DNA from: Hyaloperonospora brassicae
Lineage: Eukaryota > Oomycota > Peronosporomycetes > Peronosporales > Peronosporaceae
DNA length: 64,000 nucleotides
Reading direction: 5' to 3'
Assembly (NCBI GenBank): GCA_947650285.1
Contig: CANTFL010000730.1
Location: 62,001 to 126,000 of the forward strand
Shown: in pieces, positions 1 to 64,000 of the stretch
Position numbering within the stretch: position 1 is the first letter of the stretch
Layout of the letters: each line of letters begins with the position of its first letter
Notes under the pieces: generated by a model
Databases searched by the model: none
Told to the model about the DNA's origin: nothing
Seen by the model: the letters and a program-made list of their open reading frames with translations, nothing else
Translations under genes and position numbers: made by a program

Positions 1-164
1 GCGTTTGCATGGCGAAATATCGCGAAAAGAGCGTCGACGAGGAGCTCGCACCGTAGGACAAGACGCGACATGTCGTACGAAAGTGAGACTTGTAGCAGGC
101 GACGGCAATCGGCTTTGGTCACGACTTGGGTCTGCTGCTGAGTCTGGAAGTTACGTTGTCGCAT
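1..164 (-). CDS. Partial ORF running off the left edge
   Basis: On the minus strand the frame is open from about position 293 to position 1, with an ATG at 164-162. The visible part is rich in Gln/Arg near the start (RQRNFQTQQQTQVV) and then Leu-rich (LVLRCELLVDALFAIF). I do not recognise a family. It lies downstream of the CGR1-like gene on the same strand. The frame upstream of the ATG is also open, so the true start could be in an exon further right. It may be a coding exon or chance; only its openness and composition support it. Confidence 0.3.
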   Translation of the reverse strand, partial: MRQRNFQTQQQTQVVTKADCRRLLQVSLSYDMSRLVLRCELLVDALFAIFRHAN

Positions 165-535
165 CTTGACAACGATTGTGACTAGGACATCGTAGGTGTA
201 TGAGAGCTGAGGGACAATAGTTGTTGACTTTGTTTGCTCAGCGAAACTGCACCGAACCACTGTGCCTGGTCTTCTCTCACACGTGCTGCACGCTCAGCGA
301 CCTGCCTTCTCCGCTCACAGTGTGTCAGCCAGAGCAGAGCCATCGAGATGCTGTACGTCAACGCTTTTTCCTCGATCGTCTTCGTTCCGAACAAAAGCTG
401 AAGATATATTACCAATACAACGACACAACGAAGCAGTGGTTCGTGTGCAAGCCTCATCCATCCTGTACACCTGAGTGGTCTATATGCTGTAGCAAGGAGC
501 CACCAGTTTGCAGCCGTCCTTCCATCTCGCGCTCT

Positions 536-1105
536 CTACTTGGAGTACACGGGCACATACTCCACCACGCCCTGTTTGTTCACAATCGTCTTTTTGATGT
601 TGCGTAGCTGTTTCTTGCTCATTGACTTGAGTCGATGCGTACGTGAAAGCTGCACCAGCAGTACCAAAACAACAACCACAATAGCAGCCACAATAACAGC
701 AGCCGTGACAACCACAGCACAATGACGTGAGCACTGGACACCCGATCGAAAAAAACACCGCCGGCGGCTGTGTGTCGTCGAACGTACCACTTGCACGGAC
801 GCCGACTTGAGCTCGTTCTCCTTCCGACGCTTCTCCTTCTCCTCACGCGCCTGGCGCTTTGCCTCGCATTCTGCCTGTTGTCGGGCCTTGATATCCGTCT
901 GCAGCTCTTTCAGTTCCTTGAGCTTCGCGCGCTTGAGCAGTTTCTCGTCCCACGTCGAGCTCAGCACCTTCGCGCTTTTCACCCCTTGCGACGAGAAGCG
1001 CGTCTTCTGCACTTTCTTCCACACGCGGCCGCTCACGGGGCGACCGCGAGGCGGTGCAGCCGTCGTCGGCGTCGTAGTCGTCTTGCTCAAAGTCGTCACC
1101 GTCAT
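536..1105 (-). CDS. CGR1: CGR1/CCDC86-type rRNA-processing protein, two exons
   Basis: Exon 1 is 1105-788 and exon 2 is 649-536. The intron, 787-650, has donor GTACGT and acceptor CAG. The spliced product is 143 aa. After a Thr/Pro-rich N-terminus comes the GRPVSGRVWKKVQKTRFSS block, then a highly charged Lys/Glu/Arg helix (KAKRQAREEKEKRRKENELKSA style), and after the splice the conserved KSMSKKQLRNIKKT...GVVEYVPVY tail that marks the Cgr1/CCDC86 family. Family members are nucleolar and act in 60S pre-rRNA processing. The charged helix and tail are seen; the role is family knowledge. The intron is 138 nt, divisible by three and stop-free, so an unspliced message stays in frame (see findings). 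The gene is divergent from TEN1 with 145 bp between start codons. Confidence 0.82.
   Translation of the reverse strand: MTVTTLSKTTTTPTTAAPPRGRPVSGRVWKKVQKTRFSSQGVKSAKVLSSTWDEKLLKRAKLKELKELQTDIKARQQAECEAKRQAREEKEKRRKENELKSASVQVVRSTTHSRRRCFFRSGVQCSRHCAVVVTAAVIVAAIVVVVLVLLVQLSRTHRLKSMSKKQLRNIKKTIVNKQGVVEYVPVYSK
650..787 (-). other. In-frame, stop-free intron of the CGR1-like gene
   Basis: Donor GTACGT at 787-782, acceptor CAG ending at 650. It is 138 nt (46 codons) with no stop in the frame of the flanking exons. If retained it would insert a run rich in Val/Ala/Leu/Ile that looks like a membrane helix between the charged helix and the conserved tail. Splicing is supported because removal restores the family's usual continuity from the charged helix to KSMSKKQLR. 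Confidence 0.75.
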
Positions 1106-1250
1106 GGAACTCGATAATGGGTGGCACGGGCTTCAGATAACATTCGCGTCGGCATGGAGGTCACCCGAAGGTTGCGCGCAGGTGCCTCAACGGTCGCGCG
1201 AAGGTCGCTCGGGTGATGGGCGACCTGTATACCGTATTCGACTCGACCAA

Positions 1251-1735
1251 ATGGTCGCGCCGCCTGGATGTTGCGAGATCTGCCAGATCGCCGAGGTGAT
1301 GGCCGACCCCGCGCTTCAGAGTCGGTCCGTGAGGATCACCGGACGACTGGAACTGTACGACGCGCAGCAAAAGGTAGCGACACTTTCGTTCCAGAACGTG
1401 TCGATGACTGTGGAGACCCAGCGACTGTCGCTCGAGCACTTGCGGCTGCAACTCGGTGCCATGTACCAGTTCCTTGGCGAGACGTATACCAAGGTACGGG
1501 CTGTATACGTAAAGTGACTGTATCCATGTTGGATATGTGTGTGGCAGCAGCAAACGGTGTGCATTGAAGTTGACAAGTGGCGATACCGTGGCACGAACTA
1601 TGATACGCACAGACTGAGCCAACAACGGAAGTGCGACTGGTGGCACGAGTCGCGCGGAATGTCGACAGCTTGGACATGGACCTCTTCCTTGCAGCACTGG
1701 CCATGCGACGACAGTTTTTGGCTGCGTACGCTTGA
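1251..1735 (+). CDS. TEN1: TEN1, small OB-fold subunit of the CST telomere complex
   Basis: Exons 1251-1493 and 1613-1735; intron 1494-1612 (GTACGG...CACAG). The product is 121 aa, matching the 120-125 aa of animal TEN1. Landmarks in order: VRITGRLELYDAQQKVATLS (first OB strands, compare the GRL-YD core of TEN1), a central strand with MTVETQRLS, GAMYQFLGE, and the tail RLVARVARNVDSLDMDLFLA leading to a C-terminal helix. TEN1 with STN1 and CTC1 binds telomeric single strands and helps polymerase-alpha fill-in. The start is the ATG at 1251, which leaves about 15 residues before the fold. The next Met, about 16 codons on, would be too short. Similarity is by motif order and length, not a database search. 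Confidence 0.72.
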
Positions 1736-1908
1736 TTCGAGATGCAAGATGCGACACGTGATACCGTTCTGCGTGGCTGCGACAAGTGGAGTCGGTGGAG
1801 GTGGCAGTGGGTCAGCTGCGGGAGCGCTTCCACTAACATGTATCGGGCGACGCGAGAGTTGTGGTTGAAGTCGCAGCAGTAGCAGTCGTCGCGGCAGTAC
1901 TGCCCTCT

Positions 1909-2565
1909 CTACAGCAAGTCGTCGTCCGAGTCGCCTTTAGCTTCAAACGTGTCGTCGTCGAAGGTTTCGTAGATCGATCGACGAAAAGTCGTGGAACGTT
2001 CGTCTCCCGTTCGTGTCGTGTTCCCCGCAGCTGACGGCGGAGACGCACATGCAGCCATTGCTACGACTGCTGCTGCGGTTGCTTCGGCTGCGCCGCTGTC
2101 TCCTGCACTGCCGGTATCCCCCCCGCCAGCCATCGCGCGTGCACGTCCAGTTGCTGCTGTCGCTTCTGCCAGCTCGGGTGGGTCGTACGTGTGCAGCGCT
2201 TGCCGCCACTTGCGCACAAAGCCGTCAAACACCTTCTTGCCCACGCGCATGGTCTTGTCGGGGGTCATTGGGTGCTGCTTTCCTCGGCGGCGCTCGTGTC
2301 GCGGCACTTGGGCACAGTAGCGATCGTAGCCGATCGTGTTCTTGCCGTAGTCAATCTGCTTCTGGCGCTGCGCCAGTCGACGGGGATCGGTCTCCTTTTC
2401 GTCCGCCAGCGTCTTCACAGCTTTGCATTCGTTCCGTTTGCGGCCAAGTGCGTCGTTTGCCGACCGCATGCGCTTGGGACTATGTGAGTCGCGATGGCGA
2501 TCACTTTGGTCGCCACTGGCGCTCCTCCAGTCTCTGCCCCTCATGGCCTCCGCGCTGCGCTTCAT
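1909..2565 (-). CDS. SLBP: SLBP, histone mRNA stem-loop binding protein
   Basis: 218 aa if started at the ATG at 2565 (MKRSAEAMRG); the frame is open to 2688, but that extension lacks SLBP character. Residues 57-130 are a clear RNA-binding domain: RRLAQRQKQIDYGKNTIGYDRY, then VPRHERR, the TPDK motif (101-104, equivalent to the phosphorylated TPNK of animals) and a FVRKWRQALHTYDPP end. SLBP binds the 3' stem-loop of replication histone mRNAs and governs their processing, export and translation. The C-terminal ~90 residues are Ala/Thr/Gly-rich and end in an acidic tail (DDDTFEAKGDSDDD), like the acidic, regulated tails of SLBPs. It is convergent with TEN1, with 173 bp between stop codons. Confidence 0.88.
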   Translation of the reverse strand: MKRSAEAMRGRDWRSASGDQSDRHRDSHSPKRMRSANDALGRKRNECKAVKTLADEKETDPRRLAQRQKQIDYGKNTIGYDRYCAQVPRHERRRGKQHPMTPDKTMRVGKKVFDGFVRKWRQALHTYDPPELAEATAATGRARAMAGGGDTGSAGDSGAAEATAAAVVAMAACASPPSAAGNTTRTGDERSTTFRRSIYETFDDDTFEAKGDSDDDLL

Positions 2566-2699
2566 TGTGCCGAGTTGGTACACGAAAAGGAAGTATGGCA
2601 GGACACGGGTTGGACGAGGGCTCGGACTTGCATACGATTTGAAGGGTCGACACCGAATGAACGTGGAGGGGGACGAGGGGACGACCAAACAAACGGATG

Positions 2700-3215
2700 G
2701 TAGTCATCCGTTTCCTTGTACCGCGGCGGGTGGACCAATGCAGGTCGTCAGAAGCCTGAGATTGTGGTGTACCTGCTGCCTTGGAATCGCTAGGCACTGC
2801 TCCTGAAGGCCTGCGACCTCAAGGACTGGAGTACAGCACAACACCCTCACTTGCTGTCATCCGATGTCACTGTTTGACGGATGACTCGAGTGTACTTCCT
2901 ACCGTCGAAAATGAACATGTGCACATCTTCCTCATGCTTTACCGCCAAAGCTTCAACCCACACCAGACCTGGCAAAGGCCACGATGTTGCGGATAGGCAC
3001 ACTGCCTCCCGCGTACGAAGCGTCACAAGCTTCGCGCATACTGCTAATCGACACACTACGAAGCAAACGCTACGACCAAATCGTTTCACAATCTCGTTTC
3101 GAGAGAAATGGCGATCCCATCAATCGTTGCGTCCCTCGGGATCGCCCACTGGGGATGTCTGTCTAGCTCTCGCTGGCCGTCACGTACCTCACTATGTAGC
3201 CATCGTTGCAAACTG
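2700..3215. other. Unassigned stretch with coding-like fragments
   Basis: No complete gene could be built. On the minus strand 2847-2960 encodes a plausible C-terminus (residues around VEALAVKHEEDVHMFIFDGR ending TSDDSK) whose upstream exon I could not place. On the plus strand 2881-3411 is open, but its composition suggests a shadow. I do not assign a function. Confidence 0.25.
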
Positions 3216-3530
3216 TCATAGATGTGCAAACGAAATGGTCACCTCGGCTTCCGTGCGATATGCCACGTTGATACCCGGAGACGTGTGCCAGAACTGCGAG
3301 CGCACAGCTACGCATACTGCAATCAGGGCATCGTTACACGTCTCTCACATACGTGGCCTCGTAAACTTGGCCTGTCGTACTGTCCGTCCACTCACCTGCG
3401 CTTGCACTTGAAGTTCGCGACATGGAAAAGTGCGTGAAGCCTTTCGCATATTGTTGACGGTGAAGGGCAGGAGCAGGTTGTTGAGATTGGGCAGCCACGG
3501 CGCATCACCACACGTGGGTACGTCACGCTC
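3216..3530 (-). CDS. Unidentified gene, last two exons
   Basis: Minus-strand exon from about 3530 (5' end unresolved) to 3396, ending CAG before a GTGAGT donor; intron 3395-3294 (102 nt, acceptor CGCAG); last exon 3293-3216 ending TGA. The joined frame reads VPTCGDAPWLPNLNNLLLPF, then TVNNMRKASRTFPC, then after the splice FWHTSPGINVAYRTEAEVTI and a stop. Composition is convincingly protein-like, but I do not recognise the family. The same frame is open upstream (3902-3543) apart from one TGA near 3543, so a further exon or a nonsense change may separate them. Neighbours are SLBP and the next plus-strand gene. Confidence 0.4.
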
Positions 3531-4298
3531 GGAACAAACGTGTCATCGGATGACTGGCAAACCCGAGACAGACGGACACGCAGTAGCCGAAACGAATGGC
3601 ACTGTCTTCCGCGAGCGTTGCAGTTCGGAGAAGCGGCGCAGACCATTGCGTGGTGCCCGCGCACCCACAACAACAACATCGCTCGAGGCAGACCCGAAGA
3701 TTCGTACAGAGAACGACCGCAGCTGACCACATTGGCCCCTAATTGTCGGCGGCCATTTGCTCCGTTTCGGGCCACGCGGGTCGGACAGCAAATGTCGCAC
3801 TGGATAGGCAGACGCCCCTCCCCCCCCCGCCGCCGCCGCTCCCCTCCCGTCGCATCCCAACAACTGGACGAGGGAGAAAGTCTCGACGGGATCGTTCTTC
3901 ATTTCGATGCTTGAACGCGTCGCTTATTCTGTCACATCGCGCCACGTGATTGGTCGAATCGCGTCTGCGTTGCGGCTGTCGATTGGCTCCGAGCTCTCTC
4001 TTTGCGCGTCCAGACAGCAGCAGCCGAAGGCCGTTACATCCACCAAAGTCTCCGGTGGCCAGAGGGTTATCAGACACGTAGATAGACACCGGGAGACACC
4101 CAGACAGACGGGTGGGGGGAGACACCGACGCACGGGGGAGACAGCTTCGACACGTAGTAGAGCGAGCGAGCGACACTGGCAGATAGAGGGAGGCAGGGCC
4201 CAAGGGGCATGCTGCGCTTCTAGACCAGCGTCTTTGTTGTCTCGTCTCTAGCTCGCTCGTCTTGGCGATACGGCGACTGTCGATTGGGAGCCGTCGAT

Positions 4299-5452
4299 AT
4301 GACGGGCGAAAGCGGCGCGAACCGCACGTTTCGCTCGATCTTTGGACGACAAGAGCGACTGTTTGATGAGGTGCTGGATCTCGAGGTGGACGGCCGTGCG
4401 TCGATTGGCGCGGAGGACCCGAGCGCAGGAGCTTCGGTTGCGGTGTTTGATGGAGACAAAGGCACGAGTGGTGACAATGATGATGAAAACGAGGACACTG
4501 ATGCGATGTGGCACGAGGAGCTACTGCTGGAGTGTGATGTAGCTGCAAAGAGCGGCGGTGGTCCATTGGGGCTGCAGTTAGCAGTACGTCGACGTTTTGC
4601 AACAGGCTACTGCTATCGCGCTCTTTGGTGTTGACATTTCTCGCTGGTGTTTTCCATGTGTGCCTGTAGCAGCAGCGGTCGATGGAAGCGTGGGCCGACG
4701 AAGACGACGAAGAGGACAATTGGAAAGATGCATTGCAAGATCGGGTTGACCAACTGGAACTAGCGTTCCTGCCACATGATGGTGAGGACGCTGTAGCTGC
4801 TGAAGATCGACACGGGTTGGACCAGCAATCGGTATGTCAGCTGCAAACACACGAGCTCCGTACCTGGCACACTGAAGGCAAAGTTGCGAATGGAGCAGCA
4901 GCGTCTACTCTCGTGGATGATGCACGCATGCGGTCAATCTCGATTGACTGTATAGCCCGCGACGTCCAGACTGTCGAACACTACCGCAAACGCTCAAGGT
5001 CTCTGAGCGACACGACTGATATGATGGAATCGCCTCATCATTCGCTGTCACGAAAGAACTCGTTCGGGGGCAGTGGTCGAAGCTGCATTAGCCGGAGCGG
5101 TAGTAGAGATATACGCGGGATTGAGGCACCTTTGCCGAGTGATGCTGCGCGGTCGATGTCACCCAGCGCCGCCGTATCGGTTTTGAGCGACACTGAAGCC
5201 ATTCGCCGTTTTGTGCTTGACGATGTCAAATCCGTACGTCGCCTCTGCTGTTTTCGCTCCTTGATGTGTGTTCTAACTCTTATGATGCAGATGTCCATGG
5301 AGAGACTTGTGAGCGATGCCCAGCGATTGCATTTCCTAGAGGACTTTTACCAGAACCAGCGAAGACAAGGTCTTGCCTTACCCGCCGTAATCTCTACTGC
5401 AGCGTCTGCTCCGCCACCGGTCTCTCCGTCTCCAGCCGTGTCTACACTGTGA
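4299..5452 (+). CDS. Conserved-looking acidic, Ser-rich protein, three exons
   Basis: Exons 4299-4583, 4676-5233 and 5291-5452; introns of 92 and 57 nt with donors GTACGT and GTACGT; product about 334 aa. The N-terminus has FRSIFGRQERLFDEVLDLEV followed by an acidic block; exon 2 begins with another acidic run (WADEDDEEDNWKD) and a short helix, then a Ser-rich basic section with many potential phosphosites (KRSRSLSDTTD, SLSRKNSFGGSGRS). Exon 3 adds a helical MERLVSDAQRLHFLEDFYQN and a Pro/Ala/Ser tail. I do not recognise the family. No membrane segment is seen. The first intron ends TAGCAGCAG, giving tandem acceptors. The upstream 4060-4160 region is GACAC/GGGAG-rich, likely promoter or 5' UTR. 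Confidence 0.6.
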
Positions 5453-5836
5453 TCGTGCACTGCGTTATGACATTGATCCACCTAACTTAGCTGTTGCATG
5501 CTCTATTTAACAACATTCCAAAGAATGTGATCCACCCGTCCGCATAAAAAGCCACCGCCACATCATCTATCTTGAGCCCATTCATCACTATTCCATTTCC
5601 ATGAGCACGTCACTCTCGTTCTGCGAGGTGTCCATGCGCTAAATCGATTCTGTTGACAGTGCAGGCAAAACTCGGAGACAAGAGATCGTCGATCTCTGGT
5701 GAAGAATGTGGCACTCTGCAGAGATGCACAGAACAGAGTTGCACGAGGAAGTCGCAGGTTGTGGCTCTACTTCATGTGGTTGTTGCCTCGACGACGGCCA
5801 AACCTTCATTTTAGCTTAACGATCATGCAGACAGAT
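5453..5836. other. Convergent intergenic region
   Basis: Lies between the 3' ends of the plus-strand gene and the minus-strand carrier. Short open frames only. It contains AT-rich stretches suited to polyadenylation, but no clear element. Confidence 0.4.
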
Positions 5837-6974
5837 TCACTTACCGTCAAAGTCCCTTTCCTCTGTCCACTCCTTGCTATCTCTATGAATGGGTACGTGC
5901 CGCAATACCTCCAGCATGAGCTCATATGACGCAAAAGTCGCACTGGCGGAGACAACGGACTTTAGCAGGCTCGGCACTGTGCCCTTATAGAGACCACGGA
6001 CGCCTTCCCGCTGTAACACGTCAACAAAGCACCTCCAGCTGGAAGAATACATTGGAATAACACCGTATGCTGTTGAACGCGGTACGTGACGCATCTGCAT
6101 GCGTTTCTTGACTGTATCCAACGGATACACGATCAGCTTTGACAGCAGTCCAGCCACGGCTCCGCTTCCAACGTACGATAAAGCTTTGGAAAACGGTGTC
6201 CACGCAGTGATAGCACCGCTCTCTTGTTTCCTGCGGTGTTTCAATGCCACTTCATTCAACGTCGAGTAGATACTGAAAGTCAGGCCCATGTACGGTGCAA
6301 TTTGCAACGTCGTGGCCCCGAGACCGCTAAAGAACCCACGAGCACCTTGTGTCGTCCAAATATGCAGCACCAAGCTGCGCATCGTTGGAAACCGCTTGGG
6401 CATCCCTTGACTGGCAAACGCCGTGCGGAAGAGGTCCAGAGGGTACGTAAAAACAGCCGCAGTGACGCCAGCGGCGGCTCCATTCACAGCACTGACTTGG
6501 AACGGTGGAGCAGCTTTCGATGCACCGTCTTGACCTTGTTCCCAATAGCGTGTGAGTGTGCGGTAAGTGGCAAACTGTAGAGACGAGTAGCCCACCCACA
6601 GTCCCGTGGCCGCCAAATTTCCACGCCAGAACGTGCGCAAGCCCTCTTCAGCATATATACTTCGTACAGCTTGCAGCAGACCAACGTACTTGAGCTGCAA
6701 GTGCTGTCTAGTGACACTGGGCGTCGGCTGCACTTGGAAGCGGATCTTGAGGAGGTCAAAAGGCGCAGCGACGAGTCGCGTCACACCTGAGAGCCGGTAC
6801 AGAAGCACAAGTGCATTTAAAGACGTGGGAAAAGAGGAGCGATAGGGCAGCAAATGGCAGGGAATGGCGTGGGACGCACGTACCTCCAGACACAGCACCA
6901 GCTACAGCAGCTTCGGTCGCAGTTATAGCGCTTCGCTGGTCTTGAGGTTCGCGGCCAGTGCCGTCTCTCGTCAT
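5837..6974 (-). CDS. Mitochondrial carrier (SLC25), thiamine pyrophosphate carrier type
   Basis: Exon 1 is 6974-6884 (ATG, MTRDGTGREPQDQ...AVAGAVSG) and exon 2 is 6786-5837; intron 6883-6787 (GTACGT...CTCAG). About 346 aa, the usual two to three hundred plus for SLC25. Three repeats with PX[DE]XX[KR] signatures are visible: AAPFDLLKIRFQVQ, FTYPLDLFRTAF and IVYPLDTVKKRMQ, each with the WRGN/FFSGLG/YKGTVPS element after it. The second and third repeat sequences, with IAPYMGLTFSIYS, resemble TPC1/SLC25A19, which imports thiamine pyrophosphate into the matrix. Family is certain, substrate inferred. The stop codon TAA lies inside GGTAAGTG, a good splice donor, so a further C-terminal exon is possible. 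Confidence 0.8.
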
Positions 6975-7792
6975 CGTTGCGGTACGTATCTGCTGCAAAT
7001 AGCGCACAACTGTGCGCTATTTGGTGAGACCCTTTTTTGATCGAAAATAAATATGTATCAATATACATCGGAGGTTATGGACAAAATGGTAGTACGTTTG
7101 AACGGCTTGTTTTAACGCTCTTAGAAGCTTTTTTCCAGCACTTTGGAACTTGCCAAGTAAAAATTCGGGCACTTTTTTGACGATAAACAAACCTTTAGAC
7201 GCGGTCAAGATGTAGTCGTGTCGTGGAATCGACTCAGCGTGCTGCGTGAGGACGTCTGTTTGGGGAGAAGAAGTGCACTGTATCTCCAGTTAAGTGTAAA
7301 CTGCTACCAACAGCCGCCTACCCGTTGTCCCATTTCGCATTGGACTATCATTTCGCGGTCTCGACCAGAGCCACGAGTTTCAACTCGGTCCATTTCCCCA
7401 TCGCCGTCGATCGTGTGGAATCGAATCGCAGCGCAAGAAACGCTCGTTGAGGCTTCAGACAGAGCAAGTGGCCGCACAATTGTCGTTTGTAAACTGAAAG
7501 GTCTGTGCCGAAAAGTGCTGTAGCAGTCGCAACTTTCTGCTGCTTTAGTCGATCGTTTTTTTGGTATTTCGTCCTACAATCGTAACCTATCGACGCGCTG
7601 TTTTTACAAAGACACACCCACGCCCTTGAGCATATATTTCACCAATCAACGTACGCACTCGCACTTTCCACCAATCACAACCCGGTATGTCCTCAAACAT
7701 GACCGCCACTCAAACTTTTTGCACAGAGCTCTTCGCCGTCTGCAGCTCCAGTCACCACCGACCTGCGCCTCTTTTCTCTCTCTCTCTCTCTG
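6975..7792. other. Shared upstream region of carrier and EF-G1 genes
   Basis: About 820 bp between two divergent genes of mitochondrial proteins. No convincing ORF. A (CT)n pyrimidine run at about 7769-7791 abuts the EF-G1 start codon, a common oomycete 5' leader feature. Both genes could share regulatory DNA; that is inference. Confidence 0.45.
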
Positions 7793-10084
7793 ATGCGTTA
7801 TCTGCAGCTATCCCGTGCGGCCGCTGGTCTGCGTCGGCCCAGTGCCTGTGCTGCGCGTCGTCTGCGCCCGACAGCGCCCGTGCTGTCGCACCGCTTGAGT
7901 ACCGCCGTATCGGACCTGGACGTCCCGCCGTTTGTACCCGGATACCCCGTGCCAAGTGGATACATGACGAATCTGCGCAACATTGGCATTTCCGCGCACA
8001 TTGACTCGGGAAAAACGACACTGACGGAGCGCATTCTCTTTTACACGGGCCGCATTAATGCGATCCACGACGTGCGCGGCAAAGACGGCGTTGGTGCCAA
8101 GATGGACTCGATGGAGCTCGAGCGTGAAAAGGGCATTACGATCCAATCAGCAGCCACGTACTGCTCGTGGAAAGAAGCCAACATTAACATTATTGACACG
8201 CCTGGACACGTCGATTTTACGATTGAAGTCGAGCGGGCGCTGCGTGTGCTCGACGGTGGCGTGCTCGTGCTCTGCGGCGTCTCGGGTGTACAGAGTCAGT
8301 CGCTGACGGTCGATAAGCAGATGAAGCGCTACGGTGTTCCGCGAATTGCGTTTATCAATAAACTCGATCGCATGGGAGCGAATCCGTGGAAAGTAATTAA
8401 CGATCTCCGCAAGCAGCTGAAGCTGAATGCGTGGGCTTTGCAAGTGCCAATTGGTGCCGAGAATGATCTTGAGGGAGTGGTCGATCTGCTGAACATGAAA
8501 GCGCTGCGCAATAAGGGCGAGAGCGGTGAGGTCATTGAAGACTCGGACGACATTCCTGCTGACACCCGTGCTTTCGCCGAGGCTAAGCGTGTTGAACTGA
8601 TTGAAGCACTTGCAGATGTTGACGATGACATTGCTGAGCTGTTTCTGATGGAAGAAGAGCCCAGTGTCGAGCAGCTAAAGGATGCTATCCGTCGGGCTAC
8701 AATCGCACACAAGTTTGTGCCGGTCATGATGGGCTCGGCTTTTAAGAACCGTGGCGTGCAGCCCATGCTAGACGGTGTCGTGTCGTACTTACCAAGCCCG
8801 TCCGAAATCCAGAACTTTGCTTTGGACCAGTCAAACAACGAGGCCCGTGTGAGCGTGCCATGCTCCCCGGACGCACCTCTGCTGGCCCTAGCTTTTAAAT
8901 TGGAGGAAGGCAAGTTCGGCCAGCTTACGTACATGCGCGTGTACTCGGGTACGCTGAAACGTGGTGGATTCATTTACAACATGAGCGACATGAAGCGCAT
9001 CAAGGTGCCGCGTCTGGTAAAGATGCACTCGAATGAGATGGAAGAGGTTGAGGAAGTTGGTGCTGGTGAAGTTGTTGCGATGTTTGGTGTCGAGTGTGCT
9101 AGCATGGACACGTTTAGCGACACGAACCAGGGCAAGTTCACGCTGACGAGTCTACACGTGCCCGAGCCGGTAATGTCCCTGGCTGTCACGCCCAAGAACA
9201 AGCAGCAGATCGGCAACTTCTCCAAGGCACTCAACCGTTTTCAGAAAGAAGACCCGACGTTCCGCGCTTTCGTAGATGATGACAGCAAGGAGACAGTCAT
9301 AAGCGGTATGGGCGAGCTTCACCTGCAGATCTACGTGGAGCGTATGAAGCGTGAATACAGCGTGGACGTGGAGACTGGCGCGCCGCAAGTAAACTACCGC
9401 GAGACGATTCGCCAGCGCAGCGAGTTCAACTATCTTCATAAGAAGCAAACTGGCGGTTCGGGTCAATACGCGCGTGTGGTAGGATACATTGAGCCACTTA
9501 CGGACGAAGAGGTCGAAGAGCTTGGTAACGAGGGAAATAGCTCGGGCGTCGTCTTCGAAAACGCAATTATTGGCAACGCGATTCCACCCGAGTACATCGC
9601 AGCTTGCTCGAAGGGTGTAAAGGACGCAATCCAGAAAGGGTGGCTCATTGGTCACCCGGTGCAGCGCATGCGTGTGGTGGTCAATGACGGTCAGTCACAC
9701 TCGGTAGATTCCAGCGAGCTTGCTTTCCGCACAGCTATGGTGCTAGCTATTCGCCAAGCGTTTATGAAGGCCAACCCGTGCATCCTCGAGCCCGTCATGG
9801 CGGTGGAGGTGGATGTACCTAGCGAGTTCCAAGGTACGGCCATTGCCGAGGTGAACCGTCGTCGCGGTCTCATTAACAGCAGCGATGCCGATGACATGCA
9901 CACGGTCATTAAGTGCGACGTACCCCTGCAAAACATGTTTGGTTTCTCGACGGATTTGCGGTCATCCACTCAGGGCAAGGGCGAGTTCACGATGGAGTAC
10001 AAGACACATGGCATTGTCATGCGTGACATGCAGGAGAAGCTGATGAGCGAGCACGAAAAGGCGCAAGCGGCCAAGAACAAGTAG
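7793..10084 (+). CDS. GFM1: Mitochondrial elongation factor G1
   Basis: Intronless, 763 aa. The first ~45 residues are Arg/Ala-rich without acids, a mitochondrial targeting peptide. GTPase motifs: AHIDSGKT (68-75), ITIQSA (115-120), DTPGH (135-139), NKLD (189-192) and GSAFKN. Domain II follows, then domain IV with [11 protein letters not shown] and the C-terminal EF-G domain ending around [10 protein letters not shown]. The sequence has DSGKT and lacks long insertions, as in mitochondrial EF-G1 that drives translocation. Length matches animal and fungal GFM1/MEF1 (about 750). The start ATG directly follows a CT run. The reading frame is intact. Confidence 0.95.
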
Positions 10085-11459
10085 ATGTCCGGGTGCTTGG
10101 ATTTTGCTCGCTACGACATGTGCATAGACGAACTCTGCAACGGTTGGCGATAGACAATGTTGTAGGATACCAGATAGAAGAGACTCGATATTCAGCAACA
10201 TGACAAACGAAGCTGAGTCATGGATCTAGAATTTCTACAAGCACCATGTGTACGGACAATGGAGGTACACCTAGTGAAAGGCGAGTGGTATGTTCACCGA
10301 CAAAGACGGCGGCCAGTGGTACGAAGAGCGCGCTTGTGTTTCGAAGCGTTGTGATTGGTGCGTTTGTGTGCTTCTTTTCGTCGAATCACAGGACGGGATG
10401 TGTCGCTGCGCTCGTTCGCGCGCGTTTTCACGCGGCCGACCGACGCGAACGATCGGTCGGTCGCCTTCGCAGCAGACGGCGGCGCGGGCGCTCTGCGGGC
10501 GCTCCTCGTGGGGTCTCTCGCGCCCCATTGCCGTCTGCTCGAGAGCCGTTTACCGCATGCAGTGCGTCGTCCTCTCGTCCACTTGCGGCGGCTCATTGGC
10601 GGCCGACGCGTCGCGCGGCGCACGGCCTCGAGCGCTGTCCGGTCGGACGCGGCCTACCAGTGGATCCCTCACGACGGCCCGGCGGCGCTTTGGGCTATGG
10701 ACGCGGGAGCGTAGACGTTCGTGTGTGACGTGTGGGCCGCCGCCGTCGCTGGCAGTAGCGGCCTCCACTGGCTCTCAATGCGCGGGGCCTCTTGTGCTGT
10801 CGGCCACGCGCAACTCGGACCGCTGGAAGAGCAGCTGCTGTAGGTGCCGACGGGCGCGACGCGTGTGCGAGAAGTGCATTGCGACGGTGGCCAGTGGTAT
10901 TGCGATTGCACGGAAGGCGGCGAAGCGACGCTGTCACGAGACGCGAATACGGATGTGCGCATGTCGCAGGAGAAGATACTGTCAGGTGCGATGAACAGCA
11001 AGAGCTGATCGTCGGAGCAGTGGCAGCAAGTGGTACGTCGCACGTGCCTCAGCACAACGGCGTTTGTGGACCCGAAGCACGCGAAGAAGGCGGTGCGAGC
11101 ATGAAGGGCAGTGGCCGCCGTGTCCGCTTGATGGACTGTGGCGCGCACGGCCTGGACGGCAAGATGGGGAATACTGCGACTCGATTGCAGGGGTCCGCAA
11201 CTACCACGAGCCGTCATTTCGGTCGGCCGCCACGTCGACGTACTCGATTGCGAATCGAGCGGCGGAGCCTGTTGAGACTCCAGACGTGTGCAGGTACAAG
11301 AAGTTGGGCAGTGACCTGTTTTGCGCGTTGTACTTTGGTACGGCGGCTACGGGTGTTGTTCGGCTGCACCACTTGACGACGACCTGCAGCAGTACTTTTG
11401 TGACCAGGCGCGGCCGACGCTACCGTGCGACACGCACGTTGCCAGCTAGTGAGACGGAC
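10085..11459. other. GC-rich, decayed region upstream of the cellulose synthase remnant
   Basis: Many overlapping open frames result from high GC content. Pieces on the plus strand look like an eroded coding region, for example a Cys/Trp stretch CDGGQWYCDCTEGGEATLS near 10,880-10,930 and, in another frame, RRTCLSTTAFVDPKHAKKAV near 11,040-11,090. These may be the N-terminal part of the adjacent cellulose synthase pseudogene. I could not assemble it. Confidence 0.35.
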
Positions 11460-13470
11460 GGGCGTTTCAGCTCGAAGGGTCCATTTTGACGCAGACTCGG
11501 GCTATGGATACTGTATCCGGAACGTGCCGTTTATGTCGTGGGCCATGTACACCATGATGGTTTTCAGCGAGTGTCTCACTTTGTTTTTGGGACTGCTGTC
11601 CGACTTCAGTATGTGGCGTCCGACTCGTGGTGGTGTGCGGTGCACGAACGACTTCAAGCCGCCCATTCTCAAGGAACAGCGGCCGACGGTCGGCATCTTT
11701 TTGTATCACTACGTGGAACCGGTCGCGGGTTTGATGCAGACAGTGAAGATCTGTCTTTCGCTGCAGTATGCACCCGAGCTCGTCCACGTGTTTGTGCTGA
11801 ATGACGGCAACACTGGGTCTGCGTGGGACGCGAACGACCACTTGAAGGTGACGATGAACAGCAATGTGATTGAGATATGTGGTGACTTGCGCGGCAATCT
11901 TGCGCGACTCGTGCACGAGCGTGTGGTGGACCTGATCAAGACGACCAAAGCTTGAGGACGAGGCGTCGCCAGCGCAGCTCTGTCTGTGGACTTCGCAAAG
12001 AGGGTGGCAAGGGTGTGCAGCGTCGTGATTGTGCTGTCGTCTCGCTTTCGGATGACTTCGACTTCTGTGAGCGGGGCTATCCGCGTGTGACTTGAATGAA
12101 TGAATGAAGCCTGAGACGCACCACTCGAAGGCAGGCAACATGAGCAATTGTTTGCTCAACGGAGGTGCTGACGGTACGTATGTGCTAAGTCTGGACAACG
12201 ACATGAAGCCGCATCCGAAGTTTTTGCTTGAGGTGCTGTCGTTGGTCTTCTCGCAAGGCGAGGCTTTTGACGGTGGAGAACGTCAGTACAGACACGAAAT
12301 CTCGTGGACTCACGTGCCTCTCGTGCAGGCTCCTCAGCACTTTGAGGGCATGCCTCAGTTGGCGATCATGGGTGACCGATGCGAGCACAAGAATGCCATC
12401 GTCTTTGACGCTGTGTGCAGCTGGTCGTTATGGTTTCGACCCGGCAGCTTTTGTTGGTACAAATGCTGTGTTCCGTCGCCGAGCCTTTGACTCGATCGGT
12501 GGCAGTCAGCACGGTGCGGTGCCTAGATTGACGATGCGTTCACGAGTAATGTGGTCCACACTTCTGGTTGGGACTCGGTGTACTTCAGCACGGATTTCGA
12601 GAGCGATGCCAAGGACAGTAGTCGATTGTGCGAAGGTGCTGTTCCTGAAACAAGGGCTACTGGTATTAACTGGAAGAAGCGTTGGACAAAGGGAGCTGTG
12701 CAGATTCTGCTGATGCAAAATGAGAGCGAAGTTGGCCCGGACTGGCGTCCGCCGCGCGTGCCTGTCCCGGACCCGAAGCCATCTCTTGCGTTCCCGCGCA
12801 ATATGTTTTTCTACGACTCGGTGTTGTGGACGAAGTGTTCGGTTCCTGCCCTGTGCTACGTGGCGATCGCCGTCTACTACTTGTGCATAGGAGACGCGCC
12901 GATCTACGCTCGTGGAACGAATATCCTGTACTCTTTCTTGCCCGTGCCGTTCTGCCGTTGGGTGCTGAACCTGCTGGCCAACCGCGCAGTCGACAACAAC
13001 CACAAGAAGCGTGCGCAGGTAGGCATGGTCTTTGTTTTCGTTCATCACGATGATGGCAGTTTTGAGGCCATTCAGGCGCGCGTGACGGGGAAGCACAAGT
13101 CAAGGGAAAACACGGGTGCAGGTTGGAAGACGTCGTGGACGAAAACGCGAACGTGCTTTTCTTCTTCACGCTGCTGGTCAGTCAGCTCGTGGCACTCGTT
13201 CGTGTCTAGAGCACGAGAACGCGACGAATTTGTGGAACTACGTGTCTGCCATGTTGTTTGGCTTTTTCGTCATGCGCCAGTTGTACCTCATGGTCAAGAT
13301 GAGTATTCCCGAGTACAGCGGCTGGGACCATACTGCTGCCACCTTACGGCGAACGCGTTTGGCTCTTTTGCTCGTGGTTGACAGTGTGGTCTTCGTGCAG
13401 CTATGGCAAGTCTACTACGCGGGCAATCTCCAGGTGGACCCAAGGCATCGTAGCAGGCACGAATGACCCG
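11460..13470 (+). pseudogene. Cellulose synthase (GT2) pseudogene
   Basis: Family-A glycosyltransferase motifs appear in order but in shifting frames. 11460-11955: two hydrophobic segments, then EQRPTVGIFLYHYVEP and VHVFVLNDG. 12104-12420: SKAGNMSNCLLN, LDNDMKPHPKFLL, VQAPQHFEGMPQLAIMGD. 12408-12500: FDPAAFVGTNAVFRRRAFD. 12551-13010: TSGWDSVYF, LCEGAVPET, KKRWTKGAVQI and C-terminal membrane helices. 13150-13440: more helices. Functional CesA has PTVDVF, LDDG and Q-x-x-R-W; here the first Asp is Gly, the second is Asn, and the Gln before KKRW is Trp. At least five frame breaks and stops separate the pieces. Oomycete CesAs make wall cellulose. This copy cannot encode an active enzyme. Confidence 0.85.
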
Positions 13471-14590
13471 GCGGCGGCGACAACCGGACGAACCGGATTG
13501 TGTCGCGAAGACGCGGATGGTGTTTGGCCGACGAGGAGCAGAAGGAGACACAGGATGCGATGCGTGCCGAGTGCAGGTGACGAGAAGCGGTGGTGTGGGT
13601 CTATCTGGCGAGCCGGAGACGCGCTCGCAAGTGCGCGCTGTCGTCGACGCTTTCCCTCTAGTACTTGAGGTGTCATTACAGTTTGCCGTCAATGCCGAGT
13701 TGTCGATCCTTGCGATGTGGGCACTGCTGTCCATCCTCTCGTGCACTTGTGTCTTGTCCGCGCGTGGTAATGGCGTCAAATGGTATGTGTACTGGAGCAT
13801 ACGCGACGTTGGCCACCTCTGCTCGCCCGTCTTTGGTCGGACGGACGTGCAGTGAATCGTTACGTGTTGTGGTCGCACTTGTACTGAGGATGTAGGAAGT
13901 GAAAGTAATATATACGGAGAGTAAATTACAGTCGGTTGTTAACCATACCTTTTGCACTTGATCAAGTCAAGTTACACCTGGTACACGTTTAGCATACCCA
14001 TCACCACCATGTGCTGCTGGTCTTAAACAATGTCGTCCGGATATCGCTGTCCCACTCATCATCTCCTCCTGATAGTCCGACATGACGACCCTCTTCTCTC
14101 GTACCATATGTTAACTGGTCACATCTCCGTCCTACCTGTCAGCTTATTAGCCAATCAGGTGAGATCGCGACGTACCTGTAACAGGTCTTGCAGTTGAACA
14201 CTGGAACTTCGATGACCTGTCAGAAAGCATATCTTCTAGCACGTGCCTTGCTATGACGTCTTGCAAGCAGTACGAATACCGCAGCACAGCGCTCATTTGT
14301 TTTTTGTTAAGCTTGCTTGTTTTGTGTTCGAGCATGGGCTACTACACTGTACGGCAATCGACGAGCACGGAAGGAGCTACGTTTGCTCAAGAGTAGGCGA
14401 ACGTTAACAAGCCAACCGCAATCGTAATCATACACTTGTTTTGTTACTCACTTCAATAAAAACTACGTTTTCGCTTGTCTTTCATGGGGTTATCGACACC
14501 TATACGCTCTAGAACGTAGGCGCCAAGCGCATCAACAGCACGCGCAGGAAGCAATCGCAATGACGACGAAGAGTGATGAGTCTTCATCAG
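13471..14590. other. Region after the CesA remnant, no clear gene
   Basis: A 130-codon frame at 13463-13855 has a hydrophobic stretch (LEVSLQFAVNAELSILAMWA) but no recognisable family, and may be a tail of the decayed gene. 13,900-14,590 shows nothing I can support. Confidence 0.3.
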
Positions 14591-15600
14591 TCACTGCGAA
14601 TGCACACCACGCTCAACTTCGTCCAAAAACACGCCACGTTCCACATCTTCAACGGGGGCAATGAGCCCCGAAGAATTGCAGATCGCAAACGCGTTCTCGA
14701 ACAAAGTCTGCTGCCACGCCTTGACCGCACCACGTTCCGGGGCCTTCGGTGAGCGATGAGCTCCGGTAGACGCAACAGAGAGCAATGGGTCTCTGGAGCG
14801 CCAATCCCGGAAGCTTGTTGCCCTCTCCTGGCAACGTGTGTGGTTTAACACCCGTTGCCCAGCGCGGCGCGACTTCCTGCAATCTCCACGCGCGCCAGTT
14901 CTTTTGCTGACAGCATCCTTGAAGCACCAAGTCCGGCAGTCGCAGCAAGAGCCGCACGGAAAGCAGCAGTGGCTTCCACACGCGCGCGGGTGGACGCCGT
15001 GCTCGCAGTCGCACCAACACGCGCTCGAGCAGTAGCCGTTGGACGAACACGCGCGCGAGAACCAGCAGTAGGTTTAGCGCCCATCCTGATAGCAACGTCC
15101 TTGACACTTGCAAGCACACGAGCGCGTTCATCTTGGCCGGTTGTGGGTTTCTTGCGAGGTGTCGTGCTTGTCTTGGAGGGCGCTGCGACTGTCTTCTCAC
15201 GCTGCTTCTGCTGCATTCGTGCCTTGTTCTCGCCCGTCGCCTCCGCACTGCTGTCTTGAGAGTCCTTCTCCTGTAGCACCAGCTGCAACTCGGACTCGCG
15301 CTGGACTTTGAGCTGATCTTGAGCGGTCTCCTCAAGCTGCTGCTCCGGTCTTGCACTTGTGGCTTCGGCCATTTCGGCGCGCTGTCGGAGCGCCAGTACT
15401 TCGATCTCCATCTTGAGCCGCGACTCGATGGCTGCGTCGCGCTCTTTATTTGCTGCCCGTACCAGGTCTGCTTGCACCGCACTGAGGTGCGTCAGCGCAA
15501 CGGCTTGCTTCTGTAGCACGTCGTTCGCGTGCACGAGCTTACTGTACGCATGCAAAATTGCATCGTACGTGCTCTGCGTAAAAGTGGCCGTGGTGTCCAT
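14591..15600 (-). CDS. Coiled-coil protein, two exons
   Basis: Exon 1 is 15600-14852 and exon 2 is 14792-14591; the 59-nt intron has GTGTTA...CTCCAG and joins in frame, giving 316 aa. The first ~120 residues are heptad-rich (YSKLVHANDVLQKQAVALTH onward, then RLKMEIEVLALRQRAEM) and predict a long coiled coil. A Lys/Thr/Pro hinge follows, then an imperfect Ala/Arg/Val/Thr repeat (RARV-x-ATA units, about 15,060-14,950), and a compact end with TLFENAFAICNSSGLIAPVE. The product is probably structural or a binding adaptor. No family is recognised. Without splicing the frame stops at 14845. Confidence 0.62.
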
Positions 15601-16220
15601 TGCGAATTGGAGAGCAGAAGTGAAAATGACAAAGAAGCACGAGGGGCGGCGGCGGAGTGGTCATGGAAAGATTCATTCATTAACGTTAAGCGAAGTGGAT
15701 ATGCAAAATGGACTACTTCAACTGTAAGAGAAGTGGCCTGAGACGCGGCGGTGAGCCAAGTTGAAAATGGAGTAAAATGGCGCAAAAAACGGGCGCACGA
15801 GTGGCGGCAAGTGCGACAAGGCATTATTTGATGTAAATGAGGCGATCAAGTTGACGAGACCAAAAGATGTGATGGGTTGATCCGTGTAAGTAGGTTTTAT
15901 TCGTGTTAGAGGTAAGAGAGTGGCGATGTGTATTGATTAGAGGTGGTTCTGGACGGCTCGGCAGACAGATTCATGCTGCCAGCTATCGTTCCGCTGTATA
16001 TTTCACTGCGTCGAAAGGCAGTTGAGCATGTTTCGCTACTTTACAAAGCACATGCTTGACATGATGCTAGGGCTACGTGACTGCCTTCGCACTAACGCTC
16101 TCCTCGGCGTTATGCCTCAAGGAGGCGTCGTCGCAATGCTGCTACCGCTATCGTCTATAAGTTCGAGCTCACTGGAAAACTCTGTCCCATCTACGAGGTG
16201 GCTGACACCAGTCTGCGACT
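15601..16220. other. Intergenic, nothing supported
   Basis: Upstream of the coiled-coil gene. Only short open frames on either strand. Confidence 0.4.
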
Positions 16221-16224
16221 ACGA

Positions 16225-16548
16225 GTTTTTTGCCGCCAAAGTTGCCATGTAGACGCTTGAAGCAGTGCCGCTGGTGTTTGCGAAGACATACATGTCTCGA
16301 GGCTTTCTGTTTACTGGCATGGCAGCATCGCCTGCGTCATACCTCATCGGACTTACTGGAAAGTAATTGCCGGCAGCCCGTTGCTTATGAACCACCAGTG
16401 TGTGCTCGAGGAGGACCCGAGCAGGACGAACAGTGGCGGTGTCAGTCTTTGCGCGGTAATATCAGGCACTTCGAAATAGTTTTTCGAATCAGGTGGCTGT
16501 ATTGTTGGTGCAGGTGTTGTTTGAGTTCGCTGTAATGTTGTTATTGTG

Positions 16549-16580
<32 letters not shown>

Positions 16581-17930
16581 AGGTGGTAAGGTGGTGGTGC
16601 TAATGGTGTTGGTTATAATGTTGTTGTTGTTGTTGTTGCGGATGTTGGTGGTGGTAAGGTGTTGGTGCTAATGGTGTCGGTTTAACTGTTAGTGGTGGTG
16701 GTGATGGTGGTGTAAATGGTATTGTTGTTGGTGTTGCTGTTGCTGTCGTTGCAGCCGTCATCTAAAAGCGTCGCCGAGTGACCTGTGCACTCTTGTAGAG
16801 GCGTACCAATCATAGGGGGCTGAAAGCACGTCCACACTAAATCGCTTGACGTCTCTTCTACTTTTCTTTGCAACACGTGCACCTCGTTAAAGCTTTTGAA
16901 AAAGCTATTGCCTCCAAGGTAAACGATGTTGTCGCCGACAGCGATAACGCTACGGCTGTGCGAGCGCTAGGAGCTTTTCCTTCAGTTTGTACCGTCTCAT
17001 AGCTACAGTCGTCTACAAAAGCAACGACAACAACAACAACAAAAGCGATCGCAGCAGAAACGTCGGCTCACCTGTCGCTTTTTGCACGTTGGCCGTCACT
17101 TCTTGCTCATCAGTGTCCATAATGTGCACCGTGCTCCGCCGATTCGTCCTTTTGTGCCACCAAACATTATGGCTGCGACTCACAGCAGGCGATCTCATGG
17201 GCCGCTGGCAAATAGAGCGCCGACCAACATGCTTGCCGTGGAAGGCTGGTCGTGCCAGTCCAATGTCGATTATGTAGTGAACAATCGCGAACTTTACGAG
17301 TCGCCAACGTTGGCTAGCACTTGCGTCTCGATCAAAGTGATCATAATAGCAGGACAGTCAACGCACACTGTTGCGCGAGTCAGCAAACACTTGATCAAGA
17401 AGACGGCGTGATGACTGCAGTAGTCGAGTCTGGCTGCTAGTGGTCGATTCCAATGTACGTTCTCACGCTGTCATTTACATACCACAAGGTGCTGATAGAA
17501 GACCGTAGACGCAGAAGTTGTAGTCGGAGATCCCGCATCTGCAGTGAAGCATTCCCGTTGGCGTTTCTAGACTCGAGTCGAGCATTGTATTCCAAACAAA
17601 GTTACGTGACACTCTGTGTTGCATGTGTTGTAGGAAGCATAACGTGTGATACTTCCAGCTGACTTTGTACAATGTGCGAGCGACGTAGTACAGTCAAGTG
17701 AAGTAAGTGCCTGTGTTCAACGCGTTGTGCAACATCTACAATCTCTCCATGTGCTCATCAGCTTGGGCATCTCGGGGCAGGAACATCAGTACGATCGATG
17801 GCTCTTTTTTGCTAGTGTCGAGCAAGGATTGAATGGCAATGACCGAATGGCTCTGTGCAATGTGCGGCACATCCGTCTTACCGACAGTCGACAGTCCGAG
17901 ACGTTATGTCGAGTCTAGCACTCTGCATGG
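16225..17930 (-). pseudogene. Kelch-repeat protein, decayed
   Basis: Minus-strand pieces of kelch blades appear in three frames. 17,180-17,080: AIMFGGTKG in one frame, then STVHIMDTDEQEVTANV in another. 16,960-16,750: RSHSRSVIAVGDNIVYLGGN, NEVHVLQRKVEETSSDLVW, then PPMIGTPLQECTGHSATLLDDG. 16,350-16,225: RDMYVFANTSGTASSVYMAT with a stop. A further coding-like piece is at 17,930-17,770 (DVPHIAQSHSVIAIQSLLD). The GG of several blades is lost and frames shift without good splice sites, so I call it a pseudogene. A multi-intron gene with poor splice recognition is the alternative. Kelch propellers mediate protein binding; the partner is unknown. Confidence 0.6.
16528..16745. repeat. Imperfect TTG/GTG trinucleotide tract
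   Basis: About 220 bp of impure (TTG)n, (GTG)n and (GTT)n runs, including two similar segments with GGTAAGGTG and GCTAATGGTGT. It lies inside the decayed kelch gene, where the minus strand would read Asn/Thr/Ile tracts. Likely slippage expansion. Confidence 0.85.
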
Positions 17931-19356
17931 AGGCGATAACCACTCACCTGAGCACCTCTTTTGCGAGGGCGGTGTACATACATACGAGAGGCCGCGGAAC
18001 TATATAGTGATATCAGTAGTCTGAGCATGTCACTCCTCCTTTGCACGATCAAAGTAGGGTACGTGGAACGTCATTGTGCTCGAGATTCAGTTCGTGGAGA
18101 CGTGTAAGGGATCCACCAGCTTTCTCACACGTCCTTTACCCTCACCCTTTCTGACGGCTTCGCAGCATAAGGAAAGCTGAGGGATGTGCGATGTTCGGAC
18201 GTTGACCGACTCTGACTACGCAGAAATTGCGTGTCGAGATAGGGATCGATAGTATACTGTAAATGAGAACCAAAATCGTTGCGAATCAACGGTAGCAAGC
18301 AACAACATGGAGCGCTTTTGGATGGAGAGATAGTTCCATCACGAGCTTAGCGTCTATTAGCTCGCATTATAAGGCGGCGGTAAAATTATCCATGACATGC
18401 AATTTCTACATCTAGTTGACGCAAACGCAATACATGATCAGTATATGCATTAGCCCTTTCTCGTTCATCATATTCATATTGCATCAAGACACTCCTTCAC
18501 GTGGTCAGTGCCTTGAACAAAACCTTGAGCTCGAATGTACCTCATATCTGTACGTTCCGTTCTACAGTAATAGTTGCTTAGCTCAAAGTGTCTAGCAACC
18601 GTGCTGCTACCACGTCTTTGTCAAGCTGAAAGTCTGGTCGTTGCAATACTTGTGTCGCAAGCCACTGGGAATTGCTTAGCCGCTGCAATGTAAGTGCCAT
18701 CGGAAATGTGCTGTAACGCAGGAATCTGGTCAGTCGCGCTCCCGCGTGTTCCCGCAGCGAGTACAACAGCTCCTTTAAGCGGCCACATTCGCGAGGTATG
18801 ATACAGACGTGCGGCCATGCGACGGCTCTGTGCATAACTGTTCACTATTGTCATTGCATCTCTTCGGCATTGTCTTCGTCTTGTGCCTGCTACGATCTAA
18901 ACGAGCAAACAACTTGCTGACAATCGCGCTCACATACACGTTGGTGCAATGCTAACGCTGCCTCCTCAAGTGCTGTCGTCATCTACCAACGTGGCCGCCA
19001 CTACAAAACAATCCATTGTATCTGGTCGAATTGTTCTTCAATGCTTGCACCTAATCGCAGCTCACTGCTGATATAGCAGTAGCAAAAAAAAGTAACAGCA
19101 CACACGCACCCACACTCCGTGTGCTTGATCTCCCTATCAACAACAGCTACTTCCGACTCGAACCCCCCCCCCCCTCGACTAGCAGACATCGTCACCATCA
19201 GCATCCCGGTCGTCCTCGTTTCGGCACTTACATTCGCTCAACATTCTGTCCGTCGTACCCACTTCCCGCCGCCCACTCGTCGTCGTCGTCGCCCCCCCCC
19301 GCGATAGTGACCCACCAAACTCGCACCACCCATCTTCCCCCTCGCCACCCGCCGCC
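17931..19356. other. Intergenic, with one coding-like fragment
   Basis: On the minus strand 18835-18578 has a protein-like stretch (HAGARLTRFLRYSTFPMALT, then DFQLDKDVVAARLLDTLS and a stop), but no partner exon was found. The rest, including a poly-C run near 19,167-19,177 and a CCG/CGT-rich leader before the SEC63 start, is probably promoter and 5' UTR. Confidence 0.35.
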
Positions 19357-21090
19357 ATGGCCGCCTCCGAGCCGACGGCGCTGCTGTCCGAAGCCGACGG
19401 CGCCTTCTACGCGTTCGCCGGCGTCATGCTCGCGCTCTACATCGTCCCCGCGTCGCTCTTCACGCTCCACCGCGTCGTGCGCACGCCCACGTCGCGCCTG
19501 CGCTCGCGCTCGTTCGCACTGCACCTCGCGCTATTGGCCGTCGCCTACGGACTGCTCTGGCGCTGCCTTGTCGCGCTCCAGCACGTCGACACGTCGGGCG
19601 TCTTCGACCCGTACGACATATTGGGCGTCAGTGAGTCGTCGTCGTCGCGCGAGATCAAAAAGGCCTTTCGCACGCTCGGGCGGCAGCTGCACCCGGACAA
19701 GAACCTGCACGACCCGCGCGCGACGAGTGCGTTTGCGCGCGTGACAAAGGCCTACGAAGCGCTCACGGACCCCAAGAGCATGGCGAATTACCAGAAGTAC
19801 GGCCACCCGGACGGGCGCCAAGCGCTGCTGTTTGACGTGGCCTTCGCCTCGGCCTTTCGTGGCAGCGACAGCAGCAGCTCGGGATCGATCGTGGTCGTGC
19901 TGTACTTTGGGGCCGTGTTTGCTGGCCTCGCGTACCTCGTGTACTGGCTGCAGCAACGGGCTGGCCGTCGCGATCGCACGACTGTCTCGAAGGCCACGCG
20001 CGAGCGCTTTGTCGTAGCGCTGACTGCGAAAATGAGCGTCCACGACGTCGTCGAGCTGCTCTTGTCGTGTGACGAGATGGTGGGCGCTGCGGCTGGGATC
20101 GTGGACGAGGCGCGGAACGACGCGCAGCTGCGGACCAAGACGCACGAGAAACTGGCCAAGAAAATGGATGCGGCCAAGGCGCTACCGGGTGATGTGATCA
20201 GTCGCATACGCAAGCATCCGGACCCGGTTGCTCGCGAAAACATGCTGGCGCTGTACCAGTTTCTACGTCGAGGGAAATTGCGTGGGGTATCACGTCCAGC
20301 GTGGGTGGACCAGCGGTTCCAGAAGGTGTTGCTCGAGCTACCGTTCTTGCTGGACATTTTTGCCACAATTGCTGCTGAGCAGCTCGTGATACGCGCGTAC
20401 CCGGCAATTCCACTGCTGCGGGCACTGTCCCTGCTGTCGAGTATTGCTCAGGGAAGCTTTGTACCGGACGACGTGGCGTTGCGTGACCAGAACGAGCGAG
20501 TGGCGGCTATCGATGGACAGTTGCCACAGCTGCAGCTGGAAAACACGACGCTGGAGGTGTTGGACGAGTCGAGTGTTCGCCCTGGAGACTGGCTCACGCT
20601 GCAGACGACTCTGCAACGGCGTCACGTCAAAGCGAACGAGACGGCACCTCTAGCAGCCACGTTTTACGATCACGTGGATCCGAAGAGTCCATTTCGTAAG
20701 GAGCATGTATGGTTTCTCGTCATGGACAAGGAAAGTGGTCGGCTCTATTCGGCGTGGAAGGTACGCGTTTGTTTGCACTTGAAGTTTGTAGCCAAGTGTC
20801 TGCAGCCAATGCTTGGTACAAACTGTGTTGCTACGTACGAATGGTAGTGTCTGGACCTATCTCAGCAAGTCGAGCTAAAACGAGGTTTCTTGGGACCCGA
20901 GACTCCAGGTACTCATCGCGACCTCTTTTTGCGCTGTACGGAGCTAAGGCGTTGCTGTGAACTCGTCTGACGGGGAGGTTTGATGTATATTGGTGCAGGC
21001 AAGTACGAGCTGGAGGTGCGTGTGCTGTGCCCGGCGTATCTAGACGTGCAGTCCAAGACCACGCTGCCCCTTGTCGTTGGGACATCGTAG
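19357..21090 (+). CDS. SEC63: SEC63, ER protein-translocation J-protein, three exons
   Basis: Exons 19357-20760, 20866-20908 and 20999-21090; introns of 105 and 90 nt; 512 aa. Two membrane helices (about 17-38 and 53-74), a lumenal J domain (84-149) with HPD at 112-114, a third helix (177-197), then the cytosolic Sec63/Brl region with ELPFLLDIFATIA and a final beta domain (HVWFLVMDKESGRLYSAWK | QVELKRGFLGPETPG | KYELEVRVLCPAYLDVQSKT). The two short exons are needed to complete this last domain. SEC63 recruits BiP to the SEC61 channel. The start has a good GCCGCCATGG context. It is shorter than animal SEC63 (about 760) and lacks a long acidic tail. Confidence 0.92.
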
Positions 21091-21450
21091 GCACTAGATG
21101 GAAGAGCACTGGCTGGAGTTTGAGCATAATTGAGTTCTCAAGTTTCGATGAGATTGTCCATTCCGCTTCAGTATTTGTTGCATGCGCACATACGCTACTA
21201 AGTCGCTTTTGGTGCAGCGGACCACTTTTCCAGTACGGAACCACCTTGCGCTCTCTTCAATCGGCTTGTCAAAAAGAGGACCCACGACGCCACCGCTCCA
21301 TTTACTCGGTGACACCTCGTCACGTACCAGCAGGTTCACGCACCAGCATTTCTACATCCAGTTCGTGACAACAGCCCCCGCAGGTCGTATCTGTGCACAC
21401 CTTGTTCGACAACCCATAAATCCAGTCGTATATCTCGTCTCTAGACGCGC

Positions 21451-22085
21451 ATGGCGCCGAGCGGCGTTAGCAAGTCTCAAGCGCACAGAACGTACCCAAA
21501 GCCAGTAGTATCCGCTGTCATGGCGAAGTCTACTGCATTGACAGACGACGCTCAGAAAATAAACGAAGCCCACAACATTTGTGACGTTGTTGTGGTGTTC
21601 CCATCCTTGACCATTCGAGGAGCTCCAACGCGAGTTGAACTAATCCGTCAGTTCTGGTTCTTCGGTAAACAGTGGGTACTGGAGCTACCTGCTAGTCTCA
21701 TTGATCCACAAAAAACTTTTGAACGTGGCAGCCAGGAGAAAATTGGAAGAGAAGACGAGCTGCATTGGCCCACGAGTGCTGCCCATATTTTCGCCGATAG
21801 CGAATGACCAATGCGTGATGGATGGACACTACCAACTTGTGCTTGTTACAGCAGCTGGATCCCAACGAGATCAGTCACGTCATACATGCATCTCTGATGG
21901 TCGTGAAGTGGCTGAAAACGCGTAGACGGATCGAAATCGCTGCCATTCGCGCCCCACTTGTTCTTGTACACGCGCTCGACTTCTTGCGCTATGCCGTGGA
22001 CATGGAACAACTTGAGCACACCGACGAGAGTTCGCCAATCGACCCTTCTTATTCTTTTCCACATGCAGTCGTCTCGTCCTTGTAG
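21451..22085 (+). pseudogene. Unidentified gene, possibly broken
   Basis: Two successive plus-strand frames look like one protein. 21451-21807 (ATG start) has DVVVVFPSLTIRGAPTRVEL and FGKQWVLELPASLIDPQKTF. 21852-22085 has QQLDPNEISHVIHASLMVVK, then APLVLVHALDFLRYAVDMEQ. A good acceptor (TTACAG) precedes the second part, but no in-phase donor was found, so the join needs a frameshift or an exon I missed. No family is recognised. Confidence 0.35.
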
Positions 22086-22113
22086 CAAACGGTCTCAGCA
22101 AGCGCACAGTCGC

Positions 22114-22872
22114 TCAACTGATGACACAGTGGCCTTGCGACTTGTTCTTGTCGTCCTCATGTTCCTTTCTTGCTTGCGCTTCTGCTTGTTCGTCTTCGTA
22201 CTTTTGCAAGCGAGCCTCCCGCCGCAAAAAGTATCCAGCCGTCCGGTTCAGTTTGAAATGGCGTTGACGACGGCGAATGCGCTCGCGTTGCTGCTCGAGC
22301 TTTTCCTCTACGACATCTTGGCCGTACGAGTACGGCGGCATGTGGTCCCGTCGAGCAGCTTCTGGTCCGTAGTGGTGGGCCAGCCAGACGGCTTCATTGA
22401 TTCCATAGAGCGGACGTGCTCGAAGGTCTGGCGCCCCTCCAGTCGCTGCGTACGGATGCGCTGTTGTCCCGGATGTATCATGAGGCCGAAAGCTCTGTAC
22501 TGGACGCGAGGCGTCGTACGCCCGTCGTCGTTGAGCGTCCGTGAGCACCGCATGAGCCTCACTCACGTGCTTAAAGCGCTCTGCTTTGGTCTTGTCATTG
22601 CCTGTCACGTCTGGATGGAGCGACTTGGCTACAGAAGAACGTAACACGAACACAACAACCATAAGAACGACAGTTGGACCAGCAGACGTTCAGACGACAT
22701 CCGCACCGAGTTGAAGGTACGCGGTCTTGATCGTCTTTGTTGACGCAGTGCTACAAAAGCAGTGCACCACATTGTTAACAGGTGAGACATATCAGCGTGC
22801 GCGGGTGCTACAGCGATAGAGCGAACGGTACGTGGCGACATTCAGCACGCGGTAGTAGTCGACGGCCGTCAT
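22114..22872 (-). CDS. Small J-domain co-chaperone, three exons
   Basis: Exons 22872-22832, 22750-22707 and 22628-22114, with introns of 81 and 78 nt; 199 aa. The splices rebuild a J domain: VDYYRVLNVA, TKTIKTAYLQLAKSLHPDVT (HPD at 33-35), then FKHVSEAHAVLTDAQRRRAYD. The rest has a Gly/Pro-poor linker and a basic coiled coil (EEKLEQQRERIRRRQRHFKL) ending in a charged tail, with no Cys-rich or C-terminal peptide-binding domain, so it is a class C (DNAJC) protein. Such proteins stimulate Hsp70 ATPase; the partner is unknown. No targeting peptide or membrane segment is seen. Confidence 0.85.
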
Positions 22873-23327
22873 TATCGACGGGACGCAGGACGTGCGACTC
22901 GGGCGTGCAGGACAATTACGTTGCAATAATGTATTTCTGGAGGACACAAAATTTGCAGACGGAACAAAAAAAGAGTAAATAAAGAGAAGCAAAAGTACGA
23001 CAGAGAACAATTGTGTCTTTAGCTTATAAAAAAATAAAGCGGTTGAGACTGGGGAGATCGAAACAAGAAGAGGCGCGAGAGAAAAATGCTCCACAAGACG
23101 AGGAAATACAGATCATGTATTACGAGGTAGAAAATGACCGAGTGGGGTAGAACAAATGAGAGCGCATCTACGAATGCTGCACGACCGCATCTGCACAAGG
23201 TGTATATCGCATGGATCAATACATCGAATTTTTCGCTATTCGTGTGTACGATGGTCTCGCTGAACTGTCTTATGAGAGCATTTCTGGTGCTCAGGGGGTG
23301 TCGCATCAGTCTGTTGCATGGGATGGA
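22873..23327. other. Boundary between gene island and transposon cluster
   Basis: Upstream of the J-protein gene. AT content rises from about 22,920. Short frames only; no gene supported. Confidence 0.4.
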
Positions 23328-24175
23328 ATAAATACACCGGGCATTATTGCTAAATACCCCGGGCATTATTGCTAAATACACCGGGCATTATTGCTAAATA
23401 CACCGCGCGCCTATCCATTAGACCTAAGTTTAAAATGACAACAGTGGTATCACATTCAGGCCATATTAATTCGAATAATACAGTATAAGCTAAGTAGAAA
23501 TGCACCTGTAACATAGCCACGTCAATTCAAAAAGTAATTCTTCGTTTTCCAATGCATGATGATGAGCCCTACATCCACCTTTACAACTGCTGCTGACACC
23601 GCTTCGGTCGTTGATACTGGTACTAATTATGTCGTCGCTGACAATCAGGGTACGTTCTAAGTTGACGCTGGCGCTAATCCTGCCGCCGCTGATCTCTCAT
23701 GGATCTGTGAAGAATCTCCACCGTTCGGGCCTATTGACAGTCAAAAGACGACTATAGAGACTTTGAATCAGTACGCCGTACGCCAAGGCTTTGCTATTAA
23801 TGCACCCCGCAGCCGTTCGATTGGTCGCAAGCACATTTTTCTCTTATGTTCGCAGGGAAAATTATAGGTGACTTCATAGTCGGCCCACGTCAATGCGAGA
23901 TCGCGGAACAAAAAAGGTTGGCTGTTTATACGAGCTCGTGACCATGTATGACGAGTACGCTCCAGAAGAAAGTGCCTGGTCAACGCTTTGTGTGAACAAC
24001 TCCCCGACCGGTCACTCCCGTTGTATCAGCAAGACTATGCTCTCAGCGCTACCGGCAGCGCGGCGTGCGACAAGAGAAACTGAAGACATTAATTCTAAGG
24101 TCGTCCAGATGCATCAAGATGGAGCTGCTCTACGGATATGTGTGCGTGTTGAAGTCACATACAGCAGGTCATTAT
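23328..24175 (+). mobile_element. Partial MULE copy, inverted relative to the neighbouring element
   Basis: Nearly identical, in reverse orientation, to 31612-32446 of the adjacent MULE. It carries the terminal repeat with three 22-bp subunits (ACACCGGGCATTATTGCTAA type, 23331-23397) and the start of the transposase gene on the plus strand (ATG near 23562, residues such as YAVRQGFAINAPRSRSIGRK). Identity stops abruptly at 24175. It shares the internal stop after GTF with the main copy, so the copying happened after that stop arose. Confidence 0.85.
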
Positions 24176-24334
24176 CTTTTTATGTCTAGTAGCTCAGCCT
24201 TTTTAGACCGTAAGTCTCCGTTGATGCCCTAGGTACCATTGCCACGGCGTCAGCTTCCTCTTGCGACATAGCAGTTACCCGTTCTCCCTAATTTAGGACA
24301 CGTGATTATATGTTAAGCCGCGGGAGCATTTCAA

Positions 24335-24490
24335 GGGAGAGGCTAAATACACCGGGCATTATTGCTAAATACACCGCGCGCCTATCCATTAGACCTAATG
24401 TTTATATGACAACCTTGGTGACGCAGCCAAGCCACTTCAATTCGAATATCACTGGATAAGCTAAGAATAAATGCACCTGTAACATGGTTA
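24335..24490 (+). repeat. MULE left terminal inverted repeat
   Basis: Begins GGGAGAGGCTAAATACACCG, has one 22-bp subunit, then the GCGCGCCTATCCATTAGACC block, and similarity to the right end continues to about ATGCACCTGTAACAT. Confidence 0.8.
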
Positions 24491-25020
24491 GGCCACAAGG
24501 ATTCAAACAGAATTAGAATTTGGCAATTAGAAACGCATGCGTTTACACATTGAATGGCGTATCCTAGGTTGAGGAGAATGGACATCTGCTATGGCGCAGG
24601 AGGATGCTGACGCCGTGGCATTGGTGCATTAGACATTGCCGTAGAAGGTACGGACTGGAAAGGCTGAACTGACTGCAGCTGTGTGCCTTGTTGAGGTCCA
24701 CGCAACGCTACAGGTTAGTTACAGAGTGTGAGCTGTGACGGCCACTGGGATGTGCTCATGGTAATTAACGCATAGTCTATTCGGATTAGCTCAATCACAA
24801 CACGAGACGGACACCGGCGCAGGTCGTGACCAGGTGTGTGGAAGTGACTGAATTTTCTGCTACCACAATGCCGCTATGTAATCTCAACCCCCGACGGTTG
24901 ACGCTTTGTAGTTTTCTGGTGTGTCCGCTTGCGTGACGTCGTTTTCAGGATGCGGAAGGGAGGCAGGATACCAGAAACACCTCCATCGGGGCTTTTGTCG
25001 TCGTCGAGATTATCCAGATA

Positions 25021-25987
25021 TCACTGATCTGAAAAATTACTAAATTCGATGGGCCTTTTTTCTCTGATGTGTCTGCAGATAATGTGCGCGCATGGGATGC
25101 CATGAACCCTCACATAGTATCCGGTACATTCGTTGAGATTTTTGCGATCGAGCGATAGCAGGTACTGTTTCTTGAGCAGCATCAACGCGTGACGAGAGAT
25201 CTTGCGATGCAGCTTCAAAAATATCTCGCCAGGTAAGTTTGTGAGTATCCCGACTCTATCCTTTGCCATCGTTTCACTATTTCTTTTGTAATTATAATCG
25301 GTACCTCGGGTAATTCGTCTGTAGACTTCGAAAAGTATACCACTTGCGCTGTTGATCCGACTCTATATATTCTTGTAGTGTGCTCGTTCAACTCGCGAAG
25401 TGAACGTATGCCCAAAATGTTGGTATTGGTCGATGCTGAATGATGACCAGTGATGTCGAAGAGAAAACTTATTCTTGTTGAGGTATGCGATAGTGTTAGA
25501 GTCCTGTTAAAAAAAGGCATTAACATAAATGATGATTCAATGTTAGTAGCGAAAGTATATAATTACACACCGCAATCGTAGGTAGCTGCTGCCAAAGCTC
25601 CATGAACTTTTTTACGGTAGGCGCATGAAAAATAGACTTCCAGTGTGACATGAAGGCTGTCCAGCTCTCATTACCGGCATCCATAAAATTTTGTCTGCAT
25701 CGGGTGATAATGTTGTTCGCGATGTGAAATCTGCATATAACTATCAATGCGTGAGGCCACCTTTCCGCGATTGCGTTGATGGGTCCAACGTCGCAATCAA
25801 CGACAAGTATCTTTGGAAGTCTCGGGATTATCATGTCGATCTCATTTATCATCCATTCATAATCCACAAATGCTTCCCCATCCATACATATAACTTCGGC
25901 AGTAATAATTTGGTTAGTACTAGCAAATCCAACAACATGAAGGAGCAAGAGGATGTACGCATTTGTCTTAAATGTGCAGTCAATCAT
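25021..25987 (-). pseudogene. MULE transposase core and SWIM finger
   Basis: 25987-25520 encodes the MULE catalytic region: DCTFKTNAYILLLLHVVGFA, DGEAFVDYEWMINEID, VVDCDVGPINAIAERWPHAL and the CRFHIANNI motif that fits C-x-x-H of this family. 25269-25021 gives the SWIM zinc finger with YYVRVHGIPCAHIICRH. The pieces are separated by frame breaks. Upstream it is cut by the Copia insertion at 26102. Confidence 0.85.
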
Positions 25988-26102
25988 AAATTTTTTTAAG
26001 ATGACGATATGTCAAGCCCTTGGTCACTTCGGGCTGCCAAAAAGGTGTCGAACGTGGTTGTCTTCGTCCACTGCATCCGTGGATAAAATATTCTGGTCCT
26101 TC

Positions 26103-26388
26103 TGTTGAACTTCGAGTTGCAAGTTGGATGTTGAAGACGACACTTGGTTGCATGAGCCAAGACTACCGTTGGAATATTGGGTTAGCGGCGACGGAGGCAA
26201 AACGACAGTTGGAAGGCGAAAGGGCCCGTGTGACGAGAGTGGCGGTTGTTCTTGTAGTAGGGAGTAGTTAGTGATGCACCAACAGGAGTAGCCAATGTTG
26301 ATCGTGTTTGTATAATCTTAGTTCAGTTGTGAAAATACACTCAAGGGCTCACATCTGCTTTTAGTTCCTTCCTCCGATCAATTTAACT
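26103..26388 (+). repeat. Copia 5' LTR
   Basis: 286 bp, TGTTGAAC start; the last base is T where the 3' LTR has A. It is followed at once by a TGGGTGATGAGCC stretch, the likely primer binding site. Confidence 0.9.
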
Positions 26389-26390
26389 GG

Positions 26391-28307
26391 GTGATGAGCC
26401 CAAAATACACGGGAAAAACATCGAAGGAAATGGTAAAGCAAAAGTACACGAGCGAAGGAATTCCGATCGAGTGGGATGGGTGTGATTGGCAGTTTTACAA
26501 GCTAATTATGCGAAATGTCTTCGAGGAGCAGAAGATGAGTTATATGATAGATAAGTGGTACGACAAGACAAAGGTTATGACGGCAGAAGGCCAAGAAGCT
26601 TATGATCAACTACAGCTCAGGGCAAAGCGCTACATCTTCACAAGTTTGTCACGTGACCTGTTGCATCAGGTGCGTGAACAAAAGACAGCACCAGAACTGT
26701 GGAAAGCCTTGGTGGCTATCTATGAAGACAAGTCGGACCCCACTGTTCGTGGACACCGTGTCCGGCAGCTGGTTCATGAGCTTTAAAACGCAAAGCTGGA
26801 GGAAGATGGGATCTTAAACGCGCACCTGTCACGCATGTTTAACCTCCGCACGGAATTAGCAGATCTCCAGTATATCGTCAATGAACTCGATATGCGAGAA
26901 GCTTTGCTGGCAAGCTTACATACAACGACGCAGATCAACCAACTACGACAGACTGTGTGGTTTTGCAAGTGACTCAGCAGCATACAGTCCAGAGAAAATT
27001 CGCGAGCTTCTTCGCACAGCCGCCGCTCTTCATGAGGTGACCACAAGCGGTTTTGGTATTAGTGCCCTAATGGGCGGGAGGCGTAAAGACGTAGATCGTC
27101 AGCGCGACAAAACCCCCGACAGATCATGGACAGCAAAGGATCCATTGCAAATGTCCATCGCTACGAAGGGACCTTTAAGGCGAAGGACTACAAGAAGAGG
27201 TGTTACACGTGCGGCAGTAGTGAGCACCTTAAGAGGGGTTGTCCAGATCGTGATAAACACGGCGAAGGTGTAAATATGGTGGCAGCAAAAGGTGTCGTTC
27301 GCCGTGAAGGCAAACGGAACATGGCAACGAACCTCACGCACTGTGACGTGCTTAAGGTATTTGGAGAAGATCAAGACGTAGGTAGCCTGGAATTAAATCA
27401 CGTGGACGAAACTCAACAAGACAATGACCCAACTTGCCAATAATATTGAGATGCAAGCGTGGTATATTGACACTGCATCCAATACACATGTGGTAGGAGA
27501 CAAGCGGTACTTTATTCGCTATCGGAAGCTCTCTCGCGATGAAGCAACCGTGCGTGGAGTTGCACCCAGCTTTTAGGAGCAACTAGTCGGAGTTGGGACG
27601 ATCTTACTTGAGACTTCTGCTGCTGGAAAGACAGTGCTTACAGTTATTGACGACGTACTACTAGTTGCTGGCGCAAGAAATCTGCTATTGTCGATGGAGC
27701 GTGCGCTTGACGATGGTTTAAACTCGAATGGGACTCCACTGCGCATCGATTTACCATACTGAAAAATGATGAATCGGTGGCACTAGCCGACAAAGTCGGA
27801 GCAGTATGGGTATTCGAGGGACAAGTTGCATTAGGTAAACACACCAAGCCACATCCATAAACGCGCGTGATAAACTTTACGGCACGAGATGATGTTGGAG
27901 ATCTGCAATTATGGCACAAGCGCTTAGGCCACATATGCTCTCAGTACATCAAGTGGATGTTTGACCGAAAGTTTGTTGACGGAATGATGCTATCCGGACG
28001 TGACGTAAAAGATTGCGAGACGTGTCACTTGGCAAAGCAAGTACGGAAGACGTTTCAAAAGAAACTTGACCGACGCATTGTGAAGCCAAATCAGCTTATA
28101 CATGCAGATTTGTTGGTGCCAGGTGTAAATAGCAACACTCAAACTGGTGCAGTTTTAGTGATCATGGATGCTTACAGCAAGATCATTACAATGTACATGC
28201 TGCGAACGAAAGCAGCAAATGCAGTAGCCGCAGCGCTGAAACAATACATTGCTTGGGTTGAACGACAAGCTCGTCGCCATGCAACCGAAGAAAGTGACGG
28301 AGCGTAA
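26391..28307 (+). pseudogene. Copia gag, zinc knuckle, protease and integrase N-terminus
   Basis: 26391-26786: gag with WKALVAIYEDKSDPTVRGHR. 27126-27443: CCHC knuckle CYTCGSSEHLKRGC (C-x2-C-x4-H-x4-C). 27459 onward: protease start WYIDTASNTHVVGD, whose D-T-A differs from the usual D-S/T-G. 27867-28307: pre-integrase zinc site LWHKRLGHI...CETCHLAK and the first integrase Asp in HADLLVPG. In-frame TAG at 27574 in the protease, and frame shifts near 26786 and 27443. Confidence 0.9.
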
Positions 28308-28462
28308 ATTGCATATCCTGTTCGCCAGTTGCTCACGGATAAAGGTGGAGAATTTGCTAGTACCGAATTTACACTGTGGCTGAAAGATCGATGCATCGAG
28401 CATGTTAGGTTGGACCTTCCAGCTCGCAGCAAAACCCCTGCGAACATGTTCACAGAACGCTA

Positions 28463-31104
28463 ATGGAGATGACGCGTGCAATGTTAGAGCATTCAGGAAT
28501 GCCTCGGATTTTTTGGACCGATGCATTTCAATACTCGGTTTATATCAAGAACCGGACATTTAATCGAGAATGTAACAGCACACCTTACGAAAAGATGTAT
28601 GTCATGCGGCCAGACATACATCATCTTCGCACGTTTGGATATGTGGCGTATGCTCACGTAAGGGCCGACGCACGGCGTCGCAAGCTTAATCGTCACGCCA
28701 AAATCGGATATGTTCTGGGATACGCGGACGATGTATTGGGTTGCAAGCTCTACTTTCCCGATGATCGTACGCAAAAATTTGTACCATACATTCGCGTAAA
28801 TAAGAACGTTCTTTATCGCGACCACCACACCACCACTGCCACACTCTCGGACGCCAACAGCGATGTCAATGCAAGTATCGAAGAGGGAGATTATGTTGCA
28901 GAAACCGAAGCCACGGACAGCATTATTTAAGATGCCGAACTGATGTCGAGAAAAGCGTTATTGACTACGACGACAGCTTAACCGATGCACAAGACGAGGA
29001 TTAATAAGACAGTGTTTGGACACGGCCGGTCGGTTATCGTGGCGCAGTTGGCTCTGTCCATAGAAATGTGGATGGCTTTGGGGCTGGTGCATCAGAATGT
29101 AGGATCAGTAACATGGCTGAACCTGATGGCGACTTGATGGATGAAGATGACACTTGCTTAAGGTGCCAAGTCGAGGAGGATTTACAAGGTGGTTAGAGCC
29201 ATAACAGCTCACACACCAGTTTAATCGACGGCGAACAAGGCTCGGTTGAGTATGATGCACAGTTGACACGACAAATGTTGGTAGTGCGGCAGAACTATCA
29301 ATTTAAGTGGAACCTAAGAAACGAAAGCGTGCACAGCTGTCGTCCACAGGAAGTATCACTGGTGATTTGCAAGTAAAGAAGAGGCGCGAGAATTTGCGAA
29401 GTACGAGTCATCGTCGGTTGCTAGCGCGTTTTAACGATTTCATCGTTCATGCAACAAAAAGTACCTGCAGTGACGGATACAGAGGACTATTAAAAAAGTA
29501 ATGTCAAGATCCCGAAAAATCATGCGAGAGCACTACGATCTAATAATGCACACAAGTGGTGTGACGCAGAGTTACAGGAGCTCAAAGCACTGAAGACTAA
29601 ACGAGTGCTCGAGAAAATTTCGCTAAAGGATGTGCCACCTTCGACAAACATGTTGACGACGATGTGGGTTTATGCAGTCAAAAAATATGAACAAGGAGAA
29701 GTGATTCTCTTTAAAGCACGCTTAGTTGCTCGCGGTGACAAGTAGCGCGAAGGGTTTGATTTATTAACACATTCGCACCGGTCGCTCGCATGGCGTCATT
29801 TCGGTTATTTGTGGCATTGTCAGCCTTGTCGGGATTGGAGATTTACAGCTGTGATGTCAATACAGCATGCCTTATTGCGAACCTACCAATTCCACAGTAC
29901 GTTAATCGTATCAAAGGACATTTTAATAAGAACAACAAGGCTTTTAAAGTCAAGAAAGCACTGTACGGCTTGCGGCAGGCTGGACGGCAGTGGAATTCCG
30001 AAATTGACAGTTTTCTTCAGGCGCACGACATTAAACATGGACACACCGAGCCGTGTTTATACGTACGGTGGCAGAAAGGAGTGGTGTGTCTGGCGTTGAT
30101 TTACGTCGACGATCGCTTGGCAGCTACAAAGGAAGTCGCGCAAAAGATCGAACTTCTACAGTTGCTGGAGGAGCAGTATGGAATCAAGGATCACGTGCGC
30201 GCTTCTCAGTATATTGGTGTCGAAATCATTCAGAGTGATGCGAGCTTCACCATACGACAAACTCAGTATACGTGAAGTGCTCGAGCGCTTTGGATTCCTG
30301 GACGCACGCAGAGTAGGAAATCCAGTGGACAGTACCACACGACTCGTGCATGAGGACGGAAAGCCAAGTGACGAGATAATGTCATTTCCTTATCGAGAGG
30401 TAGTTGGTTCACTTATGTACCTAGCTACGTCGACTTGACCAGACATCACGTTTGCAGTCGGTTTGCTCAGTCGGTTCGTAAATCAACCGAGCAACAATCA
30501 TGTTGGAGCGGTGAAGCGAGTATTGCGCTATCTATCCATCACTTTATATTACGGTTTAACCTACCAGCGACAACATGGAAATACAATCCAAATCGCCATT
30601 GATGGATTCAGCGACAGCGATTGGGGAGGTGATCCCGACACGCGGCGCAGTGTGACTGGTGTGGTATTTAATCTTGCGGGTAGTGCGGTGTCATGGCTCT
30701 CTCGATTGCAAAGTGTCGTTGCCCTAAGCACGGATGAAGCAGAATATATCGCAACATGTGAGGCAGCTATGGAAGCAGCTTCGCATCTCAACATAGTGGA
30801 GAAAACGTTGTATACGACACACAAGAGCATTGACGTGGAAATTGGAGTCGATAACTCGAGCGCAATGACGCTGGCGCTGGACCCGACATTCAGCCGACGT
30901 GCTCGCCACATTGAACTGCGTTGGCATTACGTACGCGAGCAAGTTAACAAGAACAAGATCGAACTTCACAAGGTCAAAACAGAAGATAATGCAGCGGATC
31001 TTCTCACGAAGGCGACAAGTGCAGACCGGATTCAGCACTTTAGTCAATTCATTGGACTTGTGGATGCAATCAAGTCAGACACTAGGAATGGCCTTCATCA
31101 TTGA
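28463..31104 (+). pseudogene. Copia integrase end, reverse transcriptase and RNase H
   Basis: 28463-28930: integrase C-terminal part (MPRIFWTDAFQYSVYIKNRT). 29560-30275: RT with VYAVKKYEQG, a TAG at 29743 in the LVARGDK-REG motif, ALYGLRQAGRQWN and the catalytic YVDD. 30280-31104: RNase H with a TGA at 30436, DSDWGGDPDTRRSVTG, VALSTDEAEYIA and the ADLLTK end. Several stops fit CAG to TAG or CGA to TGA. Confidence 0.9.
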
Positions 31105-31162
31105 CCGGCGACACTGTACTATTCGACTGCGCAGAGCAAGCTATTGCGCGTCGAAGAGGGCG

Positions 31163-31448
31163 TGTTGAACTTCGAGTTGCAAGTTGGATGTTGAAGACGA
31201 CACTTGGTCGCATGAGCCAAGACTACCGTTGGAATATTGGGTTAGCGGCGACGAGGCCAAAACGACAGTTGGAAGGCGAAAGGGCCCGTGTGACGAGAGT
31301 GGCGGTTGTTCTTGTAGTAGGGAGTAGTTAGTGATGCACCAACAGGAGTAGCCAATGTTAATCGTGTTTGTATAATCTTAGTTCAGTTGTGAAAACACAC
31401 TCAAGGGCTCACATCTGTTTTTAGTTCCTTTCTTCGATCAATTTAACA
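31163..31448 (+). repeat. Copia 3' LTR
   Basis: 286 bp, TGTTGAAC...TTTAACA, followed by the CCTTC target duplication at 31449-31453. Confidence 0.9.
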
Positions 31449-31611
31449 CCTTCAGGTGCTGCAGCAGAGCTTCCGTGTGTGATTTTTCATTAAGTGACAT
31501 TCTGTTTACCCTCTGAACGATGTTGTGGACATCCTTTGTATTTAAAAGGGCACCCTGCTCCTAAAACTGGTTAACAGTAACCTATATAAATAACAATGAG
31601 ACAAACTACCA

Positions 31612-32232
31612 GATAATGACCTGCTGTATGTGACTTCAACACGCACACATATCCGTAGAGCAGCTCCATCTTGATGCATCTGGACGACCTTAGAATTAAT
31701 GTCTTCAGTTTCTCTTGTCGCACGTCGCGCTGCTGGTAGCGCTGAGAGCATAGTCTTGCTGATACAACGGGAGTGACCGGTCGGGGAGTTGTTCACACAA
31801 AGCGTTGACCAGGCACTTTCTTCTGGAGCGTACTCGTCATACATGGTCACGAGCTCGTATAAACAGCCAACCTTTTTTGTTCCGCGATCTCGCATTGACG
31901 TGGGCCGACTATGAAGTCACCTATAATTTTCCCTGCGAACATAAGAGAAAAATGTGCTTGCGACCAATCGAACGGCTGCGGGGTGCATTAATAGCAAAGC
32001 CTTGGCGTACGGCGTACTGATTCAAAGTCTCTATAGTCGTCTTTTGACTGTCAATAGGCCCGAACGGTGGAGATTCTTCACAGATCCATGAGAGATCAGC
32101 GGCGGCAGGATTAGCGCCAGCGTCAACTTAGAACGTACCCTGATTGTCAGCGACGACATAATTAGTACCAGTATCAACGACCGAAGCGGTGTCAGCAGCA
32201 GTTGTAAAGGTGGATGTAGGGCTCATCATCAT
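31612..32232 (-). pseudogene. MULE transposase N-terminal part
   Basis: ATG at 32232; MMMSPTSTFTTAADTASVVD leader, a TAA after GTF, then a FAR1-like zinc-binding region in the same frame (LNQYAVRQGFAINAPRSRS, GRKHIFLLCSQGK) and stops. Also present, with the same stop, in the inverted copy at 23,562 onward. Confidence 0.75.
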
Positions 32233-32289
32233 GCATTGGAAAACGAAGAATTACTTTTTGAATTGACGTGGCTATGTTACAGGTGCATT

Positions 32290-32446
32290 TCTACTTAGCT
32301 TATACTGTATTATTCGAATTAACATGGCATGAATGTGATACCACTGTTGTCATGTTAAACTTAGGTCTAATGGATAGGCGCGCGGTGTATTTAGCAATAA
32401 TGCCCGGTGTATTTAGCAATAATGCCCGGTGTATTTATCCTCTCCC
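32290..32446 (-). repeat. MULE right terminal inverted repeat
   Basis: Reverse complement starts GGGAGAGGATAAATACACCG and has two 22-bp subunits, against one in the left TIR and three in the inverted copy. Confidence 0.8.
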
Positions 32447-35400
32447 CTTTTTTTATGCATTACTGACATCCATGTGGTACCATCGACGAAACCTCAGTAC
32501 ATCTGCCACCGAGTGCATAAACTTAACAACGTGAGCATGATTGTTTTGTGTAAATGCAGGTAGATCAATTGTGTTAGATCGTAGATAGATTAAGTGTCGG
32601 CACATTGTTCTACATGTTACACGCGCACCGATGCGACCGATGTATCATTAATTGTATGCCTAATGTGCTTTACAATACATTGAAAAATTGCTACTGATAT
32701 CACGGCATCCACATAAGTACATTCAGAGCAATACCGATATTCCTATTACCAGTAGACACTTATTTAACATGCCAACTGAAACAGCCCATCAGCGCGTTTT
32801 GTCAGCGTACTTTCCGCTTTGGATGGCCGCATAATGTCTCGTGATCACCCATAGTATCATCAGAGCGATCTTAATTGTGTGTACGATGTCTGTTCTTGAT
32901 GCCTCAATCGACTATATATATAATTTTACATCATCATTGTAAGTGCGACACTTTGTAACCGCGCTGTCTTTTCCACTTTTACTAATTGCCACTATGAAGG
33001 CGACAGCTACACATAATTACAATGTCAAATTATAAGATCTGAATAAAATATTCAAAAATTGTGGCCTTAGGATCGAATCATAAACGAGTTGGTAGGTTGC
33101 AATTGACGTATCACCCGACCATTTCCTCATTTATAGGTGTGACTGCTGGCGGATAGAAATAACTCACTTTTTGGTTTTAAGATTAAAAAGTATAAGGGAA
33201 GAAAACGCGAATAACACAATTTGATGCAATTTCGGCAGGTTAACATTTGACAGTATGCAATGATGCGGTGTTCTTATTGTGATATATGTAAAGTAGCTGC
33301 TACACAACAACTTGTAAAAATGTGAATGGCACGCCCCACGTGGATGACACAAATACACACCGACACCAGGACCTGCACATTAAGATACATGCATCAAGTA
33401 GTGGCTAAATTTTTTGGCTGTCCCCTAATGCGCACTACTTATATCATAGGATCCTAATCACTTCTGTTATATTATGATGCGATTTCGATCGTCGTGCATG
33501 CAATTTCTGTGACGAATCACTGTTTCTTCAAACAGAAAATGCTGTACAGATGCGCCTAACGGGATTAGGCTGCGGAATTGTCTAACATGGTCAAAAATGA
33601 GTACGAGTCTGATGTCGTATTGTAATTATGATAATTATTGATATATTACACTTACAAAGCACTTACACACCAATGTTGCCAAGCAAAGTCGGCGAGCTGG
33701 GCTTTTGCGTTAGGAAATAACGATATCCATTAGCGGTCCTCCCCTTCGTAATTGTTGTGGCTTTGGTGCAACCAATTTCTCTCAACTAAATCTAGATAAG
33801 TCTTATTGAGCACAGCAGCTTTAATACCTTTCAGCTCTTGTGACTTCATACCAAAGGACGAGAGCCGAATCTTTACGAGTTCTTACAGGATACGAAGTGC
33901 AGTGCACACTCATGTAGAAAACTTACGTCACTTCGGCTGAGACCCACTGGCGTGTCAGAACCAAAGTCTTGAACGGCCCCCTCTAGTTTGTTGACCGTCT
34001 TGTCGCTCGACAAGACTCATAAGAACCAGTCTATTGGGTGACCAGATACTAGCTAGAAAAGTCTTAGCGCTCGCTGGTAGCGAGTCACCGCCCAGGACCA
34101 ACTTAACATCTTGGCATGACCCGTCGATATTTATACAAGCTATGTTTGTCAAAAGTCGACAGCAGACACAATCCAACACGCACAGAGATTACCGTGAAGT
34201 TTTAGCGTGTCATAGACTCAGAAAATTTACTATTTATTGATTACCTCTTTTTAATGTCTGTAAGGGCTACGTTGGTGGCTCCAACAATCTATCTATTTAT
34301 CCCCCGACACAAAAACCTGATAAAATGATCAAAAATCTTCATTACGTCGCTTACCCCTATTCATCAAGCATCATCGATTTGTCGAGTTAGGCCGACTTGT
34401 CGTGTTTCATCGACTTTTTGAGTTTCGTCGACTAGTTGAGTTTCGTCGAACTTGTCGATTTACTTTCAATTTTCGAATTACGTAGAATTATCAAGTTTCG
34501 TCAATTTGTCGAGTTTCGTCGAGTTGACTAAATTTGTCGACGCGTCGAGTTTGATGCGCGCGTCGATTTTGATTGACGCTTCTAATGAAGTTGAGTGCGG
34601 TAGGATTAATGTAGTATTGCTCAAAGATTTTTCTACATCGCACTGACATTTTGACACCTATTTAATCATCCTCGTCCAATAAGTTGTAATTATAGCTAGG
34701 CAAATTATTTGTATTGAGACGCATAAACAAGCTTTTTATCTGTCTGCAAATTATAAAGTTGTTATTTGTTAAAAACGTTACAGTGGGATCCCACATTTTA
34801 TTCATGTATTCTTGCTAAAATACGGTTACTCATCGTGCTAATCTTCCCGACAGTATTGTCTATCTACACGCAAGCAGAAAGTTTAATCCAGGCTTAGATG
34901 TCATAGGCGACCCATCCATTCAAAGATTGTAATAGTTTTAATTTGCATTTTGCCAATTTTTTTGGTCGCAAGCTTTAAACTAAATGGTGATAAAAATAAT
35001 AAGAGACCCCCAAAGACAGACCGCGCACTTTAGCATACTTTCTGATATCCATTCTGTGTACCGATTGTGGATATGATAATACTTGCTCCTATATTTCAAG
35101 AATGTAGATGACTTAAGGTCCGAGGTCGTAAAGTAAGACGCCATCCCTGCGGCTGAAAACAAAATAAGCTGATAGCGCGAGTAGCCAGGACGATCGTATA
35201 TAAATTAGATCCGCTGGGTGTTCGAGTAGACACTAGTCTTGGTCATACATAAGAAGCAAATACTTCAGCGATAAAATGGACATGCGCTATGTAAAACAGT
35301 AAATGAAAAGAGCATGTTAAAACATGTTTGACTACTTAAGGTAGGTTTGTAGTCGCTCTCTATGCGTAAGTGTACGTGATATTACGAGGCACACGCCTAA

Positions 35401-35970
35401 ACAACGGTTAATTTTGGAAGATGGCACGGTGTCAGTACAAGTTTTCTGCTCGCCGTTCACGTGCTGGCCATCAAGGTCCGTTTAACAATTCAATAAATTA
35501 TTTTTTACATACGCACAAGACGATGATGGAATGGAATCGCAACTAGAGTAATTACTAGCCCTATTGAGTTATTTCAAATTGGCTGCATTATAAAAATCCT
35601 TTACAACTTTGGCGGAACAGACATCAGTGACATGCAGTCTATTATTTAAAGCGACAAGTATGATGCCACAATAATCAGTCATATCAATAAAATCTAATGC
35701 CTAGCAAGAAAAAAATTGATTACTACCCGCACAGTTCTTAAACGTCAAAGCTGTTAAAGTCTTACGGTGTTTAGAATTTAAGCCACATGAATATTATGAG
35801 GCTTTTGCTACCGAGTCGACGGGTTAAAAATATTTCGAGCGCTTGCATCTTGACATTTACAAAGACGCATAAGTACAGTAAGACCACCTACTATGCTTAT
35901 GTGTCAAGTTCAACGGATCTAGAACGGATCGTCGAAAAACCGACAACGAGATGAAGATCACAATTGACTT
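32447..35970. other. AT-rich gap without genes
   Basis: AT-rich with short frames only; probably eroded repeats. It includes the TCGA-rich tandem array described separately. No family assigned. Confidence 0.4.
34367..34585. repeat. Degenerate GTCGAGTTTCGTCGA-type tandem repeat
   Basis: Repeating variants of (T)TTGTCGAGTTTCGTCGA, roughly 9-18 bp per unit, about 12-15 units with decay. It gives many overlapping TCGA palindromes. Origin unknown; not part of a recognised element. Confidence 0.7.
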
Positions 35971-37330
35971 GCTAAACTTGAATGTATGTGCCGAACCTTG
36001 ATCTTTATTACTTAAGCTGCACAAACTATATGCGCTGGATCGTTAGAAACCTTCAAGAATTAGATCGGAAATGCGTATTGACCCTCCAAGGATAGAGTTG
36101 AAGGCTCGATACGAGCTACTATTAGTTAGGCAGCGTAAGCGTGTGCGTCCCGCTTACGCTCAGCACATTCACCACCTTGCGAGTCGTATCACGGCCCAAC
36201 CAGTTCACTAGCACACGCTGGTTACGATGTCCATGCAGGGCCTTGCGGATGATCCCGTAAAGGATTTTCTGTTCCACCTAGAACTGGGTACGCTAGAACA
36301 AGCGATTCCGTGGAGAAACAGGATGACTTTATTCTGAAACAGGCTCACGTCAACTCGAGTTCCTATCGTACCCCGAGACGACAGAAGGTCGGAGGTCCAA
36401 AATCGATTGAACTCTATCACGTGGGAAGCAAAAGCAATCACTCTAGGATGCAAAAGATTGCATAAGTGCAATAGATTTGAAATACAGGACACTGCGCATA
36501 TAAATGTAGTTCCAAATCCATTGTGTGAGGTACGGCTAAACGTTGCGATCGTCAGTTGGTCAACAAGGTCCCGAGACGTGATACCGACGACATGGAGAGG
36601 TCACAAAAGCGTAGCGGACCATCAAAACGGTCCTGGGTCTGTAGGAGCGGAGTGGGGAGATGATTTATTGGTGGTACAACCGCGGCATGGGCACGTGTAC
36701 GCTATGTTAAAATAAAAACAACAAATTTTTATCACACGAACCAAGTTTGCGACGGGCTGTGTTGTTTTTGTATCCATGGACGTACGCTCAAAATTTTACT
36801 TTAAGCCAAAGCAAACCACTTCACTATAGATCAACAGTCGGTGGATGTGTTGAAGCACATCTAACGCCGAAAGTTGACTGCTTTGAAAAGTAGAGTAGAC
36901 TGGGACATAGGTTCGTACCTAACGAGAATAATTCAAAAAAAGACACCTGTTAACAACAAATGTGGCAAGAGGATACATCTAGGCCAACTGAAAAGGCCAC
37001 CTTAAAGGACCTGCCTGTAGTAGCGCTAACAAAGTTAGAAGGAACTGGGGAAGTAAGTACTTACTTACGTTTATAAGCTTATTGATCAAGTATGTATCCC
37101 TGACGGAAATACGCACTCAATTACCTAGAAAGAAAGAATATATTGATGACACAAACGAGACATTAATTGTTTTATGGCTCATAATGTGTAGGTTGAGTGT
37201 AGGCCAATATACGCTGAATGTGATCGAGGTTTCGAAGATAAATTCGGAGTTATATAAAATTGGCCAACGCTTGAACTGGAAAATTTATCCGAGAAAATGT
37301 GTAGCGGCAAGTTATGGCTGATATTCGTAC
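35971..37330 (+). pseudogene. Gypsy relic: gag and protease-linker fragment
   Basis: Plus-strand relic of the same family as the element at 57650. 36190-36330 matches its gag (MQGLADDPVKDFLFHLELGT against VQGLAEEPVRSHLFRLELNT). 36590-36650 matches the stretch after its zinc knuckle. 37130-37320 matches its protease-RT linker (60,190-60,380) with heavy AT shift. Many stops. 35971-36654 is repeated in inverted form at 56037-56718. Confidence 0.8.
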
Positions 37331-37599
37331 TTGTCGCACAAAATGAGATAATGCTTTTATTATTTTCGTCGTTATGTTTACTGCAAAATTAAGACCCCCA
37401 AAAGCTCATTGCTAGACAAAAGCGTTCTCTACCAGAAGTCTAGGATTACAAGATAGAAGCCTCAGTACTGGAGGTGGTTGCAGACAGCTCCTTTATACAA
37501 GCAATCAATTAAAACAAGGATACATCTCCTTAACCCCGTGCTATTTGAGTTGCCTATTTGTAAAATTGCTCGCCACGAGATCTATCTAAAATCTGGTGA

Positions 37600-38648
37600 T
37601 GGCGTGATGATCACAATTTTCTGGTGACCTCGACTCTTCACTGGAGCCCGGACGACCGACTAACGGAGGGGGTAACCCGATTCCGGGCTCTGTGTCTTCC
37701 TGCATACCTTGTGTACCCGTCGTTGAGCCGGGTTGCGCTCTTCTTGGTGGACTTGAGCTAGGGCTGAGCTTGACCGTCTTAGGGATAAGTGTTGATCGGG
37801 TGGAAATGCTCCACCCGGTCAAAAGTAGGTGCAGATCGCGTGGAAGTTCTTCACTCGATCGCTTGTAACTTGGGCGCTCTCCCAGAGTCGCCTTTGCCAG
37901 GGGTGATGCTTGATACGCGAGCCTTCTGACCACTTGAGCCGTCTATCTATCTTGAATCTGAACCATAAGGCTCACTACGTCCTATCGCAGTTGAGGGGGG
38001 GGGTGAGAATTGACGTTCCGCCTGGCCAAACAATCCAAGGGAGAAGTTCACAGAGACGTGGGTGACTCTCTATTCAACGGGAGGCCAAAGATCCTGCCCG
38101 GGAGAAGTCGACGCGTGTCTTTCGTTGCAAATTAAATTCTGTTTAATGTCAACCAACAAAATCCAAACCCTATGACTATGACTATCTTTTCGCTAGGTCA
38201 ACTGTTGTGCGCCGCCCTTCTATGTCATTCGTCTCTTACCTCATGAGGTCCACAGCAGATATTCCGTAGTGGATCGCTCCACAGCGGATCGCTCCATAGT
38301 GGATCGCTCCATAGTGGATCGCTCCACAGTGGATCGCGGTACAGTGGATCGCGGTGTAGTGGATCGCTCCATAGTGGATCGCTCCACAGTGGATCGCGGT
38401 ACAGTGGATCGCGGTGTAGTGGATCGCGGTATATGTTCCACATCAATTATGTGATTCACACACATTATGTGATCCACACCACCCAGCGGTATCCAGAATA
38501 GAAGGTGGATCAACCTGCACGACTTGGACAGTCGTTTCCCTTCAATCAGTCGTTTGGTCACCTTCCTCGTCCAAACAGGCCCATTTTCGTTCGCGCTCGC
38601 GCGTACGAGATCCACACTTTCGTCATTCTTCCTTTGCGCTTCTCCACA
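37600..38648 (-). repeat. 3' LTR of the large Gypsy element
   Basis: 1049 bp, about 1% base differences from the 5' LTR plus one replaced segment near 38,590-38,630 and a different minisatellite. Confidence 0.88.
38269..38433. repeat. 15-bp minisatellite in the 3' LTR, 11 units
   Basis: Units GTGGATCGC + TCCACA, TCCATA, GGTACA or GGTGTA. A block of four unit types (60 bp) occurs twice in tandem. Confidence 0.92.
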
Positions 38649-38709
38649 AGCGTCCCCTGCATCGGCGATCGACATACGGTGTCGATCGGCTACGCATCCC
38701 GTGACGACC

Positions 38710-40960
38710 ATGGCTCTATCCTCGTTTGCACCCTCTGATTTGTCCGCGCCTCCTGGTGCGACCTCGGGAATTGGTCAAGCGATACCTCCTCCCTTGTCAC
38801 CGTCGGTCTCTTCTGACTGATCGCGTACCTTGTTCCCGTCTACAAGGGTTAGTATTCCATCTTTGGCGGATCGCGAGAGTGTCTTTTCGCAGGTTGCGGC
38901 GTTGTACCACCAACTGGAACTTCAAGAAGCAGCTGTGACAGATTGCCGTGCCTTGGAAGAAGCGTATCGTGGCCAGACGTTGCAGATCGACCGTCTCCAG
39001 GCGGAGCGGCGATCCTACATCGACTTGTCCCCGCGCGTAGCGACTTACGTCCAGCAGCGCTTTACTATGCTCTGGTGCGATCACCAATCGCTGATCCAGA
39101 AGACTAATGAGTTCCAAAAAGAGCTGGAAAGACGTTCGGACCACAAAAAAAGGTCCGGATTATGGAGACCGCTAATTTTTAAGCCAACGCAGCCCTGGAG
39201 CGTGAGAAGGCTCGTCGGGTGCGCGAAGTGGCTTCAGTTCAGCAGCAAGTGGATTCGTTGGCCTCGCGCCTGGCTACCGCTGTGCAAAACTTGAGCGGCG
39301 ATCTCCAAAACGCCACGGAGAAGGCAGCAAGTATAATATCCATCAAACGAACCAACAAGAAGCTTTAGGTGGCCACGCCGGCGTTGGAAGATTTTTCCAA
39401 GGCCTACAAGGACCACCTCCGAAAAAACCATCATGTCGAAGATGAGCTGCGGCGGCTGAGATCGGACCCGGCAGATCGAGACATTAAAGTAGATCGCCTT
39501 AAAATCAAATGCTGGACAGGAAGCAGAAAATTCTATCGACAGTCCGTGATCGCGACGCGATCCGGGCCCACCTGGTTCAGGTGGGCTCTGGGTATCTCCA
39601 CCTTCCTCTGGAAGTACCCTCTGCTGCTTTCGCTACCCCGACAACCTGCAAGCGATTCAGGTCCGGGGAGCCTGATCTCCTGACCAACTGTCCTCGCGTA
39701 TCAAAGGTGGCGCGATCCGGAATGGAGTCAGAGGCTGTTCCATCGGTCAAGCTCACCGGTATATCCCTGCGATCAACTGGACCACTGCGACCAACGCACC
39801 TTATGGATCTAAAGAAATTTCTCCCAAGTCGGCGCGATCCTCTAGGCAGGCGCAACCTGACGAGTCCCTGGCTTCTTCAGGGCGAACCACTGGGCCGGTG
39901 CGTTCCACCCAAGGTCTCGCAGGTCAAACGAGATCTAACCCCCAGGCAGGAGACAAGCGAACCTAGAAGCTACCAGCCAGTAATCTGTCTCTGTCAGAGA
40001 CCGGTCCCTTCGATCCATTTGATGGAGACACGCTGGCTGCTTTCCTTGGATCGCGCTCTTCGTCGCGGGGCCGTCGATTGCCCAAGAGCGTCTCGTCATT
40101 TCCAGGATCGACCACTGCTCCAATCCATGTGAATTCTTCCAATCTAAAGTCCGGATCGCCTCCAGTCCCACGTAGACTGACGCCTCCTGCGCCGTGTCCG
40201 GTATCAAAAGTGGATTTATTTGGCGAAGCGTCCAGTGATTCCGACGGATCACTGAGCCTGCCCAGCGACGCGCGGGAGGCCGAGAATGACCTGCTTGCAG
40301 CAGTGAAATACGCCCGTTTGGCCCCAACGCGGGTACACCTCGATCAGTGGTTTCCCGGCTACCGCGATCGGGTCCCCCGGTCCCACGTCCAAGTGCACCC
40401 GTGGTCGGCACGACGTACAAGTTTGACTTGCGTGGCGGAGTTAAACGTGGAAATCCTGCTCAAGCACTTGACGCGGCCAAAAGGATTCATTTCATTACCG
40501 CCACAGCTCCTCGAACCAACTCTGCTCCATCCGAATCCGAGTGGATTCCGCGTTTAGTAACTTCCGCACAAGTGTCGGCGCTGTACAAGCAAGAACCCTG
40601 GAATTACTTTCGGAACCAAGTTACACCCGTTTTATTCGCGCGACTAGCTGGTTCGCTGAGCTGTCGACCGTGTATAGCGGCTTGAAGAATCGGCACCGGC
40701 AGGATCTGGGGGAGGCAAACCACGCTATTTACTTGCCGGCCGAGCAACGCGAACGCGATCCGGAGCTAGCGCGAATTTATCAGCAGCGCAAACAGCGGCG
40801 ATCGCGATCCGGACCCCGATGGAAAACCTTATTGCGCTTTATCCTTCAGGGGATGATTGACGGACACAGCGATTTGGATCTGTTGCTAGATCCGTTCTTC
40901 ATGCATCTACCGTCACCGGTCGAGATGCGCCCATGGTACCCGGGTTTGGGCGATTCTTAG
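38710..40960 (+). pseudogene. Opposite-strand accessory ORF of the Gypsy element
   Basis: Starts at ATG 38710 close to the 3' LTR. A first frame runs through one TGA (38818) to about 39,150 with MALSSFAPSDLSAPPGATSG, then a coiled coil (YHQLELQEAAVTDCRALEEA). After an A7 run the frame shifts but the coiled coil goes on (LEREKARRVREVASVQQQVD, LRKNHHVEDELRRLRSDPAD). A Pro/Ser-rich middle follows, then acidic and globular parts (DLFGEASSDSDGSLSLPSDA; PLEAN-like FAELSTVYSGLKNRHRQDLG) ending at 40960. Together about 700 codons. No family is recognised. The tail of the retroelement holds no pol motif on the minus strand here. Confidence 0.6.
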
Positions 40961-41305
40961 AAGAGGATACCCAACTTGATCTCAGTTCTGACGCGTCTGG
41001 ATTCCGCTGAGCCTTGGAGCAACCAGTGTCGATCACGCATCGAGGACTACCCAGGATCGTCGATCGCTCGCTTGTCCGGTAAATTTTTTCCGAAGTAGTT
41101 CATAGCCATCCGACACTAATTGTGTTTAATCGCTTAATATATCTCCATCTTTTTTTTGTCGATATTCACATAAATTGTTTTCCTTTGCATTTTTATAGTT
41201 ACTCACGACGATCGGGCCCCAATATTCTAGATCGCGACACACCTCACCTTCAATTGTTCATCCTCTGCAACCTTCTTGCAGACAACTTTCAATTAGACAC
41301 GTCGC

Positions 41306-43063
41306 TTATTCGTCCATCTCTGCTTCGTGTGATTGCATCAAATCAAAGCGGTTCTTGCTGACTCGGTAGCGATTGAACTCTTGCGGCAAGGGTCCATAAA
41401 TCAAGTCGACCTCGTCTATCCATGTCGGATCGTCCGATCCCTTCCATTGCATCAAATACTGGCGTTGCACTCTGCCAAAATGGGTACGCCTGCCGGATAC
41501 CACATCCAATTTTTTCTCGACTTCAATTTTTTCGTCATCTAATGTGCGCTCCCAGCTAAATCCGGCATCAGGGCTTCGTCAAAATCCAAGCAATACGCCT
41601 CTTCAATGTTCAACAGGTTTATCGACCGATCCGGAAAGATTTTCCATCGCTTACGCTTGGATATATGTACCAAAGGGAATAGGTGGTACGACGTATCCGC
41701 ATTCTCCAACCGTATCGCGTGTCTCCCGTCAATTTCCCTCACCCGAAATGACCCATGCCGCATATGTGCCGGTATTCGGGCATATTCTTCTTTCACCCAA
41801 TCCAAATAGAGTCACACTTGCGACCCAACGTCGATCTCATGCGATCCGTCCTCAGGATTGTGTTGATTGGCCCGATCTTGGATCGCGATCCGTAGACGAT
41901 CGTTACCGACTTCTCTCGCTCTCTGATATTGACATTGTATATAGTAACGCCATCTTCGTGGTTCTCGGTCTCGTCGTTTAAAGCTTTCTAAAGGCAGGGT
42001 CGCTTCCAGCGTCGATCGTGGACCCCAACCGGGGATCACGTAGAATGAGATATCTCCTCGTAAGCGATCTCGTGCCGCATTGATGGCAAACGTCAACCGC
42101 TCTGCGTACTCGTCCCAATCCTTATGATCCGTATCCGCAACATAAATTTTTATGCTCTCGTCAGTGTCTGTACCATTCTTTCTGCTGTTCCATTCGCTTG
42201 GGGTCGATAAGCAGTAGTTGCACGCTGTTTATGCCCCACGATCCTATAAACGCTCGGAAGGAGTCAGACATGAATTCTGGCTCTCGATCGTGGCGGATCG
42301 CTTCACTGGCCCCGAACCTTCAAAATTTACACTCCTCGTAACTCTCAGCGATTGTTTGTGCAGTTCTAGAGCAACTCGCCTTGGCGATAACGTACACTGA
42401 GAACAGATCTACCCACAGCTACAACTCGGTGTTCCCTTTGAAGGATCGTGGCAGCGATGGAATGTGATCCATCGCGATTATCAGAAACGGATAAGTGGCT
42501 TGGACATTTCCTGGATATTCGCCGCGAAGAACCGGTTTTCCTTTTCCTGTCGTGCAATCCACACATTCTCTTACATAACTCTGGACACTCCGGTAGAGTC
42601 CTCTCCAGTGGAACTTGGATCGGATTCGTTGGTATGTTCTGACTATGCCTTAATTTCCTCCAACCAAACTAGTATGGTAATGATGTAAGAAGTCTTGCTG
42701 CAGTAGTTCCGGTACCATCAAACAAACCATCTCCACGCGGCTGTCTTAATCCTTCGTCGATCTAGGGCAGAAAAAAGATGACTCGCTTTCATCTACTTAA
42801 TAATCGAACGCGATCCGAGCACATAACTTTTCTTCTTCAATTCTCAACTTCGTTATGTCTCCGATCAGGGATAAATTCAGGTTGGTGATCCAAGTCTCTT
42901 CATACTGTGCTTGCTTGAATATATCGATTCTGATCGGCTGATCGAATTTTTCTTGCAAGACATCAGGCGATAGTCGTCTCCTTACGGCTGATCTAGTGAC
43001 GGCAGAAATTTTCAAGACCCGATCGACACTTATGGGTGTCAACAACTCGTCCAACTGGTTCAA
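41306..43063 (-). pseudogene. Gypsy integrase and chromodomain
   Basis: From high to low coordinates: an upstream segment (43063-42797), integrase core around 42,470-42,230 (AMDHIPSLPRSFKG with the first Asp; EAIRHDREPEFMSDSFRAFI with the second), then a C-terminal chromodomain at 41509-41306 (FGRVQRQYLMQWKGSDDPTW). Frame breaks throughout. The chromodomain is thought to aim integration at marked chromatin. Confidence 0.82.
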
Positions 43064-43069
43064 TGAACG

Positions 43070-43750
43070 TCAATCCTGACGATCTTGTTCGAATAAAGTC
43101 GTCGTGCCCTTCGCTTGTCGTAAAGCGTTGATTGCTAGTCGATCGGCAATCTGATTCCAGTCCCTCTTTATATGTAAGAATTCGTAAGTCCGCCACGATA
43201 GGAGCTTCTCAATAGCTTTGTAACGTAGCAACTGCAATCCGGGCGCCTTGCAATCAATTTCTCCGCGCATCTGTCGTATCACTAAATTAGAATCGCCACA
43301 TATGATGATGCGTCCCCGCACCTAATGGACCAGGAGATCAAAACCTAGTAGCATGGCACGATACCCAACTTCCTTCACTGTCAGGTCTATTGCGTATTTG
43401 GCTGCACCTTTCACGATCTTCCATTCTGGGAGCTTCCACACTATTGCACTATACGCTCCAATTTTTCGTTTAGTTCGGGCCAATCCATCGAAATTGACCA
43501 CCCAAAGACTTTCACCCTCCTCCACCGTTAGCGGTGGCATACCTATACAATGTTTCGGTTGTTTCCTAGGGGCGATCGCGATCAACATCTCGCCAGCTTC
43601 TTCGCACAATGTTTTGCTGGCGCCTAGTGTACCAAGTATTTCATCTTCTCCCTTTTCAGACTTCTTGATCTCCAGCGTCCAATTTGATAGCAACGCCGCC
43701 CATCTCCCGAGCTTTCCGTTCAGCCCTGAAGATTGTACCAGCCAGGCCAA
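43070..43750 (-). pseudogene. Second RNase H domain of the Gypsy element
   Basis: After the normal Ty3 RNase H comes another: NFDGLARTKRKIGAYSAIVW, VKEVGYRAMLLGFDLL, IIICGDSNLVIRQMRGEIDC and HIKRDWNQIADRLA, which supply Asp, Glu, Asp, Asp in the order of the type I/archaeal-like RNase H. The linker with LSNWTLEIKKSEKGEDEILG joins the two. A stop at about 43,322 splits it. Confidence 0.8.
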
Positions 43751-45605
43751 CGTTGAATGACATGTGACGCCTTGATCTTTCGTGCAGCCAACATCGTGTA
43801 GCCGTTATTCAAGATGCACAGCAGAACAAAACATTCTATTTCCACCATTCCACTATTAATCCCGTTGGGTTTTAGCGTTCGGCTCGTGAACGTTACCGAC
43901 CAGTATACTCCGTCGTGTTCTTGTAGCAAAGCTGAAGATACTGCCCATTTACTAACATAGACCACTAATACTGGAGAACGATCCGGATTTAAATGTTTAA
44001 GAATCGGAGTCTTAGCGATCTTATCCATTAATATCGTGAGCAAGATCATTGCTTTCTACCATCGATACTGTCGGTTGATGTCGGATCGCTCCTTGTAACA
44101 ACGTTAAGGTCTGGATCGCCATCACCACGGCACTTTCTGTCATTAACTCTCTTTCCATACAGTGTAGACGATTACGTCTCATCCATGCGTCGAATCTCGT
44201 GGAAATCGGCTTCGCTAAATCCGTATAACACTGATGCATATATTGCAAAGTCTTTAATGAATCGGCTATAGTAATTCAAACTCCCTAGAAACGACTGCAT
44301 CGACCGCAGCGTTCGATGAATTGGAATATTGACCAGCGATTCGAGACCCTTAAGGTGGGCTTCCAATCCAGCGAGTGATACTTGATAACCCAGGTAATCC
44401 ACCTTGCGTCGTTCCCAATAACTCTTGGTCAGGCTGATCGACAAATTCCACTTGTTGCATAAACGTAGCAATCTTCACACTATTTCGTATAAATCAGTCC
44501 ACGATGTAGCTGGAATCAGTATATCATCGATGTACGATCTCCAACCTATCACATAAGGTGTCTGAATGATGTCTAGCTCTCCCTCTGTGAGCACATCGAT
44601 CCGGTTGGACGGCTTCGTCGAGGGTGCATCTGGGTCGGCCCCGATCTTCATGTATCCATACAATGCATTGCCAATCAGGCGTTGGTAAATATGCAAATCA
44701 TTTTTAACCCGAACGGCATCATCATCCACTCAAACAAGCCTGACGGCGTGATGAATGCAAAAATACTTTAAGCTCGTTCTGTCATCTCCACCACCCATAA
44801 CCCGCTTGCCATAATTAGTGAGCAGTGCCACATCGCTTTGTCCATGTCCTGTAAAAATTCACTGATCAATGGCATCGGATATACCATCAGCCTTGTCAGC
44901 TAATTTACTCGTCGATAATCGATACACAATTGAATGTCCTCGCCATTATTCTTGATGATAACGACAATCGGCGAGGCCCATGGTGATGTGGAAGGACGTA
45001 TAAGCTTGGCTGATAGCATTTCTTTGATCAAATTCGCTAGCTTTTTTGCGAAACTTGGGCGCTACTGGCCCGTACTCTCTGCGCAATCGGGCTCGCTCCA
45101 CCCACGTCAATATCGCATATCGCCCCCCTGCGGCTGGAGGCAGTGCGTAAACTCTAACAATAAGAAGGTTCTTGTTGGTCCAGATCAGTTGTCTCAATCG
45201 TGCTTGGTCTTCAGTCAGCGGTAACCCTGGATCGCCTACCTGAAATTCGTCAATCGTAATTTTGGCAGTAGGCATAACAACGTCAGGCAGTACCGCCATG
45301 TGCTGATCCACATCCTCGGCATACATCTCCCCACTTTCATGATGATAGGTAGTGATGTACAGTTCTCTCGCGATCCGTTCATTATCCGGACATGGCTTTT
45401 CGCCGATCGTTACGTCTGATGATAGTCTGGATTCTTTCCTCAACTGCTCGACTGCTACATCGTTCGTCGTTCGTTCTTGAATCGTGTTAATTACCAACAG
45501 GACACTTGTAGGTCTATAATTTAAATGTAAATCGCCGATCACATCACGCAATTCGTCATGCGATAAATAGGTATCCCTGTCCGTATCCGATACGACGTCT
45601 TCCAT
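43720..45605 (-). pseudogene. Gypsy reverse transcriptase and first RNase H
   Basis: 45605-44946: region before RT and RT start (EDQARLRQLIWTNKNLLIVR, then KFRKK...FHITMGLADC). 44,940-44,480: IDYRR-VN region, MPFGLKNDL, then the catalytic SYIDDI (44,541-44,520). 44471-44172: thumb with YLGYQVSLAGLEAHLKGLES. 44049-43720: RNase H (PVLVVYVSKWAVSSALLQEH, ECFVLLCILNNGY). TGA at 44475-44477 and other breaks. Confidence 0.88.
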
Positions 45606-45629
45606 TGGCCCCCCAGGTGCTCGATGGTC

Positions 45630-47091
45630 TTATTTCTTAGCCTCGATCGTGATAGCGACACGTGGTAGTAGTCCCACACGTGGAACGACTTCGTCACCAC
45701 GGACCGGACTGTCCTTTGATCCATTTTTCCCAGTCGGCCGACTCAAAACCTTCTTTGGAGCAGGGTAGGATCTGCGATCCACAAGCGTTCCAGCGTATTT
45801 GGGAGCCAGTTCTTCGTCTTTACATGTCGTTGCTTCAAATACTAGAGTCTGCCACTCATTGTACCGTCGCGATTCGACCGATATGTAGCCTGGGTATCGA
45901 GGTACCATGTCGGCAGCCATGGTCCAGCCTAAAGCCGGTCCGCCATCGAGGGTAACTACGTTATCGCTGAGATTTTATAGATGCAAGTTCTTATTCCGAC
46001 CTATCCCAGCGGTTACGGTGGGTACCCGTGTTGGATCGCGTCTACCCCTATAGCTTGGCGTTGGACTGGAAAGTGCCGATCCGTATCTCTTCCGATCTAC
46101 TGACCGGCAGTATCACGTGTTGTTCTGGGATCACGATCGGCAGCATGGACGAGTCGTACAGAGGTCTGCGTCCTACTAGATCAAGATCTAACTTCATACG
46201 GCAATACCAGCGTCCCGTCCGCTAAATCCAGACGTATACCTGGGGGTACCATGAAATCAATGCCCAAAATTGCTTCTTGACCAACTTGATCACCTACTCA
46301 TTCATTAAAGTAGTAAACCAGCGATCCATTTTGGGTGATCTTGATCTTTGTGCGTCCTTCAGTCATGTACGTGTTTTCACCGGCCCCCACACACTCCTGT
46401 TTTTAATTTTTGTCGATGACACATCCCACCTTACGAGCATAGGCGGTGCCCACGATCGAAATCATAGATTCTGAGTCCAGCAGCATTGTAGCCTTTTCTT
46501 TGTTAATCTTTCCAACTACTTAAGCTTGCTTGATCCCTTTTACTGGTGTATGATATTTTCAATATCCCCTTGACTTGCCTGGCGCTAAGACAAGTTACAT
46601 CTTGGCGGGCGATCGAGCGAACTCATCATGTCCTCTTACACTCGCAATGGAACGCAGACCGTTTGAAAAAGCACATGTTTTATATATTAATCATCCTTTT
46701 TGTCGTCGCTTCCGTCGACCAACTTCCTCCCCACAAAGCATGTACGCAGAGCCTAGAACGCTCGACTCGTACCAGATTCCAACCTGTAGAGCGTCCTAAT
46801 TTAGCATCTTCTCGGCTTGCTCTGGCAACATCCCTGCATGCTAGGTGGGGACATACCACCGACGGATCATGTTGTAAAACTGTTCCATCGGGCACTTTTC
46901 TTCCTCATGGACGTTTTTGCATACGGAACAAACGTAGTAGCATTGTCCGCAGGATGACTCTTACGTCCACACTTCTGACACGTAAGTCGCTTCCAACATT
47001 CGCGATCGTCATGTCTCTTCGCCCTACAGTGCTTAAACACTGTTTGAGCCTTTCCACGATCGTAGTGTCTCTCTTGATCTACTTAAGCACT
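45630..47091 (-). pseudogene. Gypsy zinc knuckles and protease
   Basis: 47,040-46,960: CRAKRHDDRECW and CQKCGRKSHP. 46,935-46,880: CSVCKNVHEEEKC, a C-x2-C-x3-H-x4-C knuckle, followed by FYNMIRRWYVPT. 46,500-46,430: protease start LLDSESMISIVGTAYARKVG, where the usual G after D-S is E. 46,270-45,990: flap and C-terminal part (ILGIDFMVP-like, LDLADGTLVLPYEVRLDLDL). Confidence 0.78.
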
Positions 47092-49122
47092 TTAAACGAG
47101 TGGGTCTTCCGAATTCTGAGCGCGATCCACAGCTGTAGACATGTATACTTTGCGTCGATCCGAGTCGAAGTCCGATCCGCAAGAATCCATGTCTGATTCA
47201 CTACTCTCGCTTTTCACGTGGATCGCTCTCACAGCCCGCGCTGGTCTGGCTGGCACTTGAGCCGCCTGTGACGTAACACGATGTCGAAACTTTTTCGACC
47301 CCATAGAGGCGTGAGCTTCTCGGACTTCCATAATCTCGCGTTCTTGAAGAGTCTCTTCCAGATCTTCTGCATCTCCATGGCGTAACATCGTTATCATTCT
47401 AGCGAGATCGCGATCGTCCAGGGTATCAATGTAATTATTCACATTCTCCTTACGAGTGGCGGGCGATCATCTCGTATCGAGATCTTTGCCCGGATCGCGG
47501 CTACATTAAGACGGTACAATTACTTAAATGGAGTCTTGTTCGATCGCTTACGGTCTTGGTGATAGAGTCTTCCAAAATGAAATACTATTCTTCCATATGT
47601 ATGTGGCCTTGAATCCCTCCAAGAGTGCCTTCCTCGAGGTTCTCGTTGAGCGACCGAGATGGTTATACCAGTCACGCGCCGGTACCGTAAGAAGATCGCT
47701 CAATACCAGACACTATTCTGCATCCGGCGCTTGATAGCGTAGGAACGCCGACTTCATCGTACTGATCCATTTTCTAGCCCGTTCCTTGTTCATTTCTCTT
47801 CCGAAGAATTCTTCCAGTTCGGCCATTATAGACATCTGACTTCTTTGGATAGAGAATCCACCACAGCCCGCCTCTCCTGCCGTCGCCATCTGCGGTAATC
47901 TCTTGCTTCTTTGGTCTCGGCGCTCACGATCATGGTTGTTCGATCCAATAAGACGTGATCCAACCGACGCCAAGTCAATATCCGGCATGTAAATCTCCGG
48001 TTCGGGATGACGATTAGTTGATCGTCCGGCGTTCATGCGGGCTTGTTCTAGCGCATATTTCTTCATGACTGCTCGAAAATAGGATGTCATTTGGTCTGAC
48101 TCCACCATGTTCATAATCTGCGTTGACGCTGGCTTTCCCGCTTACGCCTTTGCCTCATTCCGTTTAAACTTCGTTTGCAACAGATCCGCGCCCTTTGGCC
48201 CCAGCGACATCCGTTGGATCTCAAACAAATCGTTCGAGTCCTCTTCCGATTCCACTGAAGCATATCGGGACGATTCAGTGTGTTCATCCTTGGGTAACTC
48301 GTTGATCGGCGTGAGAACCTGATCCATGGTGCTGGTCGGCGGAATTAGGTTGTTTCCAGGGGCACGTATTCCTATGAGCGGACTAAACGTCTTGAACAGC
48401 GACTGTCTAGCAGCGATCACTCGATCGTGGTTGCACACTAGCAGAGTTTGTGCATTAAATGTTCCGGCCGTGAACTCCGCTTCATTTAGAAATTTACTTA
48501 GACGTCGGAGCGCCTTCAACACGTTGGGAGTTGGTTTGGGCGCTGATATCGGTCCGCGTAGCGGTCCAGTCAGCTTTGGCTTGATTTTCTTAAGCACTGG
48601 ATCACTCGACAACATCTTCTTCAGCTCCTGCAAATGGTACTCCCGGCTGAGACTGTAGATTCGACAATCTTCAAACTTCACTTCGCGATGCACTGACTTT
48701 GAGCCTTGATCTATCGTCTCTATCTTGCCTTGCATCCGGATGGCTTGTTCTTGTGAACATCTCGATCTTATTTCGCCTTAGACAGCTTCTTAAAGACTTC
48801 CGAACATCTTGTATCTTTCTTTATCATCTCTGATGGTTCATCTAGTATAATTGAAAATCGTTTGGGGGTTCCCTTAGGACTTTCATTCTACGGATCGCGC
48901 TTTGTAGTGAGATACGCGGTGGCCCCCGAAGGGGCTTTAGGATAGAGTTGGATATTTTTTCCGGATCGTGCGAAAGATCATCCTCTTTTCTTTTCTTGTC
49001 GTCAAAGGCCATCCCAAAATTTGAATACCTGAAGATCCTTTATCTTCACGCGTCTGCGACGATTTCTCTGCCTCTGGCGCTTCTACCACAGGTTCAGGCT
49101 TGATCTTGACTTCTTCGCTCAT
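47092..49122 (-). pseudogene. Gypsy gag
   Basis: 49122-48937: ATG just inside the 5' LTR, acidic/Lys-rich MSEEVKIKPEPVVEAPEAEK. 48735-48142: basic region. 48114-47713: capsid-type segment ending FFGREMNKERARKWISTMKS. 47442-47092: DLARMITMLRHGDAEDLEET and a Ser/Asp tail. Four frames, broken between. Confidence 0.78.
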
Positions 49123-49170
49123 CTACTCACGGTGAAACTCTGGTTGAAATCCGTGCACGCACCATTGCGG

Positions 49171-50234
49171 TGGCGTGATGATCACAATTTTCTGGTGACC
49201 TCGACTCTTCACTGGAGCCCGGACGACCGACTAACGGAGGGGGTAACCCGATTCCGGGCTCTGTGTCTTCCTGCATACCTTGTGTACCCGTCGTTGAGCC
49301 GGGTTGCGCTCTTCTTGGTGGACTTGAGCTAGGGCTGAGCTTGACCGTCTTAGGGATAAGTGTTGATCGGGTGGAAATGCTCCACCCGGTCAAAAGTAGG
49401 TGCAGATCGCGTGGAAGTTCTTCACTCGATCGCTTGTAACTTGGGCGCTCTCCCAGAGTCGCCTTTGCCAGGGGTGATGCTTGATACGCGAGCCTTCTGA
49501 CCACTCGAGCCGTCTATCGATCTTGAATCTGAACCATAAGGCTCACTACGTCCTATCGCAGTTGAGGGGGGGGGGTGAGAATTGACGTTCCGCCTGGCCA
49601 AACAATCCAAGGGAGAAGTTCACAGAGACGTGGGTGACTCTCTATTCAACGGGAGGCCAAAGATCCTGCCCGGGAGAAGTCGACGCGTGTCTTTCGTTGC
49701 AAATTAAATTCTGTTTAATGTCAACCAACAAAATCCAAACCCTATGACTATGCCTATCTTTTCGCTAGGTCAACTGTTGTGCGCCGCCCTTCTATGTCAT
49801 TCGTCTCTTACCTCATGAAGTCCACAGCAGATACTCCGTAGTGGATCGCTCCACAGCGGATCGCTCCATAGTGAATCGCTCCACAGCGGATCGCTCCATA
49901 GTGGATCGCTCCACAGCGGATCGCTCCATAGTGGATCGCTCCACAGTGGATCGCGGTACAGTGGATCGCGGTGTAGTGGATCGCGGTATATGTTCCACAT
50001 CAATTATGTGATTCACACATATTATGTGATCCACACCACCCAGCGGTATCCAGAATAGGAGGTGGATCAACCTGCACGACTTGGACAGTCGTTTCCCTTC
50101 AATCAGTCGTTTGGTCACCTTCCTCGTCCCAACAGGCCCATCTCCGTACGCGCTTCATCAATCAAACTGCTTTGGCACTTTAGGTAGATCGCGCGATCCA
50201 CACTTTCGTCATTCTTCCTTTGCTCTTCTCCACA
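49171..50234 (-). repeat. 5' LTR of the large Gypsy element
   Basis: 1064 bp, same ends as the other LTR. It includes a G-run at 49,564 and the minisatellite at 49841-49990. Confidence 0.88.
49841..49990. repeat. 15-bp minisatellite in the 5' LTR, 10 units
   Basis: Same unit types as the 3' LTR array, but here a two-unit block (GTGGATCGCTCCACA + GCGGATCGCTCCATA) is tandemly repeated three times, and one unit has GTGAATC. Confidence 0.92.
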
Positions 50235-50289
50235 ACCTCTTTCTATGTTCAGCATCATAACGAAGTCGTAACTACCTCGTGATCCAATC

Positions 50290-51130
50290 GTTACGGTCCA
50301 AATAATTTACCGATCGCTTAGCAGCGAGAAATATGAGAGATTCAAACTCCGTACATTAGCTCTTCAAATATCTGTGTGCGCATGTATGCATATGAATGAC
50401 GGTAACGCACGCATTTAACAAGTAAATTCTTGCGATGGTATCGACTGAGACACAGATTACGAGAAAGGATGTTATTGTAGGTAATTTAAAAAAGATTAAC
50501 ACCATTTCTTCCTTGAAAAACAACAGATGCCTATTATTAAATCTCTATGCGTGAACGGGACATTCCGCAAACATCAGTGAGCGCCCCAGTATAATTTTAC
50601 GATAATTGCTAGTGATTCCATTATAAAAGAGTACGCATTTACCACACCTAACTGATGTCATATATCGCACGTTTCTGATGAGATAGATGCGATATTTCGC
50701 ATTTCGCTACTTCGACGTGTGTTTGTTTATACCCGGGCCATTGCTATTATTTATGATGTGGAAGTTTTACTTAGCCAATGCCTCAAGGAGCTTACACACA
50801 TGCGCGATTGATTCGATGTACTTAAACTCAAGAAGTGTGCATTCGGAAATAGAAAAGTACCAGTTCTTGGTCGACCTTGGCAGAAATGGCGTGCACCCTG
50901 GTCAAGGAAATATTTAGGCAGTAACCGGATGGCCTGTTTAGTTTGTCGAGGGGCTTCGCAACTTTTATTTAAGAGATTCGTCTTTATACAAGAACTCGCG
51001 CAACTTCGCCGAGGTACAATTTGTCGCCTTAATTTGATTATTAAGATAGATGAACACTTTGAAACGCTAATTATCTTTATCTTAGTCAAATATATAGTAA
51101 CACCTTGTTTCGATGACAGTGTTGGCAATT
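50290..51130 (+). pseudogene. Gypsy reverse-transcriptase relic, AT-shifted
   Basis: Follows 60,690-61,400 of the last Gypsy element in order: CCGATCGCTTAGCAGCG, then GCGTGAACGGGAC near 50,550, CTACTTCGACG near 50,708, CTCAAGAAGTG near 50,829 and CTCGCGCAACTTCGCCGAG near 50,995. Stops in all frames. Only short open stretches remain (50687-50917). Confidence 0.75.
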
Positions 51131-54100
51131 GCAGCCCAAGACATATCGTATTTTCTTGTAGTCTGTGACGCAAACGATTTCAAACTCAGCTGTGCGCTCA
51201 TGACGTGTAACACAGATAGCGCAGAGTTCTTTGCCTGTTACTAGTCGCGTCGGATACAACTAGATGAGCACAAGAGCCAAAGGAATACCAAGTAAATTGT
51301 TTTTATAAAAATAGGCACTGGCTAAGTTGGTGTCTAGCTCCTCGGAGATAGACCGTTCTCATTATATACGGACTATGCGTAATTTAGCACGACTATACAC
51401 CGTTCAAAGTTCTTGCAAACAATAGAATAGTGTCTGCCGTTCGTCAATTATTATAATTTTCGATAGCATATTGACGATGGCGACTGCACTTCGCTAATGA
51501 TCCAGTTTTTGTCCGGCCTGAATCCGAGTCAGCTGCGATGTCCAATAGTGACGATAAGACCACTGTATGAGCAATACATGTAAGACCACTATCTACACTA
51601 ATTAGCAGTGTCCCTTCTTCGGGCTTGAACGACGACGTTAAACAGGTCTTTGTACAAGACTATACAACTGAAATTCTGATACAACATATGATAAGTTTAC
51701 CCAAAGCTATTTCAAAAGCGATTCATAGCGTCGAATTGGCGTCTAACAAAATATACCACTGAGCTTACCAACATCGAGCTTCAAAAGATATATAGCGGCT
51801 CATCGCTCATCATCCGAATAATACACAAACAAAAAAGGCTGCTGTTTATGCAGCATGAGACGGCCTTATGATAGTTGCTTATACTCCCTATCATAGGTAT
51901 TGGCAATTGCTAATTATTTTTGAGTGCTACGATAATTCGAGAAGGGAGAATTGTAGTAAAATAAAGATATGCCTTATGTTAAGGCGTGACTTAGGCTGGT
52001 ACCGTCAGTATCATTTGAGCGCAAAATTGTTTTACTTCTAAAAGGTGTGTAAGCCGCTAATGCCTAGTACTTCTTCATGAGCGCCATAACATACTCTGTT
52101 AATTATGGCGAAGTCCTGGTCGTTCAATTTATTATAATTTTCCTTGTCATTTATAAAGTTAGTTACAAAAGTACAGTTTTTTGAGTTTGCCGATCAGTTA
52201 AGGTAAGGAATGTGATCTATTTCGTTTCCTTATTGGTTTTAGACACATCTTAGATCTGTCCTGCTGTATAAATTGACGCGGTCTTTACACGCTAGGGACT
52301 AGTCCGTAAGCGCTTTTTTGATTTTGACCAATACGCTCACGGCAAAACCTAGACGATCTATGTTAATTATCAAATAAACACGGTTAGGGATAGTATATTG
52401 TGACTATTTTAAAACTGATGGCCATGTCGAACGGGTCATGAATACTTGAAGGGATACTTCGAAGGCACATTTTCTCGTTTATAGAAATAATTTATAGTCC
52501 CTGCCAATATACGATCACGACATCAACAAATCGGTACATACACCAAGACCGAATAAACAAATCTACGTAAAAAGGATTGATTAATCTACGTACCACGAAT
52601 TGTTTTTGTGCTCATGCGTAAAGAGAGAAAAGTTTATCTCGATAAATAAATGAGGTTTGTTATGCTCATTAGACGCCAACGTCCATGTCGACACGACAAA
52701 AACCGAAGTCGATCGAATCGAAATCGAACACATGAATAGTAATGTAGAAATTAATAACCAAATGGTGATAGATAATTTTATTAAATAAGCATCGTCAATG
52801 ATTATATTAGCGATAAGATAACTCTATTGATGTCAACAATATCGATGTGTTGGCAAGGCGGATAATGTAAGAGCACGAAATTGAAGTTGACCAACAGAAG
52901 TTTTTATTCGGGCAAAAAAGCAGTGGTCTATTTGGTTCAGGACCATCACGAAAGCGAAATTAGACACGAATAAACGCTCAAAAATTTGGAAGATTTTGCG
53001 TTCTTTCATATGACGCAGACTATTACAATCTTCTAAAAAGCTTATAGACACGCATTGTCTAATGTTGACAAACAGCATACTACCGCTCCAATACATAGAA
53101 TCATTTCTTGTTCTGAGTCACTTAGGAAACTCAAATATATTAAAGCCATCAAGGCGTATGCGGCTTCGATCTTGAGTTTTGCGTGGACTTTTTCCACCCG
53201 TGCTGTCACTACGCTCCTTCTGACGATAAACATATACGTCCCGCGCCACATGTTCGCCAGATTTTTTCGTTTACGTTCCAGGCGCCTCAAATGGTAGTGG
53301 TCAGGATCATACCGCCACTTTATATAAAGATATCCGATCGAGTCAACGCTTTCTTGCATTTGGCATAACGTGTACGTCATTTGATACTCATTTGTAAAAA
53401 TGCCGACTCGGTGAGATCTTTTTTTCGATCATTGTGATGCTCCTGCGTGGTATTGGTCAATTTTAGCACAAGCCCGCACATTATCTACAATCCTCGCGTA
53501 TATCAAGAGATGCGCAATTCAAATTTTTTAACTCCAAGATGTATCGACGGATAAGACGGTCACGTAAAGGGGCACTGGTAGATACGTAGTGTTGACAGTA
53601 CTGAGTCAACTCTTACTGACATCTGTATTAGTCAGCGCCGTGTCAATTCAAGCACATCTACACAGAGGAGAGCAGACTGCTTCAATGTACAAACTTAGTA
53701 GTAAAAAAATAAGACTGCGTCAAACATAAATACATTCATACTGCTTTTCTTTTGATTAAGCTAGTTTCATTAATTTATATAAGAATATGTACCATGAAGT
53801 TTACTCACCACCTATTGCGAGCGTCGAGCAGCGACTGGTCGGTAGATATAATTGCATATTTCAATCAATAAGTAATTGATTAAATCACCGCAAGAACGTC
53901 AGACTATTCCGTACTACTCTTACAGGAGAATACAGTGTAAATCACTGATCTCATCACTAGTGAAAAATCCATTATGCATACGGATCACCCCATTACACCA
54001 TATCTTAACTTAATCGCATAAGTTAAAATGTTTTCTTATTGTCCACCCGTTGGACTCGCTTGTGACAGGTAAAACTTTGTTGGATCAGTTCCATTCATTC

Positions 54101-56036
54101 TTGATTTCGCGACGCATGGTTGACAAGTCCATGCAGCGCTCCTCGGATGACGAACAATTATAAAAAACCTGCGCATGCTAACGCGGTGATCGGTTCGTCT
54201 TCCTCAACAAACAGCATTTGTTGCTGCAGGTGCACGCGGTACCACATCACGAAAGAATAATGACTCCGATTTATAGATCATCTTCTGAGGCAAGTAGGAT
54301 GGTGGATCTGGATCGATAAAATTTACCACGGCGCCCGATAATTAATGGCATTTTAGACTAAGCCTACGATTGAGAAGGTCATACACATTTACTTTTGCAA
54401 AACATCATAGTCTGTTTGGCTCTGATAATGATTATGTTAGCTTATCATAGACGCCGGCGCTTACGCACTCGATAGATCGTGTAGACGACGATTACTCGTA
54501 CTTTTAAAAATGCGCATCGTGGTACCATCTAATTCATGTATACCGCGCGAAAGGCGCAAGACAATAATGTCTTGCGTCTAGTCCCTTGTGTCTAAGCCGT
54601 AATGATTTTTAAAGCGGCTCATCAACAGCTGACTCGACATGCGAAACCCATCAGATACCTCTACTCGATGATTTTAACTTTCACCGACCAAACATCAGCG
54701 CAAGAAACTTTGACGCTGATAGATACTTTTTGTAATGATCTTTTTGAGCACCGATGGTATAGCGGAAAACCAAAATTCGACAAAACCCCACTTATGCAAA
54801 ACTAGAATTCAAGTGTCCGCAATCTCGAGAACATTTTATGCTACACATGGCTTTAAAAAACAATGTGTCACAAATTAAAATTGTTACGGTGCAAGTTTTT
54901 GGCGTCATCATTGTATCGTGATGTAATAAATTTAGATCCACGTGGGTGAACCATGTGGAATTTGCGCTGACAATTTAATACGCACGAACGAAAAGTTTTC
55001 CTTAAAAATTGCCTTAAGTAGTACTCGCATCTCACCTGAGATACGTTACGCAATTTCTAACTTTCAATTTGACTACAAGCGCCTGGTGCGCCTAATTTTA
55101 AAACTTATGTTTAGACCCATCAAAAGAGCCGCATCGCACTACTTGACAAGGCACACTAAAAATTATTCATCAGCCAGACTCGAGGCTCTTACCTGTCACA
55201 CGAGGGAGGAAACCTTGCCAGAAAACAAACTGATAGGTTTTATTCAATTCAACTAATGGTAACCCACGATACACTCAATGTGACAACATTAGTCACCGTT
55301 TGAATCCGCCAGTGCGTGTTGCGGATGCAGGATAGTGAATCCTACTCAGTGGTCCGGTCTCAGAAGGTAATCGAAGGACATGATCTCTCCCGATGCGATT
55401 TGCGTGTGCACGTGGCCTCCATCACAATCATCATAAAAATTAATCGACGGTGGATGTGCAGCGCCATCGTGCTGATATAGTGGATAGCCGATCGGACATT
55501 GCAAGTATCAACTGAAAAAAATCGAAAGCGTTGTCTAGTACGCGACGAGATAGTGAAGGCTCGTCGAGGGATCGTGATGATCAAAGACTAGCATGAGAGT
55601 TTAATTAGCGAGCACAATAACCTATTGATGTTTTTTCGCGTAGCGCCTGTTTCGTTTTTTTTATAATGCTCGTCCAGACATCACGGGCGGAAGCATGCAT
55701 AATACGTAGGATGTGTTTGTATCGTCTGAGGAAACTCAATCGTGTATGTAATTTCTTAACAACGATTTATACAAAACAAGCTTAGTGTATTGGCAGAATC
55801 TTACCACTGCCGACGTTAGCAATTGCAAATTTGGGTAGGAAACCGTGGAAAGTAGTACTTGGTCACCGACATTTCAGTATATGAACCTATGGGATAATTT
55901 TCTTGTCAGCGTTCAAATTATGTCGTGATACAGCGTAAGTGGTGAAATATTGTAGAAAACGTATAGAAGCTTTTGCAATCCTATCCACTATATCTACTGA
56001 CTTAGTTGTGTCTATTAAGATCTTGTACCGTCGTTA
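51131..56036. other. AT-rich gap without genes
   Basis: No gene supported. A 112-codon minus frame at 53380-53042 (YLYIKWRYDPDHYHLRRLER) and a frame at 54602-54805 are protein-like but unassigned. 54,550-54,720 contains hairpins (54555-54562 with 54569-54576, 8 bp) like those of the last Gypsy element and may be another relic. Confidence 0.35.
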
Positions 56037-56718
56037 CACTCCGCTACTACTGACCCGGACCGTTTTGATGGTCCGCTACGCTTTTGTGACCTCTCCATAT
56101 CGTCGGTATCACGTCTCGGGACCTTGTTGACCAACTGACGATCGCAACGTTTAGCCGTACCTCACACAATGGATTTGGAACTACATTTATATGCGCAGTG
56201 TCCTGTATTTCAAATCTATTGCACTTATGCAATCTTTTGCATCCTAGAGTGATTGCTTTTGCTTCCCACGTGATAGAGTTCAATCGATTTTGGACCTCCG
56301 ACCTTCTGTCGTCTCGGGGTACGATAGGAACTCGAGTTGACGTGATCCTGTTTCAGAATAAAGTCATCCTGTTTCTCCACGGAATCGCTTGTTCTAGCGT
56401 ACCCAGTTCTAGGTGGAACAGAAAATCCTTTACGGGATCATCCGCAAGGCCCTGCATGGACATCGTAACCAGCGTGTGCTAGTGAACTGGTTGGGCCGTG
56501 ATACGACTCGCAAGGTGGTGAATGTGCTGAGCGTAAGCGGGACGCACACGCTTACGCTGCCTAACTAATAGTAGCTCGTATCGAGCCTTCAACTCTGTCC
56601 TTGGAGGGTCAATGCGCATTTCCGATCTAATTCTTGAAGGTTTCTAACGATCCAGCGCATATAGTTTGTGCAGCTTGAGTAATAAAGATCAAGGTTCGGC
56701 ACATACATTCAAGTTCAG
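56037..56718 (-). pseudogene. Gypsy gag relic, inverted copy of 35971-36654
   Basis: Nearly identical over about 680 bp to the relic at 35971-36654 on the other strand, including the same stops. Encodes the same eroded gag piece. Confidence 0.85.
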
Positions 56719-57649
56719 CTTGGCGAAATGTGGACGTTATCTCTGTGTCATACATCAAGATTTTGTAAAAAATAATTTACTATTTAAGTTTGGGTAGGAA
56801 AGGCAGATCGGTACACAATATTGGGATATCGACGGTACAAATGCTTCGATCAAATTGAGCTACTTCTTAATAAACACTTCGAATGTATCTACTCACCTTC
56901 TACTCATAGTGCGCGTGTAGCAGCTATTGATTGATTTGTTAGTTCGTACAATGTCATATATCAACTAATGGGTTAAGCGGTGCTCATGTACAATCATTAA
57001 AGGATGTAATTTCCATATGAAATTGATAAATCGAACATTGATGATACTAATATTTCCAAAATTTTTACCGCTTGACCCAATTCATTGTTGATTCATTAGT
57101 ATTGGCAACATTGAAAAGATAATTTTACACGCATTACCATCTATATAATCGGGTCGCAATTAAAGTCTCACAGCAACTTCATGTCACAAGCAACAGTGTA
57201 CGTACTCAAAGCCAAGAAATAGTCGATATGTCAAGACATAATAGGACCATCGTAGGAGATCAGCGGAAAGAGACGGCCAGTCATGCGTGCTGATAAGAGC
57301 GCAAACCAAATGTCAGTGCCGTGAGTTCGCATCCTTTAATGGAATTTTCTTTGAGTGTAGTGTAATAATGTGATAGCGCGGACCTACATGTTCTGCTGCC
57401 AATAGACAAAGACTGTAATTGGACAACGACAGTCACTTTTGTTAAACAGATCGGAGCTACCTTTTACTGACGACAGAGTTTGTTTTTGACTTGTTGGTTT
57501 ACTTACACAATACAGAGAAATTCCGGATACAAAGACGATATAACTTAAGTGTGGCATAAGTAAAATTTTACTTAATATAATGAAGTCATATATAGCTTCA
57601 CTGTCCATTAATTTACTTATAATTGTAGTAGAAGAACATGTACCGTAAC
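56719..57649. other. AT-rich gap before the last Gypsy element
   Basis: Short frames only. Nothing assigned. Confidence 0.4.
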
Positions 57650-58042
57650 TGTAACGGGTCAGCCCGTTACATGAAATTGTCATTTTAAAGAAACAATGAC
57701 AATAAAGAATATTAAGTTGAATATCCTATGTACAATATCACCAAAGTGGTGATATTGAACGGTCGACCAAAGAGTCTGTTCATTGGTTGATATATTGATG
57801 ATATCAACCCAACAATTGCCGCAAGACGCGCTCAATGAGTGGTGACGAGACGTCACCATACACTCAGTTATATTAACATAATTAAGTTAAGTCAAACAGA
57901 GAGACATAGATGAAAGACTTAATTATATTCATATGCTAGTTCTGCTTTTACCTTATCTACGCTTCCTCGCTTGCCTTGTGTACGTCTGTCGGGGCACCCG
58001 AAACCCTTGCGTTAAGTTCACGCAAGGGTGTGCCCCGTTACA
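57650..58042 (+). repeat. 5' LTR, made largely of hairpins
   Basis: 393 bp, TGTAACGGG at the start and CCCGTTACA at the end, followed by CCTGGTAGT, a likely primer site. Internal stems: 57650-57658/57663-57671 (9 bp), 57733-57742/57748-57757 (10), 57785-57793/57801-57809 (9), 57841-57847/57851-57857 (7), and 57991-57997 + 58003-58011 with 58021-58029 + 58030-58036 (16). Confidence 0.82.
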
Positions 58043-58068
58043 CCTGGTAGTACTTTGTAGTCCTTCCA

Positions 58069-59213
58069 ATGACCACAGCTTCCAACATGAACATGTTGGA
58101 TGACGAAGAAACATTTCACGCCACGCGTGAAGGGTTTACCCATTTGAGTGACATCGAATGGGGTGCGGCAAAACGAATGAGCTCTACCGTAGGCGAGTTC
58201 GCCATTAGCGCCATGTTGGAGTCCCTAGACAGAGACCAACAACATGCCGCTATAGCCAAGTTCATTCAAATTTAACTTGTTGCCGAAAGGGAGAAAGTAG
58301 CCTTGCTTTACCAGCAAGGCTCTCAACAGGCCGAGCAGTTGAGAGAACTCGGTGCTCAATAGACAGAGCTGTTGAGAAAGCAGCAATTCCATGCTGCTAT
58401 GGGCGGGACGGCACATGCGCGTCGTCCCGAGGTCATGAAGGTTGACATATCCAAGTATAGTGGAGTCCCGGAGGACTCCTTGTTACTGTGGTTTGTCGAA
58501 CTCGACAGAGCCTTAAGGGCTCGTCGCGTCGAAGATGAGCAAACGAAACTCACATTTGCTCAGACCCTTGGCAGGGCGTGCCAAAACTTGGTCCCTGGGG
58601 CTTGAGAGTAGCGACCCAAATGTGTTTAGGACGCTAGATGACTTCAAGTCCCGGCTCAGACAAACGTTTGAGCCACTACGAGCTGAGTTCAGGGCTCGTT
58701 CAGGGCTCGTTCTAATCTCCTTAAACTCAAGCAGGGTAAGCGATATGTGTACGCTTACGCACAACATATACAAATCCTCGCGAGTAGTATAACTACCAAC
58801 CCAGTCCATGAACACACGTTGATTACGGTGTTCGTGCAAGGGCTCGCAGAAGAGCCCGTCAGGAGCCACCTGTTCCGCCTTGAGCTGAATACGCTGGAAG
58901 AAGCGTATCAGCCGCGGAACAGGAAGACTTTAGCATGAGACAGGCTCATGCTAGATCAATCTCTTATCGTCTACCAAGACGACAAGAGATCGGAGGTCCA
59001 GAACCAATGGACATCTGCTATGTTGAGATCGAGAGACCTCGCTCTTCGAACAACAAGCGATTGCAGAGGTGCAATTGCTGTCAGAAGTTAGGGCACTATG
59101 CATACGAGTGTAGTGCTCCACGCCCAGTACCAAACAGTACTGAGCGAAATGGACGACCATTCGACAGAAAGGGCAATGGGCGTGGGTCCAGCGCTGTTGC
59201 GAAGCCGCAATAA
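58069..59213 (+). pseudogene. Gag of the hairpin-dense Gypsy element
   Basis: ATG at 58069, MTTASNMNMLDDEETFHATR. A TAA at 58273 and frame changes follow. 58372-58605 has the capsid start (VDISKYSGVPEDSLLLWFVE). 58747-58938 has NPVHEHTLITVFVQGLAEEP. 58935-59213 has a CCHC knuckle, CNCCQKLGHYAYEC. Normal Ty3 gag order. Confidence 0.85.
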
Positions 59214-59299
59214 CGAGACGGACCATCAAAAAATGGTCGGGGTCAGTAGGGGCGGAGCGCCCTACTGATCCAGCAACCTCAAGAGAATTTGAAATTCTC

Positions 59300-60550
59300 T
59301 TGACGAAAGTTGCTCCAGATACACAATCATTGTGTGTCTCTGCACATGGTGATGACGTTTCTCTCATCACCTTAAAGTTGGAAGCGACAAATGATTTGTC
59401 GCTTCGTGCCCTAGTAGACTGTTGGGCGTCGAACAACTTTGTTCGTCGCCAGTCACTAGAGGGTCGTAGGCTCAAGTTCGTTGAGCGCGACATTTCCCTC
59501 ACGAGGATGACGGTGCGCCTTGCAACAGGCGCATTGATTACCGGTGAGAAACGTGTAGTAGGAATCCACTACACGTTAGAGGGCGAACAGTACGATGATG
59601 ACTTCATCGTACTGGATCTGGATGACAAATTTGATGTCATCCTGGGATTACCTTGGCTCAGAAAGTACGAGCCAAGGGTGAGCTGGCAGCATCGGTCCGT
59701 GAAGATGCCTGCCACTTGTTCATCATATGGCCATCTGATGAATATCTTGGAGCGTCCACAAGCGTGTGGATGTTCTGCGAGTGAGTGCGATGTCCTCACT
59801 TGCGGTTCGGTCGTTAGCACGACTGCACAAGATCACGGTGTAGTTGATCACTCCACTGTGGAGCAAGCTCCCGGCGGCTGTACAGAAGTACAAGCTGCGC
59901 CGAAGGTCCACCACTCAAATAAGTCGAGTGGACCGGGACGTGGATCCATGCCTAGCGGGCAGCATCTTAGACAGAAGAAACCTGTTGCCTCCAAAGGGCA
60001 ACATGGACATCCTAGGTCGACTGGAGAGTCGACCGTAGAGGATCGGTCCTTGACTGTGGTTGAACAGCCACAGTCAGAAGAAGTCGAGGGAATAAGTCCC
60101 CACGTACTTGAGGAAGGAATTCCTCAAGAGTCACTTGCTGAAGGATTAGGCCTTCAGCAACCTGTGGAAAGAAGTTCCCAGGAAGTAACCGAGACGTTGA
60201 ACGTCTTGGTTATGGATGGGTTAAGCGTAGGCGCTTATACGCTTGATCTGATTGTGCCTCCAAAGTTAACTTCGGAGATAACTCAGTTGCCAACGCTAGA
60301 ACCGAAACGGTTCTTGCGTCATCTGCGTAGTGGCAAAGTCAAGCAGATCTGCATACTCGTCACAGAGGATGAGTATGTGGCCGATATTCGGTCGGCGACA
60401 GTATTTGCTGAGAACGAACGAGTTCTCAGCAGCTCATCGATGGACGAAAGTGTCCTCGATGAGAAGACTTGGATTGAGCAATACACGTCTCAATCCTGGG
60501 AGTCACTTCAGGCAAATATTTTGTATAAGGATTTGATCGAATTCAAGTAA
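59300..60550 (+). CDS. Gypsy protease and linker
   Basis: 416-codon intact frame. Residues ~35-50 hold the aspartic protease site ALVDCWASNNFVR, in which the Gly of D-x-G is Trp, so activity is doubtful. Then ITGEKRVVGIHYTLEGEQYD, DKFDVILGLPWLRKYEPRVS and a long low-complexity linker before RT. It is open despite hairpins about every 50 bp: stems at 59381-59405 and 59588-59614 lie in it. Confidence 0.82.
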   Translation: MTKVAPDTQSLCVSAHGDDVSLITLKLEATNDLSLRALVDCWASNNFVRRQSLEGRRLKFVERDISLTRMTVRLATGALITGEKRVVGIHYTLEGEQYDDDFIVLDLDDKFDVILGLPWLRKYEPRVSWQHRSVKMPATCSSYGHLMNILERPQACGCSASECDVLTCGSVVSTTAQDHGVVDHSTVEQAPGGCTEVQAAPKVHHSNKSSGPGRGSMPSGQHLRQKKPVASKGQHGHPRSTGESTVEDRSLTVVEQPQSEEVEGISPHVLEEGIPQESLAEGLGLQQPVERSSQEVTETLNVLVMDGLSVGAYTLDLIVPPKLTSEITQLPTLEPKRFLRHLRSGKVKQICILVTEDEYVADIRSATVFAENERVLSSSSMDESVLDEKTWIEQYTSQSWESLQANILYKDLIEFK

Positions 60551-60559
60551 GTGTTTCCT

Positions 60560-61910
60560 GAATCCGTACCGTGCGAGTTGACTAAGGGCAAAGGCACTCG
60601 ACACGAGATCGAGCTCAGACCGGGCTCGAAGTATTGTGTCATGAAGCAGTGGCCACTGCCTCGTGAATAAGTGCTAGCGATCGACAAGTTCTTTGCCGAT
60701 CGCTTAGCAGCGGGCCATGTGAGGGAATCAACATCCTCTCACAGCTCTCCGGCCTTCTGTGTGCGAAAGTCCAAAGGAGGATGACGGATAGTGCACGCAT
60801 TCAACAAATTGAATGCTGCAACTGTACCGGCTCAGATGCCGATACCGAGGAAGGACGTAATCATAGATATTATGTCAAAGAGTACCATCTTTTCGTCCAT
60901 GGATCTGATGGATGGATTATATCAGATCCTCATGCGTGAACGGGATGTTCCGTTCACGGCAGTGAGTACCCTTAGCGGTATACTGTGGCAGTGGCTAGTG
61001 ATGCCACAGGGGCTGAGCAATTCCCCTGCAACATTCAACAGATGTGTTACAAGTCTGTTGAGACCGGTGCGTGACTTCGCACCGAGTTACTTCGACGATG
61101 TGTTCGTCCATAGCCGGGCTATGGACGGAAAGACGGACGTTGAAGTTCACAGAACTCACGTTCGTCAGATTCTTCAACTTATGCGCAGGCAGAAGTTGTA
61201 CGCAAACCTCAAGAAGTGCATATTCGCGGCTAGCGAAATACCACTTCTTGGGTGCATCGTGGGTAAACACGGCGTACGCCCTGATCCCGAAAAGATCAAG
61301 GCGGTCACCGACTGGCCAGTGCCAGTCGATGTCAAGAGACTAAGGAAGTTCCTTGGCTAGCGGCGTACTTGCACAAGTACTCGCGCAACTACGCCGAGAT
61401 GACTGTTCATCTTTCTTGCTTGCTCAAGAAAATGTCAAGTGGTCATGGAACGCTGAGTGCCAGCGTTCCTTTCAAGGTATCAAGTAAAGCTTGATGCAAT
61501 CGCCGATCTTGGCGATTGCAGATCAGGAAAGACCATTTCATGTGGTCTGTGACGCCAGCGATTTTTCAAACGGCTGTGCGTTAATGCATTTCGACACAGA
61601 TGGCGTGGAGCGCGTCATCTGTTATCAGTCGCGTCAGCTGCAAGCAGCTGACCGCAATTACTCAATGCATGACAAGGAACTCATTGCCATGAAGTATGCA
61701 CTGGCTATTTTCCGGGTCTATCTCTTGGGAGATAGGCCTTTCATCGTCTATACGGACCATGCGTCATGACGCACGGCCGTGAACAGCTCGCAACTCTCGC
61801 AAAGAATGGCGAGGTGGCTGTCTTTTTTCGCGGAGTATAACTTCTCCGCGGAGTATAAACCAGGACGACTAAACGTCGTCGATGATTCGCTTTCGCGCCG
61901 GACGCACAAT
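60560..61910 (+). pseudogene. Gypsy reverse transcriptase and RNase H
   Basis: 60791-61360: SSMDLMDGLYQILMRERDVP, LWQWLVMPQGLSNSPATFNR, catalytic SYFDDVFVHS, KCIFAASEIPLLGCIVGKHG. Stop at 61358. 61491-61769: RNase H with VCDASDFSNGCALMHFD, HDKELIAMKYALAIF and YTDHAS, then a stop; the frame resumes to RLNVVDDSLSRR at about 61,900. Breaks at 60,550, 60,668, 60,787, 61,358 and 61,767. Confidence 0.88.
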
Positions 61911-62020
61911 TAAACAGTGATAATAAGCCCACTGTTGCGATACTGATAGCCAGTGTCCCGTCGTCAAGTTTACTTGACGACGTACGAAAGGCATACGCGG
62001 AAGATAAGGATCTCCTGCGA

Positions 62021-64000
62021 TTGATGGATCATCTGGTGCATCCATCCAGTAAATCAATAAGGGATTTACCAGCTTTGTACCGATCCTCATTTGATCGGTA
62101 TAGTACACGCAACGGAATGCTGTACTATACAGCTGTTGCCGACGACACGCCTCGTGTCGTCGTAGCCGCTCATCATGACTTGCGTTTACGCGTGACGTAT
62201 GAGTGTCACGATGTCCCAACAGGCGGGCATCGTGGTACAGAAAAGACTTACCTAACGGTAAGTCGTGACTTTTACTGGCCACACCAGTATCAGTTTGTCC
62301 GCAAGTACATACGTGCTAGCGAGGTTTGTCAACGGATGAAGCCTAGTCCTTCATCCCGTGCGCCATTGCAGCCTCTGCCTGTTCCGACAGAGTGCTGGCA
62401 GTCCGTTTCAATGGACTTCGTCTTCGGACTTCCCGAAGACGCTCACAAGAATAATGGTATTCTTGTGTTTGTTGACCGATTCAGCAAGATGGTCCATCTT
62501 GTTGCAGTCTCTAAGTCGATCAAGGCTTCAAGGTTGTGCTCGTGTCTTTCTAGACACGGTCTTTAGACTCCACGGGTTACCCCGTGAACTCGTATCCGAC
62601 CGTGACCCTCGATTCACGGCGGAATTTTGGCAAACCGTGTTCCGTTCTCTCGGAACACGATTGAAGATGTCCACTTCTGACCATCCAGAAACAGATGGTC
62701 AGACGGAACGTGCGAACCGTGTCCTCGAAGAGATCCTTCGAGGATACGTCCACTCGTTTCCGAGTTGGAGCGAATTCCTACCCATGGTGGAATTCGCCAT
62801 CAATAATTCGGTGCATGCTTCAACACAGCACACACCGTTTTACGTGAATGGCCTACGCCATCCACGAGTGTCCACCCTTCTAGAGTGTGACTCTTGGATA
62901 AGAGGGGGAGGGACTCGCTCGAGCAAAAACCGTTTTGGCTCTTGCTCATCACGTATCGACGCTAACGTCGTCACGTATGATGCCGATGTCGATCAAGTCG
63001 ACATCGATGAAAAAGATCGCCTCAATAATAACGATGACGCTGTTATTGACTCGGATGATGATGACGATGCTGGTATATTCAGCATCGTCAACGATTATGC
63101 CAGCGAGGAAGAAGACAACCTCGCTGAAGAAGAGAGCAATCTCTTAGCAGTGCGCACGAAGCGCACTGAAAGACAAAACAAAGAGTCAGCAGATAACTTC
63201 CTGCTGAATCGAGAGGCGGTAGTCCGTTTCGTCCAGGACTCCATTGCAAATGCGGTGGATTGCCAGAAACGGAATGCAGACAAAAATGGAAGAGCAAATG
63301 TTCTTTCATTAAATATAAACGACCTAGTACTACTGTCTGCGGTAAACTTACCTGGAGATGCAGTCACTAGTGTCGGCAGTAGTAAACTACTGCCGAAGTA
63401 CATTGGGCCATTTCGAGTGTTGCATCGCAAGGGCAATGAATACACGATCGAATTGCCACGTAAGATGCGCGCGCATCCTACGTTTTACGTGAAGAGGCTC
63501 AGGCCTTACTGTCTGTACGAGCCTTCTTCTTCCGATGAAGATAGCCCCCACGTTCAAGAACATCCATCAAGTTCTTGCGTTCGCGCTCCAGATGATCCGT
63601 CTGGTCGCGCAGATATGATACCTCGGAACTCAACCGAGATGTCTCGCCTCGAGCTGTCGCCAGCTCGCCTAAAAGGGAGCGTACATCCCGCTCGACCTGA
63701 AGCTGCGCTGTGGCATAATCGGCGCGATCCCTCGACCGATCAGCCTCGCGATCATTGCGGTTCTTCCGCACGGTATCAGTCAAAGCGTAGCGCCGGTCGC
63801 GCTCGTGCTTCAAGTCATCGCGCAAATCATCGATTGCGTGATCCATCTCGTACGGGTCGAGATGATGAACAGAATTATCTGGAGGAGGTCTTTCCTCCTC
63901 CACCACATCCTTTAATGGATGCTCTCGGTGATCAACGCTTTCTAGTGGAGCGTATCTCGAATCACCGTGACGATTCAGGATCAAGGACGAGCTACCTCGT
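62021..64000 (+). pseudogene. Gypsy integrase and C-terminal chromodomain, partial
   Basis: 62021-62566: zinc site H-H-C-C region (HDVPTGGHRGTEKTYLTVSR, SEVCQRMKPSPSSRAPLQP) and first Asp in SMDFVFGLPEDAHKNNG. Next frame from 62,536: second Asp in LVSDRDPRFTAEFWQTVFRS and third Glu in HPETDGQTERANRVLEEI. An Asp-rich insert (62,970-63,090) follows, then LLPKYIGPFRVLHRKGNEYT, HPTFYVKRLRPY and a Ser/Pro/Arg-rich part into the chromodomain start at the window edge. Confidence 0.88.

Follow-up and report, generated by a model that had tools for sequence, protein, structure and literature searches.

Perfect hairpin tiling of a Ty3/Gypsy retrotransposon in Hyaloperonospora brassicae: a candidate counterpart of genome-scale ordered structure

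Ordered genome folding and related retrotransposons

Genome-wide folding is a property of some RNA viruses; it has been linked to persistence and is hard to explain. Published accounts of this genome-scale ordered structure (GORS) describe hundreds of short-range stem-loops that run through coding regions in some relatives but not in others. In these accounts the pairings are poorly conserved from one relative to another, paired sites show less diversity, and predicted duplexes are capped near 11 bp (PMC3950689). The Ty3/Gypsy element described here, from a 64,000-nucleotide stretch of the oomycete Hyaloperonospora brassicae (the window), is like GORS in these respects as described. Its mean predicted folding excess (MFED) of 49.6% lies above the viral means compared, which are given as 7–9% for hepatitis C virus, 15% for SARS-CoV-2, and 23.4% for the highest coronavirus mean; ORF3a of SARS-CoV-2 is reported to have a local peak over 50%. 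Also in contrast to GORS as reported, the stems here are perfectly Watson–Crick with few G·U pairs, are equal on the two strands, and continue through the LTRs.

GORS is defined by a genome-wide MFED over 3%, by pairings that are not conserved between relatives, and by a positive-strand RNA virus genome as host; a further mark of the class is that host sensors recognise such genomes less. The MFED of the element is far over that value. Only 22 of 549 pairs of L021, a copy of the family found in the window (family A), are shared with L029 of a second family, but 51 of 79 hairpins are kept in the close subfamily L042. The host is an LTR retrotransposon, so the element behaves like GORS without belonging to the class as defined.

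Several LTR retrotransposons share other properties with the element. The genomic RNAs of Ty3 and Ty1 likewise contain structured regions, which in the published account cover no more than about 30% of the RNA; that account does not describe tiling by perfect hairpins (PMC11381356). Chronos is likewise an oomycete Ty3/Gypsy element with a chromodomain, but it is reported to have a second RNase H of the archaeal/plant type (PMC5348765), for which the L021 pol gives no Pfam match at E 1e-3. The words “hairpin” and “antisense” are absent from the main text on Chronos (PMC5348765). Retand, a Gypsy element of plants, likewise is described with an antisense ORF lying after pol and before the 3′ LTR; it belongs to a non-chromovirus plant lineage, and the abstract describing it does not mention hairpin tiling (PMC11963269). 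The antisense proteins of the present element have no Pfam match above the cut-off, a difference from Retand that is judged by Pfam matches.

The window copy and its hairpins

Positions 57650–64000 (+ strand) are the window part of a 7980-bp Ty3/Gypsy LTR retrotransposon, which starts at 57650 and ends at about 65629, beyond the window. The copy is old and broken, and its LTRs are 89% identical, which makes it a decayed member of a young family. LTR identity is at least 99% in 13 of the 18 further copies measured, these being part of the assembly’s total. The assignment to Ty3/Gypsy follows from the LTR ends, TG...CA (TGTAACGG...CCGTTACA), and from the domain order gag, protease, RT, RNase H, integrase found by Pfam in L021. 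The L021 matches include Retrotrans_gag, a zinc knuckle in gag (with a score under Pfam’s cut-off), and a chromodomain in pol (PF00385, E 7.4e-13). A perfect 5-bp target duplication is present in 9 of the 19 copies tabulated and absent from the window copy. The alignment of copies leaves out L011, which has no LTR pair, and L016, whose table row pairs LTRs from neighbouring copies. Named relatives of the element are from Peronospora, Phytophthora, and Globisporangium. A search of viral contigs returned no relatives, and a search of genome contigs returned one distant locus, L031, which is untiled and has an RT 40% identical. L030, L032, and L033, considered as separate families, turned out to be the same family.

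A preliminary description of this DNA had reported that the coding sequence of the element is tiled with perfect hairpins. This observation is confirmed, and the tiling is stronger than was claimed. Between 57650 and 64000 there are 54 perfect stems of at least 8 bp, 37 of them of at least 9 bp; at the 8-bp threshold the rest of the window (1–57649) has 25, or 0.43 per kb, and the EF-G gene, named in that description among the untiled sequences, has none. The earlier count of 30 stems (non-overlapping, 9 bp or longer, loops of 1–23 nt) between 58081 and 63396 becomes 32 on recounting, with 31 of the 32 loops under 15 nt, and the “over 30” stems of 6–8 bp become 78 in the same interval. The most extreme hairpins have 12-bp stems and 1-nt loops and lie at 59381–59405 and 59279–59303, the latter previously placed at 59280–59302 with a stem of 11 bp. 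Stems of 11 bp lie at 59588–59614 (loop 5), 61105–61127 (loop 1), 61959–61982 (loop 2), 63062–63090 (loop 7), and 63373–63396 (loop 2), the third and the last of these as listed before. Stems of 10 bp lie at 59550–59577 (loop 8), 60135–60160 (loop 6), 60406–60431 (loop 6), 61495–61520 (loop 6), 62098–62130 (loop 13), 62140–62162 (loop 3), 62444–62467 (loop 4), and 62676–62703 (loop 8). A further 20 stems of the window copy are 9 bp each, and the pairing of 60983–60990 with 61002–61009 is present as reported.

The 5′ LTR (57650–58042, +) is tiled too: its 391 nt contain 6 stems of 8 bp or more, including hairpins at 57733–57757 (11-bp stem, loop 3) and 58003–58029 (10-bp stem, loop 7). The gag region (58069–59300, +, limits approximate) has a frame broken by stop codons in this copy and was placed by the L021 gag frame. 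Three pieces of pol are open on the + strand, as follows. Counting stems of at least 8 bp, the piece at 59300–60550 has 13 (mean after codon shuffling 0.61, maximum 4), that with the reverse transcriptase motifs (60791–61360) has 7 (mean 0.31, maximum 2), and that with the integrase and C-terminal part (62358–63998) has 13 (mean 0.58, maximum 3), with 300 shuffles for each. At its 3′ end the element has an open antisense frame, whose window part is at 63499–63999 (−) and which corresponds to the antisense ORF found, with relatives, in the 3′ region of L021. The fossil state of the copy, the tiling of both LTRs, and the antisense gene in the 3′ part lay beyond the view of the preliminary description.

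The codon-shuffle check proposed there was run. Taken together, the three open pieces span 3459 nt and contain 33 stems of 8 bp or more, against a mean of 1.47 and a maximum of 6 in 1000 shuffles. For the L021 pol, the figures are 67 stems against a mean of 2.23 and a maximum of 8 (n = 1000). Stems in the register that matches third codon positions with third codon positions are under-represented: they number 11 of 70 in the L021 pol (stems of 8 bp or more), against 462 of 1545 in 60 shuffles (stems of 6 bp or more). The loss of stems on codon shuffling and this depletion bear out the suggestion that synonymous codon choice makes the stems of the coding region. Chance or base composition, for which nothing was found in favour, is ruled out as a source of the tiling, and we give it negligible weight. 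Codon shuffles fail to give the tiling, as does first-order resampling of the LTR and 3′ region; the flanks of the copies have just 0.76 stems per kb; and five copies of an untiled third family (family C), similar in GC, have 0.3–0.7 per kb.

Tiling density is 12.5–18 per kb across the LTR, gag, pol, and 3′ region. Young copies of the family have 105–116 stems each in about 8 kb, whereas the worn window copy has 71 over its full length; L023, with LTRs that are unlike (0.920), yet has 108. MFED has the same mean on either strand and ranges from 29 to 70% over 44 fragments of L021. Stem lengths stop near 11 bp, and stems of 5–7 bp are likewise in excess. Hairpin energies on the RNA scale are spread less than those of random arms of the same length (p 1.1e-5 in L021, 0.02–0.05 in four other loci), and in L029 there is no trade-off between stem length and GC.

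Stem conservation within and between families

In the second family (family B), with 47–64% protein identity, the tiling lies at different positions. Nevertheless, 213 of the 549 L021 pairs are Watson–Crick in L029, against 134–161 for slid pairs, so some pairing is kept. Both tiled families have some copies with identical LTRs, and both fold equally on the two strands. Family C, in the same genome, has no perfect stems and still has a folding excess of 13–14%, which is larger on the minus strand in five of five related copies (p 0.008 to 0.21). It follows that the tie between tiling and the success of an element is loose.

The hairpins of the element extend into the 3′ region that codes on the opposite strand. 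Ambisense coding was considered as a cause of the tiling and rejected: untiled family C copies also have long 3′ antisense frames, and the antisense gene therefore fails to distinguish tiled families from untiled ones. The antisense proteins of the two tiled families look alike by eye, and BLAST finds no match between them.

Conservation of the stems was examined by comparing stem positions with 2000 slid masks. From L018 to L019, 94 of 120 hairpins have identical arms (slid mean 75.1, maximum 91, n = 2000), and in the reverse direction 105 of 118 do. From L042 to L021, arms are identical in 36 of 60 hairpins (slid mean 13.6, maximum 31). In the dead copies, namely the window copy, L020, and L013, private changes show no avoidance of stems; 365, 1815, and 1464 of the 2000 slid masks, respectively, reach the observed value. 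The keeping of stems in young copies and their loss in dead ones make it likely that selection maintains them. The pol synonymous rate between L018 and L019 shows no reduction in stems (14/472 against 43/1160, p 0.55).

Paired substitutions, which the preliminary description had suggested looking for, give a divided answer. Between L021 and L042, 26 of 677 pairs are changed on both sides, against 6.6 expected, and 20 of the 26 remain Watson–Crick. These 20 are nevertheless outnumbered by 82 single-sided changes, and in the comparison of L018 with L019, 36 changes are single-sided and 3 are paired. The double changes are mainly transitions (18 of 23, 56% expected, p 0.023), a bias consistent with two-step change by way of a wobble pair.

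Explanations for the tiling

Our best reading is that the tiling is a retrotransposon counterpart of genome-scale ordered structure, maintained by selection, and selection is the likely cause of the tiling. A second pattern overlies the LTRs and genes, in the form of more than 100 local perfect hairpins per young copy, and these would keep the single strands of the element's replication cycle folded on themselves in beaded form. Strands so folded are predicted to avoid long duplexes with complementary RNA, and fewer such duplexes would shield the element from RNA silencing. We put it at about even that the hairpin chain of the young copies was selected to keep single-stranded copies folded, with escape from silencing as the predicted benefit. 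Small RNAs in both orientations are reported from Gypsy elements of Phytophthora infestans (PMC3522703). The preliminary description had offered beaded genomic RNA as one cause. As the sole cause this is too simple, since selection on the genomic RNA alone predicts that G·U would be favoured over A·C in stems, and it is not. Either both strands matter or the folding takes place at the DNA level. We take it that genomic RNA and the minus-strand copy both matter, the minus strand possibly more. Codon choice and selection for folding are thus the parts of the earlier interpretation that we retain.

Three other explanations deserve consideration. Selection might act mainly on the first-strand (minus) cDNA, which is single-stranded DNA in each replication cycle, with hairpins that protect or compact it and no part for RNA silencing. 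The failure of G·U to do better than A·C in stems speaks for this. Stem mismatches between L018 and L019 are 10 G·U and 20 A·C, against 77 and 54 corresponding changes outside stems (p 0.015), and an A·C on the plus strand is a G·T wobble on the minus strand; the plus-strand loops are A-rich, hence T-rich on the minus strand, in L021 and L042 (p 2.4e-5, 0.0016); and the minus-strand bias of family C folding points the same way. However, these strand tests are single, small, and uncorrected for multiple testing, loops show no significant A-richness in L029, L038, and L039, energies are evened out more on the RNA than on the DNA scale, and the equal folding of both strands in families A and B also argues against it. 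We regard this explanation as rather unlikely. The packaging alternative, in which Gag binds the hairpins as many weak signals and condenses the genomic RNA inside the particle, would agree with tiling over the entire transcribed length and with the sub-threshold zinc knuckle of gag. No common loop sequence is seen by eye in the L022 hairpin list, and binding of genomic RNA leaves the rarity of G·U, equal to that of A·C, unexplained; we consider it very unlikely.

A mutational origin, also raised in the preliminary description, would have the reverse transcriptase switch templates onto its own product and perfect near-palindromes, with no benefit to the element. Quasipalindrome-associated template switching can reportedly make imperfect inverted repeats perfect. 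Copying of this kind would give Watson–Crick stems with G·U as rare as A·C, the excess of 5–7 bp stems could supply seeds, and dead copies, no longer reverse transcribed, would drift neutrally as they do. The paired-change excess and arm bias expected of such switching are not seen in this element, however. Single-sided changes outnumber paired ones in both comparisons given above, changes fall on the 5′ and 3′ arms about equally (70 against 60), the arms are equally conserved in the RT protein (0.744 and 0.706, p 0.55), and the predominance of transitions among double changes speaks against it as well. Template-switch correction is thus not supported, and we think it quite unlikely.

Returning to selection for folding, a bolder form of it can be tentatively proposed. 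The genome may be written twice, once for protein and control and once as stability-matched hairpins that both strands can form; the minus strand, as first-strand cDNA or antisense RNA, would be the main target, and the pattern would have arisen or been rebuilt independently in two old families of oomycetes. This is possible, though we doubt it more than we believe it. If true, it would mean folding heavier than in any viral genome compared and a new route for mobile elements to escape silencing.

Predicted genome-wide folding now appears in an LTR retrotransposon, and much more strongly than in those RNA viruses. Sister copies of differing age show what is kept, in the young ones, and what drifts, in the dead ones. 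With an untiled sister family in the same genome and aged copies alongside, the purpose of genome-wide folding becomes directly testable. The pattern also cautions against treating synonymous sites in these elements as neutral, with consequences for dating and dN/dS.

Perfect hairpins along a Ty3/Gypsy element

The window (G000:C449:62001-126000, in a genome of 100.6 Mb and 898 contigs) carries a Ty3/Gypsy retrotransposon of 7980 bp, one LTR of which is at 57650-58042 and the other outside the window. Its closest named protein relatives are from Peronospora effusa (93% over the RT), Phytophthora and Globisporangium, which suggests a downy mildew genome. In a young copy, L021, the gag frame overlaps a pol frame that encodes protease, RT, RNase H, integrase and chromodomain. 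Since the two frames differ and overlap by about 100 nt (element positions 1485-1587), pol probably requires a ribosomal frameshift.

The preliminary description held that the retrotransposon at 57650-64000 is tiled with perfect hairpins and that the EF-G gene is free of them, and both statements are borne out. Counted by script as non-overlapping perfect Watson-Crick pairings with loops of 1-20 nt, stems in this segment number 54 at a minimum length of 8 bp and 37 at a minimum of 9 bp, versus 25 and 10 in the remaining 57,649 bases of the window; the EF-G gene has 0 stems of at least 8 bp. The proposed check by codon shuffles, which retain protein and codon use, does not reproduce the pattern: the three open-frame pieces of the window copy (3459 nt) contain 33 stems of 8 bp or more, versus a mean of 1.47 and a maximum of 6 in 1000 shuffles. 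In L021, pol has 67 stems (mean 2.23 and maximum 8 in 1000 shuffles) and gag 15 (mean 0.69 and maximum 4 in 300).

In L021 the tiling extends through the 5′ LTR (15 stems per kb), gag (12.5), pol (13.7) and the 1110 bp after pol (18). The number of 4-bp stems is what chance would give (198 versus 193.2), and that of 9-bp stems is not (37 versus 0.2). The third-to-third codon-position pairing register is avoided, being used by 11/70 pol stems versus 462/1545 shorter stems (60 shuffles). In L022, another copy, inverted stems predominate among repeats of at least 8 bp (119, versus 5 direct and 3 mirror repeats). With loops of 3-20 nt, 38 of its stems are of 8 bp, 32 of 9 bp, 31 of 10 bp, 9 of 11 bp and 2 of 12 bp; the modes are 4-5 nt for the loop and 23-26 nt for the span.

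The RT region as a DNA query scored at 40 places in the genome. Nineteen further copies were taken and an LTR pair was obtained in 18, the row for L016 being left out because LTRs of neighbouring copies were paired there. The window copy is old (LTR identity 89.3%) and retains 71 stems of 8 bp or more over the full element. LTR identity is at least 0.99 in 13 of the 18 other copies, with 105-116 stems each, and falls to 0.987 in L013 (100 stems), 0.974 in L012 (107) and 0.921 in L020 (69). L023 (G000:C225:2800-11800) is an exception to the age trend, with 108 stems at an LTR identity of 0.920. Its hairpins are near-intact and its private changes few (73) despite the 92% LTR identity; one LTR was perhaps acquired through recombination. 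DNA flanking the copies has 0.76 stems per kb.

Conservation of stems between copies

Stems were compared between copies against a null in which stem masks are slid along the element (2000 placements). L018 and L019, each with identical LTRs, differ from one another at 269 sites. Arms are identical in L019 for 94/120 hairpins of L018 (slid masks, mean 75.1, maximum 91) and in L018 for 105/118 hairpins of L019 (mean 73.7, maximum 91). L042 represents a subfamily with 85% identity to L021 over 5.6 kb. Here 36/60 hairpins have identical arms (mean 13.6, maximum 31), and in the reverse direction 31/79 (mean 16.5; 1/2000 slid masks as high). Private changes of old copies do not avoid stems, the observed value being reached by 365/2000 slid masks for the window copy, 1815/2000 for L020 and 1464/2000 for L013.

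Between L018 and L019, changes are fewer in stems of the 5′ LTR (2/136 stem sites versus 22/261 others, p 0.006). Synonymous third-position changes are likewise fewer in stems of an antisense gene described below (9/127 versus 34/198 outside, p 0.011); the values are 2/97 versus 20/299 in gag (p 0.12), 14/472 versus 43/1160 in pol, where there is no difference (p 0.55), and 25/696 versus 97/1657 for the three pooled (p 0.025). Third-position differences between L021 and L042 number 9/303 in shared stems and 70/225 in one-sided stems; since shared stems are conserved by definition, the fair comparison is only that of the sum, 79/528, with 338/1226 outside.

Related families and an antisense gene

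The conserved RT peptide pattern occurs at 1198 places in the genome, and 6-kb pieces were taken from eight. Three families emerge, as follows. Family A groups with L021 and includes L035 (11.8 stems per kb) and L038 (5.8); family B comprises L039 (2.8), L029 (7.0) and the old L043 (3.4); family C (L034, L036, L037, L040 and L041) has 0.3-0.7. L029 has 321-bp LTRs that are identical to each other, and its protein identity to L021 is 64 and 47% over two pol pieces. On contigs C202, C328 and C873 of G000, the L029-family RT lies within the first 4.7 kb at near-equal distance from the start (3396-4700), as if this young family's LTR had broken the assembly.

Of 549 pairs in L021, 22 are common to L029, and 213 are Watson-Crick there versus 134-161 for slid pairs; stem positions are thus not the conserved feature between A and B. 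In the RT tree, B and C group together with Globisporangium elements (support 71), apart from A, which clusters with Peronospora and environmental elements (86-100). The tiling therefore reflects either two gains or a loss in family C.

Folding excess over dinucleotide-shuffled sequence (MFED; 350-nt fragments, 12 shuffles each) reaches 49.6% on both strands in L021, 41.1% in L042, 36.4% in the worn window copy, 15.5% in L029 and 7.0% in L039, versus -0.7% in L031, a distant locus, and -2.2% and -2.1% in two host DNA pieces. Published values are 7-9% for hepatitis C virus and 15% for SARS-CoV-2, where a local peak exceeds 50%; the top coronavirus mean is given as 23.4% (PMC7642675). Family C has near-zero perfect 8-bp stems, yet its MFED is 14.0% in L037 and 12.7% in L034 and, compared by strand across the family, 8.5-18% on the plus and 14-19% on the minus; it may therefore hold a looser ordered structure. 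Hairpin energies on the RNA scale are less variable than those of random arms of equal length in L021 (p 1.1e-5), L042 (p 0.021), L029 (p 0.047), L038 (p 0.017) and L039 (p 0.034), and on the DNA scale only in L021 (p 0.006; the other four, p 0.10-0.30). In L021, GC falls as stem length rises (rho -0.35, p 2e-5); the same test finds no such relation in L029.

The seemingly noncoding region of L021 that separates pol from the 3′ LTR encodes, in antisense, an ORF of 534 aa (P0123; L021:6349-7953, minus); the window holds part of the corresponding frame at 63499-63999 (minus). L029 has a 465-aa frame at the matching place (L029:380-1777, plus, with pol on minus). P0123 has five database relatives, including one in Hyaloperonospora arabidopsidis (64%) that one source labels "Core-binding (CB) domain-containing". 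Neither the L021 nor the L029 protein has a Pfam match above cut-off; the P0123 C-terminus gives weak coiled-coil-type matches below it. In the L018-L019 comparison, its pN/pS is 0.34 where it does not overlap pol and 0.15 for residues 140-330. Judged from its sequence, the antisense gene is conserved and under purifying selection. Plant Retand elements share antisense ORFs at the corresponding site, between pol and the 3′ LTR (PMC11963269).

Origin and possible role of the hairpins

Three causes had been put forward for the stems: template switching, selection for a beaded RNA, and some function at the DNA level. Self-copying by the reverse transcriptase would yield many paired changes and a bias towards one arm. 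Paired changes do occur among family copies: with L042 as the comparison, both sides have changed in 26 of 677 L021 pairs versus 6.6 expected, 20 of the 26 remaining Watson-Crick, and 82 pairs have one-sided changes. In the union of L021 and L042 stems, 23 doubly changed pairs are Watson-Crick in both copies; 18/23 are transitions, versus 56% outside stems (p 0.023), as are 10/10 within shared stems. Between L018 and L019, 3 doubly changed pairs stand against 36 single-sided changes, and the arms are changed about equally (5′ 70, 3′ 60). This scarcity and evenness do not support self-copying, and selection is thus preferred here over a mutational process.

As for what is selected, the suggestion of a beaded genomic RNA fits best as to selection for folding and is too narrow in confining it to the genomic RNA. 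Such RNA-only selection should favour G.U pairs, and single-mismatch stems from five loci have 36 G.U and 32 A.C; the conserved L021/L042 hairpins have 6 and 9. L018-L019 stem mismatches (G.U 10, A.C 20, versus 77 and 54 for the corresponding change types outside stems; p 0.015) lean to the minus strand, in a single test with uncorrected p. Plus-strand loops are A-rich in L021 (p 2.4e-5) and L042 (p 0.0016), not significantly so in L029, L038 and L039. The two strands have the same MFED in families A and B, and in 5/5 related copies of family C the minus strand is somewhat ahead (p 0.008 to 0.21). From mismatch counts, loop bases and strand-wise folding, both strands probably matter, the minus strand possibly more. 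The strongest rival to a role in escape from silencing is folding of the first-strand cDNA.

The tiling resembles genome-scale ordered structure as described for RNA viruses, in which hairpins are everywhere, are placed differently between relatives and have duplexes capped near 11 bp (PMC3950689). Among the open-licence papers that literature searches brought up, titles and abstract openings describe no hairpin tiling of retrotransposons; such tiling may still have been published elsewhere. In Phytophthora infestans, small RNAs of both orientations lie along Gypsy elements, and Dicer has been proposed to cut long duplexes into 21-nt siRNAs (PMC3522703). We predict that the folded strands serve escape from silencing: self-folding of each single strand would block pairing with complementary RNA, and fewer long duplexes would leave less substrate for silencing.
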